Positions 1 to 64,000 of a stretch of 64,000 nt of DNA are shown piece by piece. Every line of letters starts with the position of its first letter. Within the stretch, counting starts at the first letter, position 1. The DNA lies in the NCBI RefSeq assembly GCF_017052655.1, contig NZ_JAFIDC010000001.1, forward strand, positions 1,116,001-1,180,000. Reading direction: 5' to 3'. This DNA comes from Acholeplasma equirhinis. Lineage in GTDB: Bacteria > Bacillota_I > Bacilli_A > Acholeplasmatales > Acholeplasmataceae. Under the pieces are notes generated by a model. That model was not told the DNA's origin. It did no database searches and worked only from the letters and a program-made list of their open reading frames with translations. A program made the position numbers and the translations under genes.

Positions 1-300
1 CCATGAAATTTTTCTTAATTCTGGGAATGCTGGTAAGAAGAATGGATAGATGACAAGTGATAAACCAAGGATCGCAATGACAAGTACTGTCCATGCGAAG
101 ATCATATCATTAGGTGAACCACCTAATACTGGGAAATCTTCTGGAATATGGAACCCTTGTACACGTCCAATGATCATAACTGCTAATGCAGCAGTGATTG
201 TTGCTAACACACCTAAGATTAAAGATTCACCTTTATACTCAGTTGTTAGAATTTCTAATAACTTATTTGATGGTTGAGCTTCTTTTTGTTTAATAGCCAT
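1..300 (-). CDS. secE: SecE preprotein translocase subunit (3' end outside window)
   Basis: Membrane subunit that clamps SecY in the Sec channel. One hundred codons are visible from ATG at 300 and the frame is still open at the window edge. Two hydrophobic segments (about residues 26-47 and 66-92) precede ELRKISW at 94-100, which is the start of the conserved SecE core. It is therefore the longer three-helix form, with the core helix beyond the window. It follows rpmG by 13 bases, the usual rpmG-secE-nusG order. Confidence 0.85.
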   Translation of the reverse strand, partial: MAIKQKEAQPSNKLLEILTTEYKGESLILGVLATITAALAVMIIGRVQGFHIPEDFPVLGGSPNDMIFAWTVLVIAILGLSLVIYPFFLPAFPELRKISW

Positions 301-313
301 AGTCTATATACTC

Positions 314-463
314 CTATTTACTTTCTTTATGTAGTGTATGTTTATTACATTTTGGACAGTGACGATTGAATTGCAATCTGTCTTTTGTTGTCGCTTTATT
401 TTTGGTAGTTGTGTAGTTTCTTGATAAACATTCGCTACAAACTAAAATTATTTTTTCTCTCAT
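314..463 (-). CDS. rpmG: 50S ribosomal protein L33
   Basis: Large-subunit protein of 49 residues. ATG at 463 is chosen because AAAGGGTGG lies just upstream; a longer in-frame extension to 523 has no such site and does not look like L33. It carries two CxxC pairs (CSEC at 9-12, CPKC at 36-39), so this is the zinc-binding form. It sits between the sigma-factor gene and secE, the conserved Firmicute position. Confidence 0.93.
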
Positions 464-503
464 TAAAAAACCACCCTTTGTAGTGGTCTTGTGATGTACT
501 CTT

Positions 504-533
504 ATTGTACAACACTTATCCACTTTAAGTCAA
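504..533 (-). promoter_or_regulatory. Probable promoter of rpmG-secE
   Basis: On the minus strand, TTGACT (533-528) and TACAAT (509-504) are separated by 18 bases, about 40 bases before the rpmG start. A second -10-like TATAAT lies near 542-547, next to the palindrome at 550-563. Confidence 0.55.
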
Positions 534-602
534 TGCTAAATCATTATATCATACTTAAGTATGTAATTTAAGAGTAAATTAAAATTTCTTTGATTACACA
601 CA

Positions 603-1118
603 TTATTTTAGAATATTTTCGTTTTGTTCTTTCACTTTTATCTTAATTCTGTGTATTGCATTCCTTACAGACTTAAGATCTTTAGCTAAGTTTTCTGCAA
701 TTGTTTCATCTGTTAAATGTTCTATATATTTAAGTTTATAAACCTCTTTTTCAAACGCACCAAACTCAATATCTTCTGCTAAATTATCAAACTCAGGCAT
801 ATAGGTATCTTCAATTAATTCTACTTGATCGATTAAGACATATTTAGGTGTTTTATCTTTTAAGATAATAAATCTTCTAAATAGAATCATTTCATAGAAC
901 TTAGTGAAGGTTTTTCCAACCTCAGGTTTAAAGACTTCGATCGCGTGTAATAGGAGTAAAATTGCTTCTTGATAAAAATCTTCTTGATCTTGTGTTTTAA
1001 CATAAAATTTATAGATATTTTTATAAATAAGGGGGCGGTATTTATCAATGATTTCTTGCAAAACCGAATCCTCCTTATTTTGTTTGTATAAGTAGATTAG
1101 TTCGTAATCATTGACCAT
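603..1118 (-). CDS. SigH-like RNA polymerase sigma factor
   Basis: Small sigma-70-family protein of 171 residues, directing RNA polymerase to alternative promoters. The first 110 residues resemble sigma region 2 (YRPLIYKNIYKFY, then DQEDFYQEA). The last 60 resemble region 4, a helix-turn-helix (LTDETIAENL, then KSVRNAIHRIKIKV). It lies between rlmB and rpmG, exactly where sigH sits in Bacillus, which supports the assignment although the sequence is diverged and shorter than SigH. Its target genes cannot be read from the window. Confidence 0.75.
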   Translation of the reverse strand: MVNDYELIYLYKQNKEDSVLQEIIDKYRPLIYKNIYKFYVKTQDQEDFYQEAILLLLHAIEVFKPEVGKTFTKFYEMILFRRFIILKDKTPKYVLIDQVELIEDTYMPEFDNLAEDIEFGAFEKEVYKLKYIEHLTDETIAENLAKDLKSVRNAIHRIKIKVKEQNENILK

Positions 1119-1145
1119 GATAGCCGCCCCGCTTTATTTATTTTT

Positions 1146-1841
1146 TTAATTTATAAGTTCATATAACATCAGTGCACATGCAACTGATACGTTAAGTGAG
1201 TTTACTTTACCCTTCATAGGAATAGATACTAAAAGGTCACAACCTTTTTTAACGAGTGTACGAAGACCTTCACCTTCGTTGCCCATCACAATAACTAGTG
1301 GTACATCCTTTGGCATATTTTTATACGACTCTGTTGCCTCACCTGCAGTACCTACAATGGTAAAACCTTCTTCTTTAAGTTCTAACATTGCTTGATATAA
1401 ATTACCTACTAAGATCATCTTCACATGTTCAATTGCACCAGATGATGTTTTAGCAACAATACCTGTTAAAGGTACTTGGTGTTTTTTAGATACAATGACA
1501 CCATCAATCGCTGTTGCTTCAACAGAACGCAAGATTGCACCAAGGTTTTGTGGGTCTTGAATTTCATCAAGCATCAAGAACACTTGGCGTTTTGATCTGT
1601 CTAATACTTCATTTAAGTCAACATATTGGTAAGCTTTTGCATCCGCAACAACGCCATTATGTACACCATTTTGAGTTAAGTTATTGAGTTCGCCTTTATT
1701 GACTTTCTTATATGAAATATTGTTGTTTGTTAAAAATTCTAAGAATTTGATATCTTGGAATTTTTCATCCACATACATTGTATATATGGGCCTTTTATTT
1801 AAGACTGCTTCTCTTATGACGTTTTTTCCATAAATTATCAT
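1146..1841 (-). CDS. rlmB: 23S rRNA (guanosine-2'-O-)-methyltransferase RlmB, TrmH/SpoU family
   Basis: SAM-dependent ribose methylation of 23S rRNA in the peptidyl-transferase region (G2251 in E. coli numbering). The 231-residue protein has the N-terminal substrate-binding domain and the SPOUT knot motifs: LDEIQDPQNLGAILRS near 92, VIVMGNEGEGL near 183, and SIPMKGKVNSLNVSVA near 206. AAGAAAGG precedes the ATG. It keeps the cysS-mrnC-rlmB order of Bacillus, with a P-type ATPase gene inserted before it. Confidence 0.93.
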   Translation of the reverse strand: MIIYGKNVIREAVLNKRPIYTMYVDEKFQDIKFLEFLTNNNISYKKVNKGELNNLTQNGVHNGVVADAKAYQYVDLNEVLDRSKRQVFLMLDEIQDPQNLGAILRSVEATAIDGVIVSKKHQVPLTGIVAKTSSGAIEHVKMILVGNLYQAMLELKEEGFTIVGTAGEATESYKNMPKDVPLVIVMGNEGEGLRTLVKKGCDLLVSIPMKGKVNSLNVSVACALMLYELIN

Positions 1842-1862
1842 TTTTATAAAGCCTTTCTTGAT

Positions 1863-1887
1863 AAAAGCGCGTCTATATCGCGCTTTT
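1863..1887 (-). terminator. Intrinsic terminator after the P-type ATPase gene
   Basis: Perfect 9-bp stem AAAAGCGCG / CGCGCTTTT with a 7-base loop; the stem ends in T residues on the minus strand. It lies between the ATPase stop (1892) and the rlmB start (1841). rlmB would need read-through or a promoter overlapping the hairpin. Confidence 0.75.
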
Positions 1888-1891
1888 AATT

Positions 1892-4546
1892 TTATTTCAT
1901 ATCAGAGATGACGTTAACTGTCTTTCTTGCAACTGCTTTTAACCACTTGAGTAAATTCGTTAAGATAAACATCATTGGATAAGATGAATAGATTAGGACA
2001 ATAAGTAGCAGAATTTGAGGTAACTCAAACGGTGTTGATCTTGTCACATTCTGAATTTGTAAGATTGGTGTGTATTCTAGTAACTCTGGTAATAGGAAGA
2101 TTGCAAAAATTGCAATCGTTAAGGTACCAAAGAACATGACAGCACGCTTCGTATTCATCGGCCTTGAAACCGTGAATAACACCATGAATGCAACTGCTGT
2201 TGCTGAAATACCAATTAAGGAAGCAATACCTTGTTCACCTTCAACTGTATGTAAGAATAGTCCAAGGTCACCAGCGAGCGCATAAATAATTAATGCGTTA
2301 AATAAAACAACTAATGCACCAGGTAAGGAATCTTTAATAATCTTACTTAAGAATTTACCTGTAATACGTTTATTATTGTATTCGAGTGCAAGTACAAACG
2401 ATGGAATTGCAATAACTAAGAACTCCATAATGAGTAAATGTGAAGGTTTGAGAGGATAAATGGCATCAAAGCCCATTAATCCACGGATAATGATTGTAAT
2501 TGATAAAAGAATTGTAAATATTGTTTTGGTTAAATAAAGTTTAGAAACTTTAGCAATGTTGTTGATGACACGTCTACCTTCAGAAACGACTTTAGGCATA
2601 GATGCAAAGTTAGAATCCATTAAGACAAGGTGTGATACATTACGTGCGGCTTCACTACCTGATGCCATCGCAACAGATGTATCTGCTTCCTTTAACGCTA
2701 AGATATCATTAACACCATCACCAGTCATCGCAACCACGTGACCATTATTTTTCATTGATTCGATTAATAATCTCTTTTGATGTGGAGATACACGACCAAA
2801 GACTGTATATTTATTGGCAACTCTAACAACTTCTTTATCTGACATACCATCTAAAGAAATGTATTGATCTGCATTATTAATACCAGCTCTTTGAGAAATT
2901 CTTGAAACTGTTAATGGGTTATCCCCTGAAATAACAACAACATTGACACCATTGTCTTTGAAATATTGAATAGTATCCGGTGCATCGGCACGGATTGTAT
3001 CTTCAATCATAATTAAAGCAACCGGTGTAATCTTACCTTGAAGTTCTTTACCTTGAATTGGTTGATCACTATGTGCAATCACTAAGACACGGTAACCTTC
3101 TTGAGCTTGTTTTTCAACTTCTCTTGAAATTAAGTGATATGAATCTCTTAATACAAACTCAGGTGCACCAAGTGCAAACGTACCAAATTTATCAAACTCA
3201 ACGGCTGAAAATTTACGTGCACTTGAAAATGGAATTAAAGCTTTATGACGAATACGTTTTTGCAATCCAAATCTTTCACTTAAAGCTTCGCTTGTTAAAT
3301 TGGTATCATTTTGAGCATTTAACATTGCTGAAACTAATTGTTTTAATGGAAGTCCTGGAACTTGTTCATATTCAATCACAGATTTAACTGTCATGGTACC
3401 ATCTGTGATGGTTCCTGTTTTATCTAAACATAGTGTATCAATACGGGCTAACATTTCAATACAATAAAGTTCTTGAACCAATGTATTGTTTTGACCTAAA
3501 CGGACAACACCAACAGCTAATGCAACTGATGTTAATAAGAAGAGTCCGGATGGAATCATACCTAACATCGCACCAGCAGATTTAACAATATTAGGACCGA
3601 TGAATGCAATATCATCCCATTCACCAGGTGCTAACCAGTAAAGTGTTACCCCAATTGGAATAATGATGATCCCAACAGTTGTAATGATATATTTAAGTGA
3701 CTTAAAGATATCTGATTTAGGTTTTTTATATTTTTTCGCTTGATTTGTTAATTTTTCAATGTAAATATCATTACCAATGGCTGTTGCTTGTGCATAACAG
3801 CTACCAGAAATAACGTATGAACCAGAATACAGTGTATCGCCTGCTTTTTTAATGATTGGATCAGATTCACCTGTAAGTAAAGATTCATTCACTTCAACTG
3901 AACCTTCTCTCACAACCGCATCGACAATAATTTGTTTTCCAGATGTTAATTTTAAGATTTCATCAATAACAACATCTTCAATTGAAATTTCTTGTTCAAG
4001 CGCATCACGTACAACAAGTGCAGTTGGTGCAGATAAAAGAGATAGTTTATCAATCATCTTTTTCGCATTGACTTCTTGTAAGATACCAATCACGGTATTA
4101 ATTGCAGCAATAACTAAAGATGTTGTTTGTGCAATACTTGCACCTGACCAAACAAGGAGTACAACAATTGCTAAGATTAACATATTGAAGAATGTAAAGA
4201 CGTTACTAAAAATAATTGAACCAATTGTTTTTGTTGAACCTTTTGCAGATAAGTTAACAAGTCCTGCTAATTGTCTTTGCTCAACATCATCAGTTGTTAA
4301 ACCAACATGAACTTCAGGATTATAGCGCTCAATCACAATATCGTTCTTTGATTTAACTCGACTTGGTAATTTTGCTTCTTTAGGTTGATTCTTTGGTTGA
4401 ATCAAGCCTAAAGGATCCCCAGTCATCTGAAGTGGTTCTTCCACTTGAATGGTTTTAGGACCTTTATGTTTTTCTTTTTTAGTTGGTTCTGCTTGATTTG
4501 CCTCTTCTAGCAATGCAAGCAATTCATTTTGTGAATTCTTAGCCAT
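1892..4546 (-). CDS. P-type cation-transporting ATPase (CtpE-like, probably calcium)
   Basis: Membrane pump of about 884 residues driven by ATP through an aspartyl-phosphate intermediate. Visible motifs: TGES (about 225-228), the phosphorylation site DKTGT (about 375-379), and GDGVND in the hinge. The fourth helix carries GMIPSGLFLLTSVAL, followed by VRLGQNNTLVQEL. This pattern is closest to CtpE of mycobacteria, a calcium importer, so calcium is an inference. The first 70 residues are a charged, lysine-rich cytosolic extension. ATG at 4546 is preferred over GTG at 4555 because AGGGTGA is correctly spaced only for the ATG. It overlaps or abuts mrnC. Confidence 0.85.
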   Translation of the reverse strand: MAKNSQNELLALLEEANQAEPTKKEKHKGPKTIQVEEPLQMTGDPLGLIQPKNQPKEAKLPSRVKSKNDIVIERYNPEVHVGLTTDDVEQRQLAGLVNLSAKGSTKTIGSIIFSNVFTFFNMLILAIVVLLVWSGASIAQTTSLVIAAINTVIGILQEVNAKKMIDKLSLLSAPTALVVRDALEQEISIEDVVIDEILKLTSGKQIIVDAVVREGSVEVNESLLTGESDPIIKKAGDTLYSGSYVISGSCYAQATAIGNDIYIEKLTNQAKKYKKPKSDIFKSLKYIITTVGIIIIPIGVTLYWLAPGEWDDIAFIGPNIVKSAGAMLGMIPSGLFLLTSVALAVGVVRLGQNNTLVQELYCIEMLARIDTLCLDKTGTITDGTMTVKSVIEYEQVPGLPLKQLVSAMLNAQNDTNLTSEALSERFGLQKRIRHKALIPFSSARKFSAVEFDKFGTFALGAPEFVLRDSYHLISREVEKQAQEGYRVLVIAHSDQPIQGKELQGKITPVALIMIEDTIRADAPDTIQYFKDNGVNVVVISGDNPLTVSRISQRAGINNADQYISLDGMSDKEVVRVANKYTVFGRVSPHQKRLLIESMKNNGHVVAMTGDGVNDILALKEADTSVAMASGSEAARNVSHLVLMDSNFASMPKVVSEGRRVINNIAKVSKLYLTKTIFTILLSITIIIRGLMGFDAIYPLKPSHLLIMEFLVIAIPSFVLALEYNNKRITGKFLSKIIKDSLPGALVVLFNALIIYALAGDLGLFLHTVEGEQGIASLIGISATAVAFMVLFTVSRPMNTKRAVMFFGTLTIAIFAIFLLPELLEYTPILQIQNVTRSTPFELPQILLLIVLIYSSYPMMFILTNLLKWLKAVARKTVNVISDMK

Positions 4547-4551
4547 ATTTT

Positions 4552-4917
4552 TCACCCTAGTTTAATTAAACTAACACCAATTTTAATTAATTCTTCTAAT
4601 CTTTGTTCATCTTTCATTGAGAGATATCCAACTAAACTTTCAAATCCAGTTGCTTGTTGATATGTCACAATACTTAAATTCTTTCTAGAAAAATGAGCAG
4701 CATTTCTACCTTTTTTATAAGCTTCTTGCTCTTCTAAGGTTAAAAGGTTGTTTTCTAGAAAATGAGACATCATGAACTCTTGTGCTTTACTGGATGTTAA
4801 TTTGACTTTGAGTTTATGAAGTTGATCTACTTTGGTATAACCTAATGAAAGTAAATACTTTCTAACCCAAAGTTCATAATATGCATCACCTAAGAAGGCG
4901 AGTGATAATCCGTTCAA
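4552..4917 (-). CDS. mrnC: Mini-ribonuclease III (MrnC)
   Basis: Double-strand-specific ribonuclease that matures 23S rRNA ends in Firmicutes. It is an RNase III catalytic domain without a dsRNA-binding domain, 121 residues. LAFLGDAYYELWVR near the N terminus is the catalytic signature; RNAAHFSRKN follows near 71. TTG at 4917 is the likely start, with GGATGG correctly spaced inside the end of cysS. The gene sits directly after cysS as in Bacillus. Confidence 0.9.
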   Translation of the reverse strand: MNGLSLAFLGDAYYELWVRKYLLSLGYTKVDQLHKLKVKLTSSKAQEFMMSHFLENNLLTLEEQEAYKKGRNAAHFSRKNLSIVTYQQATGFESLVGYLSMKDEQRLEELIKIGVSLIKLG

Positions 4918-4918
4918 A

Positions 4919-6232
4919 TTAAATCCATCCCTTTTGACTTAAAATGTTTCTTAATTCATCTGCTTTTGCAAAATCTTTATTGTTTCTAGCATTTAACCAG
5001 TCTTCATAAGTTTTTAAGTCTTTTTGTTCTGGTTCATTGATTTTAGGTTCTACACCTAAAACATTTAAGATACCTTTAAGTTTAATAAATAATTCGATAT
5101 CTTCTTCCTTATTTAAATCCTTAACGGTTGCATCAATTAAGGAAATCACATTTGGTGTATCAAAATCATTATCCATTAAAGTAATAAGGTCATTTAGACG
5201 TTTTTGATAATCCTCTATGTTAAATTTAGTATTCATTCCCATCGATCTAAATTTAAAGTTCCACTTATTAAGTGTATTTGATATTTTATCATAGGTTTTT
5301 TGGTATTGTTCCATTAACTCAGTTGTAAATGCAATCGGTGCTCTATAATGATGTGCTAGTAACATTAAGCGATAAGCACCACCATCATAATTTTCTAATA
5401 AATCTTTAAGTTTAATGTCGTTTCCTAAAGATTTACTCATCTTTTCTTTACCAAAGTCAAGACGTCCAACATGCATCCAATATGTTGCAAGATGATGATG
5501 ATCATGTGCCATAGACTGCGCAATTTCATTTTCATGGTGTGGGAACTTTAAATCAAAGCCACCCCCATGAATATCTAAGTTATCACCAAAGAGTTTATTG
5601 TTCATGACAACACACTCAGTATGCCAACCCGGACGACCCATACCCCATGGTGAATCATATTTGATCCCTTCATCTGTTATTTTCCATAATGTAAAGTCAA
5701 CTGAATCGTGTTTATCAGATTCATTTTCAATACGCACATTACTGATTAAATCTTCAATCTTACGATTTGATAACACACCATAATCTTTTAGCTTTGAAAC
5801 ATCAAAATAAACTCCGCTTGGAACTTGATATGCAAAACCATTTTCGATTAAATCACTAATAAACTCAATCATCTCAGGAATATAATCTGTTGCATATGGT
5901 GTTTCATCAAAAGGTTTGGCACCAACTCTTTTAATCACTTCAAAAAATTGGTCTGCATATTTTTGTGCAATTTCTTTTTCAGAAACTTTTAAATCTTTCG
6001 CTTTGTTGATAATTTTATCGTCAATATCCGTAATGTTTGATGCATAAGTTACAGAATAATTTCTAAACTCTAGGTATCTTTTAACCACATCAAAAAAGAC
6101 AACAGGACGACCATTTCCGATATGGATATTGTCATAAACTGTTGGTCCACAGACATACATATTCACATGATTTTTAGTTTTGGGTTCAAAGACTTCTATT
6201 TTGTTTGTAAGTGAATTGTATATTTTTAACAT
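4919..6232 (-). CDS. cysS: Cysteinyl-tRNA synthetase
   Basis: Charges tRNA-Cys in the cytosol. Class I enzyme of 437 residues, slightly shorter than the usual 460. Visible: zinc/substrate motif YVCGPTVYDN (27-36), HIGN signature in NIHIGNGRP, the zinc ligands in GWHTECV and HHENEIAQ, and KMSKSLGN for ATP binding. AAGAAAGG is spaced correctly before ATG 6232. It is followed without a gap by mrnC. Confidence 0.97.
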   Translation of the reverse strand: MLKIYNSLTNKIEVFEPKTKNHVNMYVCGPTVYDNIHIGNGRPVVFFDVVKRYLEFRNYSVTYASNITDIDDKIINKAKDLKVSEKEIAQKYADQFFEVIKRVGAKPFDETPYATDYIPEMIEFISDLIENGFAYQVPSGVYFDVSKLKDYGVLSNRKIEDLISNVRIENESDKHDSVDFTLWKITDEGIKYDSPWGMGRPGWHTECVVMNNKLFGDNLDIHGGGFDLKFPHHENEIAQSMAHDHHHLATYWMHVGRLDFGKEKMSKSLGNDIKLKDLLENYDGGAYRLMLLAHHYRAPIAFTTELMEQYQKTYDKISNTLNKWNFKFRSMGMNTKFNIEDYQKRLNDLITLMDNDFDTPNVISLIDATVKDLNKEEDIELFIKLKGILNVLGVEPKINEPEQKDLKTYEDWLNARNNKDFAKADELRNILSQKGWI

Positions 6233-6279
6233 GTTAAAAAACCTTTCTTTTATTCATTATACCTTAAAAGAGGCCGTTT

Positions 6280-8163
6280 TCAAACGCTTTGAACCATCTT
6301 TCTTAATGAGTTAAGAATCTCAACCATCGCCCAAGTATCTTGCTTACAATAAGTAACTAAAGCATCATACTTTTGTTTAAATTCCTTTGGTGTCATTCTC
6401 GGGAATTTAGCATATGTAACAAGTGCCTGTGTACCATTACCAATTTCTAAATTTTTATAGCTTAGACTAGGTACAAAGATTGGTAATACTTTCTTAATAG
6501 AGTAACTTCCTTGAAGATCTTCATGGTAGTAATTAACCTCTTTCATTTCAGATAAACCCCATTTAGGATATATCTTATGGTAACTACCTGATAGAATATA
6601 CATAAGGTCAAATGTACGTGCAATCATACTGTCTAATTTGGCTTTGTACTGCGGAAAATAGGTTGCAAGTTCTTTCATGCGAGTTGTTTCAAATGAGTCA
6701 TTCCAAGCAATCACGGTACCAATATCTCCAATTAAATCAACCATTGCTTTACATAGTGCTTCTCTTTGATCTTTTGCATCTGTTGCAAGATAGTAATAAC
6801 TGTCCTTATCCTTATCACAAACCCCTGGTGCATGCTCAATATGTAAGTTAAATTGGAATAAAGATTGTGTATATGGTTTTTCACCTTTAAAGCGCGGTAA
6901 TGGGCATGGGAAGGATTCAAAATCTAAGTGGTATAAAGGATATTGCATTTTAGAAATAATTTCAGCAATTCTTTTTTTATTCATATGTGGTTCTTGTGTA
7001 CTTACCACATTATACTGAATTTGATTAATTGGTCTTTGTAGCCAATTGTATGGGACGTCTAAGACTTTCTTCATCCCCATATTAATTAAATCTTCAGTTG
7101 AATGTTTTTCACCTTGTTCATCTTTAAAACCTAAATGATTAAACTTATATGTGAAGACACTATTCTTTTTAGGTACGTGCGCGTAACAAATATCATGGAA
7201 CATACATTTATGTTTACCCTTACGTGGACATAATGGACCTGGATTTTCAAGGTCATATGTCATATGATCTAATCTGTCAATGACAGTATCAACATCCATT
7301 TGGAAAGATGCTAAAAACTTTTCAGTAAGGTCAGTGACATCAATCAGTCGCATGATAAATTGATTTTCACCTAAATCTTTCATGAAATCCGGTTCATTAT
7401 CTTTATATACACCATCAAAGATATATTCACTATTTAAGACAGATAAGAAATATCTAACAGGTTTATCTAGTTTTGCACCGTGTTCTATGACATATCTTTG
7501 ATATGTTAAGTCATAAATATAACTTCCTGCATCATGGAGTCTATTTAACATTTTCTCAATTTGTTTATAGTATGTACCATCAACAGGTAATCCAAGTGCT
7601 TCTCTTGTCATTAGGATACCTGATGGTGATTCTTCAAAGATAGGTAGTTTTTCACCATCTTCAGACTTATATGTTAATTTATAAAATTTATTCGTAGTGG
7701 TTGCTTTTGATTCAATGATATGGATATTTTTATCTGTTTCTTGATAACCATCTAAGAATGAATAGAATTTATAATCACCAATTTCAGCTTCGACCATCTT
7801 TTGTTTCTTTGTATCAAAATCATGGATAACTGGTGCATTAAAAAGATGTTCTGCTAAAACTGCAGAATATGTTTCTATTTTCTTATAATAAGGCATCATC
7901 ACTTCAAGCTGTTCATCTGTTACATTGATCTTATCAATTTCAGTTATATCGCCATCTTCATCTTCTGCTTCTTCATACATTGATTGAAGTAGCATCTTGA
8001 TGTTATTCATGTTTTCTTCTTCCATTAAATCGGATAAATCTTCTTTGAATGCGACAGTTGCTTGTTGTTTCTTTTTATAAATTTCAAAAAGCGGAAAAAA
8101 TCTAGGACAGTTAATCCCATTGATAAATCTAGTTTTTGAAATCTTATTGATGAGTTTTGACAT
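6280..8163 (-). CDS. DUF2779 protein: Cas4-like Fe-S nuclease domain plus DEDD exonuclease-like domain
   Basis: A 627-residue protein of unknown role, probably acting on DNA. The first half resembles a PD-(D/E)XK nuclease of the Cas4/AddB type: D138 and ESK (151-153), with four cysteines placed for an iron-sulfur cluster (C19, then C312, C320, C326). The second half looks like a DEDD 3'-5' exonuclease: LDFES (413-417), AWNDSFE near 486, D519 and YCKQD (605-609). The C-terminal part corresponds to the DUF2779 family, common in mollicutes. It stands alone between a terminator and cysS; AGGTAGGTGG precedes the ATG. Confidence 0.7.
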   Translation of the reverse strand: MSKLINKISKTRFINGINCPRFFPLFEIYKKKQQATVAFKEDLSDLMEEENMNNIKMLLQSMYEEAEDEDGDITEIDKINVTDEQLEVMMPYYKKIETYSAVLAEHLFNAPVIHDFDTKKQKMVEAEIGDYKFYSFLDGYQETDKNIHIIESKATTTNKFYKLTYKSEDGEKLPIFEESPSGILMTREALGLPVDGTYYKQIEKMLNRLHDAGSYIYDLTYQRYVIEHGAKLDKPVRYFLSVLNSEYIFDGVYKDNEPDFMKDLGENQFIMRLIDVTDLTEKFLASFQMDVDTVIDRLDHMTYDLENPGPLCPRKGKHKCMFHDICYAHVPKKNSVFTYKFNHLGFKDEQGEKHSTEDLINMGMKKVLDVPYNWLQRPINQIQYNVVSTQEPHMNKKRIAEIISKMQYPLYHLDFESFPCPLPRFKGEKPYTQSLFQFNLHIEHAPGVCDKDKDSYYYLATDAKDQREALCKAMVDLIGDIGTVIAWNDSFETTRMKELATYFPQYKAKLDSMIARTFDLMYILSGSYHKIYPKWGLSEMKEVNYYHEDLQGSYSIKKVLPIFVPSLSYKNLEIGNGTQALVTYAKFPRMTPKEFKQKYDALVTYCKQDTWAMVEILNSLRKMVQSV

Positions 8164-8216
8164 AGTCCACCTACCTAATTTAATTATAAATTAGTTTTGG
8201 ATAAAAATTAAGAAAA

Positions 8217-8243
8217 AGGTCACATCCATTTTGGATATGACCT
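8217..8243 (-). terminator. Intrinsic terminator after the lipoprotein gene
   Basis: Stem of 11 bp (AGGTCATATCC / GGATGTGACCT, one G-T pair) with a 5-base loop and a run of T on the minus strand. It separates the lipoprotein gene from the DUF2779 gene. Confidence 0.85.
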
Positions 8244-8249
8244 ATTTTT

Positions 8250-9845
8250 TTATGAAAGATAGTTTTTAACGAATTCTGAAGTTAGAGCTGATTGACCATC
8301 CGCAATCACTTCGTAACCACTTAAATCTGTTTCTTGATCATTAAACTTGATTAATGCTGCATCTAAGATTTTAACTGCTGCAAGTTTGTTCCATGGACCA
8401 AATGATAAATAGTTATAAACATCTAGTGTTGAACTGAAAACATTTGGTGCAGTGATCATAATTGAACCACTTGCAAGTGCATTTGTTGTTGATCTTGTTG
8501 TTGATGCAATTAAGTGTGCTGCGAAGATTTCTTTCATCACTGCATCGTATTCAACAGTGATATCTCCAAAATAGTAAATGTTTGTTGCATTTGCTTTTAA
8601 GAGTGTACCCATGATACCACCAACATAAAGTGTATCTAGTTTTGTATTTTCTGTATCAGCATGACGTTTAATTTCAACGTTAATTTCAGCATTTGATACA
8701 AGTTCTTGTACACTTTTATCACTACGGTTTGCACCGAAGATACCACCGACGAATAATAATCCACCACCAAGAGCTTTCTTATCTTGGTTGATATAAACAT
8801 CAATAGATGAATCAATTACTGCAAGTTTACCAATTGAAACACCTTTATCTTGTTCAATTAAACCAGCAATACCACCAACATATGTTCCAGCAGTTGCAGG
8901 ATCATTATTTGAATAAGTACCATTGACAGCGTATTGTGAAATGTTTAATTCAGAGTTTGTAACAACAATGTTTGATATTTTACCTTGTAGTGAACCACCA
9001 ACTAAACCAGAATATAGGTTTCTGTTTAAAGCACTTTGGTTAATGTTATGACGAATTGTGATTGAAGCATTGTCGATTGTAATGTTTTCCATAACAAAGT
9101 CATTGTTTGAAACTTTAGAAACAACAACACCTACATAATGAATACCTGTATAAGGTTGTTCATTATTGTCGATTAAAATATTTTCAAAATTAATATTTTT
9201 GATTGTAGCACGTGATGCATAACCAAAGATTGAAAGATAACTTCTATTTACATTAGCTTTTACTGTAATCTTTAAATTTTTGATTGTATGACCATCACCA
9301 TCAACAGAACCTGTAAATGGAGTACCTGATGTGAAGAGTGGTGTAAATTCAGCACCTTCAAAATCTAAGTCTGCTGTTAATTTAAAGTGTCTCTTATGAT
9401 TACCAGAATCTTTGTCACCTAAAGCTTGGAATTTTTCTGGTGTTGAAATGAATAATGGATCTTCTTGTGTATCACCTTGTGCTAAAGTTTCAAAAGCTGT
9501 ATTTGTTCTATATAATTGGAACTCTGCACCATCTTTTGTACCGAATACAGATAAAGCATAAGTTGTTGTACGTGATAGACCATCAATTGAAATTGTTTTT
9601 GTTACGTTTTTAGCAATTGTTTGGTTAACTTCTTTTTTGAAGTTATCTGGACCTTCTAATACGATCTTGAAATCTCTGTTTTCAAGTTCATTATTTGGGT
9701 CTCTAACTTCAACCTTAAATGAAACTGAGTTTGTAGTTGGGTTATATGATGATACGACTGCTCTTGCATTTGATTGCACACCTTGTGTACAAGCAACTAA
9801 GAGTAGAGTTGCCATCATTGTAAGTAAGACGAATACTTTTTTCAT
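8250..9845 (-). CDS. Surface lipoprotein with GLUG-like repeats
   Basis: Predicted exported lipoprotein of 531 residues. MKKVFVLLTMMATLLLVAC is a signal peptide ending in a lipobox (LVAC, Cys19). Residues about 30-120 may form an Ig/FnIII-like beta domain. From about 180 on, GLUG-like repeats recur: YSGLVGGSLQG, YVGGIAGLIEQ, FVGGIFGANRS and YVGGIMGTLL, typical of beta-helical surface proteins. Ligand unknown. It starts 3 bases after gltX, with GGGAG inside the gltX end as ribosome site, so the two are co-transcribed. Confidence 0.75.
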   Translation of the reverse strand: MKKVFVLLTMMATLLLVACTQGVQSNARAVVSSYNPTTNSVSFKVEVRDPNNELENRDFKIVLEGPDNFKKEVNQTIAKNVTKTISIDGLSRTTTYALSVFGTKDGAEFQLYRTNTAFETLAQGDTQEDPLFISTPEKFQALGDKDSGNHKRHFKLTADLDFEGAEFTPLFTSGTPFTGSVDGDGHTIKNLKITVKANVNRSYLSIFGYASRATIKNINFENILIDNNEQPYTGIHYVGVVVSKVSNNDFVMENITIDNASITIRHNINQSALNRNLYSGLVGGSLQGKISNIVVTNSELNISQYAVNGTYSNNDPATAGTYVGGIAGLIEQDKGVSIGKLAVIDSSIDVYINQDKKALGGGLLFVGGIFGANRSDKSVQELVSNAEINVEIKRHADTENTKLDTLYVGGIMGTLLKANATNIYYFGDITVEYDAVMKEIFAAHLIASTTRSTTNALASGSIMITAPNVFSSTLDVYNYLSFGPWNKLAAVKILDAALIKFNDQETDLSGYEVIADGQSALTSEFVKNYLS

Positions 9846-9848
9846 GCA

Positions 9849-11189
9849 TTAACTCCCTTTTTTCTCTAGAATTTGGTTTAAACGGCTGAGTACTTTTTCT
9901 TTTCCTAAGAGTAGGAGAGAAACAGGTAAACTTGGGCCATGTGCTTCACCAGTTGTTGCAATACGAACTGGCATGAAGAGTCCTTTACCTTTAACATTAA
10001 GCTCTTTACCTACTGAACCAATGGTTTGGTTAATTAGGTCTGCGTCGTTAAAATCAAGTGCTTCAAACTTTTCTCTTAATAATTGTAACACAGGAAGATA
10101 GTCAAATGCTTCCATTTCGGCCATAACTTCTTCACTAATAGTGAATGTATTATGGAAGAACTCATTATAGTATTTAACAATTTCTTGACCATAAGATAGA
10201 CGATCTTTTAATACAGCAAGTAAATTTTCAAACCATACTTCAGATGGAATCTCAATTCCAGCTTCTACTAAGAATGGTCTTGTTAAATCTTTTAATTCAT
10301 CCATTGATAATAGTTTCATATATCTTGAGTTGATATATGCTAACTTTTGTTTATCAAAATATGAAGGTGCTGCTGATAAACGTTTTTCATCAAATAATGA
10401 GACAAGCTCATCATGACCTAAAATTTCGTTTTCACCAGTTGGTGACCAACCAAGTAAGCTTAAGAAATTAAGCATTGCTTGTGGTAGATATCCCATCTTG
10501 TGATATTCACCAATGAATTGAACTGTATTGGTATCACGTTTAGATAATTTCTTCTTGTTTTCATTCACAATAATTGTCATATGACCAAATGTTGGGACTT
10601 CCCATCCAAATGCTTCATATACCATGATTTGTTTAGGTGTATTTGTAATATGTTCTTCACCTCTAAATACATGGGTGATTTCCATGAAGTGATCATCGAT
10701 AACAACAGCGAAGTTATAAGTTGGAATACCATTGTCTTTTACAATGATCCAGTCTTCAACTTCTTTTGAATCAAATGATAAACGTCCACGAATGACATCA
10801 TCGAAAACATATGTTTTACCTTCAGGAACTTTAAAGCGAATTGCATACTTTGTACTATTTTCTTTATAGTCCTTGTAAGCTAGACCTTGTTCTAATAATT
10901 GGTCTGCATATTTTTTATATAAATCTAATCTCTTTAATTGATGATATGGTCCAAAAGGCCCACCAATATCTGGACCTTCATCCCAGGTTAAACCTAACCA
11001 TTTTAAATAATGTAATTGTGACTCTTCTCCACCAGGAACGTTTCTTGCAACGTCAGTGTCTTCAATACGAATAATGAAGTCACCACCATAGTGTCTTGCA
11101 AATAAATAATTAAATAATGCAGTTCTTGCATTACCAATATGTAATAGACCAGTTGGTGAAGGAGCGTATCTTGCGCGTACTTTCTTCAT
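9849..11189 (-). CDS. gltX: Glutamyl-tRNA synthetase
   Basis: Class I synthetase charging tRNA-Glu, 446 residues, a little short for the family (about 480). HIGN motif in PSPTGLLHIGNART near the N terminus; KKLSKRDTNTVQF is the KMSKS loop. Whether it also charges tRNA-Gln cannot be decided from the sequence alone. It heads the block that in Bacillus runs gltX-cysE-cysS-mrnC-rlmB, but cysE is absent here. Confidence 0.96.
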   Translation of the reverse strand: MKKVRARYAPSPTGLLHIGNARTALFNYLFARHYGGDFIIRIEDTDVARNVPGGEESQLHYLKWLGLTWDEGPDIGGPFGPYHQLKRLDLYKKYADQLLEQGLAYKDYKENSTKYAIRFKVPEGKTYVFDDVIRGRLSFDSKEVEDWIIVKDNGIPTYNFAVVIDDHFMEITHVFRGEEHITNTPKQIMVYEAFGWEVPTFGHMTIIVNENKKKLSKRDTNTVQFIGEYHKMGYLPQAMLNFLSLLGWSPTGENEILGHDELVSLFDEKRLSAAPSYFDKQKLAYINSRYMKLLSMDELKDLTRPFLVEAGIEIPSEVWFENLLAVLKDRLSYGQEIVKYYNEFFHNTFTISEEVMAEMEAFDYLPVLQLLREKFEALDFNDADLINQTIGSVGKELNVKGKGLFMPVRIATTGEAHGPSLPVSLLLLGKEKVLSRLNQILEKKGS

Positions 11190-11214
11190 AGTAATTCCTC
11201 ATTTCGCAAATATA

Positions 11215-11243
11215 ATTATATGTTATTTATACTAAATAAACAA
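11215..11243 (-). promoter_or_regulatory. Promoter of gltX
   Basis: Minus strand: -35 TTGTTT (11243-11238), 17-base spacer, perfect -10 TATAAT (11220-11215), about 25 bases before the ATG at 11189. Confidence 0.7.
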
Positions 11244-11272
11244 GTTTATTTTACTTAAACAGCCTATAAGTT

Positions 11273-11330
11273 GCAAAAAGAAAAAAGAAAGTAGAATTTT
11301 TCATTCTACCTTCTTTTAAAGTTTACTTTA
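11273..11330 (-). terminator. Terminator copy 1 of an identical 58-bp repeat
   Basis: The minus strand forms a 12-bp stem (AGAAGGTAGAAT / ATTCTACTTTCT, one G-T pair), loop GAAAA, then TTTTTTC. It follows the membrane-protein gene at 11349-11831. The same 58 bases recur at 11874-11931 without a difference. Confidence 0.85.
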
Positions 11331-11348
11331 ACTTTGAATCAAATTATT

Positions 11349-11831
11349 TTATGCTTTCTCTGACATATGAACAAGCAACATACAAAATGCTGATCCTAAA
11401 AGTGTTAAAAATGTCAGAACTACAGCCCCTTCAGTTGATATATTATAATTGGCATCAGGATTGGCTTTCACAATGAAGTTCTCAGAAAACATGACAATAA
11501 ATGCTGCAACTACTAAGAAGACAATTGTGAATTTCGCAGTACCTCTATCTTCTCTGTAGTTTTTGTTTAGGACAGTGTAAATCAAAGATAATACACTGAG
11601 TCCACTAAAAACTACTGCAATAATATTAACGACACTTGCAGTAAAAACTTGACGATCTTCACCCATGACTTTTACAGTACCACCAAAAGCTATCTCCATG
11701 AAATTAAATGAAAAACTACCAAAAAGTATCACATTGATTTTAAAGTAATCTAGCGTCATCATAAATACAAAAGAAATTAATGCAAGTGTGAGTGCAGTTA
11801 GTCTTAAAGAATTCTTTTTAGATTGATCCAT
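11349..11831 (-). CDS. Four-helix membrane protein, paralogue of the 11946-12419 gene
   Basis: Unknown function; 160 residues. Four hydrophobic segments are visible, around residues 10-30, 65-85, 100-115 and 135-155. ATG at 11831 is preferred over 11837 because AGGGG is only one base from the latter. It is clearly related to its neighbour: SENFIVKANPDANYNIST here against SKEFIVQTDPDATYNIET there. The two look like a tandem duplication in which the coding parts have diverged. Confidence 0.65.
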   Translation of the reverse strand: MDQSKKNSLRLTALTLALISFVFMMTLDYFKINVILFGSFSFNFMEIAFGGTVKVMGEDRQVFTASVVNIIAVVFSGLSVLSLIYTVLNKNYREDRGTAKFTIVFLVVAAFIVMFSENFIVKANPDANYNISTEGAVVLTFLTLLGSAFCMLLVHMSEKA

Positions 11832-11873
11832 ATTCATTCCCCTATTTTTAATACCTATATTTTAACATCATCC

Positions 11874-11931
11874 GCAAAAAGAAAAAAGAAAGTAGAATTT
11901 TTCATTCTACCTTCTTTTAAAGTTTACTTTA
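11874..11931 (-). terminator. Terminator copy 2 of an identical 58-bp repeat
   Basis: Identical in all 58 positions to 11273-11330, with the same 12-bp stem and T run. It follows the paralogous membrane-protein gene at 11946-12419. Confidence 0.85.
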
Positions 11932-11945
11932 AATTAAGTCTTTAT

Positions 11946-12419
11946 TTACTTAATGACTTCTGAAATTAAAAATCCAAATGATGCAAGTAATGTTGTTACA
12001 AATGTTAATGTGACACCAGTTAGTGTTTCAATGTTATAAGTTGCATCTGGATCTGTTTGGACGATAAATTCTTTTGAGAAGACAAAGATTAATGCACTGA
12101 TAAATAAGACGATAAAGCCTAAATAACCGATTTCTTTGGTTCTTGTTACTGGCTTAAAGAATAGTTTTGCAAGTAATAAGAATAGTCCAAGTAACAAGAA
12201 ATAATATGCTAATTGGTTGATAATACTTGCCTCAAATATTTGTTGATTTCCAAAGAAATTAAACGATGCACCATATGCAATATGTGAATACTCAAGTGCA
12301 TAATTTCCAAGGATGCCCATATTCAAATTATAGAATGTCATGGTTGACACAAATATAATCGACATAATTGTTAAAGCGAGTGAAACTAATAATGAAATCT
12401 GTTTTTTTGAAAAGTCCAT
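11946..12419 (-). CDS. Four-helix membrane protein, paralogue of the 11349-11831 gene
   Basis: Unknown function; 157 residues with four hydrophobic segments (about 8-28, 65-85, 97-113, 133-155). The block FIVQTDPDATYNIE near the third loop matches the neighbouring gene. A -10-like TATAAT lies at 12456-12451, overlapping the end of the rpsI terminator, so it is probably transcribed on its own. Confidence 0.65.
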   Translation of the reverse strand: MDFSKKQISLLVSLALTIMSIIFVSTMTFYNLNMGILGNYALEYSHIAYGASFNFFGNQQIFEASIINQLAYYFLLLGLFLLLAKLFFKPVTRTKEIGYLGFIVLFISALIFVFSKEFIVQTDPDATYNIETLTGVTLTFVTTLLASFGFLISEVIK

Positions 12420-12471
12420 TCTACGTTTTTCCTTTACTTTTTATAGGTTCATTATACCTTAGAAAAGAAAA

Positions 12472-12494
12472 AAGGAAACCAATTAGGCTTCCTT
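12472..12494 (-). terminator. Intrinsic terminator after rplM-rpsI
   Basis: Minus strand AAGGAAGCC / GGTTTCCTT with loop TAATT, then TTTTCTTTTC. It lies 8 bases after the rpsI stop. Confidence 0.8.
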
Positions 12495-12502
12495 CTTTGA
12501 AA

Positions 12503-12901
12503 TTATCTCTTAGAGAATTGAGATGCTTTACGCGCTTTCTTAAGACCGTATTTTTTACGTTCTTTCGCACGTGGATCACGTGTAACTAAGCCAGCTGGTT
12601 TAAGAGTTTTTCTTAAGTCAGCATCAACTTCCATTAACGCTCTTGTAATACCTAAACGGATTGCTCCGGCTTGTCCTGTTAAACCACCACCGTTAACGTT
12701 AGCAACAACATCGAATTTACCTTCGTTAGAAGTTAAAGTTAATGGTTGTAAAACGTCTAAACGTGTAGCAGCTGATGGTAAATAATCTTCGAAAGTTCTA
12801 CCGTTAATAACGATTTGACCTTTACCTGGAGTTAAAATAACACGAGCTACAGATGATTTTCTGCGGCCTGTTCCAAAGTATTGTACGAGTTCTTTTGCCA
12901 T
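12503..12901 (-). CDS. rpsI: 30S ribosomal protein S9
   Basis: Small-subunit protein near the P site, 132 residues. [12 protein letters not shown] (10-21) and the C-terminal tail ending in basic residues ([11 protein letters not shown]), which contacts P-site tRNA, are typical. It starts 4 bases after rplM, the universal rplM-rpsI pair. Confidence 0.97.
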
Positions 12902-12905
12902 CTGA

Positions 12906-13334
12906 TTATACCTCTAAACTTTCTGGTTGTTGAGCTTGATGTTTATGTTCAGGACCAGCATAAACAAAAAGTTTTCTTAGGACATCTGCACCTAATCTGT
13001 TGCGTGGAACCATACCTTTGATCGCTTTTTCAACGATTGCAGTTGGTTTCTTGTCCATTAAATCTTTAGCAGCAATTTTTGATAAACCACCGTTGTAACC
13101 AGAGTGACTGTAGTAGAACTTGTCATTCCATTTGTTACCAGTTAATTTAATTTTGTCTGCGTTAATGATAATTACATAATCACCAGCGTCTACATGTGGA
13201 GTGTAAGTTGGTTTATGTTTACCACGTAATACTGATGCAACTACTGTTGCTAAACGACCTAAAGTTTTACCTTCAGCGTCTACGACATACCACTTTCTAG
13301 TGATATTGCCTTCATTTGCCATAAATGTTTTCAT
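12906..13334 (-). CDS. rplM: 50S ribosomal protein L13
   Basis: Early-assembly large-subunit protein, 142 residues. [17 protein letters not shown] and [17 protein letters not shown] are family signatures; [20 protein letters not shown] is in the C-terminal part. The ATG at 13334 has AAGG nine bases upstream. It is transcribed from its own promoter with a short structured leader (see 13344-13368). Confidence 0.97.
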
Positions 13335-13343
13335 GTTTCGTTA

Positions 13344-13368
13344 CCTTCTCCTTATAAGTTATATAAGG
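13344..13368 (-). promoter_or_regulatory. Possible L13 leader hairpin overlapping the ribosome-binding region
   Basis: The transcript can fold CCTTATA / TATAAGG (13368-13362 with 13356-13350) around loop TAACT. The 3' arm contains the AAGG of AAGGAG, and a second AAGG follows at 13347-13344. Firmicutes have an autoregulatory L13 leader at this place; whether this is the same element is inference. Confidence 0.45.
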
Positions 13369-13409
13369 GCTTTGTGGAAAATCTAAGGTTTAAATATGTA
13401 CCGTCAAAT

Positions 13410-13438
13410 ATCTTACTATACTATAGTATAATTGTCAA
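13410..13438 (-). promoter_or_regulatory. Promoter of rplM-rpsI
   Basis: Perfect -35 TTGACA (13438-13433), 17-base spacer, -10 TAAGAT (13415-13410). The spacer holds the alternating run TATACTATAGTATAG. Confidence 0.7.
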
Positions 13439-13546
13439 CAACTTTCCAATAATTCTTCATTTTTAGTATAACTAAGCAACTTTTTCATAGATTTCCCATA
13501 GAATTAAGTCCTGATATGTTAAAATGTTTGTAAGGATGTGAACAAT

Positions 13547-13927
13547 ATGAAAGTTTTAAATACAGTCATTTCAACAAAGAAAGTTTCAATTACCAATCAT
13601 AACTTAAAAGGTAATTTCCAGATGCACCCAATCTACACTAAACAGATTGAAAAAGTATCTGATTACAACTACATTTTAAGTTTAACTTTTTCGGTTTTTA
13701 ACACCATGGATCATCCATTCCCAGTCGACCTAACTGCTACTATCACTGGTCAGTTTACTTTTGATAATGAAACAACTGAAGAGCAGGTTGAAAACTTTAT
13801 GCAAATACCAGCTGTTCAAATACTTTATCCACACTTAAGAAGTGTTGTTGCAAGTATCACTGCTGCAAGTTATCTACAACCCCTCTTATTACCACTTGTG
13901 GATGCGAGAGTTTTCAAAAACGTATAA
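13547..13927 (+). CDS. SecB-like chaperone family protein
   Basis: 126-residue protein resembling the SecB export chaperone. Match points: a beta-rich middle (FPVDLTATITGQFTFD), then IPAVQILYPHLRSVVASIT, which fits the SecB stretch 'gPaiLfPylRslis.it', and a tail like SecB's (LLPLVDARVF for 'L.pinv'). SecB holds precursors unfolded for the Sec pathway; SecB-like proteins also serve toxin-antitoxin pairs, but no toxin gene lies next to it. ATG at 13547 fits AAGGATG (13532-13538); the upstream GTG at 13538 overlaps that site. Lone plus-strand gene among minus-strand neighbours. Confidence 0.7.
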   Translation: MKVLNTVISTKKVSITNHNLKGNFQMHPIYTKQIEKVSDYNYILSLTFSVFNTMDHPFPVDLTATITGQFTFDNETTEEQVENFMQIPAVQILYPHLRSVVASITAASYLQPLLLPLVDARVFKNV

Positions 13928-13942
13928 ACCTAAATGATAAAT

Positions 13943-13968
13943 AAAACCGCACAGTTGTGCGGTTTTTT
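13943..13968. terminator. Bidirectional terminator between the SecB-like gene and the YitT-family gene
   Basis: Stem AAAACCGCAC / GTGCGGTTTT with a short AT-rich loop, flanked by A and T runs so that it can serve both converging genes. Confidence 0.9.
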
Positions 13969-13974
13969 GTTTAA

Positions 13975-14946
13975 TTACGCAATGGTTTTCTTTTTGAAAT
14001 TACCGTAGACAGCTTTAACTGGTGAACAAACAATAAACGCTTTTTTATCAACTTGATTAATCATTTGAATCATACTTGTTAATTCATAACTTGAGATGAC
14101 AACAACAATCATTGTTTTATCTGTTTTAGTGTAGCCACCTTGAACATTAATCATGGTAACACCACGGTAAATTTTAGTTAAAATATCGGTTACAATTTCA
14201 TTTGCATTGTTGGTTACAATATCGACTTTAACAAATTGATATCCGGTATGTAATCTATCAATCATAACCGTTGAAACGATAAGTCTCAAGATAGTATATG
14301 AGATGACAACACCTGCAACAATTGGCATATTGTTTTCATCAAAAATCTTACCACTTGTGATTAAACCACCAAATACTGCAATCGCAATATTCATGATCAT
14401 TGAGATGAATCCAACAGATTGACCCTTCTTTAACGCAACATACTGTGCAATAATATCAAGTCCACCTGTTGATGTACCATAACGTAGTGCACCACCAGCA
14501 CCAATACCGACTAAAATACCACCTAAAATCGTTGCTGTTAAAGCTTGCGCAGGACTTGATAGTCCTAAGTCAACATATGGAATATATCCTAGCATTGTCG
14601 CTTGAATCAATACTGAAATGAGTGAGTAAATAACGAACTTCTTGGATACACCAAACCATCCTAAAATGAGAATTGGAATGTTTGCTGCAATGATGAATCC
14701 CCCAAGGAATAATCCTTCCCAGCCAGACATATCCACACCAAAGGTATATTTAATCAGGTCACGCAGTAACTGTGCAATCCCTGGAATACCACCTGTATAC
14801 ATCGGTACAACCGATGCCTCTAAGAACCAAGTTACACCAAAACCATAAATGATTGTAAATACTACAACCGCTGTGGTTCTTTTTAATTCTGGTTTAACTT
14901 TTTTAGCAAAGAATTCTGACTTGAAAAATGTCATTAATTTGTTCAT
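13975..14946 (-). CDS. YitT family membrane protein (DUF161 + DUF2179)
   Basis: Integral membrane protein of 323 residues, function unknown. Five to six hydrophobic segments fill residues about 25-225, with the glycine-rich stretch LGGILVGIGAGGALRYGTST and GLDIIAQYVALKKG typical of YitT. The cytosolic C-terminal domain (about 230-320) matches DUF2179: RGVTMINVQGGYTKTDK and VVVISSYEL. In Bacillus this family has several paralogues. It lies 16 bases downstream of metG and may be co-transcribed. Confidence 0.85.
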   Translation of the reverse strand: MNKLMTFFKSEFFAKKVKPELKRTTAVVVFTIIYGFGVTWFLEASVVPMYTGGIPGIAQLLRDLIKYTFGVDMSGWEGLFLGGFIIAANIPILILGWFGVSKKFVIYSLISVLIQATMLGYIPYVDLGLSSPAQALTATILGGILVGIGAGGALRYGTSTGGLDIIAQYVALKKGQSVGFISMIMNIAIAVFGGLITSGKIFDENNMPIVAGVVISYTILRLIVSTVMIDRLHTGYQFVKVDIVTNNANEIVTDILTKIYRGVTMINVQGGYTKTDKTMIVVVISSYELTSMIQMINQVDKKAFIVCSPVKAVYGNFKKKTIA

Positions 14947-14962
14947 ACTCGACTATTCCTAT

Positions 14963-16516
14963 TTATCCTATAATTTCGTTTAATTTTTTAACTGGATCAA
15001 AACGTTCAAATAAGACTTTTGCAGTACCAATCTTTTGCTCAGGATAATAACCAAATGATTTAACCGTTTCAAAATCTTTATCTTTTGAATCTAATTGTTC
15101 AAAGATGGATGCTGCAGTTGTTGGAATGAATGCTTGAAGATAAACTGCAAGAACTCTGATTGTTTCAACTAAGCTGTATAAGACATGACTTAACTTCTCT
15201 TTTTCACCATTTTTGTTTAAGTTCCATGGTTCTGATAAATCAATGTACTTATTGGCAGCTCTTGCAACTGAGATTAATTCTTCTAGTGCATCACCGACTT
15301 TAAGTTCATCCATTAACTTAGTCACTTTCGCTTCTAATGCTAAGCATTTATCTCTTAATGCATACTCAAATGGTTCTTGATCTAATTGTACCTTATAAAC
15401 CATACCTTCTTGGTATTTATTAATCATACCAATTGTTCTGTTTACTAAGTTACCTAATGTATTAGCAAGATCTGAATTTGTACGTTCAATCATTAACTCA
15501 TAGGTAATATTACCATCTTGTGCATAAGGAATCTCATGCAACACATAATATCTTACAGCATCTACACCAAAGTGTTGTACTAATTTGTCTGTGTAAAGTG
15601 TATTTCCCACAGATTTACTCATTTTATTCTTATCAACTAATACCCAAGGATGTCCAAAAATCTTCTTAGGTAATGGAACACCTAATGCCATTAAGATAAT
15701 TGGCCAGTAAATGACATGGAATCTAATGATATCTTTACCAATTAAATGTACATCAGCAGGCCAGAACTTTTTAAAGTTTTCAGCAGGATTTTCAAGATCA
15801 TATCCGATACCTGTAATATAGTTTGATAACGCATCAATCCATACATACGTAATATGCTTGTTATCTGCAAGTACTGGAATCCCCCATTTAAATGAAGTTC
15901 TAGAAACTGATAAATCAGGTAACTCTTCTTTTAAGAAGTTTTGAAGGACTTCATTTTTTCTTGATTCAGGTTGAATGAATTCAGGGTTTTCTTCAATATG
16001 CTTTAATAATCTTTGTTGATATTTAGATAATTTTAAGAAGTAAGTATCTTCACTCATCCAAACAGGAATGTCACCACTCGGTCCTTTTCCATCAACAATT
16101 TCATCATCCCCAAGGAATGCCTCATCTGCAATTGAGTACCAACCTTCATATTTACCTAAATAAATATCACCTTGTTTTAAAAGTTTATCAAAAATCTTTT
16201 GTACAACAGCTTTATGTTGTGGGTCTGATGTTCTAACAAACTTATCATATGAAACACCAACTAAATCATAAATACGTTTGATTTCACCTGAAATCATATC
16301 AACATATGCTTGTGGATTTAAGTCTTGTTGTTTCGCTTTATTTTCAATCTTTTGACCATGTTCATCAGTTCCAGTTTGAAAATACACATCAAATCCGGTT
16401 AATCTCTTATAGCGCGCAATCGCGTCTGCTAAGATCACTTCATAAACATTACCAATGTGTGGAATTGCTGATGCATATGCAATTGCTGTTGATATATAAT
16501 ATGGTTTCTTTTCCAT
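14963..16516 (-). CDS. metG: Methionyl-tRNA synthetase
   Basis: Charges tRNA-Met. 517 residues from ATG 16516, chosen because GGAGG lies 5 bases before it; the ATG at 16528 overlaps that site. HIGN motif in SAIPHIGNVYEV; KNKMSKSVGNT is the KMSKS loop; YVWIDALSNY is typical. The CP insertion (YEGWYSIADEAFL) has no CxxC knuckles, so it is the zinc-free type, and the C-terminal tRNA-binding domain of longer MetRS is missing. Controlled by the T-box upstream. Confidence 0.97.
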   Translation of the reverse strand: MEKKPYYISTAIAYASAIPHIGNVYEVILADAIARYKRLTGFDVYFQTGTDEHGQKIENKAKQQDLNPQAYVDMISGEIKRIYDLVGVSYDKFVRTSDPQHKAVVQKIFDKLLKQGDIYLGKYEGWYSIADEAFLGDDEIVDGKGPSGDIPVWMSEDTYFLKLSKYQQRLLKHIEENPEFIQPESRKNEVLQNFLKEELPDLSVSRTSFKWGIPVLADNKHITYVWIDALSNYITGIGYDLENPAENFKKFWPADVHLIGKDIIRFHVIYWPIILMALGVPLPKKIFGHPWVLVDKNKMSKSVGNTLYTDKLVQHFGVDAVRYYVLHEIPYAQDGNITYELMIERTNSDLANTLGNLVNRTIGMINKYQEGMVYKVQLDQEPFEYALRDKCLALEAKVTKLMDELKVGDALEELISVARAANKYIDLSEPWNLNKNGEKEKLSHVLYSLVETIRVLAVYLQAFIPTTAASIFEQLDSKDKDFETVKSFGYYPEQKIGTAKVLFERFDPVKKLNEIIG

Positions 16517-16528
16517 AATTTCCTCCAT

Positions 16529-16742
16529 AAAAAAATCCTTAGATTTAAAAACAATCTAAGGACGAATTGTTATCCGCGGTACCACCTTAGTTCTAGATTA
16601 CTCTAGCCCTCTTAACTTGTAACGTAAGTAACCCCGTCTTACTCTACCTATCGAATAAGATACTCAAAAGCCATAAGTATAGTTCTTATATCTCTTCTCA
16701 CCAGCCAGAGACTCTCTTAAATAATTACTATACGACCTCTTT
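16529..16742 (-). ncRNA. T-box leader of metG (methionine specifier)
   Basis: Cis-regulatory RNA that reads uncharged tRNA-Met. Visible on the minus strand: Stem I with GGCTGGTGAGAAG, a specifier ATG followed by G (16674-16672), the T-box core AAGGTGGTACCGCGG (16588-16574), and a terminator CCTTAGATTG / AAATCTAAGG followed by seven T (16562-16529). With uncharged tRNA bound, the T-box region would form the antiterminator and metG is transcribed. Confidence 0.93.
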
Positions 16743-16769
16743 ATCATCGTATGATTTAATTCACTTATT

Positions 16770-16798
16770 ATTATATATTAAATAATTTATTATTTCTA
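16770..16798 (-). promoter_or_regulatory. Promoter of the T-box / metG unit
   Basis: Perfect -10 TATAAT (16775-16770) with 17 bases to a weak -35 TAGAAA (16798-16793), which touches the stop of rsmI. A transcript from here would contain the whole T-box. Confidence 0.6.
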
Positions 16799-17644
16799 CT
16801 CAGGTTTAACGATTTTATATGCTTTATAAACTTCTGATTTATGAACACCTAACATCTTAGCAACTTTCTTTAAAGCTTCTTTCTCAGATAAGCCTTCTTC
16901 AATAAAGAGGTTTACTTGTGTGACGATGTCTAAAATCATTTCTTCTTTCTTGAATTCACCTTCAAGTAGAATCACATATTCACCACGTGTATCAAATTCA
17001 GCATCTTTCATCGTTTTTAATGAACCACGATAGAAAGTTTCAAACTTTTTAGTGAGTTCTCTTGCTAGAACTAAACGTCTATCACCTAAAACGTCATACA
17101 TTTCTTCTAAAGTTTTAGAAATACGTAATGGAGATTCAAAGAAAACTAAGGTTTCTTCTCTACCTTTATAACGTTCTAAAATAAATCTTGCTTCACTTTG
17201 TTTTCTTGGTAAAAATCCAACAAATGTAAATGGTTGAGGAAGTAGGCCTGATGCAACTAAACTTGTGAGTATTGAACTTGCTCCAGGAATTGCAATAACT
17301 GGAATTTCATGTTCAATAGCTTCCTTAACTAAAATAAATCCAGGATCATTTACAAGTGGAGTCCCAGCATCTGAAACTAGTGCTACCCTTTTACCTTCTT
17401 TTAAAAACTCAATAATTTCTTCAAGTTTTTCTTTTTCATTAAACTTTTGATAACTTTCAAGTGGTGTTGAAATATCATAATGTCTTAAAAGTTTAATGGT
17501 TACTCTTGTATCCTCACATAAAATTAAATCAACTGATTTTAAAGTTGCAAGTGCACGAAATGTGATATCACTTAAATTTCCAATTGGCGTTGAGACAATA
17601 TAAAGTTGAATGTTCTCATCCTTAAAACTTTCTTGAACTTTCAT
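16796..17644 (-). CDS. rsmI: 16S rRNA (cytidine1402-2'-O)-methyltransferase RsmI
   Basis: Methylates the ribose of C1402 in the decoding centre. 282 residues; YIVSTPIGNLSDITFRAL and LCEDTRVTIKLL at the N terminus, LVSDAGTPLVNDPG and VIAIPGASSILTSLVASGL in the SAM site. The last 50 residues form a helix-turn-helix-like tail (LSEKEALKKVAKMLG). It overlaps the trmN6-like gene by 4 bases, preserving the Bacillus yabB-yabC order. Confidence 0.95.
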   Translation of the reverse strand: MKVQESFKDENIQLYIVSTPIGNLSDITFRALATLKSVDLILCEDTRVTIKLLRHYDISTPLESYQKFNEKEKLEEIIEFLKEGKRVALVSDAGTPLVNDPGFILVKEAIEHEIPVIAIPGASSILTSLVASGLLPQPFTFVGFLPRKQSEARFILERYKGREETLVFFESPLRISKTLEEMYDVLGDRRLVLARELTKKFETFYRGSLKTMKDAEFDTRGEYVILLEGEFKKEEMILDIVTQVNLFIEEGLSEKEALKKVAKMLGVHKSEVYKAYKIVKPE

Positions 17645-18357
17645 AATTTATAACTTCTCCCTTCGTAAATGGATTTCATTTCATCACTATAAGCATCACC
17701 TTTATATTGAAAGAGTGGTGGCATCACAGTTAAACTGCCATTACCTTTGTAGCGTGCTTCAATTAAAACTTGATTAGGTTCACTTGATTCAGTAGGATGC
17801 ACAAAGCGTATTCTTTTAACTTTAAACTCATTTTCATTTAAAGTTAGCATAATATCTTCTAATCGGTCTGCTTTGTGAACCATGAAGAATAAACCACCAT
17901 GTTTGATATGTTTTCTAACAGATGAAACTAAATCTTTTAAATTCAGTGTCAACTCATGCTTAGCAATTTCCATATCCATATCAACACTTCTTTTTGTTTC
18001 ACCAGTAACTTTGAAAAAAGGTGGATTAGAAACAATGATATCAAAAACTGTTTTAGGGTTAAATGTTTTAATATCTGTGTGATAAACTGAGAGTCTTTCT
18101 TCTAAGTTGTTTAATGCGATATTTTTTAAGGCAACTTCATATCTATGTGCTTGAATTTCAGCACCATAAATCTTAGCATCTGTCTTTTGAGATAAATACA
18201 TCATAATCGCCCCATTACCACATCCAACATCTAAAATAGACTTTGTACCTTTGGGGATTCTAACAAAATCAGATAAAACAATGGTATCTAAATTAAATGC
18301 TTTACCAACTTCACTTGTAATCGTTAAGTTAGTGCCTAGTAAATCACGCGTTGTCAT
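17641..18357 (-). CDS. tRNA1(Val) (adenine37-N6)-methyltransferase family protein (TrmN6/YabB-like)
   Basis: SAM-dependent adenine methyltransferase, probably acting on tRNA A37. 238 residues; SAM motif LDVGCGNGAIMMYLS (43-57), acidic GAEIQAH (about 70), and the N6-adenine signature IVSNPPFF. Family specificity rests on gene order (holB upstream, rsmI downstream, as in Bacillus yabB) rather than on a unique motif. Overlaps the end of holB by 14 bases. Confidence 0.85.
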   Translation of the reverse strand: MTTRDLLGTNLTITSEVGKAFNLDTIVLSDFVRIPKGTKSILDVGCGNGAIMMYLSQKTDAKIYGAEIQAHRYEVALKNIALNNLEERLSVYHTDIKTFNPKTVFDIIVSNPPFFKVTGETKRSVDMDMEIAKHELTLNLKDLVSSVRKHIKHGGLFFMVHKADRLEDIMLTLNENEFKVKRIRFVHPTESSEPNQVLIEARYKGNGSLTVMPPLFQYKGDAYSDEMKSIYEGRSYKL

Positions 18358-19300
18358 CTTTTAAAATACCTTCAATTTCTATACCGGTTGCTTGAAGTGT
18401 CATTGATACATTCACAGGTAATCTGAAACTCTTGATTGTGTCATACAAAAGTCGAATCATCTTTTCTGCTTTCTTATTTGAAAACTTAGGTACTAAAGAA
18501 AGAATTGATTCTTTATGAATTTCAAAGTCTATTTTTTGATTCATATGTGTATGAATGATATCTAACATGACTTTAGATAAGAGTTCAAAAATATAAATTA
18601 ACCATTCTTTAGAATCAAAGAAACTTCTTTCTAAATCATACATGAGTAAAGAAAGCGGTACTTTAGGACTTAAGAAATGAGAAAGTAAATCTTCAAATGA
18701 TTGGCATGCTTTTTGGAAGTGTGCATCTTCTAAAAGTAGCATCGCTTCTTCATAGTCTTTCGTTAAGACTGTTAAATAGTACGCTTCTTTGAGTGGTACT
18801 TGTTGATCCGTTAATGATTTAATAAAATCTTCATCTGTTTCTTCTTCAAGTAAAATCACTTGAGAACGTGATTTGATGGTTGGTAAAACTAATGATTGGT
18901 CTTCTGTTAAAAGAAAACCAACTGTTTGATCATCTTTAGGTTCTTCTAAAAATTTTAAAAGTGAGTTTGCAGCTGCATGCGACATCGTATCAGCACTTTC
19001 AACAATGTACACTCTAGGTCCTTTAACTAAAGATGTTTTTGAAAACTCTTCTTGTAGGTTTAATACTTGTTCTTTTTTTATTGATTGTCCGTCTTTAGCT
19101 AAATATACAAAGTTAGGATAATTATCCGTTTCAAGCTGATGTTTTAAACTTGGATTATCGTTAGCTGCAGCAAAAATAAGAAATGCAAGTTCTCTTACAA
19201 TTCTTTTTTGTCTTAAGCTTGAACCACCACTTAAAATATAAAGGTGACTTAAGCGGTTCTTTTCAATTGTATATTTAAAATGCTCAATGACGTTTTTCAT
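18344..19300 (-). CDS. holB: DNA polymerase III delta' subunit
   Basis: Clamp-loader subunit, 318 residues. The N-terminal AAA+ fold lacks a functional P loop (LSGGSSLRQKRIV), as expected for delta'. SLLKFLEEP and PTIKSRSQ are the conserved clamp-loader stretches, the latter a variant of the usual SRC. No zinc-finger cysteines are present. Overlaps tmk by 4 bases; tmk-holB is a conserved pair. Confidence 0.92.
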   Translation of the reverse strand: MKNVIEHFKYTIEKNRLSHLYILSGGSSLRQKRIVRELAFLIFAAANDNPSLKHQLETDNYPNFVYLAKDGQSIKKEQVLNLQEEFSKTSLVKGPRVYIVESADTMSHAAANSLLKFLEEPKDDQTVGFLLTEDQSLVLPTIKSRSQVILLEEETDEDFIKSLTDQQVPLKEAYYLTVLTKDYEEAMLLLEDAHFQKACQSFEDLLSHFLSPKVPLSLLMYDLERSFFDSKEWLIYIFELLSKVMLDIIHTHMNQKIDFEIHKESILSLVPKFSNKKAEKMIRLLYDTIKSFRLPVNVSMTLQATGIEIEGILKDDNA

Positions 19301-19899
19301 AATCTCTCTAAAATTACATTTAAAATTTCGTTATAAATAGATTCAACGTCTTGATTACCGTTGATCACTTTATAACGTTTTTCTGTTTTTGCTAGTTCTA
19401 AATAACCACTTCTCACCTTATCATGGAAAATTGTTTGTTCAGAATCTAGTCTATCTTTCTTATGACTTCTACTTTTAGATACTCTTGCAAGTCCAACTTC
19501 ATGGTCTAAATCAATATAGAATGTTAAATCAGGCATATAACATAATGCATAATCGTTAACCTTCTTAACAAAATCCATACCTAAATCTCTACCATATGCT
19601 TGGTATGCAAAGGATGAATCAATATAACGGTCACATAAAATAACCTTGTCTAAATTAGGGATGATCACTTCATCTAAATGTTGCGCACGACTAGCTGCAA
19701 ATAATAATGCTTCGGTATGTGGTTTTAAATCTGTGTTCTTATTGTTTAATAACACTTCACGAATTTGTTCTGCAATTGAAGAACCTCCTGGTTCCCTTGT
19801 TGTAACAACCGAAATACCTTTTTGTTCTAAAGTTTCTTTTAATTTGGCAATAATGGTAGTCTTTCCACTACCTTCTCCACCTTCAAATGTAATAAACAT
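19297..19899 (-). CDS. tmk: Thymidylate kinase
   Basis: Phosphorylates dTMP to dTDP. 200 residues; P loop FEGGEGSGKTT (4-14), DR(Y) motif LCDRYIDSSFAYQ, and a LID KSRSHKKDRLD. GGAGG is 7 bases before the ATG. It is followed by holB; the RicT and YabA genes that stand in this Bacillus cluster are absent. Confidence 0.96.
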   Translation of the reverse strand: MFITFEGGEGSGKTTIIAKLKETLEQKGISVVTTREPGGSSIAEQIREVLLNNKNTDLKPHTEALLFAASRAQHLDEVIIPNLDKVILCDRYIDSSFAYQAYGRDLGMDFVKKVNDYALCYMPDLTFYIDLDHEVGLARVSKSRSHKKDRLDSEQTIFHDKVRSGYLELAKTEKRYKVINGNQDVESIYNEILNVILERL

Positions 19900-19924
19900 G
19901 ATGTTTCCTCCCTAATGTAACTAC

Positions 19925-20650
19925 TTATTTGTAGTAAATTCTTGTTAAATATAGACCACAGGCAGGTGCAGTCTTTGCAGTTAATAATCTGTTTTTTGTT
20001 TCAAGCATTTCTTTCAAATGCCCTTTTGGTTTTTTATTTGTTGCAATTGCAATCACATTACCCATAATACTTCGAACCATGTAACGTAAGAAATGATTGC
20101 CATGAATTTTAAAAATATAATGTGTTTTGGTTTCTTTGTATGTAAAACTATAAATTGTCTTTACAGGTGGTTTGTTTTCTTTATTTGGAGAAAACGCTGA
20201 AAAGTCATGTGTGCCAACAATATCTTCTAATTCATCTTTGACTAAATTGATATCAAAGTTTCTAACATATACTTCATGGTTTGATTCAAATGCTGAAACT
20301 TCCTTTTTACTGATTTTATATGTATAAATCTTTGATTTAGCATCAAATCTAGCATGGAAGGTATCTTTGACCTTAGCTACTTTTAGAACTCTAATATCGC
20401 CTGGTAGGCGAATATTTAAACCGTAAATCCATTTCTCATTTGGGATATCCATCGGTGCATCAAAGTGAGTCACTTGATAAAGCGCATGTACACCTTTATC
20501 TGTTCTACTTGCTGCAAAGGTTGGAATCTCAAGTTGTGTCATCAGTCTTAATGCTTTTTCAAAAGTACCTTGAATTGTAGTTTCTTTTTCTTGCGTCTGA
20601 TAGCCACTATATTGTGTCCCTTCATAAGCAATGATTGCTTTATACCGCAT
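19925..20650 (-). CDS. truA: tRNA pseudouridine(38-40) synthase TruA
   Basis: Converts U38-40 in tRNA anticodon arms to pseudouridine. 241 residues; the catalytic aspartate is in ASRTDKGVHAL (48-58), with RFDAKSKIYTYKI and NHFLRYMVRSIMGN further on. Overlaps ecfT by 11 bases, the ecfA1-ecfA2-ecfT-truA order of Firmicutes. Confidence 0.96.
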   Translation of the reverse strand: MRYKAIIAYEGTQYSGYQTQEKETTIQGTFEKALRLMTQLEIPTFAASRTDKGVHALYQVTHFDAPMDIPNEKWIYGLNIRLPGDIRVLKVAKVKDTFHARFDAKSKIYTYKISKKEVSAFESNHEVYVRNFDINLVKDELEDIVGTHDFSAFSPNKENKPPVKTIYSFTYKETKTHYIFKIHGNHFLRYMVRSIMGNVIAIATNKKPKGHLKEMLETKNRLLTAKTAPACGLYLTRIYYK

Positions 20651-21638
20651 AACGAATCACCACAACAGAAATTAATAGAATTGACATTAAGACCATGGTT
20701 ACAATGTCTTTTGTATCAATCTTGTATGTATCTATTTTAGTTCTTGGTGCACCAATAATATAACCACGTGCTTCCATTGCATTAGATAAGTCTTCTGCTC
20801 TGTTAAATGAAATGACAAAGACTGGAATTAATAATGCAATGATTTGTCCAATCTTATCTTTAAATGAACTTTCTGCAAAATCAGCTCCACGTGAAGTTTG
20901 AGCTTTTAAAATCTTTTCAGTTTCTTCTAAAAGTGTTGGAATACTTCTTAAAGTCAATGAAATCATCATTGAAAAGATATATGTTGGAATCTTAATCAAT
21001 CTTAATGGTTTCATTAATGATTCAAGACCATCATTGAGTTCAATTGTTGAAGTTGTAAATGTAAGCAGTGATGCAATGATCATAACTGAAACAATTCTTA
21101 AGAAAATAAATCCAGCTCTTAAGAGTCCTGATGGATAGACCATAAAGTCGTAATCAAAGTTTAATCCTACATTTGGTATATAAGCAATAACTGCCCATTG
21201 GATCACAAAAGCTAAAATAACATAAATGAAAAACCAAGTTGTTTTAAATTTAATTTTGTGTTTAATGAAATGATAGAAAATCGTTAATACCACTAGGAGT
21301 GGAATACTAATGATTGATAATGTCATTGGTAAGTTCACAAATGGTGTCTCATCAGCAGGTTGAATTGTAAAGAGCTGAATCATAAATGTAAAGGTTAAAA
21401 GGAATACGATTGCTTTTAAACCTTGCATCACTTTACCTAATGGAATACCAGATAAATAAGTTAATCCAATTGAGAATAAGAATAACCCTATCATAAATCC
21501 AATGTAAACAGGATTTAGTTCTACTGGTATCACGAATATAGAAATGATTAAAAGTAACATTGAAAGGATCTTAATTCTTGGGTCTAATCTATGTAAGAAT
21601 GAATCCCCTGCAATATATTGTCCAATTTTTATATTCAT
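20640..21638 (-). CDS. ecfT: ECF transporter transmembrane subunit EcfT
   Basis: Membrane scaffold of the shared energy-coupling module for vitamin and metal uptake; it binds S-components and the two ATPases. 332 residues with six or more hydrophobic segments. The two coupling motifs are present as SRGADF (about 268) and EARGYI (about 300). 332 residues is longer than the usual 265, due to extra hydrophobic sequence between about 95 and 165. Overlaps ecfA2 by 4 bases. Confidence 0.93.
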   Translation of the reverse strand: MNIKIGQYIAGDSFLHRLDPRIKILSMLLLIISIFVIPVELNPVYIGFMIGLFLFSIGLTYLSGIPLGKVMQGLKAIVFLLTFTFMIQLFTIQPADETPFVNLPMTLSIISIPLLVVLTIFYHFIKHKIKFKTTWFFIYVILAFVIQWAVIAYIPNVGLNFDYDFMVYPSGLLRAGFIFLRIVSVMIIASLLTFTTSTIELNDGLESLMKPLRLIKIPTYIFSMMISLTLRSIPTLLEETEKILKAQTSRGADFAESSFKDKIGQIIALLIPVFVISFNRAEDLSNAMEARGYIIGAPRTKIDTYKIDTKDIVTMVLMSILLISVVVIRYAV

Positions 21639-22477
21639 TTTGCAGCCTCCTTAAGATGATTAAGAAGGTCTTTTTTATCTAAGACAAGTTTTTCTTTAAT
21701 ACCAAGTTCTTTAGATAAGTGCTTCATTACTTTCATAGATGTTGGATAATCTAGGTGGAACTTTTCAACATCTTGTGAGAAAAGTTCTTCCTTTTTACCA
21801 TCAAAAACGATTTCGCCTTTATCTAAAACAATGACACGTTTTGCATATTTAGCAACGATATCCATATCATGCGTAATTAGAACAATGGATTTATTTTCTT
21901 TATCATGAATTTCTTTAAATAAATCCATAATATCGTCTTTACCTTGTGGATCTAGCCCACGGGTTGGTTCATCTAATACCAAAATATTCGGTTTCATTGC
22001 AAGAATACCTGCAATAGCAACTCTTCTCATTTGTCCACCTGAGATTCTAAATGGTGACTCCTGATAAAGTGATTCATCAATACCCACGGTCTTTAAAGCT
22101 TCCACTGCATATTGATTTGCATAAGGTTTAGTATCTTTAAAGTTAGAAGGACCGAATTCAACATCTTTTAAAATAGATATCTCAAATAATTGGTATTCTG
22201 GGAATTGGAAAACAAGTCCAACCTTTTGACGTAAATGGTTAACTTTAGTTTTCTTCTTTGTTGGTAAGATTGTACCTAGAATGTTGACTTCACCTTCAGT
22301 TGGTTTAAGAAGTGCATTCATATGTTGAACTAATGTTGATTTACCAGAACCTGTTTGTCCTGTAATCGCAACAAATTCACCTTCTTTTGCAATTGTAAGG
22401 TCAATCTTATTCAATGCTTTATAAACTTTTTTGAAGCCTCTGTAGCCGTAGCCTACTTGTTTAAATTGAATGCCCAT
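21635..22477 (-). CDS. ecfA2: ECF transporter ATPase EcfA2
   Basis: ATPase of the ECF uptake module, 280 residues. Walker [14 protein letters not shown]-loop VFQFPEYQLFE, signature ISGGQMRRVAIAGIL, Walker B ILVLDEPTRGLDP and H loop ITHDMD. The QFPE form of the Q-loop is typical of EcfA2. The reading frame overlaps ecfA1 by 25 bases, suggesting translational coupling. Confidence 0.95.
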   Translation of the reverse strand: MGIQFKQVGYGYRGFKKVYKALNKIDLTIAKEGEFVAITGQTGSGKSTLVQHMNALLKPTEGEVNILGTILPTKKKTKVNHLRQKVGLVFQFPEYQLFEISILKDVEFGPSNFKDTKPYANQYAVEALKTVGIDESLYQESPFRISGGQMRRVAIAGILAMKPNILVLDEPTRGLDPQGKDDIMDLFKEIHDKENKSIVLITHDMDIVAKYAKRVIVLDKGEIVFDGKKEELFSQDVEKFHLDYPTSMKVMKHLSKELGIKEKLVLDKKDLLNHLKEAAK

Positions 22478-23262
22478 AATGCCTCTAATAATGCTTTATT
22501 TTCTTTCAAATTTGGATCCTTTAAGCAATCAAGGTAAATTTGTAAACCTTCAGGAATATTTAATTTAGAACTCTTTAATAGGGCTTCATCTAAAAAGAGT
22601 TCTGAAGGTTTACCGCTGCCGATTAATTTACCTTCTTTAAGAATAAAGGCATAATCACTCTTTAATGCAAAATCTAAATCATGAGTGATCGTAATAATGG
22701 TTTGATTAAATTCAGTATTTAAGTTTTTAATTAGATTGGTAACTTCTCTAACACCTTCCGGGTCTAACATTGAAGTTGCTTCATCAAAGATGATGACATC
22801 TTTATGCATTGCAAGTGCTCCAGCAATAGCAACCCTTTGTTTTTGTCCACCAGATAATTGTTGTGGTTCTTTTAATAAGTAGTCTTTCATACCAACTAAA
22901 GATGCATACTTTTCAACACGTTCCACGATTTCTTTTCTTGGAACTTGCATATTTTCTAAGCCAAACGCGATATCATGTTTTACTGTTACACCAACAAATT
23001 GATTGTCGGGGTTTTGGAATACAATCCCGATTTTCTTTCTAATTTGATGTACATTTTGTTCGCTCATTTCGATGCCATCAACAAAAATATCACCACTTTC
23101 TGCTTTAAGTAATCCAACTAAAAGCTTAGCAAGCGTTGATTTTCCTGATCCATTATGACCTAAAATAGATACCCAAGATCCTTTTTTAATCTCAAGTGAT
23201 AGGTCTTCAATGACATCTTTTTTATCATCATATGTAAATTTTAAGTGGTCGATTTTTATCAA
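22453..23262 (-). CDS. ecfA1: ECF transporter ATPase EcfA1
   Basis: Partner ATPase of EcfA2, 269 residues. Walker A GHNGSGKSTLAK, Q-loop VFQNPDNQFVG, signature LSGGQKQRVAIAGAL and Walker B VIIFDEATSMLDP. The start is TTG at 23262, supported by AGGGTGA a few bases upstream. First gene of the run ecfA1-A2-T-truA-tmk-holB-trmN6-rsmI and divergent from the thioredoxin gene. Confidence 0.95.
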   Translation of the reverse strand: MIKIDHLKFTYDDKKDVIEDLSLEIKKGSWVSILGHNGSGKSTLAKLLVGLLKAESGDIFVDGIEMSEQNVHQIRKKIGIVFQNPDNQFVGVTVKHDIAFGLENMQVPRKEIVERVEKYASLVGMKDYLLKEPQQLSGGQKQRVAIAGALAMHKDVIIFDEATSMLDPEGVREVTNLIKNLNTEFNQTIITITHDLDFALKSDYAFILKEGKLIGSGKPSELFLDEALLKSSKLNIPEGLQIYLDCLKDPNLKENKALLEALWAFNLNK

Positions 23263-23358
23263 TTTAATTCACCCTGTCTTATCTTTTCTATTATATCATT
23301 GAATAATGATATTTTCGATAAAGTTAAGATATAATAAAAGAGATGAAAGGAAATAGAT

Positions 23359-23670
23359 ATGCTGTTTGAATTAGACAAAGAAAGTTTCCAAAATTTAGTC
23401 TTAAATACTGACCAATATGTACTCGTTGATTTTTTTGCACAATGGTGTCGTGGTTGTGAGGCTTACGAAGAAATCTTAGAAGAGATTTCTGAAGATTATT
23501 ACGGAAAACTAAAGGTATATAAACTCAATATTGAAAATGAATCTGAAATTGCAGATTCTTATGATGTGATGAGTCTTCCAACACTCCTTCTATTTAAAGA
23601 TGGTAAGTTATTAAGAGAACTTACAGGTTTACAAAGTAAAAAAACAGTCGAATCTTGGTTAAAGTTATGA
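23359..23670 (+). CDS. trxA: Thioredoxin family protein with WCRGC active site
   Basis: 103-residue thioredoxin-fold disulfide reductant. The active site reads WCRGC (29-33) instead of WCGPC; the cis-proline loop SLPTLLLFKDG is present. A charged residue after the first cysteine would change its redox potential. It overlaps the following reductase-like gene by 4 bases (ATGA), so the two probably form a dedicated redox pair. TATAAT at 23330-23335 is a likely -10. Confidence 0.85.
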   Translation: MLFELDKESFQNLVLNTDQYVLVDFFAQWCRGCEAYEEILEEISEDYYGKLKVYKLNIENESEIADSYDVMSLPTLLLFKDGKLLRELTGLQSKKTVESWLKL

Positions 23671-24518
23671 AAGATGTCATCATTGTAGGGGTAGGTCCAG
23701 CTGGTATTTCTGCTGCAATCTATTTGAATCAACTCAACAAAGATGTCTTAGTCTTTGGTAAAGACTTAGGTCAATTAACAAATCATGATATCGTCTCTAA
23801 CTTTTATGGTTTATTTCCAATCCCTGGACAAGAGATGATCTTACATGGTATTAAACAAGCTCAACACTTAGGCATCCAAGTTCAAATGGAAGCTGTCTTA
23901 AGTATTGATAAAATTGAAGGTGGTTTTGAGGTAAAAACTACGCACTCAATTTATCAATCAAAGACCGTAGTACTTGCAACCGGTAAAAACAGATTACCAT
24001 TAAGAGTACCTGGTTTTAGAGAATTTAAAGGTAAGGGTCTGCATCAATGTGCAACCTGTGATGGATTCTTCTATAAAAAGAAAAAAGTTGCAATTGTTGG
24101 TAGTGGTTCTTATATGGAACAGGAACTTGCAGTCTTGGAAAACTACACAGATGACTTTATGATATTTACAGAAGGTGATTCATACGAATCTGATAAATGT
24201 ATGGTCGTTAAATCGCCTATTAAAGCACTTAAAGGTGATACAAGATTAAGACAAATTGAAACTAAAGATGGTGAACTTTACGATGTGCAAGGTGTCTTTG
24301 TAGCAATCGGATTCCCAACTGCTTCAGAACTTGCATTAAAACTTGGGGTTGTCATGGAACACTCAAATATCTTAGTTGATGAACATATGTCAACCAACAT
24401 CAAAGGTATCTTTGCAGGTGGTGACTGTATTGGTGGTAAACTCCAAATTGCTAAATCCGTTTATGATGGATTAAAAATCTCAGATGGTGTTGCAAAATAC
24501 CTAAGGAGTCTAAAATAA
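23667..24518 (+). CDS. Thioredoxin-reductase-like flavoprotein lacking NADPH signatures
   Basis: FAD-dependent disulfide reductase of 283 residues. FAD-binding VGVGPAGISAAIY (7-19), redox-active CATC (128-131), and the C-terminal FAD site IFAGGDCIG are all present. The pyridine-nucleotide site reads GSGSYM (145-150) in place of GGGNSA, and the HRRxxxR element is replaced by FTEGDSYES. It resembles flavin thioredoxin reductases that do not use NADPH (for example the ferredoxin-linked type). ATG 23667 overlaps the thioredoxin stop; a TTG at 23655 is unlikely. Confidence 0.8.
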   Translation: MKDVIIVGVGPAGISAAIYLNQLNKDVLVFGKDLGQLTNHDIVSNFYGLFPIPGQEMILHGIKQAQHLGIQVQMEAVLSIDKIEGGFEVKTTHSIYQSKTVVLATGKNRLPLRVPGFREFKGKGLHQCATCDGFFYKKKKVAIVGSGSYMEQELAVLENYTDDFMIFTEGDSYESDKCMVVKSPIKALKGDTRLRQIETKDGELYDVQGVFVAIGFPTASELALKLGVVMEHSNILVDEHMSTNIKGIFAGGDCIGGKLQIAKSVYDGLKISDGVAKYLRSLK

Positions 24519-24922
24519 CAATAACAAACCACTCAATTGAAGAATTCTTAAATTTAATTGATGAACCAAGGAAATCAGAAATTTCTGAAATCTTAAAAGT
24601 TATGAAGGAAGTCTCAGGACTTGAGTCTAAACTTTGGGGTTCTATCATTGGATTTGGTAATTTACATTATAAGTACCCAACAGGTACTGAAGGTAATATG
24701 CCACTGCTTGGTATTGCAAACCGTAAATCTTCAATCACACTTTATGTTACTTATGTTGCAGCAGATTATCCAGAACTTGCAAGTTTAGGAAAATTTGAAA
24801 TGGGTAAAAGTTGTATTTATGTTAAAAAACTATCTGATATCAATTTAGCTGTCTTAAAGAAAATCATGTTACGTACAAAAGAACTCACCAAAACAATTGA
24901 TTATCTTAAAATTATTGAGTAA
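24515..24922 (+). CDS. DUF1801 domain protein with apparent ATA start
   Basis: Small cytosolic protein of unknown function, about 135 residues. The motif SIIGFGNLHYKYPTGTEG is diagnostic of DUF1801. The first in-frame ATG (24602) would remove about 30 residues (SIEEFLNLIDEPRK) that align with the family's usual N terminus. AAGGAG at 24503-24508 stands 6 bases before ATA at 24515, so initiation at ATA is the best reading; ATA at 24521 is an alternative. It overlaps the reductase gene by 4 bases. Either a non-standard start or a start-codon mutation. Confidence 0.65.
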   Translation: MTITNHSIEEFLNLIDEPRKSEISEILKVMKEVSGLESKLWGSIIGFGNLHYKYPTGTEGNMPLLGIANRKSSITLYVTYVAADYPELASLGKFEMGKSCIYVKKLSDINLAVLKKIMLRTKELTKTIDYLKIIE

Positions 24923-24927
24923 TAAAT

Positions 24928-24959
24928 AAGGAACTTAATCTCTTTGGATCAAGTTCCTT
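24928..24959. terminator. Bidirectional terminator
   Basis: AAGGAACTT / AAGTTCCTT with a 14-base loop and T runs; it serves the converging DUF1801 and sugar-kinase genes. Confidence 0.8.
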
Positions 24960-24964
24960 TTTAT

Positions 24965-25858
24965 TTAGTCAAAGATATAAGATGAAATTGCACCAAGTTT
25001 AGTCACAGTTTTTGTTGCGATATCGACACTATATTTTAAGATTTCATTAAAGTCATAACTATCTAGATCTTCTTTTCTAATTTTAAGTAAATCTATTTTA
25101 TAAAGAAATGCACCAATGAAAGCATCCCCTGCACCAGTTGTATCAATGACTTCAACTTTTTTAGCATCTATATGTAATTCAGATGCTTTTGTATAAAGCG
25201 TTGCACCGTTTGGTCCTTTGGATACTAATACAATCTTCACACCTTGATTTAAAAGCTCTAAAACGGCTTTCTTTTCTTCTTTTGAAAAGAGAATGGTAAT
25301 TTCCTCATCTGTTAATTTAACGATGTCAGAATGGCTTAAAAACTCATTTATGATTTCTTTATGTTCTTTAAGATCGTAAACTAAATTGAGTCTTAAATTC
25401 ACGTCAAATGAAACAATGCCTTGACTTCTTTTCATTGCTTCAATTAATGTTTTATGAAATAATCGATTCTTTTCATTTGCCAGACTCAGACTACAAAAAT
25501 GTAAGATATCTTCTTTAAACTTAATATCCTTAATAGATTCTAAAGATAGATTTAAATCTGCAGTATCCATTCTATCAAATGTAAAGGTACGCTCACCTTG
25601 ATTTAAATGAACATAAGCTTTCATCGATGGATTAGAAACACGTTTAACGAAGCTTAAATCGATATCTTCTTCCTTTAACAATTTAAAAAGTTCATTACCA
25701 TCAGAATCTAAACTGATAGAACCAATAAAGGAGGATGCTCCTTTAAGTCTTTTAATTAAGACTGCGACATTCGCTGGGGCTCCTCCTGGATTTTTAAGAT
25801 ATTGGTTTGGTTTAGTTTCTATGTAATCAAATAGAATTTCGCCAACGGAATAAATCAT
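24965..25858 (-). CDS. PfkB-family carbohydrate kinase (fructokinase-like)
   Basis: Sugar kinase of 297 residues. NPGGAPANVAVLIKRLKG is the N-terminal PfkB signature and DTTGAGDAFIGAFLY carries the catalytic aspartate. The overall pattern (GEILFDYIET, YVHLNQGERTFTFDRMDTADL) is closest to fructokinases; substrate is inferred. It starts 2 bases after pepF, so the two are co-transcribed. Confidence 0.85.
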   Translation of the reverse strand: MIYSVGEILFDYIETKPNQYLKNPGGAPANVAVLIKRLKGASSFIGSISLDSDGNELFKLLKEEDIDLSFVKRVSNPSMKAYVHLNQGERTFTFDRMDTADLNLSLESIKDIKFKEDILHFCSLSLANEKNRLFHKTLIEAMKRSQGIVSFDVNLRLNLVYDLKEHKEIINEFLSHSDIVKLTDEEITILFSKEEKKAVLELLNQGVKIVLVSKGPNGATLYTKASELHIDAKKVEVIDTTGAGDAFIGAFLYKIDLLKIRKEDLDSYDFNEILKYSVDIATKTVTKLGAISSYIFD

Positions 25859-25860
25859 AA

Positions 25861-27555
25861 TTATTTAATCGATTTATCGACATTTTTTAAATAGTTTTTA
25901 ATTGGTTCCATAGTTTTCTTCATGAAACCTTCCTTAAATGGATTATCAAGTTTAGCTGATAAGACTAAATCAACAAATGATTTAGATCCACCTAATTTAC
26001 ATAATGCAAGGTATTTTTCCCAAGCTTTATCAAAGTCATTTTGAGATAAGACCCAGAATTGGAACGCGATTGTTTGTGCAAGTGCATAGTCAATATAGTA
26101 GAAAGGATTTTGGAAGATATGTCCTTGACGGAACCAATATGTACCTTTATCAAGGAATTGATCTTCACTATAATCTTTCCAAGGTAGATATTGTTTTTCT
26201 AGTTTACGCCATAAAGCTTTTCTATCTTGTGGTGTCATATCAATATTTTCAAATACTTCATGTTGGAAATGATCAACAAGTGCGATATAAGGTAAGATTT
26301 CAACACCATCTGCTAAATGTGCATATTTATATTTAGCAGTATCCTCTTCGAAGAATTCATGAATCCAACGCCAAGCTAAGAACTCCATACTCATTGAGTG
26401 AATTTCAGCAGCTTCCATTGTTGGCCAACGAAGTTCTGGTAAATTGTTTCTTGATGTATAAATTTGGAAAGCATGACCAGCTTCATGTGTTAAGACATCA
26501 ACGTCAGCTGATGTACCATTGAAGTTTGCGAAAATGAATGGTGATTCATAATCTGGGATATATGTACAATATCCGCCACCTTCTTTGCCTTGTTTAGCAT
26601 CTAAATCAAGTAAGTCACGTTCAACCATGAAACGGAAGAATTCGCTTGTTTCAGGACTCATCGCATCATACATCTTCATTGCTTTGTCAACTTGCCATGC
26701 ACGGTCACCTTTAGGTGTTGCATTACCGGATAAGAAGGTTAAACCTAAGTCATGTGACTTTAAATCTTTAATACCTAATGTTTCACTACGATGTTTCATT
26801 AAAACATCTTTAGCAAAAGGTACAACTTCTTTTAAGATTTCATCTCTAAAGACTTTAACATCATTTCTGTTATAGTCAACTCTTCTATATGAATCATACA
26901 TATATTCAATATAACTTGGATATCCAAGTGTTTTCGCGATCTGGTGACGAACTTTAACCATGTTGTCATAAATCTCATCATACTCTGCTTCATGCTCACT
27001 ATACCAATTGCTTACTGCTAGTGCAGCACGCTTACGAACAGCACGGTCAATATTTGAATTATATGCTCTCATTTGAGGTAAGTTTCTCACCTTACCATCA
27101 AATTCAATCTTCGCACTTGATGCAAGTTTACCGTATTGTGTAATGAGTTTATTTTCTTCTTGTAATAAAGGAATAATTTCTTCTTTAAATGTTTTTTCTG
27201 CAAGTTCATATTGTTTGAAAATTAATGAGCCTAATGCTTTTTCTAGTTCAGGTTTAAATTTAGAATATAAAACAGCTTTACTAAATTCAACTGCCAATCC
27301 TTGGATTTCTGGTTCAACTTGATCTAAAAAATCACGCTCTGCAGCATAGAATTCATCTGTTGTATTTAATGAATGTCTTACATAAACAAGTTGAAGTGTT
27401 GAATCTATATGATCAAACATTTTATTGTATGCTTTAATCACTTCAAGTTGTTCTGCTGATGATTTTGCATTGTTGAATTGTGCTAATAAATCGAGTGTTT
27501 GTTTTTTAAATTCATCCATATCAGGACGAACGTATGGGTAATCTTGAAATTTCAT
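25861..27555 (-). CDS. pepF: M3-family oligoendopeptidase (PepF-like)
   Basis: Cytosolic zinc metallopeptidase cutting short peptides, 564 residues. The zinc site HEAGH is at 357-361, with EAAEIHSMSME (381-391) giving the third ligand. The long helical N-terminal half is typical of the M3B group. Good SD before ATG 27555. It follows the broken tag gene by 9 bases. Confidence 0.92.
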   Translation of the reverse strand: MKFQDYPYVRPDMDEFKKQTLDLLAQFNNAKSSAEQLEVIKAYNKMFDHIDSTLQLVYVRHSLNTTDEFYAAERDFLDQVEPEIQGLAVEFSKAVLYSKFKPELEKALGSLIFKQYELAEKTFKEEIIPLLQEENKLITQYGKLASSAKIEFDGKVRNLPQMRAYNSNIDRAVRKRAALAVSNWYSEHEAEYDEIYDNMVKVRHQIAKTLGYPSYIEYMYDSYRRVDYNRNDVKVFRDEILKEVVPFAKDVLMKHRSETLGIKDLKSHDLGLTFLSGNATPKGDRAWQVDKAMKMYDAMSPETSEFFRFMVERDLLDLDAKQGKEGGGYCTYIPDYESPFIFANFNGTSADVDVLTHEAGHAFQIYTSRNNLPELRWPTMEAAEIHSMSMEFLAWRWIHEFFEEDTAKYKYAHLADGVEILPYIALVDHFQHEVFENIDMTPQDRKALWRKLEKQYLPWKDYSEDQFLDKGTYWFRQGHIFQNPFYYIDYALAQTIAFQFWVLSQNDFDKAWEKYLALCKLGGSKSFVDLVLSAKLDNPFKEGFMKKTMEPIKNYLKNVDKSIK

Positions 27556-27564
27556 TTTTTTCTC

Positions 27565-28150
27565 CTAATGATTGATATAGTTTCTTTTAATCTCTTCGTA
27601 ACAATGACAATATGTCATATGGTCATTATACACCCCAACGGCTTGTAAGAATGCATAAATAATTGTAGATCCTACAAATTTAAATCCCATTTTCTTAAGT
27701 TCATTTGAGATATCATCTGATACTTTAGATGTTACAGGCCATGTATCACCTGGTTTAAGATTAGAATCAATGGGTTTAAAGTTTACACGTTCCCATATAA
27801 ATTTAGTAAAACTTCCAGGTTCACTAAAGTATTTGAGATACGCTCTTGAATTTGAAATCATAGCGTTTATTTTAAGTTTATTACGCACGATACCTTCGTT
27901 ATTCATAAGTTCTGTAATTTTATCTTCATCGTATTGTGATACCACAAAAGGGATCAAAATTATCAAAGGCTTTAAGGAATGCTTCCCTCTTGTTTAAGAT
28001 AATTGCCCAAGATAATCCTGCTTGTTGACTATCAAGGAGTAACTTCTGGAAAAGTTTTAAATCATCAAAAACTGGGCGACCCCATTCATGGTCGTGATAA
28101 TCTTGCATCAACTGGCTGATCTTAGCCCAACTGCAACTTTTGATTTCCAT
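27565..28150 (-). pseudogene. tag: 3-methyladenine DNA glycosylase I, split by a 1-base frameshift
   Basis: Base-excision repair enzyme removing alkylated adenine. The first half (CSWAK, YHDHEWGRPVFDD, QQAGLSWAIIL) stops near 27926. The second half continues the family in another frame (YDEDKITELMNNEGIVRNKLKI to TYCHCYEEI). The break is at CCCTTTTGTGG, about 27949: removing one T gives an uninterrupted Tag of about 194 residues with the zinc ligands (Cys, His, His-Cys) all intact. The good start with AGGAGG and intact residues elsewhere suggest a recent event, a sequencing error, or rare frameshifting. Confidence 0.85.
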
Positions 28151-28207
28151 AAGTTTATCCTCCTATCTTATAAATTTCTAATCAATGGATTAGTATATAT
28201 TGTAGCA

Positions 28208-28240
28208 TAAAAAAATTAAGAGGTATGATCTACCTCTTAA
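28208..28240 (-). terminator. Intrinsic terminator after the 28252-28968 gene
   Basis: Perfect 10-bp stem TTAAGAGGTA / TACCTCTTAA, loop GATCA, then T run on the minus strand. Confidence 0.88.
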
Positions 28241-28251
28241 TAAAATGCACA

Positions 28252-28968
28252 TTATTCAATGTCTTCTGCTTGTTTCTTTTGCTTAGATTGTTTCTTTTGA
28301 AGTTTTAGCGCTTTTTTATCTGCTTTAGCTTGTTCTTTAGCTAAGATTCTATCTGCTTTCTTTTGAGCGATTGCAGCTTTCTTATCAGCTACTGCTTGTT
28401 CTTTAGCAACTAAAGCTAGGCGTTTTCTTTCTTCTTCTGCACGGAATGCAATTTCCTTATCAGTTAAGAATGCACGACCGCCTAAACGTACTTCATCTTT
28501 TGAAACAAAATCGAATGTAACAAATTGTTTTTCAATTGCTGAATGTTTAACAATTTCGTCACCTTCTTGTGTAACTGTAACTTTTTTAACATCCTTTGCA
28601 AGATAAATTGCTTTACCTGCTAAAACTGGTTCTGTCCCCTCAACAGATTTTAAAAGGTCAGTTTTGCCAGATCCATTTACATACCAAGCATTTTCACCAG
28701 CAAAAATTAAAACCTCACCATTTGATGCAGTATAAACTAATTTAGAATTAGGTTTGCCTAAATCTTTCTTGTTATTTTGAGTTTGTGTCTTAGGTGATTT
28801 CGCAGAAGTTGTAACAGGCGTAGCTGCTAACTTTTTACGTCTCTTTAAACCTATTGGTAAGAGTACCAACAAGAAAATAAGAATTGCGAGTCCTGAACCT
28901 AAGATTGCCCATTCTTCAAAACCATAGGTGTTAAAATCTGAAAAGTTAAATCCGTTACCAAACGGCAT
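28252..28968 (-). CDS. Membrane-anchored protein with lysine-rich coiled-coil tail
   Basis: Unknown function; 238 residues from ATG 28968, which has GGGAGGG seven bases upstream (the ORF extends further but without a site). One N-terminal helix (WAILGSGLAILIFLLVLLPIG) followed by basic residues, a middle beta-like domain (about 70-165), then from about 165 a highly charged Lys/Ala-rich stretch of repeated 'AKEQAKADKKA' type, probably a coiled coil. An extended -10 promoter TGCTATAAT lies at 29008-29015. Confidence 0.6.
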   Translation of the reverse strand: MPFGNGFNFSDFNTYGFEEWAILGSGLAILIFLLVLLPIGLKRRKKLAATPVTTSAKSPKTQTQNNKKDLGKPNSKLVYTASNGEVLIFAGENAWYVNGSGKTDLLKSVEGTEPVLAGKAIYLAKDVKKVTVTQEGDEIVKHSAIEKQFVTFDFVSKDEVRLGGRAFLTDKEIAFRAEEERKRLALVAKEQAVADKKAAIAQKKADRILAKEQAKADKKALKLQKKQSKQKKQAEDIE

Positions 28969-29007
28969 AAAATATCCCTCCCAATGTCTATCGACAATCT
29001 CATACAT

Positions 29008-29013
29008 ATTATA
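29008..29013 (-). promoter_or_regulatory. Extended -10 promoter of the 28252-28968 gene
   Basis: TGCTATAAT on the minus strand, no clear -35, about 40 bases before the start codon. Confidence 0.5.
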
Positions 29014-29050
29014 GCACGGTTTTTTTAAAATTTCTCCACTTACTTATCAT

Positions 29051-29079
29051 AAAAAAAACCTCCACCCGTAGGTAGAGGT
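29051..29079 (-). terminator. Terminator of the S10-spc-alpha superoperon
   Basis: ACCTCTACC / GGTGGAGGT (one G-T pair), tetraloop TACG, then eight T on the minus strand, 10 bases after rplQ. Confidence 0.92.
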
Positions 29080-29088
29080 ATTTATACA

Positions 29089-29448
29089 TTAAATAAATTC
29101 AATGATTGCCATTGGTGCTGAATCCCCACGACGAGGTACAGTCTTGATGATACGAGTGTATCCACCATTACGTTCTGGATAACGTGCTGCAATTTCAGTG
29201 AATAGTTTTTGAAGTGCATTTTGTCCTTCTTTAACTTCTTCAAAACGTACAGTTTTTGCTGCTTGACGTTGTGCTGCTAATGTACCTTCTTTTGCTAAAG
29301 AAACCATTTTGTCAGCTAGTCTTTGAAGTGATTTTGCTTTTGCTTCAGTAGTCGTAATACGATCATTGATGATTAAGTCAGTGATTAAGTCACGTAATAA
29401 TGCTGTTCTTTGATCAGTTGTACGACGAAGTCTTGATGGGTTAGCCAT
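29089..29448 (-). CDS. rplQ: 50S ribosomal protein L17
   Basis: 119 residues, at the peptide-exit side of the large subunit. [21 protein letters not shown] at the N terminus and [20 protein letters not shown] near the C terminus are diagnostic. Last gene of the superoperon, 6 bases after rpoA. Confidence 0.97.
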
Positions 29449-29454
29449 GTCTAA

Positions 29455-30447
29455 TTACTCCTTATCTTCGTCTGAATCGAATTCGAACTTAGATTCTCTT
29501 GTTGAAGAGTGTTCAAATTCAAGTCCATGTTCTGCTAGTTTTTCTTTTAATTCTTTGAATGATTTACGGCCTAAGCTTCTTAAGCGCATAACTTCTTCTT
29601 CTGAAAGCTTTAATAATTCACCTACGGTTGTAATACCTGAACGTTTAAGTGAGTTAAATAGTCTAACAGAAAGGTCAAGTTGTTCAATTTTTGTATCTGA
29701 TTTTTTGCTTGCTGGTTCTTCTTCTTCATCACGAATGAAGTTTACTGAAGAAGCCTGGTCAGATAAACTGACTAAAACTTGAAAATAATCCACTAACATC
29801 TTGCCCGCAAGTGCTAATGCTTCTTTAGCTTGGATAGCACCATTCGTTTCAATTTCCATTGTTAATTCATCTAAATCACCACGTGTTTTTTCAACATGAT
29901 AAATCACGCGTTCAACAGGTGTGTATAGCGAGTCAATTGGAATGACGCCAGTTTCATATTTTGAATATTGTTTATTTTGATCAGCAGGTACATAACCGAT
30001 GCCACGTCTTACAGTGACAGTCATTTTAAATGTAGCACCTTCTGATAGAGTTGCGATGTGTTGATCTGGATTAACAACTTCTAATCCATCAACTAAATTG
30101 AAATCACCTGCAGTCACAGTTGTTGGGCCTTCAGCATAGATTTCTAATTTTTGTTCGTATTGCGGATCTTGTGAATCGGCTCTAAACACTATTCTCTTTA
30201 AATTTAGAATAATGCCCATCACATCTTCATAAACGCCTTCAATGGTTGAAAATTCGTGCTCAACACCGTCAATTTTAACATTAACGATTGCTGCTCCTGG
30301 TAATGATGAGAGTAGCACACGACGTAATGCATTACCAAGGGTTAAGCCGTAACCACGTTCAAGTGGCTTGATTAAGAAACGACCAAGGTTACCTTCCTTA
30401 GAAATTTCTTCTACAGATGTTGGTTTTTCAAATTTTAAATCTTTCAC
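29455..30447 (-). CDS. rpoA: RNA polymerase alpha subunit
   Basis: 330 residues. N-terminal dimerisation domain (FLIKPLERGYGLTLGNALRR, LLSSLPGAAI), linker (about 235-255) and the C-terminal helix-hairpin-helix domain (LFNSLKRSGITTVGELL, RSLGRKSFKEL) that contacts UP elements and regulators. An acidic tail (EFDSDEDKE) ends the protein. Usual S11-rpoA-L17 context. Confidence 0.98.
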   Translation of the reverse strand: MKDLKFEKPTSVEEISKEGNLGRFLIKPLERGYGLTLGNALRRVLLSSLPGAAIVNVKIDGVEHEFSTIEGVYEDVMGIILNLKRIVFRADSQDPQYEQKLEIYAEGPTTVTAGDFNLVDGLEVVNPDQHIATLSEGATFKMTVTVRRGIGYVPADQNKQYSKYETGVIPIDSLYTPVERVIYHVEKTRGDLDELTMEIETNGAIQAKEALALAGKMLVDYFQVLVSLSDQASSVNFIRDEEEEPASKKSDTKIEQLDLSVRLFNSLKRSGITTVGELLKLSEEEVMRLRSLGRKSFKELKEKLAEHGLEFEHSSTRESKFEFDSDEDKE

Positions 30448-30475
30448 AAGTATACCCTCCTCTTAATACCACGAA

Positions 30476-30865
30476 TTAGTTACGTGGACGTTTTGGTGGA
30501 CGGCAGCCGTTATGAGGTACTGGCGTCACATCTTTGATCGCTGTAATTTCTAAACCTGCTGCTTGTAAACTTCTAATAGCAGCTTCTCTACCAGGACCAG
30601 GTCCTTTAACGAAAACTTCAACTTTAGCCATGCCATGATCCATAGCTGCTTTAGCTGCCGCTTCGCTGGTTAATTGGGCTGCGAATGGTGTAGATTTTCT
30701 TGAACCTTTAATGCCTAATGCACCAGCAGATGACCAAGAAATTGCATTTCCTGCTGTATCTGTAATTGTAACAATTGTGTTGTTAAAAGTAGTGTGGATA
30801 TGCGCAACACCAGTTGGTATATTCTTTCTTACTTTTCTTTTAGTAGTTTTCTTTTTAGTAGCCAT
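30476..30865 (-). CDS. rpsK: 30S ribosomal protein S11
   Basis: 129 residues, platform of the small subunit next to the E site. [18 protein letters not shown] and the C-terminal [13 protein letters not shown] are signatures; the N terminus is lysine-rich. Confidence 0.97.
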
Positions 30866-30867
30866 GA

Positions 30868-31242
30868 TTACTTACCTACCTGTTTCTTTCCTGCAATTGG
30901 TTTAGCTTTACCTTTTCTTGTACGTGCGTTATTTCTTGTATTTTGGCCGCGTACTGGTAAACCTTTACGGTGGCGGATACCACGGTATGAACCAATTTCC
31001 ATTAGTCTCTTGATATCAAGTGTGCGTTCACGACGTAAATCACCTTCAGTTGTACGTTTAGCAACTTCGCTACGGATAGCTGCTAATTGTTCTTCAGTTA
31101 AGTCTTTAACGCGGATATCTTCACTTACATTAGCGCTAGCTAAAATGTCTTTAGCTTGTTTAGCACCGATGCCATAGATATATTGTAACGAGATTATTAC
31201 TCGTTTTTGGGTTGGGATGTCAACCCCTGCAATTCTTGCCAT
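30868..31242 (-). CDS. rpsM: 30S ribosomal protein S13
   Basis: 124 residues, head of the small subunit, contacts P-site tRNA and S19. [24 protein letters not shown] and [16 protein letters not shown] are family signatures, with a basic tail. Two bases separate it from rpsK. Confidence 0.97.
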
Positions 31243-31260
31243 AGTCGATAATCTCCTTTA

Positions 31261-31377
31261 TTAACCTTGTCTTTGATTGTGTCTTTTATTTTTCTTGTTG
31301 ATCACGTAAACGCGACCTTTGCGGCGCACGATGATGTCATCTGCACTGCGTTTTTTTACTGATGCTCTAACTTTCAT
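31261..31377 (-). CDS. rpmJ: 50S ribosomal protein L36, cysteine-free form
   Basis: 38 residues, too short for a simple ORF search. [20 protein letters not shown] followed by [18 protein letters not shown] aligns with L36, but the CxxC...C..H zinc ribbon of the usual protein is gone: no cysteine remains. Located between infA and rpsM as in all Firmicutes, with a start at 31377 preceded by AAGGAG. Confidence 0.93.
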
Positions 31378-31391
31378 GTGTTCAGTTCTCC

Positions 31392-31610
31392 TTATTTCTT
31401 GCGGTATGTGATTCTTCCGCGGGTTAAATCATATGGTGATAATTCAACTGTTACTTTATCACCAGGTAAAATGCGTATGTTGTTAATACGGATTTTACCA
31501 GAAACATGCGCTAGGACGATATGTCCATTGTCAAGTTCAACTTTAAATTTCGTATTGGGTAGTACTTCAATGACTTTAGCTTCTACTTCAATTAAATCTT
31601 CTCTTGCCAT
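31392..31610 (-). CDS. infA: Translation initiation factor IF-1
   Basis: 72-residue OB-fold protein that binds the A site of the small subunit during initiation. [32 protein letters not shown] and [18 protein letters not shown] are family hallmarks. Confidence 0.97.
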
Positions 31611-31612
31611 AA

Positions 31613-32368
31613 TTACTCCTTTATTTCTGTTAAGATTTCGTAGCCATCCTCAGTAACTAAGATGGTGTGTTCAAAATGTGCACTGTAGCTCTTATCTTGA
31701 GTCACCGTTGTCCAGTTATCTTGTAGAATACGAATGCGCTTGGTGCCCAAGTTGACCATCGGTTCGACACAGAATGTCATGCCCGGTTTTAAGGTAACTT
31801 TTACCAATTCACGACCAAAGTTAGGAATTGGTGGGTCTTCGTGTAGGCTCATACCAATACCATGTCCAGTGAAATCTTCGACAATACCAAACCCATGTGG
31901 TCTGATTGTGTCTTCGACAGCCTTAGAGATGTCATTTACGGTGGCACCAGGTTTAATCACTTTGATACCATTCCAAAGTGCTTCTTCAGTAACTTTTAAA
32001 AGTCTTTCAACTTTAGGATCTACATGACCCACTTTAAAAGTCCAAGCACTATCGGCATGATAACCTTTGTAATTAACGCCTAAGTCTAGTGATATGATAT
32101 CACCTTCTTTAAGAATTTTCTTCTTAGAAGGAATACCGTGAATAACCACTTCGTTAACAGACGCACAGATAGAACCTGGGAATCCGTTATAACCTTTAAA
32201 AGATGGTATTGCACCTAAACTTCTGATGAAATTTTCTGCGAGTACGTCAAGCTCATGCGTGGTAACACCTGGCTTAATGTGAGGAACAAGATGTTCTCTT
32301 GTTCTTGCCAAGATGTTACCTGCAGTACGCATAAGTTCGATTTCTCTTGCGCTTTTGATTGTAATCAT
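31613..32368 (-). CDS. map: Methionine aminopeptidase, type I
   Basis: Removes N-terminal methionine from new proteins. 251 residues. Metal ligands: aspartates in [17 protein letters not shown], histidine in [16 protein letters not shown], glutamates in FCVEPMV and [12 protein letters not shown]. Abuts adk with no gap, the standard adk-map-infA order. Confidence 0.97.
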
Positions 32369-33019
32369 TTATGCTCCAAGAATTTCTAAAATGTCTTTTG
32401 TAATTGAACTTAATTCGCGATTACCATCGACATCGATTAAAAGCCCTTTGTTTTGGTAGTAAGCAATGAGTGGGAAAGTTTCCTCGTTGTAAACACTTAA
32501 GCGACGTTTTACAGTTTCTTCAGTGTCATCTTTTCTTTGAACGAGTGGACTACCATCATTATCACAGATACCTTCAACCTTTGGTGGATGGTTATCAATG
32601 TGATAAATTGCACCACATACCGGACAAGTTCTTCTACCCGTAATACGTTTAATGATAATGTCATCTTCAGATGTTACGTTTAACACAACATCGATTTGCC
32701 ATTCTAAAGACCCTAACAACTGATCTAAATATTCGGCTTGGTTTGGATTTCTTGGATAACCATCTAAGATAAATCCATTTTTGACATCATCCTGATTTAA
32801 TCTTTCTTTTACCATGTCATTAGTCACAGAATCTGGAACTAACAACCCTTGGTCTGTATAGCTTTTCGCAAGTAGACCAAGTGGTGTTTGATTCTTAAGG
32901 TGCATTCTAAACATGTCACCTGTTGAAATATGGGGAATGTTTAGTGCTTCAGATAGAATTTTTGCTTGTGAACCCTTACCTGCACCAGGAGGTCCCACAA
33001 AAATCATTCTTTTTTTCAT
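32369..33019 (-). CDS. adk: Adenylate kinase
   Basis: Interconverts AMP + ATP and 2 ADP. 216 residues, long form. P loop GPPGAGKGSQA (8-18), AMP site STGDMFR, LID domain with a zinc-type motif of three cysteines and aspartate (CPVC, then CDND). DGYPRN precedes the LID. Four bases after secY. Confidence 0.97.
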   Translation of the reverse strand: MKKRMIFVGPPGAGKGSQAKILSEALNIPHISTGDMFRMHLKNQTPLGLLAKSYTDQGLLVPDSVTNDMVKERLNQDDVKNGFILDGYPRNPNQAEYLDQLLGSLEWQIDVVLNVTSEDDIIIKRITGRRTCPVCGAIYHIDNHPPKVEGICDNDGSPLVQRKDDTEETVKRRLSVYNEETFPLIAYYQNKGLLIDVDGNRELSSITKDILEILGA

Positions 33020-33022
33020 TGG

Positions 33023-34321
33023 TTAAAATAATCCTTGATATGTTTCTTGATTTGCTTGAGCTTCAAGTTGTGAAGTAGTATCAGCTGCAACACCAACAAC
33101 GATTAATAACCCTGTACCACCTAAAGTGATATTTGCTGCTTCTTGACCAGCGAAACCAAATACCCATGCAGTAATAATTGGTAGTGCTGCAAGTACAACT
33201 AAGTAAACTGTACCAACAACTGTAACTTTGAATAGGATACGTGCGATGTAGTTCTTAGTATCATCCCCTGGGCGAACCCCTGGAATATAAGCATTTGATT
33301 TTGATAAGTTATCAGCAATTTTGTGTGGGTTTGTCATCATGAAAGTATAGAAGAATGAGAATACGACGATTAAGATCACGTAAAGGATAAATCCAATTGG
33401 CTCATTATATGAGAAGATTGAACGAATCCATGATTGTGTATTCGCATCGATTGAACTTTCTAAGAATCCAATAATTGAAAGTGGAACTGATAATAAAGTT
33501 GATGCAAAGATAACTGGTAATACCCCAGCAGAATTGATCTTTAATGGGATATTTGAATCAGTTCTAACTGCACCACCTTGACGGTTTGCATATGAAATAG
33601 GAATTTTTCTTTTCGCAATGTTCATATACACAACGCCTAGTAAGATTGCAACATATAACACTAAGATGAGTACATAAATTACAACATCCCATGCGTTATC
33701 AGTACCTAAGTATTTGTCACTTAATGTACCAATCATAACTGGAATTGATGTTAACACACCGATACCAATTAAGATAGATGAACCGTTACCAATACCTTTA
33801 GCGGTAATTGTATCTGCAATCCAAATAGCAAATGCAGTACCAGCAGTAACTGCTAGTGCCATATAAAGGTAAGTGAAGAATCCAGAGTCAACGCCCACTT
33901 GAATTTGTGATCCGCGGACACCAGTTCCTAAAATTAGAAGTAAAGCTTGTGCTAAACCTAAGAATAATGCTAACCATCTAGTTGCTCTTGATGTTTTAGC
34001 TTTACCAACTTCGCCTTCTTCTTGCCATTCCTTCATTTGAGGAATGATCATTTGTAATAATTGAATAGCGATAGATGCTGTGATGTATGGTGAAATCCCA
34101 AGTGATAACACTGAGAAACGTGAGAGTGCTTGTCCTGTATAGCTATTTAAAATACCTAAGAATCCTGCGCCCCACTGTGCTTGTCCTTGGAAAAGTTCAA
34201 CATTGAAAAGTGGAATTGGAATAAAGCTTGCGATTCTAAATACTAAGATTAACAGTAATGTAACGCCTAAACGTAACATTACATTTTTGTTTGCTAATAC
34301 ATTCTTAATGCGCATCCACAC
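33023..34321 (-). CDS. secY: Preprotein translocase subunit SecY
   Basis: Channel of the Sec system, 432 residues with ten hydrophobic segments. GISPYITASIAIQLLQMI, and the cytosolic loop RIPISYANRQGG-type stretch (KIPISYANRQGGAV), are typical, as is the loop IPGVRPGDDT. The GTG at 34321 has GAGGTGA ideally spaced inside the end of rplO; ATG at 34315 would be 6 bases later. Confidence 0.97.
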   Translation of the reverse strand: MWMRIKNVLANKNVMLRLGVTLLLILVFRIASFIPIPLFNVELFQGQAQWGAGFLGILNSYTGQALSRFSVLSLGISPYITASIAIQLLQMIIPQMKEWQEEGEVGKAKTSRATRWLALFLGLAQALLLILGTGVRGSQIQVGVDSGFFTYLYMALAVTAGTAFAIWIADTITAKGIGNGSSILIGIGVLTSIPVMIGTLSDKYLGTDNAWDVVIYVLILVLYVAILLGVVYMNIAKRKIPISYANRQGGAVRTDSNIPLKINSAGVLPVIFASTLLSVPLSIIGFLESSIDANTQSWIRSIFSYNEPIGFILYVILIVVFSFFYTFMMTNPHKIADNLSKSNAYIPGVRPGDDTKNYIARILFKVTVVGTVYLVVLAALPIITAWVFGFAGQEAANITLGGTGLLIVVGVAADTTSQLEAQANQETYQGLF

Positions 34322-34322
34322 G

Positions 34323-34760
34323 TTAAATCACCTCAACTGTCCCACCAGCATTTTCGATAGCTTGTTTTGCACTTTCAGAGAACTTATTTGCTTTCACAGT
34401 TAATTTCTTTTCAAGTACGCCATTAGCTAACACTTTAACACCTGATAGTTCTTTTGAGATAATTCTAGTCTTTAATAAGACTTCTGGAGTGATCACTGTG
34501 CCATCTTCGAAAAGATTTAAATCACCAGTGTTTACGATTGCGTATTCTTTTCTAGTGTGATTATTGAAACCACGTTTAGGAATACGTTGGAAGAAAGGAA
34601 TTTGTCCCCCTTCAAATCCTGGGCGCACACCGCCACCAGCTCTCGCTAATTGACCTTTGTGACCTTTACCGGCAGTTTTACCAGTACCGCTACCAGGACC
34701 GCGACCAAGTCTTTTCTTTGAATGTCTTGCACCTGCAACAGGTTTTAAATTACTTAACAT
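34323..34760 (-). CDS. rplO: 50S ribosomal protein L15
   Basis: 145 residues. The Gly/Lys-rich N terminus ([20 protein letters not shown]) and [17 protein letters not shown] are signatures; the C-terminal [14 protein letters not shown] overlaps the SecY ribosome site. Confidence 0.97.
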
Positions 34761-34771
34761 GGTCAGCCTCC

Positions 34772-34948
34772 TTAAATTTCTTTTACTTCAACTAGATGAC
34801 CAATTGTCTTGATCATTCCGTCTACTGCGTCATTTTTTTCTTTAATAACGATATTTCCAATTTTCTTTAAACCTAAAGCGTGAGCGGTTTTAATTTGGTT
34901 TGGACGTCTACCAATTAATGATTTTTTTAATGTAATTTCGTATGCCAT
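34772..34948 (-). CDS. rpmD: 50S ribosomal protein L30
   Basis: 58 residues. [20 protein letters not shown] and [12 protein letters not shown] are typical of L30. Good SD before ATG 34948; lies between rpsE and rplO. Confidence 0.95.
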
Positions 34949-34962
34949 TATGATTTACTTCC

Positions 34963-35472
34963 TTACACTAAGTTTTCAACTGCAACACCACGAAGTTTTG
35001 CAACTGATTCAGGTGTTCTTAAGTTTTCTAATCCATTGAATGTTGCACGCACAACATTAATTGCTGTTTTTGAACCTAATGATTTTGATAAGATATCATT
35101 CACACCAGCTAGATCGAATACGATACGAGCGGCACCACCAGCGATAACCCCGGTACCTTCTGAAGCAGGTTTAAGAATAATCTTAGATGCTCCGAATTCA
35201 CCAGTAATTTCGTGAGGGATTGTGTGTTTCATCATTGGTACTGTGATGAGGTTTTTCTTAGCAGCTTCAACTGCTTTTTTGATTGCATCTGGCACTTCTG
35301 AAGCTTTACCAGTTCCAAAACCTACCATACCTTGTTTGTTACCGACGACAACGAGTGCTGCGAAACGGAAACGGCGTCCACCTTTTACAACCTTAGTAAC
35401 ACGGTTTAAGGCTACGACTTTTTCTTCAAAAACTACTTGTTCTTCTTGTTTTTCAAATGTTTTCTCTGCCAT
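34963..35472 (-). CDS. rpsE: 30S ribosomal protein S5
   Basis: 169 residues, accuracy-related protein of the small subunit. [37 protein letters not shown] and [16 protein letters not shown] are family signatures. Confidence 0.97.
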
Positions 35473-35486
35473 GATAGACTCCTTTC

Positions 35487-35837
35487 CTAAAATTCCAAGC
35501 CAGCAGCTCTTGCTGCTTCAGCTAATGCTTTAACACGGCCGTGGTATAAGTAACCACCGCGGTCAAAGACAACTTTAGTTACGCCTAACTTTTTAGCTTC
35601 TTCAGCAATAGCTTTACCTACTGCAGTAGCTGCTTCTAAGTTAGCACCTAATTTTAATGCTTTAGAATTTGCGCTTGCTAATGTGTGTTGTGCTTCATCG
35701 TCGATAAGTTGTGCATAGATTGCGGTATTAGAACGGAAGATGTTTAGTCTAGGACGAAGTGGTGTACCAACAACATGTTTTCTGATACGTAGATGTCTCT
35801 TTTGTCTTGTGACATTTGATGATGTTTTATTAATCAT
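35487..35837 (-). CDS. rplR: 50S ribosomal protein L18
   Basis: 116 residues, binds 5S r[21 protein letters not shown] and [20 protein letters not shown] are diagnostic. Confidence 0.97.
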
Positions 35838-35849
35838 ATGTTATACTCC

Positions 35850-36389
35850 TTACTTCGCAGTCTTACCAGCCTTACGAGCAACATATTCGTCAACATAACG
35901 GATACCTTTGCCTTTGTAAGGTTCTGGTTTTCTAAATTCTCTAATTTCAGCAGCGAATTGACCAACTGCTGCTTTGTCCATACCAGATACGATAATGTCT
36001 GTGTTCTTTGGAACTTCTACTGATAAACCAGCAGGAATTTCAAGTTCGACATTGTGTGAGAAACCTAATTGTAATACTAATAATTTACCTTGAAGTTGAG
36101 CTCTGTAACCAACCCCACGGATTTCTAATTGTTTCTTGAATCCTTCAGAAACACCTTTGACCATGTTGAATAGTAAAGCTCTTGTTGTTCCGTGAATTTT
36201 TCTTGTAAACATTTCATTGTTTGGTCTTGAAATTGTAATTTCATTACCTTCTAATTTGATGTTTAATACTTCGTTAAATTGTTGTTGTAATTGTCCTTTT
36301 GGTCCTTTAACAGTAACGAAATTGTTTTTAGCAACTTCTACAGTAACACCAGCAGGAACTTGAATAACTTTATTACCTATACGGCTCAT
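35850..36389 (-). CDS. rplF: 50S ribosomal protein L6
   Basis: 179 residues near the factor-binding site. [14 protein letters not shown] at the N terminus and [21 protein letters not shown] at the C terminus are conserved. Confidence 0.97.
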
Positions 36390-36408
36390 TTATTGTTTTC
36401 CTCCCTTA

Positions 36409-36804
36409 TTACCATACGTATGCTAAGACTTCGCCACCAACTTGTTGTAGACGAGCTTCGCGATCTGTTAAAATGCCTTTTGAAGTTGAAATTAATGCAA
36501 CACCTAAACCATTTAATACTTTAGGTAATTTATCTAATGTTGCATAAACTCGAAGACCTGGCTTCGATATCCTTTTCATACCTTTGATTACACGTTCATT
36601 AGTTGCTGAGTATTTTAATGTAACAACAAGTTTAGGTTGTTTATCATTAGTTACTACAAAGTCCTTGATGAACCCTTCTTGCTTCATAACAGCTAAGATT
36701 TCAGCTTTAAGTTTTGAAGCAGGAATTTCAACCTTAGGATGACGCGCTTTATTAGCATTGCGGATACGCGTTAATAAGTCCGCAATTGGATCAGTCATAA
36801 CCAT
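36409..36804 (-). CDS. rpsH: 30S ribosomal protein S8
   Basis: 131 residues, binds the central domain of 16S r[22 protein letters not shown] and [13 protein letters not shown]...GGEVLAYVW are signatures. ATG 36804 has AAGGAGG 7 bases upstream. Confidence 0.97.
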
Positions 36805-36816
36805 AGTTCTTCCTCC

Positions 36817-37086
36817 TTACCAACTAGCCTTTTTAACACCAGGTAATTCACCTTTGTGCGCTAGTTCTCTAAATGTAATACGTGAGATACCAAATTTTCT
36901 CATGTATGATCTTGGTCTACCATCAAGTGAGTCTCTGTTCTTTAAACGGACAGGAGAAGCATCTTTTGGTAATTTGGCTAACCCTTTATAGTCACCAGCT
37001 GCTTTTAATGCTGCTCTGCGTTCAGCATAAAGTTCAACAAGTGCTCTTTGTTTTTTGTCTTTAGCAATTTTTGATTTTTTCGCCAT
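36817..37086 (-). CDS. rpsN: 30S ribosomal protein S14, long zinc-free form
   Basis: 89 residues, head of the small subunit. It is the longer form without cysteines ([34 protein letters not shown], residues about 56-89) instead of the 61-residue CxxC form usually found at this place in Firmicutes and mollicutes. Sits normally between rplE and rpsH. Confidence 0.97.
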
Positions 37087-37097
37087 GGGTAGTCTCC

Positions 37098-37640
37098 TTA
37101 TTTCTTAAACGGGAAACCGAATGCTTCAAGTAAACTTTTAGCTTCTTCGTCGGTTTGAGCCGTAGTCACGATAATGATATCCATACCGCGTACTTTAGTG
37201 ACTTTATCGATATTGATTTCAGGGAAAATGATTTGTTCTTTAACGCCTAAAGTATAATTACCGCGGCCGTCGAACGCATCCGCAGATACCCCACGGAAGT
37301 CACGAACACGTGGAAGTGAAACTGATACTAACTTCTCTAAGAAATAGTACATACGATCGCCACGTAATGTAACTTTCGCACCGATAGCTTGACCTTCACG
37401 TAATTTGAAGTTTGAAATAGATTTTTTAGCTTTTGTAATTACAGGTTTTTGACCAGAAAGTAAAGTTAATTCTTCAACTGCGATGTCTAAAGCCTTTGAG
37501 TTAGCAACAGCGTCACCAACACCAATGTTGATAACAATCTTTTCAAGTTTAGGAGCTTCCATAACTGATGAATAGTTGAATTTTTCAACTAATTGAGGAA
37601 CAATTTTAGAAGTATAAAGTTCTTTTAATGCTGCGCTCAT
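37098..37640 (-). CDS. rplE: 50S ribosomal protein L5
   Basis: 180 residues, contacts 5S rRNA and P-site t[37 protein letters not shown] and [20 protein letters not shown] are signatures. Starts in TAATG, overlapping the rplX stop by one base. Confidence 0.97.
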
Positions 37641-38059
37641 TATTCGTTAGCTCCTTCTTTTTTAGATTTCTTTGCTTTTGGAGCAGCTTCAGCTTTAGGT
37701 GCAGCAGCTTTCTTAGCTGGTTTATCTAATGCAGAACCACTCTTTTTAGCGAAGCGAACTTTAACACCGTTTTCGAATCTGTAACCAACACGAGTTGGAA
37801 CATTATCTTTTGGATCTAAGATCGCTACGTTTGACACATGGATTGGAGCTGGTTTCTCAACGATACCACCTTTATCATTTTGTGTCTTTGGACGTTCATG
37901 TTTCTTAACGATGTTAACACCTTCAACGATAACTGTGTTATCTTTGCGGTTAACTTTTAAGACACGTCCTGTTTTTCTTGTTTTAATACCTTTTTTGTCT
38001 GTTGTAAATTGATCGCCACCAGCAATCACTACAACTGTATCACCAGTTTTAATATTCAT
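37640..38059 (-). CDS. rplX: 50S ribosomal protein L24 with Lys/Ala-rich tail
   Basis: 139 residues, assembly initiator. KOW motif in [15 protein letters not shown] and [14 protein letters not shown]-like stretch ([20 protein letters not shown]). The last 30 residues ([19 protein letters not shown]) are a lysine/alanine tail beyond the usual 103-105 residues. Confidence 0.96.
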
Positions 38060-38073
38060 ATGTGGCTCCCTCC

Positions 38074-38442
38074 TTACAATACTTCAGGTGCAAGAGATAC
38101 GATTTTCATGAAGTTCTTTTCTCTGAGTTCTCTTGCTACCGGTCCAAAGATACGTGTACCTTTTGGATTTAAATCGTCTTTAATAATAACAACTGCATTT
38201 TCATCAAATTTAATGTATGAACCATCAGCTCTTCTTAAACCTTGTTTTGTTCTGACAATTACTGCGTCAACAACATCACCTTTTTTAACTGCGCCAGTTG
38301 GTGTTGCTTTTTTAACTGCAACAGTGACAATGTCACCGATGTTTGCATAACGACGACGAGTACCGCCTTGTACTCTGATAACAAGTACTTCGCGAGCGCC
38401 TGAGTTGTCAGCAACAACTAATCTTGTTTCTTGCTGTATCAT
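38074..38442 (-). CDS. rplN: 50S ribosomal protein L14
   Basis: 122 residues at the subunit interface. [20 protein letters not shown] and [20 protein letters not shown] are conserved. Confidence 0.98.
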
Positions 38443-38456
38443 CTTTTACGTCCTCC

Positions 38457-38723
38457 TTATACAATCTCTTCAGTTTTTGAAACCACTCTAACTAAACGGA
38501 AACGTTTTAAAGCTGAAAGTGGTCTTGATTCGATGATTTCTACAATGTCGCCCATTTTAGCTTCGTTGTTTTCATCATGCGCATGGAACTTCTTTAATGA
38601 ACGTACACGTTTACCATATAGTGGATGCTTTTTGTGAGTTTCTACTAAAACAGTAATTGTTTTGTCACGTTTGTCAGATACAACTTTTCCAGTATAAACT
38701 TTCTTGTTATTTACTCTTTCCAT
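38457..38723 (-). CDS. rpsQ: 30S ribosomal protein S17
   Basis: 88 residues, OB fold. [29 protein letters not shown] and [13 protein letters not shown] are signatures. Confidence 0.97.
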
Positions 38724-38737
38724 TGTTATATCCTCTC

Positions 38738-38929
38738 TTATTCTTCGCCGCGCTCAGAAATGACAGTCTTCATTTGAGCGATGGTCTTTTTAATTGTTCT
38801 TAATTGTGCAGTGTTTTCTAATTGTCCAACAGCGTGTTGGAAACGTAAGTTGAAAAGTTCAGCTTTTAAGTCAGCAATTTTCTTTTCTAAGTCTGCAGTT
38901 TTTGCTTTTCTGATGTCAGCTAATTTCAC
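38738..38929 (-). CDS. rpmC: 50S ribosomal protein L29
   Basis: 63 residues, near the exit tunnel. [20 protein letters not shown] is the family core. GTG start in GTGA, overlapping the rplP stop by 4 bases. Confidence 0.96.
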
Positions 38930-39342
38930 GCTTCCTCACCTCTCTTAACAATCTTAGTTTTAATCGGTAACTTGTGTGAAGCTAAACGTAAAGCTTCTCT
39001 TGCGATAGTTTCACTCACACCAGCGATTTCAAACATAATTTTTCCTTCTTTTACTACTGCAACCCATGAGTCTGGAGCACCTTTACCGGAACCCATACGC
39101 ACTTCAAGTGGTTTCTTTGTTTTAGCAAGGTGTGGGAAGATATTGATCCAAACCTTACCGAGACGTTTCATTTCACGAGTCATCGCGATACGAGCAGCTT
39201 CGATTTGGCGGTTTGTTACCCACGCCCCCTCTTTTGCAACTAAGGCAAATTCACCGTTTGTAATAACGTTTTTACCTTTTGCTTTTCCTTCATAGGAAAC
39301 GCGATGAGGACGACGATATTTCGTTCTTTTTGGCATTAACAT
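38926..39342 (-). CDS. rplP: 50S ribosomal protein L16
   Basis: 138 residues. [40 protein letters not shown] and [17 protein letters not shown] are conserved. ATG 39342 is kept because GGAGG lies 10 bases before it. Confidence 0.97.
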
Positions 39343-39347
39343 AATGA

Positions 39348-40109
39348 TTAGTCCTCCATTCGTTCGTTTTGTTTAGGACGTCTGTCGTTTTTATTATTAT
39401 TATTTGGACGTCTATCTCTTCTTGGTTGATCAGCTTCAAACGGTTTTCTTGTATCTAAAATTGTTTGTCCTGGTAAAACTTCACCATGATAAATCCAAAC
39501 TTTAATACCTAAGATACCATAAGTAGTCTTAGCTTCTGCTGTAGCATAATCAACGTCAGCTCTTAAGGTATGCAGAGGCACGCGACCTTCTGAATAACCT
39601 TCACTACGTGCGATTTCAGCGCCACCTAGACGACCAGATACTAGAGTTCTAATACCTTTAGCGCCAGATTTAAGTGCACGTGAAATAGCAAATTTTTGTG
39701 CACGACGGAATGATGCACGTTGTTCTAATTGATCAGCAATTGACTGAGCAACTAAAACTGCTACTTTTTCAGGGCGTCTAACTTCAACAATGTTTAACAC
39801 GATTTCTTTCTTAGTTAAATATTGTAAAGTATCAACTGCCTTGTTTTTATCTGCTGCTTCTTTACCTAATGCAATACCAGGTTTAGCAACATGTAATTTG
39901 ATTGTAATACGTTCTTTGTTTTTAACTTTAACGCGTTCAATTTCAATTTGAGCAACACCAGCTTTTTTGAAGCTGTCAGATAGGAACTCACGAATTAACG
40001 CATCTTCTTTTACTAATGCTGGCACATCGTTTTTAGATGCATACCACTTAGATTCCCAAGTGCGGATGATACCTAAACGTAAGCCATTTGGATTGGTTTT
40101 TTGTCCCAT
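39348..40109 (-). CDS. rpsC: 30S ribosomal protein S3
   Basis: 253 residues at the mRNA entry. [20 protein letters not shown], a KH domain (about 38-107), and [29 protein letters not shown]. The C-terminal 25 residues ([20 protein letters not shown]) are an Asn/Arg-rich extension. Confidence 0.97.
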
Positions 40110-40115
40110 GCGTTA

Positions 40116-40451
40116 TTACTCCTTCTCTGCAACAACCACAGTGATGTGTGATGTTCTTTTCTTAATTAAGTTACCAGTGCCTTTAGCACGAGGTAACATT
40201 CTCTTCATTGTCATTGATTCGTTAACCCAAACTTCTTTAACGAATAATTTTTCTTCATTCATTGATAAATTGTGAGTTGCATTCGCAATCGCTGAGTTTA
40301 AAACTTTAGTAATGATTGGAGATGCAGCTTTAGGTGTGAACATTAAGATAGCGCGTGCTTCTTTAATATTTTTACCACGAATTAAGTCGATAACGAGTCT
40401 CGCTTTTCTAGGAGCGATTCTCACAGTTCTTGCAATAGCTTTAGCTTCCAT
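40116..40451 (-). CDS. rplV: 50S ribosomal protein L22
   Basis: 111 residues, lines the exit tunnel. [17 protein letters not shown] and [21 protein letters not shown] (tunnel loop and tail) are signatures. Confidence 0.97.
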
Positions 40452-40462
40452 GATTTTCTCTC

Positions 40463-40744
40463 CTATCTCTTGCTTACTTTCTTATCATCTTTTTTGTGTC
40501 CGTAGAATGTGCGAGTTGGTGCAAATTCTCCGAGTTTGTGTCCAACCATATCTTCAGTGATATAGACAGGAACGTGTTCGCGTCCGTTATAGACAGCAAT
40601 TGTGAAACCGATAAACTCAGGGAAGATTGTTGAACGTCTGCTCCAAGTTTGAATTACTTTTTTGTCGTTTGCTTTAGCTTGTTTTAAAACCTTATCTAAT
40701 AAATGTTGATCTACGAAAGGTCCTTTTTTAAGTGAACGTGCCAT
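40463..40744 (-). CDS. rpsS: 30S ribosomal protein S19
   Basis: 93 residues, head of the small subunit. [34 protein letters not shown] and [15 protein letters not shown] are diagnostic. Confidence 0.98.
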
Positions 40745-40755
40745 GATTTCCCTCC

Positions 40756-41586
40756 TTATCCATTTCTACGTCTTACGATTAAGCCGTTAGACGCTTTCTT
40801 GCTATCACGAGTCTTGATACCACGAGCTTTCTTGCCCCATGGAGTCATTGGTTGTTTTCTACCTACTGGTTGTTTACCTTCACCACCACCATGTGGGTGA
40901 TCTACTGGGTTCATTACAGAACCACGAACAGTAGGACGGATACCCATATGACGAGTTCTACCTGCTTTACCTACACGTACTAATTCGTGAGATTCGTTTC
41001 CGACTTCACCAACTGTTGCGCGGCAAGCACCTAAAACTTTACGTACTTCACCAGATTGTAAGCGAACTAAGACGTATTTGTCTTCGCGGCCTAAGATTTG
41101 AACTGAAGTACCTGCTGATCTTGCTAATTGACCACCACGTCCTGGGTTTAATTCTACGTTGTGTACAACTGTACCAACTGGAATGTTTACGATTGGTAAT
41201 GCGTTACCAACTTTGATGTCTGCATTTGGACCTGAAACAATTTCAGTACCAACTGTAAGACCTTTAGGTGCTAAGATATATCTCTTTTCACCATCTTTAT
41301 AATTAATTAATGCGATATTTGCTGTTCTATTTGGATCATACTCGATTGTTGCAACTTTACCAACAATCCCATCTTTATCACGCTTAAAGTCAATAACGCG
41401 GTATTTGCGTTTTGCTCCGCCACCAATGTGACGTACTGTTAATTTACCTTGGTTGTTACGACCACCGGTTTTAATAACTGGCGCAAGTAGTGACTTTTCA
41501 GGAGTAGATGTTGTAATTTCGTCAAATGTAAGAACGCTCATATTACGACGACCGTTTGTCGTTCTCTTATAAATTTTAACTGCCAT
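40756..41586 (-). CDS. rplB: 50S ribosomal protein L2
   Basis: 276 residues, needed for subunit joining. [20 protein letters not shown] holds the conserved histidine near the peptidyl-transferase centre; [15 protein letters not shown] precedes it. Confidence 0.98.
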
Positions 41587-41618
41587 AAGTTAAGTCTCCT
41601 ATATCTTTCACTTACAAG

Positions 41619-41921
41619 TTACACAGCGAATGCTGGTATCTTTTGTCCGTCTTTAAGCTGTACGATTGCTTTCTTGTAGCCAGCTTTAAAGCCTGCGTAT
41701 CTACCAACCTTTTTGGCTTTCTTAGATACATTAATTGTATGAACCTTGATTACTTCTACTTCAAATACTGCTTCAACTGCTTTTTTGATTTCAATTTTGT
41801 TTGCAGTCTTAGGTACTTTGAATGTGTAGCGGTTTGCAGTTTCTACTAACTTCATTGAGTTTTCAGTAATAATAGGCTCGCGTAATAATTCGTAGTATTT
41901 AACATCAACTGTCTTAGCCAT
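41619..41921 (-). CDS. rplW: 50S ribosomal protein L23
   Basis: 100 residues at the exit-tunnel mouth, docking site for trigger factor and SRP. LREPIITENSMKL and YTFKVPKTANKIEIKKAVEA are typical. TAATG overlap with rplD. Confidence 0.96.
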   Translation of the reverse strand: MAKTVDVKYYELLREPIITENSMKLVETANRYTFKVPKTANKIEIKKAVEAVFEVEVIKVHTINVSKKAKKVGRYAGFKAGYKKAIVQLKDGQKIPAFAV

Positions 41922-42544
41922 TATCCTAATACCTCCTCATAGTATTTAACTGCATCAGAAGTTAATACGACATTTTTGAACTTTAAGATTTCGTATACTG
42001 ATGCTTGTGAAACTTCTTTTAATAATGTAGTAGGTAAGTTTGATGCTGCTAACATTAAGTTGCGATCAGCTTCTCCAACTAACACTAATGTTTTTCCTTC
42101 AAGCTTTAAGTTGTTTAAAACTTCAACGAATAATTTTGTTTTTGGTTGTTCTAATGATAATGAATCAACAACTGTTAATTGATTTTCAAGAACATGGTAT
42201 GAAAGTGCACTTCTTAAAGCTAATTGTTTAACTTTTTGGTTAACTTTCACTGCATAACTTCTAGGAGTTGGTCCGAATACGATACCGCCGCCCTTCCATT
42301 GTGGAGAACGGATAGAACCTTGTCTTGCACGACCAGTTCCTTTTTGACGCCATGGTTTTTTACCACCACCTGATACTTCAGCACGAGTTTTAGTTTTTGA
42401 AGTACCTTGTCTCATCGCAGCAAGTTGTGCGTTGACAACGTCATAAATAACTTGTTGGTTTGGTGTAATACCGAAGATTGCATCGTTTAAAGCAACTTCA
42501 GATACTTGTTCACCTAACTGATTATATACATTTAGTTTTGGCAT
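41921..42544 (-). CDS. rplD: 50S ribosomal protein L4
   Basis: 207 residues; also the autoregulator of the S10 operon in E. coli. GGGKKPWRQKGTGRARQGS and RSPQWKGGGIVFGPTPRSYA are family signatures. Confidence 0.97.
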   Translation of the reverse strand: MPKLNVYNQLGEQVSEVALNDAIFGITPNQQVIYDVVNAQLAAMRQGTSKTKTRAEVSGGGKKPWRQKGTGRARQGSIRSPQWKGGGIVFGPTPRSYAVKVNQKVKQLALRSALSYHVLENQLTVVDSLSLEQPKTKLFVEVLNNLKLEGKTLVLVGEADRNLMLAASNLPTTLLKEVSQASVYEILKFKNVVLTSDAVKYYEEVLG

Positions 42545-42555
42545 AGTAATTACCC

Positions 42556-43194
42556 TTAGTTACCTTTCTTTACGCTTGTCTTAACGATTACATAACCTTT
42601 TTTAGGTCCTGGGATTGCACCAGCAATTAATAGTAAATCATTTTCAACATCAACAGCAGCGATTTTTAGATTTTGTACTGTGACTGTTTCAGCGCCCATA
42701 TGACCAGGTAAGTTTTTACCTTTCATATTACCTTTAATAGCACCCATAGAACCCGGAGCTCTGTGATACATAGATCCGTGAGTCATTGGTCCTCTTGACT
42801 GGTTGTGGCGTTTGATAGCACCTGCATAACCTTTACCTTTTGAAGTACCAGTTACGTCGATGTCTTCTCCAGCTTGGAAAATATCAGCTTTTACTGTGCT
42901 TCCTACTTCTAATTCTGCTAATTCGTTTTTAAGCACTTCAAATCTGATTTCTTTAATGAAGCGCTTAGGTGCTGTATTAGCTTTTTTCACGTGCCCTAAT
43001 TCAGGCTTGTTACTTAATTTTTCACGTTTTGATTCGTAACCGATTTGAGTCGCAACATAACCGTCTGTTTCGACAGTTTTTTGTTGTAAGACTACGTTAT
43101 CGCCGACTTCAACAACTGTGACTGGAATTAAAACACCCTTTTCATCGAAAATTTGTGTCATTCCAATTTTCTTACCTAAGATTCCTTTGGCCAT
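42556..43194 (-). CDS. rplC: 50S ribosomal protein L3
   Basis: 212 residues. [40 protein letters not shown] and HRAPGSMGA are conserved, the last stretch reaching the peptidyl-transferase centre. Confidence 0.98.
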
Positions 43195-43238
43195 TGTCTT
43201 TCCTCTTTCTTTTTAATTTTGACCTTTTATAACATCAA

Positions 43239-43547
43239 TTATTTCTTAAGGACGATGTCAATACCTGATGGTAAATCAATTCTCATTAAAGCATCAATTG
43301 TCTTAGAGTTTGGATCTAAGATTTGAATTAATCTCTTGTGCGTTCTTCTTTCGAATTGCTCACGTGAATCTTTGTTTACGTGAGGGCTTCGTAAGATTGT
43401 GAAGACTTCTTTCTTAGTTGGAAGTGGAATTGGACCTTGTACAGTAGCACCTGTCTTTTCAACACTTTCAACAATCTTCTTAGCAGCTTGATCGATTAAT
43501 CTGTGATCATATGCCTTTAAACTGATTTTGATAATTTCTTTTGCCAT
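43239..43547 (-). CDS. rpsJ: 30S ribosomal protein S10
   Basis: 102 residues, head of the small subunit and NusB partner in antitermination. [40 protein letters not shown] and [14 protein letters not shown] are signatures. First gene of the superoperon; AAGGAG before ATG 43547. Confidence 0.98.
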
Positions 43548-43559
43548 TTTTGTTCTCCT

Positions 43560-43676
43560 TTCGCCTATAATCTTGCATAGACTTTACTCCCTGGAAAAAT
43601 TTGTTACATCGACAACGGCTATCGGTGTACCAATAACCTCCCAGATCAACGCTTTACTTGTATGTACGCAAGCCTT
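43560..43676 (-). promoter_or_regulatory. Structured leader of the S10 operon
   Basis: About 120 transcribed bases before rpsJ. Main element: a 9-bp stem GGTTATTGG / CCGATAGCC closed by TACA (43638-43617), embedded in CTGG...CCAG arms. The start of the S10 operon is autoregulated in other bacteria, so this may be a control element; similarity to known L4 leader classes was not tested. Confidence 0.45.
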
Positions 43677-43679
43677 CTT

Positions 43680-43708
43680 ATTATATAAAAAAAGGTTTTT
43701 AGATGCAA
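43680..43708 (-). promoter_or_regulatory. Promoter of the S10-spc-alpha superoperon
   Basis: Minus strand: -35 TTGCAT (43708-43703), 17 bases, perfect -10 TATAAT (43685-43680). Transcription would start about 43673, giving a leader of about 125 bases. Confidence 0.75.
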
Positions 43709-43758
43709 CCCCTTTTTTACAAAAATCTTTTAAAAATATTATTTTTAAGAAAATATGC

Positions 43759-45168
43759 TTAATTTACATCAAAATTCTGAATTATCTCTAGATCGTTTTG
43801 AATATCAACACTATAGTATTCGAATAATCTAAAATTTACCACAATGTATTTAAATCCCAGTTCTAAAATTTTACTATAATATTTCTTTTCTTGGATAGTT
43901 GTACCTGTAAGGTACATTTCAACATGTTTGATTTCAGTCTTCTCTTTGACTTCCATCAATTCTGTTAAAAATGTATCTTCTTTCGTTTTTTCATCGACAA
44001 TTTCGCCATAAAGTCTTTCTGTGTCAATGATTGTAAAATCTGAATGTTTGAATAATTCTAAGTTCTCATATCCTAAATCGTGTTCAATATTAAACCCAAT
44101 TGGAACTTCCGTTTGATAGTTTTCTTTAATAATTGTCATAATAATTTGTCTAAGTTTTTCGAAGTGGTATTCTGAGGCACTGTGTGGAATTGTTATCTTT
44201 AAATGATTATGTGGGTGACTAAAGATTGCACGTAATTCCTCTATATACATCGTATAAAATCTAGATAACGTTTCCTGATCAACGATAAAATCATCATCTA
44301 GTCTATGATAATAGATTAAAATATCTAGCCTCGGTAATGTAATTAAAATTTCAGAATCTTTATATATTCTATATAAACTTTTATAAAACTGGATACGTTC
44401 AACATAATCAAGCAACCCATCATTTTTTAAATAAGCTTTCTCGGGTTCAACGAAAATAAAATCTAACTTGCTATTTTGCATCAGACTAAGTACTTCCAAA
44501 TCAAAAACTTCAACACCTAATTGCGTAAGACTTTGAATGGTTGAACCCGCATATTTTAATTCATTTTTAAGATCTTTAACACACTCGTTAGTTGCTAAAT
44601 TAAGGATGTAAAATCTGTTGAATTCAAGCTGTTCTTTCGTAATAACAAAAGGAACTAGGCTAAAAATTTGTTGATACAAAAGTCTATTTTTAGGGAATTC
44701 TTCAAAAACAATACCATTAATTTTGTCTTTAATTTCAAGGATAATATAGAGGTTTGGTTCTTCTATTTTCACCAATACATTTCCCTTAAAATCGAGTTTA
44801 AAAGTGAGCATTTTTGCCTCAAATTTACTTAAAATTCGATCTAAAAATGGTCGGTAAATTGTCTCATTTTGATATAAAAAAAGGCTCTTTTTTCTTAATA
44901 TATCTAGGTATCGATTTAAAGTTATACCTTCCTCAAAATACATTAAAAATGATGTTTTAAAGCTTTCAAGTAAGATATTACACGTATAAAGCTCCTTTAA
45001 ACTTGTTGCATGAAAAAAACCAAGTTCATAGCGTCTTTTAATATGATTTATCTCTTGTTCTATGATGTCTAGCATGAATTTTTCCAAATGAATCTTGTCA
45101 TTTAATATATATTCATGACTGTTTTGAATACTTTTTAAAAATCCTTTAATGTAATTTGTTTGTAACAT
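43759..45168 (-). CDS. Enzyme I (PTS)-like protein, apparently catalytically dead
   Basis: 469 residues, not recognised as a named family. The layout follows PTS Enzyme I: helical N-terminal part (1-120), a beta-rich swivel-like part (127-195), and a TIM-barrel-like part (230-469). Matches to Enzyme I: FYKSLYRIYKDSEILITL for the stretch before RTLDIGGDK; ELRAIFSHPHNHLKITIP for QLRAILRAS..G.LRIMFP; VPIGFNIEHD for IEIGVMVETP; SDFTIIDTERL for VDFFSIGTNDL; EMYLTGTTIQE for GMCGELAGD. The phosphohistidine loop (GGRTSHTAI) and active-site Cys (Tyr419 here) are missing. Role unknown. It lies just before rpsJ. Confidence 0.6.
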   Translation of the reverse strand: MLQTNYIKGFLKSIQNSHEYILNDKIHLEKFMLDIIEQEINHIKRRYELGFFHATSLKELYTCNILLESFKTSFLMYFEEGITLNRYLDILRKKSLFLYQNETIYRPFLDRILSKFEAKMLTFKLDFKGNVLVKIEEPNLYIILEIKDKINGIVFEEFPKNRLLYQQIFSLVPFVITKEQLEFNRFYILNLATNECVKDLKNELKYAGSTIQSLTQLGVEVFDLEVLSLMQNSKLDFIFVEPEKAYLKNDGLLDYVERIQFYKSLYRIYKDSEILITLPRLDILIYYHRLDDDFIVDQETLSRFYTMYIEELRAIFSHPHNHLKITIPHSASEYHFEKLRQIIMTIIKENYQTEVPIGFNIEHDLGYENLELFKHSDFTIIDTERLYGEIVDEKTKEDTFLTELMEVKEKTEIKHVEMYLTGTTIQEKKYYSKILELGFKYIVVNFRLFEYYSVDIQNDLEIIQNFDVN

Positions 45169-45194
45169 CTTTTAACCTCACTTCAAAAATCGCA

Positions 45195-45234
45195 TAAAAA
45201 AAGAGAGTTGCACAAAAAAATGCTAAAACTCTCT
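45195..45234 (-). terminator. Intrinsic terminator after the MarR-family gene
   Basis: Stem AGAGAGTT / AACTCTCT around a 17-base loop, followed by seven T on the minus strand. Confidence 0.8.
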
Positions 45235-45262
45235 CCCGATTTAATTTATACTTTAAAACGAA

Positions 45263-45700
45263 TTAATATCTTTGTTTGAAATATACCATGATATTCTCAA
45301 GGGATTTCATTAAGACTTCATCTTTATCAATTTCTAAATCCTTAAAGACTGAATTAATCATTTCATCATGAAACTCATCATGTATTTTTAATACATTCAG
45401 TGCAAGATCTGTAAGTTTTAAATATACCTTTCTTCTATCTGATTCATCCGTATATCTATAAACATATTTTTTACGTGCAAGAATGTTAATAGCAGTCGTT
45501 AAAGTACCTAATGTGATACGAAGTTTTTTAGCAACCTCACCCATTGTTGGAACTTCTGTGTTTTTAATTGCTTCTAAAACATGCACTTCACTCATTGAAA
45601 TTGTGACTCCGCGTTCTTTAAGTGTGCGTTCTTCGATTGATAAAATTTGATTGAAAACATCGACTAATAAGGTATTGATGATTTCTTTTGATGATGCCAT
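45263..45700 (-). CDS. MarR-family transcriptional regulator (FabT-like)
   Basis: Winged-helix DNA-binding repressor of 145 residues. Helix-turn-helix about 52-75 (TMGEVAKKLRITLGTLTTAI) and wing RYTDESDRRKVYLKLT (81-96) are standard for MarR. It lies 10 bases after degV, a fatty-acid-binding family gene, and a FabT-type operator stands before degV (46578-46594). Together these suggest control of fatty-acid handling; the effector (acyl-ACP in FabT) is inferred. Confidence 0.8.
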   Translation of the reverse strand: MASSKEIINTLLVDVFNQILSIEERTLKERGVTISMSEVHVLEAIKNTEVPTMGEVAKKLRITLGTLTTAINILARKKYVYRYTDESDRRKVYLKLTDLALNVLKIHDEFHDEMINSVFKDLEIDKDEVLMKSLENIMVYFKQRY

Positions 45701-45710
45701 GAAATGCCTC

Positions 45711-46559
45711 CTATTTTAATGAATACCCCATACCTAAAGTTCCAGGACCTGCATGTGCCCCGACAACTGGTGTCAGTGGATAAAGTGTTACCTTCGCTCC
45801 AGGTCTTGCAGTTTCAATCTCTTTTTTGAAGTATTCTGCTTTATCTAAATTTGTTGTATATGCAATAAAGAAATCAACATCTTTGTCTTTTGTTTCAGTT
45901 AACATGACTTCTAAGATTCTTTGCTGCGCTTTTGTTGTTGTACGAATCTTTTCAAATGGTTTTAAAGATCCATCTTCCATAATTTTTAATAATGGTTTGA
46001 TTTTTAAAAGGGTACCAAGCAAACCCGCAGTCGATGATAATCGACCATTTTTCACAAGATATTTAAGTGTATCGACAAGTACATATATTTTTGTATTGTC
46101 TCTTACAAATTCTAATTTCTTAATAATTTCTTGTAGTGAAGCTCCATTTTTTACCATACGTAGCGCATGATCAACTAAGATTGCTTCTCCATATGATACA
46201 CTTTTTGAATCAAAAACTTCAACCTTTAAACCAGGAACTAAATCTTTTGCAAGAATTGCACCTTGGTAGGTTCCACTTAATTTAGACGAAAGTGTAATCA
46301 CTAAAAGTTCTTCATACCCATTAGCTTTTACTTTTTCATATAATTCGGCGAATTGCCCTGTTGATACTTGGGATGTATGGATATCTGCATCGGGTTTTGC
46401 AAGCATCATTTGATAGAAATCATCTGCTGTGATTTCTTCATAATCCACATATTCTTTACGGTCAAATGTTACAGTTAAACGTGCTGTGAGGCAATCTTTT
46501 TTTGCATCGATATAATCAATCCCAGACGTCGAAGTAACTGCGATAGCAATTTTCTTCAT
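45711..46559 (-). CDS. DegV family fatty-acid-binding protein
   Basis: 282 residues. DegV proteins bind a fatty acid and some (FakB) present it to the kinase FakA. IAVTSTSGIDYIDAKKD, IHTSQVSTGQFAELYEK and LVITLSSKLSGTYQGAILA are diagnostic; PVVGAHAGPGTLG ends the fold. No fakA is in the window. Transcribed with the MarR gene from the promoter at 46595-46600. Confidence 0.9.
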   Translation of the reverse strand: MKKIAIAVTSTSGIDYIDAKKDCLTARLTVTFDRKEYVDYEEITADDFYQMMLAKPDADIHTSQVSTGQFAELYEKVKANGYEELLVITLSSKLSGTYQGAILAKDLVPGLKVEVFDSKSVSYGEAILVDHALRMVKNGASLQEIIKKLEFVRDNTKIYVLVDTLKYLVKNGRLSSTAGLLGTLLKIKPLLKIMEDGSLKPFEKIRTTTKAQQRILEVMLTETKDKDVDFFIAYTTNLDKAEYFKKEIETARPGAKVTLYPLTPVVGAHAGPGTLGMGYSLK

Positions 46560-46577
46560 TTACTCTCTCCTCATATT

Positions 46578-46603
46578 AGTTTGATACTCAAAGTATTATA
46601 TCA
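46578..46603 (-). promoter_or_regulatory. degV-marR promoter with FabT-type operator
   Basis: Extended -10 TGATATAAT (46603-46595) is followed at once by the palindrome AGTTTGATACTCAAAGT (46578-46594, as read on +), one mismatch between arms and sharing 14 of 17 positions with the FabT box AGTTTGATTATCAAATT of streptococci. The site covers the expected transcription start. Confidence 0.6.
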
Positions 46604-46677
46604 TTAGTGTATCATACTTTTCATGAATTCATCCCTGAAAGTAAGAAAAAAACACCTCAAATGGCGGTTCTTCGTGT

Positions 46678-47529
46678 TTAACTTACATGGCTATCGAGAT
46701 AATTTAGAATAAATGCCTGAGTTCCTTTATTTTCAAAACCCTTTTCAATTAATTGTTGTAACATATCGCGCACTTTAGTTGCAATCGGTAGACTACCTTT
46801 TGCCTCATCAAGCGCAAGATTTAAATCTTTAACAAAGTGTTTAATGAAAAATCCTGGTTCATAATCTTTTAAGATCATTTTCTTACCATTATAAATCAAT
46901 TGGTTAGATGATGCTGAGCCACCCGATAAGACTTGATGAACAGCATCCAGAGGTAAATTCTTCTCCATTGCAAAGTAAAGACTTTCTGCAACACCTGCAA
47001 GTGCACCAGAAATTGCAATTTGGTTTGCAAGTTTGGTATATTGGCCACTACCCGCTTTACCCATATAGGTTATGGTTTTACCAAAGGTTTGAAGAAGTGG
47101 TACGATTTCATCAAAAACTTCTTTTTCACTACCAACCATAATAGAGAGTGTCCCTGATTTAGCACCTTGATCACCACCTGTTACTGGTGCATCAACAAGT
47201 CTAAAACCTAACTCTTTACCTTTTTCATATAAGTTTTCTGCTAAAGATGGAGATGATGTTGTCATATCGACAATAATTGTACCTTTTTTAGCGTATTTAA
47301 ACACCTCATGGATCACTTCATCGACATCTTTTGGATATCCAACAATGCTAAAGATGATATCTGAGGATTCAGCGAGTTCTTTAATTGTATATGAAACTGA
47401 AACTTCAGGTTTTAACTTTTCCGCTTTTGATATTGTTCTGTTGAATACAGTTACATCATAATTTGCGCGTGCTAAATGAAGTGCGATCGGAGCACCCATA
47501 ATTCCAGTTCCAATAAATCCAATTTTCAT
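46678..47529 (-). CDS. NAD(P)-dependent beta-hydroxyacid dehydrogenase (3-hydroxyisobutyrate dehydrogenase family)
   Basis: 283 residues. N-terminal Rossmann motif IGFIGTGIMGAPIALHLAR (3-21), substrate loop DAPVTGGDQGAKSGTLSIMV, catalytic lysine region GSGQYTKLANQ. Substrate could be a hydroxyacid such as tartronate semialdehyde, glyoxylate or succinate semialdehyde; undetermined. Last gene of the run that starts at 50591. Confidence 0.88.
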   Translation of the reverse strand: MKIGFIGTGIMGAPIALHLARANYDVTVFNRTISKAEKLKPEVSVSYTIKELAESSDIIFSIVGYPKDVDEVIHEVFKYAKKGTIIVDMTTSSPSLAENLYEKGKELGFRLVDAPVTGGDQGAKSGTLSIMVGSEKEVFDEIVPLLQTFGKTITYMGKAGSGQYTKLANQIAISGALAGVAESLYFAMEKNLPLDAVHQVLSGGSASSNQLIYNGKKMILKDYEPGFFIKHFVKDLNLALDEAKGSLPIATKVRDMLQQLIEKGFENKGTQAFILNYLDSHVS

Positions 47530-47541
47530 ATAAACTCCTTA

Positions 47542-47739
47542 TTAACCTTTAATAGTAGCTCCAAAAGGTATGAGTGCAAGTTTTCCTAATTTAAACCATT
47601 GTTTCGCAAACTTAAAGCATTGACGACCAAAAGGAATTGTGATAATTAGGATATGGAATAATATACCTAATAAGAACCACCAAATGGCAGCAAACAAACC
47701 ACCAAAGACAAACCAAATAATGTTACCTAATAATTTCAT
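47542..47739 (-). CDS. YccF-domain membrane protein
   Basis: 65 residues from ATG 47739, which matches the family's MKxLGNIIWFVFGG start; a GTG at 47751 is less likely. Two hydrophobic segments, then IPFGRQCFKFAKQWFKLGKL, LIPFGATI, the YccF signature. Function unknown. Confidence 0.8.
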   Translation of the reverse strand: MKLLGNIIWFVFGGLFAAIWWFLLGILFHILIITIPFGRQCFKFAKQWFKLGKLALIPFGATIKG

Positions 47740-47776
47740 TTCTTTTTCCACTTTTCTAAAATCATTAGTTTATTTT

Positions 47777-48604
47777 TTATACTTCTTCTTTAGTAACTAG
47801 TTTAACCTCATATGCAAAATACTTCTTATTAAATACAATTTCAAATAGAGAAATAACAAATGTACCTAGTAATACGATAGATAATACGAAAGCTTCACCA
47901 AATTGCACATAAGGATCTCTAAATATTAATAGCCCTATAAATACAAACTGCATGAAATTTCCTGTAAAAAATTTTAAAATAATCGTTAATGTTTTAAACT
48001 TAGTTAATCTTTGTGTCATCATGAGTAACCAAACAATCGCCATCGGAATTAAAACAACGATATACCCATTGATTGGATTATCAGTCACTGAAAACATGAT
48101 CATATTAAATAGTGCATTGATTGTCATAATAACAAAGTTTAAGACGAATAACATTGATATCAATGTTTCAATTTGCATCTTTTTCCTTGGTCTTAAATCT
48201 TTATTTTCTTTTTCTTCAAAGACTTTACTAGGTGTAAAACCTACCCACTTTTGTTCATAAAGATACACAAGTGTAACTAATCCGAATAAAACAAGTGGTA
48301 ATAAGAATTCTGGCTTTGAAAACACATCGATATTATACTGAACAATATTGACAACAAACGTAAAGATAATTGGCAGAATTGAAATGTAATACTTAAATGT
48401 TAATAAATGCTGCGAATCTTTATATCTATATTGAAGTATATTCATAACAAATACATAAAATGTTGGTAAAGAAAAGAGCACATATGTCGTTGTATCTGCA
48501 GTCACGTTACCAAGAAAAAAGATATACATTAAAAAGATAAAGAACAAGAATATCCATCTCAATGAATAAAATGTTAAGTTTTGATAATAATTTTTAGTGT
48601 TCAA
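47777..48604 (-). CDS. Membrane protein of unknown function, about eight helices
   Basis: 275 residues, mostly hydrophobic: segments about 12-32, 38-55, 68-88, 96-112, 145-165, 175-195, 208-228, 235-258. A short charged loop (EEKENKDLRPRKK, about 133-145) separates the halves. TTG start at 48604 with GAGGG 7 bases upstream; 2 bases after the nuclease-like gene. No family recognised. Confidence 0.6.
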   Translation of the reverse strand: MNTKNYYQNLTFYSLRWIFLFFIFLMYIFFLGNVTADTTTYVLFSLPTFYVFVMNILQYRYKDSQHLLTFKYYISILPIIFTFVVNIVQYNIDVFSKPEFLLPLVLFGLVTLVYLYEQKWVGFTPSKVFEEKENKDLRPRKKMQIETLISMLFVLNFVIMTINALFNMIMFSVTDNPINGYIVVLIPMAIVWLLMMTQRLTKFKTLTIILKFFTGNFMQFVFIGLLIFRDPYVQFGEAFVLSIVLLGTFVISLFEIVFNKKYFAYEVKLVTKEEV

Positions 48605-48606
48605 GT

Positions 48607-49314
48607 TTACGCCCTCTTTTTAAAATAATCTTCACTTTTTATCGTGACAATTTGATTTTTTCTTAAAAATTTATCTAATTCATGAATATTTATAAGTTTC
48701 ACATCATAGCGTTGTGCTGTAAGAATTGCTCTATCTGTAAATACATTATTAGCGACAACAACTGCGTAATCAGAATGATAATAATCTCTAGCTTCCTCAG
48801 CAGAATAAATACCATCCTTTTTTATTGAATGAATACTTGTTTTGACTTGAATAACATATTTTTCATTATCCTTAATTGCAATTAGATCCGCACCATGATC
48901 ATGTGAAATTGGTGTTAATTCTGTTTTGAATCCCTTTGCCTTGTACACTTGGTCAACAAATGCTTCAAATTCGTTCGAATTTAATTTTCTTATATCGTCT
49001 ATAGTTTTTACTTCTATAACTTTCTTCTTTTTAAATTCTGCGATATCAGAGATTTTTTTATCCCTAAAGTATTTAATTTTAATTATAGTATAAACAACAG
49101 TCAAGAAATCCACTGCAATTGCAACAAAAAAGATATTTCTATAAAATACATCCTGTTTGTAAAAAAATCCAAACATAATTGAAATCGGTAAAACAATTAG
49201 ACTTGTAATCAATACTGTAGCTTGCAAATCATCAAAGTTTACCCTTCTTTTTAAGAACCAGTAAAACTTTTCTATTAAATCTGTAACAGTCAAATCTTCC
49301 TTTTTTCTCCCCAT
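48607..49314 (-). CDS. Membrane-anchored Mrr-like nuclease
   Basis: 235 residues. Two helices near the N terminus (about 34-50, 59-80) precede a Mrr-type restriction-endonuclease domain (110-220). NEFEAFVDQVYKAKGF starts the domain and the PD-(D/E)XK core is GADLI (D143) and IQVK (Q156-K158). Mrr-like domains cut DNA; this one would face the cytosol. Part of the same run as the NERD gene upstream. Confidence 0.75.
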   Translation of the reverse strand: MGRKKEDLTVTDLIEKFYWFLKRRVNFDDLQATVLITSLIVLPISIMFGFFYKQDVFYRNIFFVAIAVDFLTVVYTIIKIKYFRDKKISDIAEFKKKKVIEVKTIDDIRKLNSNEFEAFVDQVYKAKGFKTELTPISHDHGADLIAIKDNEKYVIQVKTSIHSIKKDGIYSAEEARDYYHSDYAVVVANNVFTDRAILTAQRYDVKLINIHELDKFLRKNQIVTIKSEDYFKKRA

Positions 49315-49335
49315 TTTATATCCCCTTAATATAAA

Positions 49336-49848
49336 TTAACGCTTAAATTCAATTTGATTTTGTTCTGCATAATGTTTTATTACTTCAATCACATCATCTT
49401 CATCTTTTTCTAAGTTAATCACGATGGGTTGTTGTTTACTATTAAGCAACTTTGAAGTTTTAGTTTCGCTACCGTTTTTGACAACAATTTCTTTGAAAGT
49501 TAATGGATTATATTTTGAAAGTTGGATACTTTCAATTTCAATTGATTTAATTTCCGTCCAATTGTATAACTTTATTAACTTCTTTTCATTCCATGCATGT
49601 ATCCCTGTTTCATCAATCACAACACGTTGAATCACACTTGGATAATAGAATAGAAATCCAATAGAAACTAAAATGAATGCACCAATGACAACCCATAGAT
49701 AAATGATAGAGTCATCAGCGATTAACTGATCCCACATTGTAACAACAAGAACAAGTATCGCTAAAATAACAAACGCGTTAGAAAATAACGCGTTCTTTTT
49801 CATTGATTTTAATCTGTCATGATTATAAGACTTAACTTCTATTTGCAT
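49336..49848 (-). CDS. Two-helix membrane protein with PH-like domain
   Basis: 170 residues from ATG 49848, with AAGGGA about 8 bases upstream (TTG at 49878 lacks one). Two helices (about 21-43, 48-66), then a beta-rich domain (IQRVVIDETGIHAW, LYNWTEIKSIEIE) like bacterial PH domains. Unknown role; lies between two nuclease-like genes. Confidence 0.55.
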   Translation of the reverse strand: MQIEVKSYNHDRLKSMKKNALFSNAFVILAILVLVVTMWDQLIADDSIIYLWVVIGAFILVSIGFLFYYPSVIQRVVIDETGIHAWNEKKLIKLYNWTEIKSIEIESIQLSKYNPLTFKEIVVKNGSETKTSKLLNSKQQPIVINLEKDEDDVIEVIKHYAEQNQIEFKR

Positions 49849-49901
49849 AAGATTGATCCCTTCAAAAGGTGAATACAATATTATTTTATAATATTTTTAT
49901 G

Positions 49902-50591
49902 CTATTTATTATATTTTTCCTTAATTTTTTGGACATGTTGTTTTCTTGCAAGTTTATCAGTGATATTTTCAAGATAAAAACTATCGACAAGTTCAGTTAA
50001 TTCTTCTAGTGATAAATTAAATTCAAGTACCTTCTCTAATTCTTTAATCAGAGAAGTTAACTTGTTTAAATTTATAACAAATGTTTGTTTGCCATTTTCA
50101 AAAGTAATATCTCTTAAAACTGCACGCGAACCAAAAGTAATAATATTAAATACAGGTAAATTAGGTTCAAACTTACGAATGATTTTATTGATATGCGTTT
50201 GGTTTTGTTTAATGGGATTATAAAATTGATGTTTAGAGATTAAAGTCTTTGTATACTTTCTTCCGTTTCTACCACGTTTAACATTTTCATGTTTAACAGT
50301 CATTGTCCAGTTTTCGTTTTGTTCTGAACCAAAGATATGACCATTGTAGTTTTTAGCTTCAATGACATAAATTGCTTTTGATGTAATTAACATGTTATCA
50401 ATTTGAGATGAACTGTATTGATCCTCAAACATAAAGTCATGTAATTCAATACCACCAAACTTTTCTGCACATTTCTTTAGATTTTTATGAATTTTCTTTT
50501 CTAATCTTCTACCTTTAACTGTAGGTATTTGTAAGTAGGCACTATATCCTGCAATCAATAATATAACGACTATGATTAAAATTAATTCCAT
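49902..50591 (-). CDS. Membrane-anchored NERD-domain protein
   Basis: 229 residues. One N-terminal helix (2-20), then a NERD (nuclease-related) domain: GRRLEKKIHKNL (27-38), QIDNMLIT with D65, and IYVIEAKNYNGHIFG with E78 and K80, the PD-(D/E)XK pattern. A basic insert (KRGRNGRKYTK) is suited to nucleic acid. First gene of the run NERD - PH-like - Mrr-like - membrane protein - YccF - dehydrogenase. Confidence 0.78.
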   Translation of the reverse strand: MELILIIVVILLIAGYSAYLQIPTVKGRRLEKKIHKNLKKCAEKFGGIELHDFMFEDQYSSSQIDNMLITSKAIYVIEAKNYNGHIFGSEQNENWTMTVKHENVKRGRNGRKYTKTLISKHQFYNPIKQNQTHINKIIRKFEPNLPVFNIITFGSRAVLRDITFENGKQTFVINLNKLTSLIKELEKVLEFNLSLEELTELVDSFYLENITDKLARKQHVQKIKEKYNK

Positions 50592-50670
50592 GATGTTTCT
50601 CCTCTTTCTTCATGATAAAACTTAATCTCTTCCTAATAAAATAATTCATTTATCTTAAATTAAAAAGAAA

Positions 50671-50732
50671 TAAGTTTCTCTATTCTTTGTCTACTCTCAT
50701 TATACAAGGTAGTACCTGAATAAAGAAACTTA
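50671..50732 (-). terminator. Long inverted repeat, terminator or operator
   Basis: Arms of 15 bases (50671-50685 and 50718-50732, one G-T pair) enclose a small palindrome AGGTAGTACCT and a -10-like TATAAT (50704-50699, minus). The distal arm is followed by ATTTCTTTTT on the minus strand. It lies after the SRPBCC gene and before the NERD gene. Confidence 0.45.
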
Positions 50733-50754
50733 AGTTTAAGCTTTTATTACAAAA

Positions 50755-51162
50755 TTATTTTAATGATTCACAGTATGCTTTAAAATTATCCAAAATGGCT
50801 TGCCAACCTGCTTTTTGGAACTCCGCAGGATAAGTGTTTTCAGCATCAAAGATAACATCTAGATGGGTATGATGACCATGACCATGGAAATAAATATCCA
50901 CTTCTCTGTTATCATCCATAATGTAGTTTATATGTTCTTTAGTAATTACACGATATGTACCTTCAAAATCGAATCCATCTGTACCATCTTTCGCTTCCAT
51001 GCGGTAGCTAAATCTACCACCTACTTTAAAATCTGCTCTGGCACTTGGTGAATGCCAATCATCTGATGCATGATTCCAAAACTTAACTTGTTTTGGATCA
51101 TTATATGTTTGATAGACAAACTCAACTGGTTTATCAATCATTGCAGTTACTGTAATTTTCAT
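50755..51162 (-). CDS. SRPBCC/AHSA1-domain protein
   Basis: 135 residues of the START-like ligand-binding fold. TAMIDKPVEFVYQTYNDPKQ, FWNHASDDWHSPSA and GGRFSYRMEA are typical of the AHSA1 group, and WQAILDNFKAYCESL is the last helix. Ligand unknown. Confidence 0.8.
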   Translation of the reverse strand: MKITVTAMIDKPVEFVYQTYNDPKQVKFWNHASDDWHSPSARADFKVGGRFSYRMEAKDGTDGFDFEGTYRVITKEHINYIMDDNREVDIYFHGHGHHTHLDVIFDAENTYPAEFQKAGWQAILDNFKAYCESLK

Positions 51163-51187
51163 TTTCTCTTTCCCCTTCTTTTGAAAA

Positions 51188-51919
51188 TTATAATATTTTT
51201 GATAGTTTATTAATTTTTACTCTTTCATCTATCATGCGGTGATTCGCTTTAAAATCGGTTGATTCTTTAACAACAAGTGATGGGTGTAGTCTTTGGAGTT
51301 TAGTCACTATTTCAAAGAAGTTAAAACCATCATTACTATCAACCAAATAAAGATCAGGTTGATGGTTTGTAACAATATCATAAAGCGCACTTGCGGTATC
51401 TTTTAAGAAAGAACATGCTGGGTACCATTTACTTGATGCATGAATGACACCTTCTATTTCCATTTTACGATATAAGAAATCAACCATTTGATTTGAGCCT
51501 TTATCATAACCTATTTGCCATCCTAATCGAACAATATATGAATCTTTATTGATAGCTAAACATGCATCTTCACATCTTCTTTTGTAGATACCATAATCAT
51601 CCATTGCGTCAGGTATTGATCTGATATCATGTGGTCCTACATTATCATTAGAAAAGACAGATACTGTTGAGATATAAACAAACTTAATTTTTAACAATTT
51701 AGCAATCTCAGCTAAACTTGCAGCCCAATCACTGGAACCCATAGCAAAATGTATAATTAATTTCGGTGAAACTTCCCTAATAAAATGAAGCATTGCTTCT
51801 TTGTCATCAGTTGATACTTCATCACGCTTAAAAGGAATCACTTCATATCCCTTTTCTTCAAAGTATGCTTTAGCAAAAGGTGCAACTGTTCCATTTAATC
51901 CAGTAAAGATAGCTTTCAT
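51188..51919 (-). CDS. NAD-dependent epimerase/dehydratase family protein (RmlD-like)
   Basis: 243 residues. Rossmann start AIFTGLNGTVAPFAKAYFEE, FVYISTVSVFSND (catalytic serine/threonine region) and YGIYKRRCE as the YxxxK pair. Resembles dTDP-4-dehydrorhamnose reductase but is shorter; the substrate is unknown. Confidence 0.75.
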   Translation of the reverse strand: MKAIFTGLNGTVAPFAKAYFEEKGYEVIPFKRDEVSTDDKEAMLHFIREVSPKLIIHFAMGSSDWAASLAEIAKLLKIKFVYISTVSVFSNDNVGPHDIRSIPDAMDDYGIYKRRCEDACLAINKDSYIVRLGWQIGYDKGSNQMVDFLYRKMEIEGVIHASSKWYPACSFLKDTASALYDIVTNHQPDLYLVDSNDGFNFFEIVTKLQRLHPSLVVKESTDFKANHRMIDERVKINKLSKIL

Positions 51920-51961
51920 AGTTAATTACCTCTTTACCTTCATTATATTCCATAAATAAAA

Positions 51962-51986
51962 AACTCCTATCATTTTGATAGAAGTT
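51962..51986 (-). terminator. Intrinsic terminator after the 52021-52614 gene
   Basis: 11-bp stem AACTTCTATCA / TGATAGGAGTT (one G-T pair), loop AAA, followed by a T run on the minus strand. Confidence 0.85.
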
Positions 51987-52020
51987 TATTTTTTAATCTA
52001 ATTCAAACAAAATATAAACA

Positions 52021-52614
52021 TCAATTGACTACTGTAACATCAACTAATTCTAACATATCGTCGACATATTCAAAATGTAAATAAGAGTAGTCGCCATCCG
52101 AAAATCCCTTAATTTTAACTACTTTTTGGTTACCTATTTCTTCACTGCTTAAAATCTCAATTTCATAAGGTAAATTATGTCCACTTAAATCTTCTATTTT
52201 TCTTGTTAATAACCCGTTAAGTTCATGAACCTCATAATAATGATCCATCAAACTATCTATTCTAATGAATATGATGTCTTCATCTTGAACTTTAAATGTT
52301 TGAAATCCAAATCCAAAAACGATACCTAAGAATATAAGTAGACTTGCTGCAATTGTTGTAATGAGCATACAAATGATAAGTACAATATGCATCAATACTT
52401 TTTTTGATATGGAGATGACAATACTTGCCATAGTGATTGTGTAGACAAAAAGTGGTAGGATGATAAACCAAATGATATCAATAGCATATTTTAAAATATA
52501 CACATATTTATATATATTTAACCAAATCAAAAAAATGCTCATCCACCCTATGAACAAAATTGTTAAGATCAATATGAATTTACTCTTAATATCCAAGTTT
52601 TTTAAGTAGTGCAT
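52021..52614 (-). CDS. Membrane protein of unknown function, possibly leaderless mRNA
   Basis: 197 residues, no family recognised. Three to four hydrophobic segments fill residues 13-105 and a hydrophilic C-terminal domain follows (about 110-197). No SD stands before ATG 52614; instead an extended -10 (TGATATAAT, 52629-52621) ends only 6 bases before it, so transcription should begin at or near the start codon. Confidence 0.6.
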   Translation of the reverse strand: MHYLKNLDIKSKFILILTILFIGWMSIFLIWLNIYKYVYILKYAIDIIWFIILPLFVYTITMASIVISISKKVLMHIVLIICMLITTIAASLLIFLGIVFGFGFQTFKVQDEDIIFIRIDSLMDHYYEVHELNGLLTRKIEDLSGHNLPYEIEILSSEEIGNQKVVKIKGFSDGDYSYLHFEYVDDMLELVDVTVVN

Positions 52615-52655
52615 ATTTCTATTATATCAATAATAAGAATAAAGATATTAGAAAG

Positions 52656-52688
52656 AAAAAACTCTATCCATAAGGAATAGAGTTTTAA
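52656..52688 (-). terminator. Intrinsic terminator after tRNA-Glu
   Basis: AAAACTCTATTCC / GGATAGAGTTTT with a one-base bulge and a T run, 9 bases after the tRNA. Confidence 0.85.
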
Positions 52689-52696
52689 GTTCGAAA

Positions 52697-52772
52697 TGGT
52701 GACCCGTACGGGATTCGAACCCGTGAGTGCATGCGTGAAAGGCATGTGAGTTAACCGTTTCTCCAACGGGCC
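52697..52772 (-). tRNA. tRNA-Glu (anticodon TTC)
   Basis: 76 bases. Acceptor GGCCCGT / ACGGGTC, anticodon loop CTTTCAC between CATGC / GCATG, T arm GGGTTCGAATCCC, and encoded CCA. All four arms pair. Confidence 0.96.
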
Positions 52773-52775
52773 ATA

Positions 52776-52866
52776 TGGCGGAGCGAGAGGGATTTGAACC
52801 CTCGCACGGTGTTACCCGTCTAACGCGTTAGCAGTGCGCCCTCTTCGGCCTCTTGAGTATCACTCC
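52776..52866 (-). tRNA. tRNA-Ser (anticodon GCT)
   Basis: 91 bases with a long variable arm (ACGG / CCGT). Acceptor GGAGTGA / TCGCTCC, anticodon loop CTGCTAA, T arm GAGGG / CCCTC, encoded CCA. The anticodon stem GCGCA / CGCGT has an A-C mismatch at 31-39. Confidence 0.94.
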
Positions 52867-52896
52867 GTTTAAGACATGACTAAGTCATGCCTTTAT

Positions 52897-52925
52897 ATGT
52901 TAACTTATTTTAAAATGGATGTCAA
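52897..52925 (-). promoter_or_regulatory. Promoter of the tRNA pair
   Basis: Perfect -35 TTGACA (52925-52920), 17 bases, -10 TAACAT (52902-52897). A perfect inverted repeat CATGAC-TTA-GTCATG (52889-52875) lies between it and the tRNA. Confidence 0.6.
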
Positions 52926-52928
52926 TTG

Positions 52929-55103
52929 CTAATTTGCAGTATTAATCATTGTAAGACCAACTTTTTGTTTTTGAAGGTCAATATTTAATACCCATACCTT
53001 AACAATTTGTCCAACAGATAAGACATCCTTCGGATGTTTAATGAATTGTTTAGAGATTTTTGAAATGTGAACAAGCCCATCATTCTTTAATCCGATGTCA
53101 ACAAATGCACCAAAGTCTGTGACATTTCTGACAACTCCTTCTAATTCCATACCAACTTGTAAGTCCTCAATATGAAGGATATCTGATTTAAGGATTGGTT
53201 GTTGGAATTCATCACGAGGGTCTCTTAAAGGTGCAACAAATGCATCTAAGATTAAGTCTAATGTGTACTTATCGGTATTTAACTCTTTAGCAAGAGAAAC
53301 ACGATCTAAATTATCAACCCAGATTCTCATCGATGCTTTACCAATTTCTTGTGGATCAATCTTTAATTTCTTCATCACTTCTTTTGCTAGTTCATAACTT
53401 TCAGGGTGAATAGATGTCATATCTAAGATTTCATCACCATCAGGAATTCTTAAGAAGCCGATTGCTTGTTCATAAGCTTTAGGTCCAAGTTTTGGAACCT
53501 TTAAGATGTCCTTACGATTTCTAAATCCACCAATTTTATTTCTATATTGAACAAAGTTGTCTGCCGCTGTTTTATTTAAGCCAGATACATACATTAAAAG
53601 TGATTTAGATGCAGTGTTTGCATTAACACCAACATTATTCACAACTTGAGTAACTACGAAGTTTAATGTATCATCTAACTTCTTAGGTGTAACATCATGT
53701 TGATATTGACCAACACCAATGGATTTAGGATCAATTTTTACAAGTTCAGCAAGTGGATCTTGTAAACGTCTTGCAATGGATGCTGCTGATCTTTCTTCAA
53801 CTGAATAATCAGGGAATTCTTCTCTTGCAACTTCACTCGCAGAATACACAGATGCACCAGCTTCTGAAACAATGACATATTTAGCATTCATGCTTTCTTC
53901 TTTAATGACTTTAGAAATAAAACTTTCAGTTTCACGAGATGCTGTACCGTTACCAATAGCAACTATTTCAAATTGATATTTCTTATATAAAACTTTTAAT
54001 TTTAAACGTGATTCAAATAGTAGGGTTTCATCGACTTTAGCACCAACACTCTTTTCGTGAGGATAAATGACACCTTTTTCTAAGACCATACCATTTTTAT
54101 CAACGATACATAATTTACAACCTGTTCTAAATGCTGGGTCTACTCCTAAAACAACTTTACCCTTAAGTGGTGGTTGTAAGAGTAGTTTTTGTAAATTATC
54201 TGCAAATACTTCAATTGCTTGATTTTCTGCTTTATCAGATAATTCTGAACGAATTTCTCTTTCAATTGAAGGGAATATTAATCTCTTTAATGCATCGGCA
54301 ATCGCTTCATTAAGATATTGATCTGCTTTTGATGGTTTATTAATCACTTCACGGATTAAGTATTGTTCCATACCATCTTTTGTACCTTCTAATTTAACAG
54401 TTACAACCTTTTCATCTTCAGCGCGATTAAGTGCTAGGATTTGATGTGGTTTAACTTTTGAGATTGGTTGTGAGAAATCATAATAAACTTCATAGACTGC
54501 TTTTTCATCAAGTGTCTTGCCATCTTTTTTAACTGAAGATGTAATCACACCTTGATTAAATAAGTAGTCTCTTAATGCTTTACGATAAGTTGCATTGTCA
54601 CTTATCATTTCAGCAACAATGTATTTAGCACCTTCAAGTGCTTCATCAACTGTCTTAACATCTTCTTTTAAATACTTTTTAGCTTCTTCAATTGGATCTT
54701 CTTTTGGGAATGATAATAAGAAGTCAGCAAGTGGTTGTAAACCTTTTGCAACAGCCTCGGTTGCCTTTGTCTTTTTCTTTTCTTTAAATGGACGATATAG
54801 GTCTTCCACTTCGACTAACTTTTTAGCATTTAAGATTTCATTTTTTAATTCTTCTGTAAGCATGCCTTTTTCATCGATTAAACGAATGACATCTTCTTTA
54901 CGTTTAAGTAAATTTTGAGCATATTCAAAAGCTTGGTTAATTGCAAATATTTGTTCTTCATCCATACCGCCTGTCATTTCTTTACGATAACGTGCGATAA
55001 ATGGTATGGTTGCACCTTCACTTAAGAGGTCAAGAACAACTGCAACTTTAGTAATTGGTAGTTTTAAGTCTTTAGAGACTTCTTGAATTAACTGTTCGTT
55101 CAT
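52929..55103 (-). CDS. tex: Tex family RNA-binding transcription accessory protein
   Basis: 724 residues. N-terminal helical domain (IPFIARYRKEMTGGMDEEQI, 33-52), YqgF-like RNase H fold (VVLGVDPAFRTGCKLCIVD), helix-hairpin-helix stretch (GGFRNRKDILKVPKLGPKAY) and a C-terminal S1 domain (about 645-720; GMELEGVVRNVTDFGAFVDI). Binds nucleic acid; affects transcription and translation. Confidence 0.94.
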   Translation of the reverse strand: MNEQLIQEVSKDLKLPITKVAVVLDLLSEGATIPFIARYRKEMTGGMDEEQIFAINQAFEYAQNLLKRKEDVIRLIDEKGMLTEELKNEILNAKKLVEVEDLYRPFKEKKKTKATEAVAKGLQPLADFLLSFPKEDPIEEAKKYLKEDVKTVDEALEGAKYIVAEMISDNATYRKALRDYLFNQGVITSSVKKDGKTLDEKAVYEVYYDFSQPISKVKPHQILALNRAEDEKVVTVKLEGTKDGMEQYLIREVINKPSKADQYLNEAIADALKRLIFPSIEREIRSELSDKAENQAIEVFADNLQKLLLQPPLKGKVVLGVDPAFRTGCKLCIVDKNGMVLEKGVIYPHEKSVGAKVDETLLFESRLKLKVLYKKYQFEIVAIGNGTASRETESFISKVIKEESMNAKYVIVSEAGASVYSASEVAREEFPDYSVEERSAASIARRLQDPLAELVKIDPKSIGVGQYQHDVTPKKLDDTLNFVVTQVVNNVGVNANTASKSLLMYVSGLNKTAADNFVQYRNKIGGFRNRKDILKVPKLGPKAYEQAIGFLRIPDGDEILDMTSIHPESYELAKEVMKKLKIDPQEIGKASMRIWVDNLDRVSLAKELNTDKYTLDLILDAFVAPLRDPRDEFQQPILKSDILHIEDLQVGMELEGVVRNVTDFGAFVDIGLKNDGLVHISKISKQFIKHPKDVLSVGQIVKVWVLNIDLQKQKVGLTMINTAN

Positions 55104-55125
55104 AATTTTCCTTCCTTAAGAAACA

Positions 55126-55150
55126 TAAAGGGGAAAAAATCTCCCCTTTA
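55126..55150 (-). terminator. Terminator-like hairpin after the 55160-55870 gene
   Basis: Perfect 9-bp stem TAAAGGGGA / TCCCCTTTA, loop of 7. The T run after it is weak (TGTTTC). Confidence 0.55.
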
Positions 55151-55159
55151 GTCTACTTT

Positions 55160-55870
55160 TTATTGTAAGTCTGCTAATACTGATTGTAACTTAGTTAATG
55201 CAGCTGGGTTTGAATCAACCTTTGTCCAAGGTCCAAACCATTCTAAGTCTTCACCATTATGAATTTCGAGTAATAGAGGCACATTTGCAGCAGCTGCTTG
55301 TCCTTCAGTTGTGTCAACTGAGTTTACCCAATCGGCATTTGATGCTAATGAAGTATCTACGAAGAAGAATGCAACATCATCATTAATAACAAGATAAGTT
55401 AATTCAGTTGAAGTACCTGCATTCAATGTAATTTCTTTAACATCTAAAGCCATAATTTGATCCATAACTTCTAATGCTTGATTTTGACGATCTAATGTTG
55501 AAGTTATTAAACCGTCTGTGTTTTCTGCATAGAAGAAAATGTATACGTATGCATAGTTATCAAGTGCATCTCTTAAACCTGCATGTGCAATGTTTTCAAA
55601 GTTTTCACCTGACTTAATTTGTTGTACTTGATATGATGTGATATAGTTATTTTCATTATAACGTTTAGAAGGATTAGTATTACCATCTCCAATTAATGCA
55701 TCAATAACGAAATAAAGAACAACACCAACAAGTGCGGCAGCCATCACAATTAATACAATCTTGAAGAATAACTCACCTTTTGGTGATTCTTCTTTAATTC
55801 CTGTAATTCCTGATGGTTCAGCAACTACTTTTTCTTTTTTTATTACTTCTTTTTTGTCTACACGAGCCAT
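55160..55870 (-). CDS. Single-pass membrane protein of unknown function
   Basis: 236 residues from ATG 55870 (AAGGATG spaced correctly; GTG at 55879 overlaps the site). A charged cytosolic start, one helix (about 33-57, IVLIVMAAALVGVVLYFVID), then an outside domain with a thioredoxin-like look (YVYIFFYAENTD, VAFFFVDTS, NVPLLLEIHNGE) but no CxxC. Could be a thioredoxin-fold protein without the active site. Confidence 0.55.
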   Translation of the reverse strand: MARVDKKEVIKKEKVVAEPSGITGIKEESPKGELFFKIVLIVMAAALVGVVLYFVIDALIGDGNTNPSKRYNENNYITSYQVQQIKSGENFENIAHAGLRDALDNYAYVYIFFYAENTDGLITSTLDRQNQALEVMDQIMALDVKEITLNAGTSTELTYLVINDDVAFFFVDTSLASNADWVNSVDTTEGQAAAANVPLLLEIHNGEDLEWFGPWTKVDSNPAALTKLQSVLADLQ

Positions 55871-55937
55871 TTTTTCCACATCCTTTTAAAAATTACGCAT
55901 ACTTATTATAACGAAAACTTATAAGTTTTACAACGTT

Positions 55938-56300
55938 TTATTTATATTCTGCATATTCTAGCACTATAAATGCAATTGCGAATTCCTCAGTATGTGTGAT
56001 TGTTATATGAGAAATCAATTCCTTTGTATATTTTGATTCGATATATGGTGCACCATTTTCGTCATTCAAAATTTCAAAATCTTTATAGTTTGCAGTTAAA
56101 TCACCTTTTTTAAAACATTTAAATAGTGCTTCTTTAGCTGCAAAACGACCAGCAAGAAATGTCAGTTTTCTTAACTCATTTGTGATGGTTTTAAAAACTA
56201 CGCTTTCCTTTGGAGATAGTATACGTTCTGCAAACTTTTCAATACCAATTTCTTTGATTCGTTCAAGTTTGACTAAATCTGTACCAATCGATTTGATCAT
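55938..56300 (-). CDS. acpS: Holo-[acyl-carrier-protein] synthase
   Basis: Transfers phosphopantetheine from CoA to acyl carrier protein. 120 residues; IGTDLVKLERI (5-15), FLAGRFAAKEALFK (48-61) and ISHITITHTEEFAIAFI are the AcpS motifs. Overlaps whiA by 4 bases. Confidence 0.95.
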   Translation of the reverse strand: MIKSIGTDLVKLERIKEIGIEKFAERILSPKESVVFKTITNELRKLTFLAGRFAAKEALFKCFKKGDLTANYKDFEILNDENGAPYIESKYTKELISHITITHTEEFAIAFIVLEYAEYK

Positions 56301-57223
56301 GCTTTACTCCTTCTAATATCATCGGCTAACTCTTTGAGTTTTGTATAACGATGATTCAAGCCTGACTTTGTAATTTTCTCTTTATATTCTTTCTCAAATA
56401 TATCAACAAGTTCATTTAATGATACATCTGGATATTGCTTTCTTAAGCGAACAGCTTGTTTTAATTTAGGTCCAATCTCAACTTTGAATTTTTCAATGAG
56501 TTTAATATCTTGAAGTTGTTGATTAGCTGCAACAATGGTTTTCTTTTCGTTTGCAATTTCACAGTTTAATATTCGATTAATTGAGTTATTGAAATCTCGT
56601 TTGATTCTGATATCTTCAAAACTGAATACTGTATCACTGGCACCTATAATGCGCAAGAAATCTTCTATCGAGTTAACATCTTTTAAGTAACAAATCAGTC
56701 CATTTCTACGATGTGTAATCTTAGCATTTAAATCAAAGTAATTCATCGTTTGCTGAATTCTTAAAATTGTTTCTTTACTTTCAGCATAGATTTCCAAATG
56801 ATACTCAGCAGTCTTAGGATCGTTAACAGAACCTGCAGCTAAGAATGCACCACGTAAATAGGCTTCTTTTGTTTCTCTTGTTTGAATGAGTAAATCAACC
56901 TCTTCATTATCGGTAAAAATACCATGTTCTTGTCTGATTTCTTCAATCGCATCTTTAATGCCTAATTGAATTTGGTATCCTTTTTTGAAATTACCCTGTT
57001 TTTTGGTGAGTAACGTCGTACCGACATTATAGAGTTTTTTGAGTAAAGTTAAAAAGCGTCTTGCAACGGTTGGATTATTTGATTTAAACCAAAGCATTGG
57101 TTCACCACCTGCAATTGTAAATTCAGTTGCAAGTTCAATCATCGCTGCTAACTCAGCAAGTTCTTCTTCTTTGGTTAGATGGAGTTGGATGAGTTCCTCT
57201 TTGACGATTTTTGCAAAACTCAA
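56297..57223 (-). CDS. whiA: WhiA family DNA-binding protein
   Basis: 308 residues. LAGLIDADG-like fold in the N-terminal two thirds (SFAKIVKEEL, AYLRGAFLAAGSVNDPKTAEYHLEI), and a C-terminal helix-turn-helix (VSLNELVDIFEKEYKEKITKS, GLNHRYTKLKELAD). Linked to cell division and chromosome segregation in Bacillus. The yvcJ-yvcK genes usually next to it are absent. Confidence 0.93.
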   Translation of the reverse strand: MSFAKIVKEELIQLHLTKEEELAELAAMIELATEFTIAGGEPMLWFKSNNPTVARRFLTLLKKLYNVGTTLLTKKQGNFKKGYQIQLGIKDAIEEIRQEHGIFTDNEEVDLLIQTRETKEAYLRGAFLAAGSVNDPKTAEYHLEIYAESKETILRIQQTMNYFDLNAKITHRRNGLICYLKDVNSIEDFLRIIGASDTVFSFEDIRIKRDFNNSINRILNCEIANEKKTIVAANQQLQDIKLIEKFKVEIGPKLKQAVRLRKQYPDVSLNELVDIFEKEYKEKITKSGLNHRYTKLKELADDIRRSKA

Positions 57224-57227
57224 ATTG

Positions 57228-58139
57228 TTATTCTCCTAATTTTTCTAAATATCTTAAAATACTTTGAACAGCAATTGCACCATCAGATACTGCGGTTACA
57301 ATTTGTCTAATTGGTTTGACATTCACATCTCCTGATGAGAAAAGACCAGGAACTGAAGTAGTCATATCATCTTTTGCAATGACATAACCATATGGGTTGG
57401 TCACACCTAATCCATCTAAGAATTTGGTTACTGGAACTAATCCAATATACTCAAAAGTACCTTCAGCAGGAATTTCAATTTCTTTACCATCTTTTTGAAC
57501 AACAACTTTTTCTAAAGCATCTTTTCCTTTAAATGCTTTAACTTTAGCATTAAAGATAAAGTCAACATTTGGCATCTTTCTTAAGTGGTCTTGAGCTTTT
57601 GGATCCGCTGTTAAATGATCAAGATTTTGAACGACTGTAATCTTTTTAGCAATATTACTTAAAAAGATAGATTCTTCAACAGCTGAGTTACCTCCACCAA
57701 TCACAACAACTTCTTTATCTTTAAAGAGAGGACCATCACAAATTGCACACCAACTAATACCTTTTTGGGTAAAGTCTGCTTCACCTTCAACATTTAAAGT
57801 TCTTGGTACTGCACCAGTTGCAACCAGTACTGCACGTGCTTCATACGTATTAAATTCTGTTTTAATAATCTTTTTTTCACCATCGATTGAAACAGATAAA
57901 ACCTCTTCCCAAATCACCGGTACTTCGAGTTCTAATAAATGTTCAAACATGGATTGTGCAAGTTCAAACCCTTTAACCTTTTTAAATCCTGGATAATTTT
58001 CAACTTCTGCAGTATTTAAAATTTGTCCGCCTGGTGCATTCTTTTCAAAGACTGCAACATTGAGGTTTGCACGTTTTGCGTATATCCCTGCAGTAATGCC
58101 TGCAGGACCTGAACCTATAATCAGTAAGTCGTATAACAT
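57228..58139 (-). CDS. trxB: Thioredoxin reductase
   Basis: 303 residues. FAD-binding IIGSGPAGITAGIYAKR (7-23), CAIC active site (131-134), GGGNSAVEE (148-156) and FSSGDVNVKPIRQIVTAVSDG. The usual HRRxxxRA NADPH element is replaced by QNLDHLTADPKA (171-182), so NADPH use is not certain. Located between the lgt-ppaX fusion and whiA. Confidence 0.9.
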   Translation of the reverse strand: MLYDLLIIGSGPAGITAGIYAKRANLNVAVFEKNAPGGQILNTAEVENYPGFKKVKGFELAQSMFEHLLELEVPVIWEEVLSVSIDGEKKIIKTEFNTYEARAVLVATGAVPRTLNVEGEADFTQKGISWCAICDGPLFKDKEVVVIGGGNSAVEESIFLSNIAKKITVVQNLDHLTADPKAQDHLRKMPNVDFIFNAKVKAFKGKDALEKVVVQKDGKEIEIPAEGTFEYIGLVPVTKFLDGLGVTNPYGYVIAKDDMTTSVPGLFSSGDVNVKPIRQIVTAVSDGAIAVQSILRYLEKLGE

Positions 58140-58148
58140 GTTATTCCC

Positions 58149-59684
58149 CTAGAGTATGTATAGTAATTTTTCTAAATCATCAATCATATAGTCAGGACGT
58201 GCAGCCATTACTTTATCATAGTGAATAGAGTAAGATACGCCAACACTTTTGACACCTGCTGCTTTTGCAGCTTCAATATCCATTGAGTGATCACCAATAT
58301 AGATTGCATTTGCTGGATGTGCTTTTAAACTTTCCAAAGCTTTCATAATTGGTTCTTTATCTGGTTTGTGCTTAGTGACATCATCACTACCAATAATGAC
58401 ATCTATAAATTGTAATAAGTCATTTTGTTCTAACCCAAGCGCACAAACTTCTTTTTTCTTGCTAGATACAATACCAATTAAGTAACCTGCATCTTTTAAT
58501 GCCGTTAAAGTTTCTTTTGCATGAGGATACGCATTGACACCTTTTTCATGGTTAGCAAGATTCGTCTTTCGATAGAATTCAATCATTTCTTCAATCTTTT
58601 TAGGATTTGGTTCATACCATGAAAATGAGTGTTGTAGTGTTGGTCCAACAAAAGCTTTTAATTCATCTTCTGTAAATGTTTTACTTGGGAAGTATTTTTT
58701 AAAGGTTTGACGGATGTTATCGTAAATGAGATCGATAGTATCAAGTAAAGTACCATCTAAATCAAATAGAACAACCTTTTTACCATAGTCACTGTAATAA
58801 CCTTCATCAACTTTCATTAAACGTTTTCCAAAGTATACGACAAGCCCACCTAAAATAAAGAGGACGGAGGTTGCAATCGAAACCGGAATTCCAAAGAGCA
58901 TTAATGGTTCATCAACACCACTTTGCATTCTTAAGATTTCAGTTGGAATACGACCAACACCATACCATAATAAGTAGAACGCTAAGATATCACCAAGTTT
59001 AAATGTTCTTTTTCTTCTTAAAATTAAGATAATGACTAAACCAATTAGATTCCAAACACTTTCATAAAGGAAGGTTGGATGACGATAAGCACCATTGATA
59101 AACATTTGATCTTTAACAAATGGAGGCAGCCAATCTGCATTATCTAAAACAGGTCCGTATAATTCACGGTTCATGAAGTTACCCCAACGGCCTAATGTTT
59201 GACCAATTAAAAATCCAGGTGCAACAACATCATAAATAAACCAATGACTAATTTTCTTACGTTTCGCAAAAGGAATTATGACTAAGAATGTCACGATAAC
59301 GGCCCCATGAATACCTAATCCACCTTCTGTGAAATTAAGCATACGTAAGAAATCACCATTATAACGATCTAGGTTAAATAGCACATACCAAAGTCTAGCT
59401 CCAATAATCGCGAGTGGCACACAGAGTAATAAACCATCCCATAAAATGTCAGGATTCTTACCCGCTTTTACAAACTCTCTATATGCTAAATATCCACCAA
59501 ATGTAATCCCAGTTAAAATAAATACTGCATACCATTGAACTTCCAAGCCTAGTGCTTCAATTCTAATTGCAGTTGAATCATAAGGTGCAACACCACTTGT
59601 TGCAATTAGTACAAGTAACATAAAGATAATGGAAAATCCAATATATGTATAGTAGCTTTCATATTTTTTAAAACTATTCTTCAT
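58149..59684 (-). CDS. lgt: Fusion: prolipoprotein diacylglyceryl transferase (Lgt) and HAD phosphatase (PpaX-like)
   Basis: 511 residues. Residues 1-295 are Lgt, with seven hydrophobic segments, the signature GLGIHGAVI (about 123), and GRWGNFMNRE (166-175). Residues 303-511 are a HAD phosphatase with LFDLDGTLLDT (nucleophile Asp near 308), SSKKKE and GDHSMDIEAAKAAG. In Bacillus, lgt and ppaX are separate genes following hprK; here they are one frame. ATG 59684 has AAGGAG 6 bases upstream. The domain would attach to the membrane. Confidence 0.9.
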   Translation of the reverse strand: MKNSFKKYESYYTYIGFSIIFMLLVLIATSGVAPYDSTAIRIEALGLEVQWYAVFILTGITFGGYLAYREFVKAGKNPDILWDGLLLCVPLAIIGARLWYVLFNLDRYNGDFLRMLNFTEGGLGIHGAVIVTFLVIIPFAKRKKISHWFIYDVVAPGFLIGQTLGRWGNFMNRELYGPVLDNADWLPPFVKDQMFINGAYRHPTFLYESVWNLIGLVIILILRRKRTFKLGDILAFYLLWYGVGRIPTEILRMQSGVDEPLMLFGIPVSIATSVLFILGGLVVYFGKRLMKVDEGYYSDYGKKVVLFDLDGTLLDTIDLIYDNIRQTFKKYFPSKTFTEDELKAFVGPTLQHSFSWYEPNPKKIEEMIEFYRKTNLANHEKGVNAYPHAKETLTALKDAGYLIGIVSSKKKEVCALGLEQNDLLQFIDVIIGSDDVTKHKPDKEPIMKALESLKAHPANAIYIGDHSMDIEAAKAAGVKSVGVSYSIHYDKVMAARPDYMIDDLEKLLYIL

Positions 59685-60621
59685 CATCTTCTCCTTTAGA
59701 TGCTGCTTTTAATGCAACGTTTTTAACCAGTTGTTCTGCGGCATTATATCCTAAGTACTTTAACTTTTGATTCATTGCAGCAGATTCCACTAATGTCGCA
59801 TTATTTCTACCAGGAAGGATCGGAATAGTAATCTTTGGAATTTGAGTTTCAAAGATTTGATAACTTTCTGTTTCTAATCCTAAACGATCATAGTTTTTCT
59901 TATCATCCCATTGCTCAAGTTCAATGACTAATCTTACTTTCTTGTTTTCACGGAATGCACCAGCACCTAACATTTGAACTACATCAACAATCCCAATACC
60001 TCTAATTTCTAAGTATTTTTCTAAGATTTTTGGTGCTTGTCCAATAATAATACCAGGTGCAGTTTCATAAACATCGACACGATCATCAGCAATTAAGATA
60101 TGATTTCTTTTGATTAATTCAAGTGCTGTTTCTGATTTACCAATCCCACTCTTACCAATAATTAAAGTACCCATACCATAAATATCAAGGAGTGTCCCAT
60201 GAATAGTTTTTCTTGGAGCGAGTGCACTTCTTAAATATGCATAAAGTTTTGAGTTTACCGGGGTCGTACGCTCTTTAGATTTAAAGAGCGGTACACCATA
60301 AGTATTTCCTAAATCAATAAAGTATTGTGGTACATCAACATTAACAGAGAAAATCACACATGGTGGTTGATGTTTTAAAACAGCTTCAACCCTTTCCTTT
60401 TGAGTTTTTTCATCAAGTAATTTTAAGAAATGAGATTCCTTAGAACCAATTAATAAAATACGGTCGCTATCATAAAAATCTAAGAACCCTGCGAATTCTA
60501 CCCCAGGGCGTGCAAGCATTTCAACAGATACCCTACCTTCAATACCTGCTTCACCTGCAATTAAAGTTAATTGTAACTCTTTAGCTATCTTTTTAACAGA
60601 TATACTTCTTTTTTCATCCAT
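59674..60621 (-). CDS. hprK: HPr kinase/phosphorylase
   Basis: 315 residues. Phosphorylates and dephosphorylates HPr at serine. Walker A GKSGIGKSETALEL (156-169), ADDRVDVYE, signature LEIRGIGIVDVVQMLGAGAF. Overlaps the fusion gene, the conserved hprK-lgt-ppaX order. HPr itself is not in the window. Confidence 0.95.
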   Translation of the reverse strand: MDEKRSISVKKIAKELQLTLIAGEAGIEGRVSVEMLARPGVEFAGFLDFYDSDRILLIGSKESHFLKLLDEKTQKERVEAVLKHQPPCVIFSVNVDVPQYFIDLGNTYGVPLFKSKERTTPVNSKLYAYLRSALAPRKTIHGTLLDIYGMGTLIIGKSGIGKSETALELIKRNHILIADDRVDVYETAPGIIIGQAPKILEKYLEIRGIGIVDVVQMLGAGAFRENKKVRLVIELEQWDDKKNYDRLGLETESYQIFETQIPKITIPILPGRNNATLVESAAMNQKLKYLGYNAAEQLVKNVALKAASKGEDDEE

Positions 60622-60624
60622 GTG

Positions 60625-61125
60625 TTAAACTCCTTTCTGAAAGAGACGTGATTTTCTAATATAGGTTGTTAAGAGTAGGCGGAACGCCATAAAACTTAAA
60701 GTAAAAATAACAATATTTGATGGGTTTGTTAAGAATGTAAATCCAGGTACTATAAGCGAAACAATAAAGAATAAAGATAAATTCAAGATAAAGAATATGA
60801 ATCCAAAGGTTTGAATCAAAATTTTCCATGCAAATCGAATCAAAATTAATTTAATAATGATTTCCATGACTGTATAAAGTATTAACCCAATAAAGAAACT
60901 CTCAAAACTATGCACTTCTATCAACTTATAAAAAGTACTGTATATACCTATGATGACTGCACTTGAAAGTAAATTCACGATAAGTGTTAATAATATATGA
61001 AGTGAAAAATTATCATGCATAATAAAACCCAATTGATATCCAATGGATGTACCTTTTTCTTTACTTAGGATATTAATTTGTTTTTTCTTTTGATCATCTT
61101 TTTGATCATTATCTTTATTATCCAT
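60625..61125 (-). CDS. Four-helix membrane protein (YvlD/phage-holin-4-like)
   Basis: 166 residues. A hydrophilic start (about 1-38) followed by four helices, with the middle and end (FFILNLSLFFIVSLIVPGFTF) resembling YvlD. In Bacillus yvlD is also directly upstream of hprK. Function unknown. Confidence 0.55.
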   Translation of the reverse strand: MDNKDNDQKDDQKKKQINILSKEKGTSIGYQLGFIMHDNFSLHILLTLIVNLLSSAVIIGIYSTFYKLIEVHSFESFFIGLILYTVMEIIIKLILIRFAWKILIQTFGFIFFILNLSLFFIVSLIVPGFTFLTNPSNIVIFTLSFMAFRLLLTTYIRKSRLFQKGV

Positions 61126-61153
61126 ACCGACCTTCTTAAAAATGTACTTATGC

Positions 61154-63970
61154 TTATAAGACTTCTTTTAAATATTTTCCAGTATAACTGTTTTCATTTT
61201 GTGCAAGTTCTTCAGGGGTACCCATACCAACAATCATACCACCACCTGCACCACCTTCAGGACCTAAATCAATAATGTGGTCAGCATTCTTAATGACATC
61301 TAAGTTATGCTCAATTACAATCATTGTTGCCCCTTGGTCAACAATACGGTGTAATACTTTAATTAAGCGATTGACATCATCTGTATGAAGACCTGTTGTT
61401 GGCTCATCTAAGACATATAGAGTTGATGGTGTAATACGTTTGTATAATTCAGATGCAAGCTTAACTCTTTGTGCTTCACCGCCTGATAGTGTTGTTGCAG
61501 ATTGACCAAGTTTGATATAGCCTAAACCTACATCACGGATGGTTTCAAGTAGTCTTGAAATCTTTGGATGATTTTCAAAGAATGTGCATGCATCTTCAAT
61601 CGTCATATCAAGTACTTCTGCAATATTCTTTCCTCTATATTTAATTTGTAATGTTTCGTGATTATATCTTGTACCACCACAAACCTCACAAGGTACATAA
61701 ACATCCGGAAGGAAGTGCATTGAAATCTTCTTCACGCCATCACCACCGCAGTGTTCACAACGACCACCTTTGACGTTAAATGAGAATCTACCTTTGAGAT
61801 AACCTCTCATCTTTGCTTCATTCGTTAATGCAAATACATCTCTAATGTCATCAAATACACCGGTGTATGTTGCAGGATTACTTCTTGGATTGTATCCGAT
61901 TGGTGATTGTGAAATTTCAATAATTTTATCAATATATCCGTAATCAGCAATCATATCATGCTTACCAGCAAGATCTTTTGATTTATATAATTTTTGTCGT
62001 AAACCTTTAACTAAGATTTCATTCACAAGCGTTGATTTACCAGAACCAGATACTCCTGTGACTAAAGTTAGTTTAGAAAGAGGGAATGCAACTGTTAAAT
62101 TCTTCAGATTGTTTTCACGTGCACCAACAACCATGATATCTTTACCGTTACCTTCTCTTCGTTTTTTAGGTGTCTCAACTTCTAGATCACCTTTTAAGTA
62201 ACGACCTGTAATACTTTTTGGATTATTCATAACTTCTTCAGGTGTACCTGCTGCAATGACTTCACCACCGTGAATACCTGCACCAGGTCCAATGTCAATT
62301 AAATAATCTGATTGAATCATGGTGTCATGGTCATGTTCAACAACGACTAAAGTATTGCCTAAATCTCTCATTTTCTTTAATGAGTTAATTAATCTTTGAT
62401 TATCTTTTTGGTGTAACCCAATCGATGGTTCATCCAGTACATATAAGACACCAGATAACTTAGAACCTATTTGGGTTGCAAGTCGAATACGTTGAGCTTC
62501 ACCACCTGAAAGTGTGCCTGCACTTCTTGCAAGATTTAAATAACCTAATCCCACATCATTTAAGAAGTTTAATCGATGTTCAATTTCTTGTAAGAGTAAT
62601 TTAGCAATTTGTCTTTGTTCATCGTTTAAACCTAAATCATTAATTAAAACTAAAAGATCTTCAATTGAATGTGCCATCATTTCAGAGATATTTAAAGCTC
62701 TGACTTTAACAGATCTTGCAGCTTCGTTTAATCTTTGACCTTGACATACTGGACAAGTAGTTTCAGTCATGAATGATTCAATCCATGATCTTGCCCAATC
62801 TGAAGATGTTTCAATATAACGACGATTTAATTGAGAAATTAAACCTTCATAACGCGCAACTTTTTCGTGGTAACGTCCACTGTTTGATTTAAGTTTAAAA
62901 TGAATTTCTTCATCAGAACCATAAAGAATGATATTGAGCTTATCTTCAGGTAATTCTCTAATTGGTACATAAGGATCTATATTATAGTGATTACAAATAA
63001 TTTCTAACTCTTGTAAAGAAAGATTTCCTTCATCTGCATAACGATAAGGAATTAACCCACCATTTAATATCCCTCTTTCAGGGTCTGTAACAAGTTCTTT
63101 TGTTACCTCTAATTTTAACCCTAAACCATTACAATGTGGACAAGCACCAATTGGCGTATTAAATGAGAAAAGTCTTGGTTCTAGTTCAGGTATCGTAAAG
63201 TCGATACCTTCACAATAATAGTTTTCACTAAAGTTAATGATTTCTTTATCATTTACAACGACTCTTGTTTTACCACCTGCATATTTACTTGCAAGTTCTA
63301 AAGCGTCGAATACTCTTGAACGAATACCTTCTTTAATAACGACTCTATCGACGATTAATCCAATATCATGGAACTTGTTTTTATCAAGTGCATCCATTTC
63401 TTCGATTAACATCGTTTCACCATCTACCCAAACTCTTGTGAATCCTTCTTTTAAAAATTGAGCTAACTTATCTTTATGTGTACCTTTTTGACGTTCAACA
63501 ACGGGTGCTACAATCACAACTCTAGAACCTTCAGGAATTTGAAGAACTCTTAAAGTCATTTCTTCAATAGTCTGTTTTGTTACAGGTACATCAGAACCTG
63601 GACAATAAGGTGTACCAACTCTTGCATAAAGTAATCTAAAATAATCATAAATTTCAGTTACTGTACCAACCGTTGAACGTGGGTTATTTGAGGTTGTTCT
63701 TTGATCGATTGAAATTGAAGGTGATAACCCTTCAATTGAATCAACATCAGGTTTTTCATAATTGCCTAAAAATTGTCTTGCATAACTCGATAATGACTCC
63801 ATATAGCGTCTTTGACCTTCTTGATAAATCGTATCAAAAGCTAAACTTGATTTACCTGAACCAGAAACACCTGTCATGACGACAAGTTTATTTTTAGGTA
63901 TATCTATATTGATATTTTTTAAATTGTTTTCGCGTGCTCCGCGAACTCTAATCCAGTCATTATTATTCAT
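61154..63970 (-). CDS. uvrA: Excinuclease ABC subunit A
   Basis: Damage-sensing ATPase of nucleotide excision repair, 938 residues. Two ATPase halves with Walker [13 protein letters not shown] and [12 protein letters not shown], signatures [12 protein letters not shown] and [12 protein letters not shown], zinc modules CPHC...CPVC and CEHC...CEVC. AAGGTG stands 7 bases before ATG 63970. Confidence 0.98.
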
Positions 63971-64000
63971 TAATTAGCACCTTGAACGCATCTTCACTCA

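Follow-up and report, generated by a model that had tools for sequence, protein, structure and literature searches.

The gene lying just upstream of the S10 operon in the window—here the whole stretch of 64,000 nucleotides of Acholeplasma equirhinis DNA that was analysed—encodes a 469-residue protein which is a diverged relative, and a descendant, of Enzyme I of the phosphotransferase system (PTS). We consider it probable that this gene descends from a second Enzyme I which decayed and was repurposed, and that its product now plays a non-catalytic binding role. We call this second, S10-linked Enzyme I lineage of the order EI-2, a name of our own. The gene is not a randomly decaying frame; it is under purifying selection centred on its barrel. 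A search of the open-licence literature returned no description of this gene or of a pseudoenzyme form of Enzyme I.

The open reading frame is real: it starts with an ATG at 45168 and occupies exactly 45168..43759 on the minus strand. It stands between marR and degV upstream and rpsJ of the S10 operon downstream. The features of the window used below are the following.

43759..45168, minus strand: dead Enzyme I-like gene (EI-2 lineage), 469 aa; from the ORF, its translation, predicted fold, profile homology and orthologues
44785..45096, minus strand: residues 25-128, predicted helical domain that corresponds to the alpha (HPr-binding) domain of Enzyme I; from predicted helices and the full-length alignment to 2hwg; least conserved part
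44623..44784, minus strand: residues 129-182, what is left of the phosphohistidine (swivel) domain, reduced and without its loop and His; from R at the His189 position, hhalign columns, predicted strands and helices
43777..44526, minus strand: residues 215-464, TIM barrel matching the C-terminal domain of Enzyme I, most constrained part; from the model, fold search, conservation and dN/dS
43239..43547, minus strand: rpsJ (S10), with which the S10 operon opens; 211 bp separate it from the Enzyme I-like gene upstream
45263..45700, minus strand: MarR-family regulator, conserved upstream neighbour (Pfam MarR 4.3e-11; synteny)
45711..46559, minus strand: DegV-family protein, conserved upstream neighbour (Pfam DegV 5.7e-74; synteny)
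59674..60621, minus strand: hprK, HPr kinase/phosphorylase, residual PTS regulation (Pfam Hpr_kinase_C 3.3e-66, Hpr_kinase_N 1.6e-33)

Between the Enzyme I-like gene and rpsJ, an Rfam search gave no match to an RNA element, and promoter-like and terminator-like sites were no commoner than in shuffled sequences. The hprK gene, which a sequence-only reading of this DNA had placed at 59.7-60.6 kb, is indeed recognised there by Pfam; no evidence links it to the Enzyme I-like gene. Elsewhere in the window, a T-box leader was found at 16555-16756 on the minus strand (116 bits, E 5e-25).

A dead descendant of Enzyme I

The single 469-residue protein finds no match in Pfam, NCBIfam or the PDB sequences. 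The three Enzyme I families PF05524, PF00391 and PF02896, against which the sequence-only reading had proposed to check it, are thus not recognised in it; all three are recognised in its intact EI-2 relatives (13 of 13 proteins). A profile restricted to the genus likewise found no Enzyme I among the PDB sequences. Since neither search reached Enzyme I, homology was built through intermediates and the predicted fold. A profile of seven orthologues of the genus aligns with the longer members of the family over 447 columns, nearly its whole length (E 4e-28), and is co-linear with intact EI-2 of the sister families over 328 columns, which begin in the swivel domain and run to the barrel's end (hhalign probability 99, E 6e-18). 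With canonical Enzyme I the match of this profile is weak but still co-linear (hhalign probability 63, E 7e-5).

The predicted fold leads to the same family. We built an AlphaFold2 model from three sequences, the window protein and two orthologues; its mean pLDDT is 62, with values mostly of 70-90 in the barrel and moderate confidence outside it. The best PDB matches of this model in Foldseek are full-length Enzymes I (2l5h, 2hwg, 2kx9, 2wqd and 2hro, E 3e-10 to 1e-8). A second structural aligner gives a Z of about 20 to Enzyme I, with 347 residues (22-463 of the model) aligned to 2hwg. The helical, swivel and TIM-barrel order of Enzyme I, already proposed from the sequence, is found again in the predicted model.

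Might the protein be an unrelated TIM barrel merely resembling Enzyme I? The silence of Pfam and of the genus-only profile could be read in this way, and other TIM barrels also score in the fold search. When the barrel is compared alone, PEP synthase and pyruvate phosphate dikinase, which share a related swivel domain and PEP-binding barrel, score as well as Enzyme I. These two enzymes carry an ATP-grasp domain where Enzyme I has its helical domain, and wherever an alignment takes in the helical domain, its target is Enzyme I. As the intermediates lie at one and the same locus, with E values of 4e-28 and 6e-18, and as the three domains align in order to 2hwg, we hold an unrelated barrel to be very improbable.

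If the architecture of Enzyme I is kept, its chemistry is not. Nine active-site residues were checked in the window protein, and a glutamate alone is conserved. The disappearance of the phosphohistidine loop and of the active-site cysteine, claimed from the sequence, is borne out: an arginine stands at the His189 position in a TSHxAI loop that has become unrecognisable, and the C502 position is occupied by a threonine. This threonine is T421 by alignment, and not Tyr419 as first read; orthologues have T, I, V or M there. In the PEP- and Mg-binding set (R296, R332, R358, E431, N454, D455 and R465), E431 is the sole residue kept, so that the arginines binding the PEP phosphate are lost too. The corresponding residue, E362, is the Glu of the IGFNIE motif; its conservation holds for the window protein but does not extend to all orthologues, which have E, D or N. 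Besides, the swivel domain is reduced and the C-terminal end shorter than in Enzyme I. The protein nevertheless retains, like Enzyme I, the structural invariants E243, Y262, G358, G422 and G438.

The EI-2 lineage, from intact enzyme to loss

A single-sequence search found orthologues at the corresponding position in ten further genomes, and profiles extended them to most genera of the Acholeplasmataceae, a conservation which the sequence-only reading had proposed to check; a narrower alignment, run against genome contigs, gave two loci. Identity between orthologues is very low, 20-30%. Across the order the gene order degV-marR-ROK kinase-EI-rpsJ-rplC recurs: the rpsJ region was read in 66 genomes, and 55 of them have an Enzyme I or Enzyme I-like ORF directly upstream of rpsJ, a count from a sample enriched for matches that does not give a frequency. 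The pair formed by a ROK kinase and EI-2 upstream of the S10 operon occurs at all loci read in one sister family (f5) and at one in the other (f3), where EI-2 has mostly left the neighbourhood of the operon and one genome, G069, keeps ROK-EI-2-rpsJ. The gene of the window occupies this position, between marR or the ROK kinase and rpsJ.

Two further characters define the lineage. The NPxxGxR loop, present in every row of canonical Enzyme I, is absent from all those of both sister families and of the own family (f1). A quickly computed tree places EI-2 on one side, and the class's canonical Enzymes I on the other, of a branch with an SH-aLRT of 100; long branches inside EI-2 and the quick method make its inner order unsure. 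When 296 genomes sampled from the class were searched with the profile of intact EI-2, the best matches—all 15 with at least 498 bits—belonged to this order, and the next matches listed were canonical Enzymes I, at no more than 370 bits. In another family of the class, f24, two or three Enzyme I-like matches, some of them weak, were seen in each of several genomes; these are possibly other divergent copies.

EI-2 of the sister families resembles the window protein by its locus (in f5 and in G069), by the missing loop and by being its best profile match. In contrast, it has about 490-525 residues and, except in genome G064, retains His189, R296, R332, E431, N454, D455, R465 and C502, where the window protein has just E431; position 358 is Arg in part of f5 only, and is not Arg in f3. 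Several of these genomes possess HPr, and EI-2 is the sole Enzyme I found in them. In G064 the catalytic residues were lost independently.

Within the own family, EI-2 is dead and its size varies: 499-624 residues in five genera, 409-486 in the own genus and in g14, and 344-393 in g4, g10 and g13. In these last mini forms the part that aligns is the barrel, and the helical domain is not aligned. At the end of the series the gene has gone. In G007, which belongs to the own genus, marR is followed by 456 bp and then rpsJ; the gene is also missing from the loci read in g12, g7 and g2, where ROK is retained, and from the three loci read in g8, a genus that, in view of its small genomes and of what is generally known of the family, we take to be phytoplasma-like. 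As it is absent at the locus in G007 and in others of the family, the gene is dispensable.

In G010 (L126:3969-4772 and 4711-5880) a degenerate ROK of 267 aa, recognised by Pfam (ROK 1.2e-11) but in which the N-terminal DxGGT motif was not seen, overlaps a dead mini EI-2, so that two decayed enzymes stand side by side. In G070 (L170:2618-4090) two ORFs, of 221 and 244 aa, make up a split EI-2; the ROK gene next to it looks whole.

Selection, partners and a possible role

The stepwise shortening and loss across the family, together with the low identity between orthologues, could indicate a relic in slow decay, kept merely by its position upstream of an essential operon. However, the frames are open in nearly all orthologues, and in the close pair G002-G003 the dN/dS of the gene is 0.14 (NG86) or 0.12 (YN00), in a second close pair (g11) 0.07-0.08; these ratios were measured on few pairs. 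By domain, and from the single pair G002-G003, dN/dS is highest in the helical domain (0.29), lower in the swivel remnant (0.15) and lowest in the barrel (0.06). The invariant residues of the seven genus orthologues follow the same pattern, with one in the 104 positions of the helical domain and 25 in the barrel. Random decay of the frame in relatives, which would have spoken against the idea of a repurposed protein, is thus not seen.

Some of these invariants are new. D382 is invariant in the short orthologues where Enzyme I always has a glycine (Gly449 in the numbering of the own ptsI), and E311 where Enzyme I always has a glutamine (Gln371, same numbering); both switches were seen in eight short orthologues, drawn from two genera. 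All 20 dead proteins of the own family that are not mini forms share P279. The switched invariants in the barrel indicate a changed function. With such residues and the low dN/dS against it, a relic held by its position appears quite improbable to us, and we keep the reading of a repurposed EI-2.

The genes around EI-2 offer an observation of their own. Between G002 and G003 (loci L006/L007), synonymous divergence is 0.55 in the Enzyme I-like gene and drops, within a few hundred bases, to 0.007 in rplC; it is 0.07 in ptsI, located elsewhere. Recombination or codon constraint could explain this drop.

Which partner could such a protein have? The search for ptsH and a true ptsI, proposed by the sequence-only reading, yielded in the own genome an intact ptsI and two genes for HPr, all away from the locus, besides hprK; a PF02378 transporter was sought there and none was found. 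With an intact ptsI at hand, the idea that the Enzyme I-like protein replaces a missing Enzyme I was dropped. The second HPr-like gene (G000:C2, L045:1453-1743) keeps its histidine, followed by residues unlike those of the first HPr; its immediate downstream neighbour, in a cluster of glycolytic genes, is a triosephosphate isomerase-like ORF.

These PTS genes of the own genus, and a predicted helical domain that corresponds to the HPr-binding part of Enzyme I, would suit a dead Enzyme I regulating the PTS by binding HPr, as the sequence-only reading had suggested, or by pairing with the true Enzyme I. But this domain is precisely the least conserved, and it fails to align in the mini forms. 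Moreover, the three genomes of g4 (two 99% complete, one 93%) keep the gene at the locus, and neither HPr nor a PF02896 match, hence no true Enzyme I, was detected in them. In G064, with its own dead EI-2, there is no HPr match, and apart from EI-2 the PF02896 matches come down to a dikinase-sized protein. Absence from an assembly is evidence rather than proof; it nevertheless leaves the HPr-binding role unsupported, and we regard a PTS regulator as an improbable function of this protein.

The neighbouring kinase is another candidate. ROK and EI-2 are adjacent in many of the genera read, with short overlaps in the sister families. The kinase keeps its DxGGT, Zn-binding and usually ExGH motifs, and the degenerate ROK of G010 accompanies a dead mini EI-2; EI-2 could then have come to regulate, as a subunit, the ROK-type sugar kinase whose gene directly precedes it in relatives. 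Against this, the ROK neighbour is gone in the own genus, and no ROK family protein was detected anywhere in G031 and G034, two incomplete assemblies of many contigs that both keep the Enzyme I-like gene. There is in our opinion a small chance that the protein serves such a kinase.

The history that we favour, a second Enzyme I that decayed and was repurposed, would run as follows. The sister families still have EI-2 with nearly all its catalytic residues, paired with a ROK kinase ahead of the S10 operon at the f5 loci read and at one in f3. Within the own family the protein is dead and has become shorter, while purifying selection centred on the TIM barrel retains it. It probably acts now by binding, as a sensor or a scaffold, and no longer by transferring phosphate; the barrel, re-tooled with new invariants (P279, E311 and D382 among them), would be its active part. 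Neither HPr nor the ROK kinase is a likely partner or ligand. A bolder proposal, which we put forward as a long shot, is that the barrel of Enzyme I was turned into a new sensor of a small molecule or protein, acting on something tied to the S10-adjacent place, and so outlived its PTS.

A piece of the phosphotransferase system is kept in genomes where no HPr or ordinary Enzyme I can be detected, which points to an unrecognised role. Besides, pseudoenzymes are usually seen in their final state only. Here one locus offers the whole series: catalytically intact, dead at full length, shortened, reduced to the barrel, and lost. As living relatives exist at each of these steps, the timing of the loss of catalysis, and the selection retained after it, become directly testable.

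Follow-up and report, generated by a model that had tools for sequence, protein, structure and literature searches.

The window, by which we mean the whole 64,000-nucleotide stretch of Acholeplasma equirhinis DNA that was analysed, carries on its reverse strand a gene in which lgt is fused in frame to a gene for a PpaX-like phosphatase of the HAD superfamily. This lgt-HAD fusion is real, and lies in a cluster with the order uvrA - (holin-like) - hprK - lgt - HAD - trxB - whiA - acpS. The features of the locus are these:

60625..61125 (-): small membrane protein, Phage_holin_4_2-like (Pfam), a conserved neighbour upstream of hprK
59674..60621 (-): hprK, HPr kinase/phosphorylase (TIGR00679), sharing 14 bases with the start of the fusion
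59691..59695 (-): AGGAG, resembling a ribosome-binding site and preceding both ATGs of the fusion
58149..59687 (-): gene joining lgt to a ppaX-like HAD, 512 aa when read from the first ATG (ORF list, Pfam, NCBIfam)
59586..59642 (-): hydrophobic helix added at the N-terminus, residues 16-34, before the usual first Lgt helix (hydropathy)
58833..59552 (-): Lgt domain, residues 46-285 (Pfam LGT, TIGR00544, alignment to E. coli Lgt 5azb)
58779..58832 (-): junction, residues 286-303, the end of the last Lgt helix followed by a short basic-to-polar linker
58155..58778 (-): PpaX-type HAD domain, residues 304-511 (NF009804, HAD_2, catalytic motifs)
57228..58139 (-): trxB-like gene, downstream of the fusion and unfused (TRX_reduct, 339.9 bits against a cut-off of 343.45)

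The ORF listing gives one frame at 58149..59687 (-) with 512 codons before the stop, and its product matches two Pfam domains, LGT at residues 46-285 (E 1.8e-59) and HAD_2 at residues 306-484 (E 4.8e-53), which bears out the original prediction of a single-frame fusion. That prediction had set the frame at 58149-59684, with 511 residues; this is the product of the second of two in-frame ATGs, at 59684, while the first extends the gene to 59687 and the protein to 512 residues. The calculated mass is 58.2 kDa rather than the 57 kDa proposed. The frame is the same under genetic code tables 11 and 4 and so holds no recoded stop; a recoded stop inside the fusion was considered and ruled out, since table 4 needs none. 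Separate synthesis of the HAD half is possible in three of the 90 fused genes described below, in which the linker contains an in-frame start together with a Shine-Dalgarno-like stretch; the linker in the window has an ATG without such a stretch. The fusion is probably made at full length and left uncut. A two-sequence AlphaFold model had a mean pLDDT of 50.5, and therefore lends the fusion no structural support.

Upstream, the 3' end of hprK overlaps the start of the fusion, so that the gene does lie right after hprK, as had been proposed, and HprK is intact as judged by its model (TIGR00679, 363 bits, cut-off 240). Downstream and on the same strand follow the trxB-like gene, whiA and an acpS-like gene at 55938-56300, which we take to be acpS. 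The Phage_holin_4_2-like membrane protein is a constant upstream neighbour of hprK or lgt in loci of families f1 and f4 (families, genera, genomes and loci are given by our own handles).

Domains of the fusion

The Lgt half passes the curated cut-off of TIGR00544 (189.2 bits against 118.9) and contains the Lgt signature GRxGNFxNxExxG as GRWGNFMNRELYG, with an arginine equivalent to R239. Aligned in E. coli numbering, equivalents of R143, N146, E151, E202 and R239 were found in all 147 rows. The fusion in the window resembles E. coli Lgt (5azb) in having the equivalents of R143, E151, R239 and H103, the last being His at residue 127, and differs from the usual Lgt in its additional N-terminal helix and its C-terminal HAD domain of ~210 residues. 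The helix is present in 37/37 f1, 7/7 f4 and 4/45 f2 rows. Transferase activity is a prediction for this protein, made from its sequence. The H103 position itself varies across families, being Gln, Val, Met, Tyr or Asn in many rows (Gln in 42/45 f2, 14/30 f22 and 3/3 f17 rows, Val in two f11 rows), although a passage of PMC4728403 calls the HGGL motif functionally important in E. coli.

The HAD half has the motif set of HAD superfamily subfamily IA (DxDGT, S/T, K, GDxxxD), here DLDGT at 309, SSK at 408, K441 and GDxxxD at 465. The nucleophile, second Asp, Ser/Thr, Lys and GDxxxD are kept in every row that covers them, from 90 fused and 45 separate proteins; gaps occur in three rows, of which L162 and L176 reach contig ends and L017 is a broken HAD frame. 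The active-site residues that the original prediction had described as retained in both domains were thus located by alignment, and its description of the HAD as PpaX-like agrees with the NCBIfam scan, where PpaX (NF009804) is the nearest HAD family and outscores the other HAD models in each of the 11 proteins scanned. Ten of these fall under the curated PpaX cut-off of 218 bits, including the window's own at 211.6, seven other fused proteins at 136-213 and two unfused ones at 164 and 171; the sole protein to pass is the unfused L111 (277.4 bits). Compared with free-standing PpaX of other Bacilli, the HAD in the window shares the best model, the position behind lgt and the motif residues, and differs in being fused, in scoring below the cut-off and in belonging to a kind that is kept where HprK and HPr go undetected. 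Pyrophosphatase activity is the first candidate, and a putative one.

The C-terminus of Lgt comes after a basic stretch, GKRLMK, and its other cytosolic loops are likewise basic, which by the positive-inside rule would place the HAD domain on the cytosolic side of the membrane. Between the last helix and the HAD domain the linker has a median length of 14 residues in f1, 18 in f2, 7 in f22, 27 in f9 and 17 in f11.

Distribution and origins

A wider search, as the original prediction had suggested, found the fusion in the genus of the window (g1), its sister genus (g2), a second family of the order and three more families of the class. The search sets comprised 88 genomes of the family, 160 of the order, 395 of the class and 392 of the phylum, the class and phylum sets overlapping. 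Within the family, the fusion is one open frame in 10/10 genomes of g1 (8) and g2 (2), the nine others being 52-65% identical to that in the window. Outside these two genera, the matches listed among the 88 genomes include no single frame covering both domains, and g11 (29 of the 88, all small) has no match to the fusion. Other genera of the family have lgt and the HAD gene as two genes in the same order, abutting or overlapping.

Among the rows listed in the class and phylum sets, fused frames occur in f1, f2, f22, f9 and f11 only. All 45 loci read in f2, the second family of the order, are fused, and eight further f2 genomes (G089, G090, G100, G102, G104, G121, G123, G125) show matches that cover the two domains in a single frame; for G127 and G140, also of f2, the order search lists no Lgt match. 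The loci read elsewhere were fused in 30/30 cases in f22, 3/3 in f9 and 2/3 in f11, the f22 figure omitting five genomes with weak matches (G220, G242, G307, G377, G389), so that fusion throughout f22 is not claimed. Altogether, 147 Lgt loci were read, one of them under two names (L033 and L004 are one locus, counted once): 90 are fused (f2 45, f22 30, f1 10, f9 3, f11 2), 45 have lgt and the HAD gene as separate genes and 12 lack a HAD next to lgt, figures that give no prevalence since the loci were picked by likeness to a fused query. With 90 of the 147 loci fused and the frame open in all ten g1 and g2 genomes, the fusion is more than chance. An apparent case in f17 (G448, with a listed open frame of 506 residues) was rejected because its locus shows two frames. 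No other pair of cluster domains was found in one frame among 131 hprK-lgt, 79 HAD-trxB, 23 trxB-whiA and 18 whiA-acpS neighbours. No description of the fusion was found in the open-licence literature, a scope outside which most subscription journals lie; protein databases may list the architecture.

Where relatives are unfused, their lgt and HAD frames are for the most part overlapping or abutting. By parsimony, six changes between fused and unfused states are required on the best topology of a tree built from 69 joined Lgt and HAD rows, which were picked by hand from loci with both domains. A single clade of all fused forms is rejected (p 5.7e-59), as is one uniting f22 with the fused f11 (p 2.4e-5), and hence the fusion has more than one origin; a single clade of the fused f1 and f2 is not rejected (p 0.096 with G142, 0.163 without), which leaves the number of origins uncertain. 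Six is a parsimony count and no proof, and fissions could replace some of the fusions. In the Lgt tree, the Lgt of G303 (f19; L112 and L113, from G303 and G297) falls inside the fused f2. There lgt is followed by a frame that is presumably ftsZ, with no HAD, and it is probably a transferred copy that lost its HAD part.

HprK, HPr and pyrophosphate

HprK, HPr and PpaX form a regulatory set known from Bacillus, and the original prediction held that the fusion tethers the enzyme removing pyrophosphate from HPr phosphorolysis to a membrane protein. The window's genome has the other members of this set, namely HprK, encoded upstream of the fusion, and two HPr genes with the serine motif IMGVMS/ILGLMS; the HAD therefore co-occurs with HprK and HPr here, and in seven other genomes it does not. 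Of the two HPr genes (L034, L035), one has GLHATLAA and lies near pgk- and tpi-like frames, the other has GLHARPAT.

HprK was searched for by PF07475 in 80 genomes (55 positive) and by TIGR00679 in 32 (5 positive), and HPr by PF00381 in 23 (11 positive). The 50 HprK-positive genomes with a read lgt locus comprise 24 with fused and 20 with separate genes and six without a HAD at lgt; the 15 HprK-negative ones comprise six, three and six respectively. HPr was found in 10/10 HprK-positive genomes tested (G458 being counted as positive from its locus L089) and was likewise undetected in 12 of 13 HprK-negative ones, the exception being G020, which is 86% complete. In seven genomes, 95-99% complete, both HprK and HPr were undetected and the HAD, with its active-site residues intact, is either fused (G408, with 6% contamination, G238, G310 and G292) or adjacent to lgt (G014, G015 and G345), so that relative to the Bacillus set the link between Lgt and HAD outlives HprK and HPr. 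Two less complete HprK-negative genomes, G134 (72%) and G444 (65%), are also fused. Both HprK models also miss in the B. subtilis genome used as a control, where hprK is known and the HPr search does match, and genome-wide HprK misses could therefore include false ones; in the HprK-negative loci, hprK is also missing from its normal position.

Pyrophosphate may have other uses and fates in this organism. A family I pyrophosphatase is encoded separately in the window's genome, in which no DHHA2 match was found. Two phosphofructokinase genes lie back to back (L138 and L139, G000:C1:87145-88993). L138, with GGDGS and PGTIDND, is presumably of the ATP type and L139, with GGND and PKTIDND, of the pyrophosphate type, by a motif rule that we assume to apply. 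For A. laidlawii, pyrophosphate-dependent phosphofructokinase activity is cited among the references of PMC3942410. With such an enzyme, pyrophosphate probably serves as a substrate besides being a waste product, and a purely waste-removing role for a tethered pyrophosphatase becomes less obvious.

The claim about HPr phosphorolysis is thus weakened by the seven genomes that keep the HAD without detected HprK or HPr, by the six HprK-positive genomes without a HAD at lgt, by the score of 211.6 against 218 and by the family I pyrophosphatase. A link to HprK may still hold in genomes that have HprK, that of the window included.

Explanations for the fusion

The reading that we prefer, with a probability of about 0.6, is that co-transcribed neighbours have merged repeatedly and that a cytosolic hydrolase of small phosphate compounds is thereby tethered to the membrane, its substrate being putative and HprK and HPr dispensable. 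The merger would start from lgt and a ppaX-like HAD gene in tandem, their frames usually abutting or overlapping, and loss of the boundary in several lineages would leave one protein. Its Lgt half would transfer diacylglycerol from phosphatidylglycerol to prolipoproteins at the outer face, while the HAD half, attached to the last Lgt helix, would reach into the cytosol and hydrolyse a small phosphate compound, for which pyrophosphate is the first candidate. Fusion would couple the amounts and the location of the two activities and would need neither HprK nor HPr. The frame and its conservation, the intact residues of the two domains, the recurrent switching between states and the retention of the HAD where HprK and HPr go undetected are observed; the uncut full-length product, the cytosolic side, the substrate of the HAD and the benefit of fusion are putative.

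A neutral merger, in which overlapping genes lost their boundary several times without any functional link, is possible, though we favour it distinctly less. One small indel would suffice where unfused frames abut or overlap, both domains are otherwise ordinary, and a fusion without function would be accounted for equally well in this way; yet the hprK-lgt and HAD-trxB neighbours never fuse (the former may be barred by topology), and the fused state is maintained across whole genera and families. That the product is an artefact of assembly or reading, or a protein always cut in two, is very improbable, given the same frame in all ten genomes of two genera, with nine of them at 52-65% identity to the window's, and in other families besides. 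It also seems unlikely that the HAD is PpaX itself, held at the membrane through Lgt and clearing the pyrophosphate that HprK releases by phosphorolysis of HPr-Ser-P. PpaX is the top HAD model throughout the 11 proteins, hprK lies directly upstream in most loci (the 131 hprK-lgt neighbours), and HprK and two HPr genes, each carrying the serine motif, occur in the window's genome; against this stand the four fused and three adjacent HADs in genomes without detected HprK and HPr, the 6/50 HprK-positive genomes with no HAD at the read lgt locus, the ten proteins below the PpaX cut-off, and the family I pyrophosphatase and pyrophosphate-type phosphofructokinase of the window's genome.

We regard as doubtful, too, the proposal that the HAD serves the lipid path feeding Lgt, acting on pyrophosphate from CDP-diacylglycerol synthesis, on phosphatidylglycerol phosphate or on glycerol 1-phosphate released by Lgt. 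It would explain why the HAD stays with Lgt after HprK loss and why lgt-HAD is the sole junction of the cluster to fuse, and to do so more than once, and through the linker the HAD would sit against the inner side of the membrane. On the other hand, lipid phosphates are improbable substrates for a capped HAD of subfamily IA. PMC4728403, in its part on topology, locates both the catalytic site of Lgt and the head group, phosphoglycerol, outside, so that a cytosolic HAD would have no access to glycerol 1-phosphate, which is disfavoured as a substrate. In a fuller form, which we consider no less speculative, Lgt-HAD would be an enzyme of two domains acting in the lipoprotein lipid path, whose HAD hydrolyses a pyrophosphate or phosphate intermediate of phosphatidylglycerol supply and so drives lipoprotein maturation, PpaX having the same role beside lgt in other Bacilli, instead of or besides that with HprK.

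As for the tethered hydrolase, the recurrent joining of this pair of neighbours hints at a common task, and the persistence of the HAD with Lgt in genomes missing HprK and HPr suggests that the usual explanation for PpaX may be incomplete; recurrent fusion makes the role of PpaX testable. Lgt is of interest as a drug target, for which a natural soluble C-terminal domain offers a handle for expression and assays. The fused proteins of f11 (L100, L101) have ~665 residues, with ~180 extra N-terminal residues ahead of the Lgt match.
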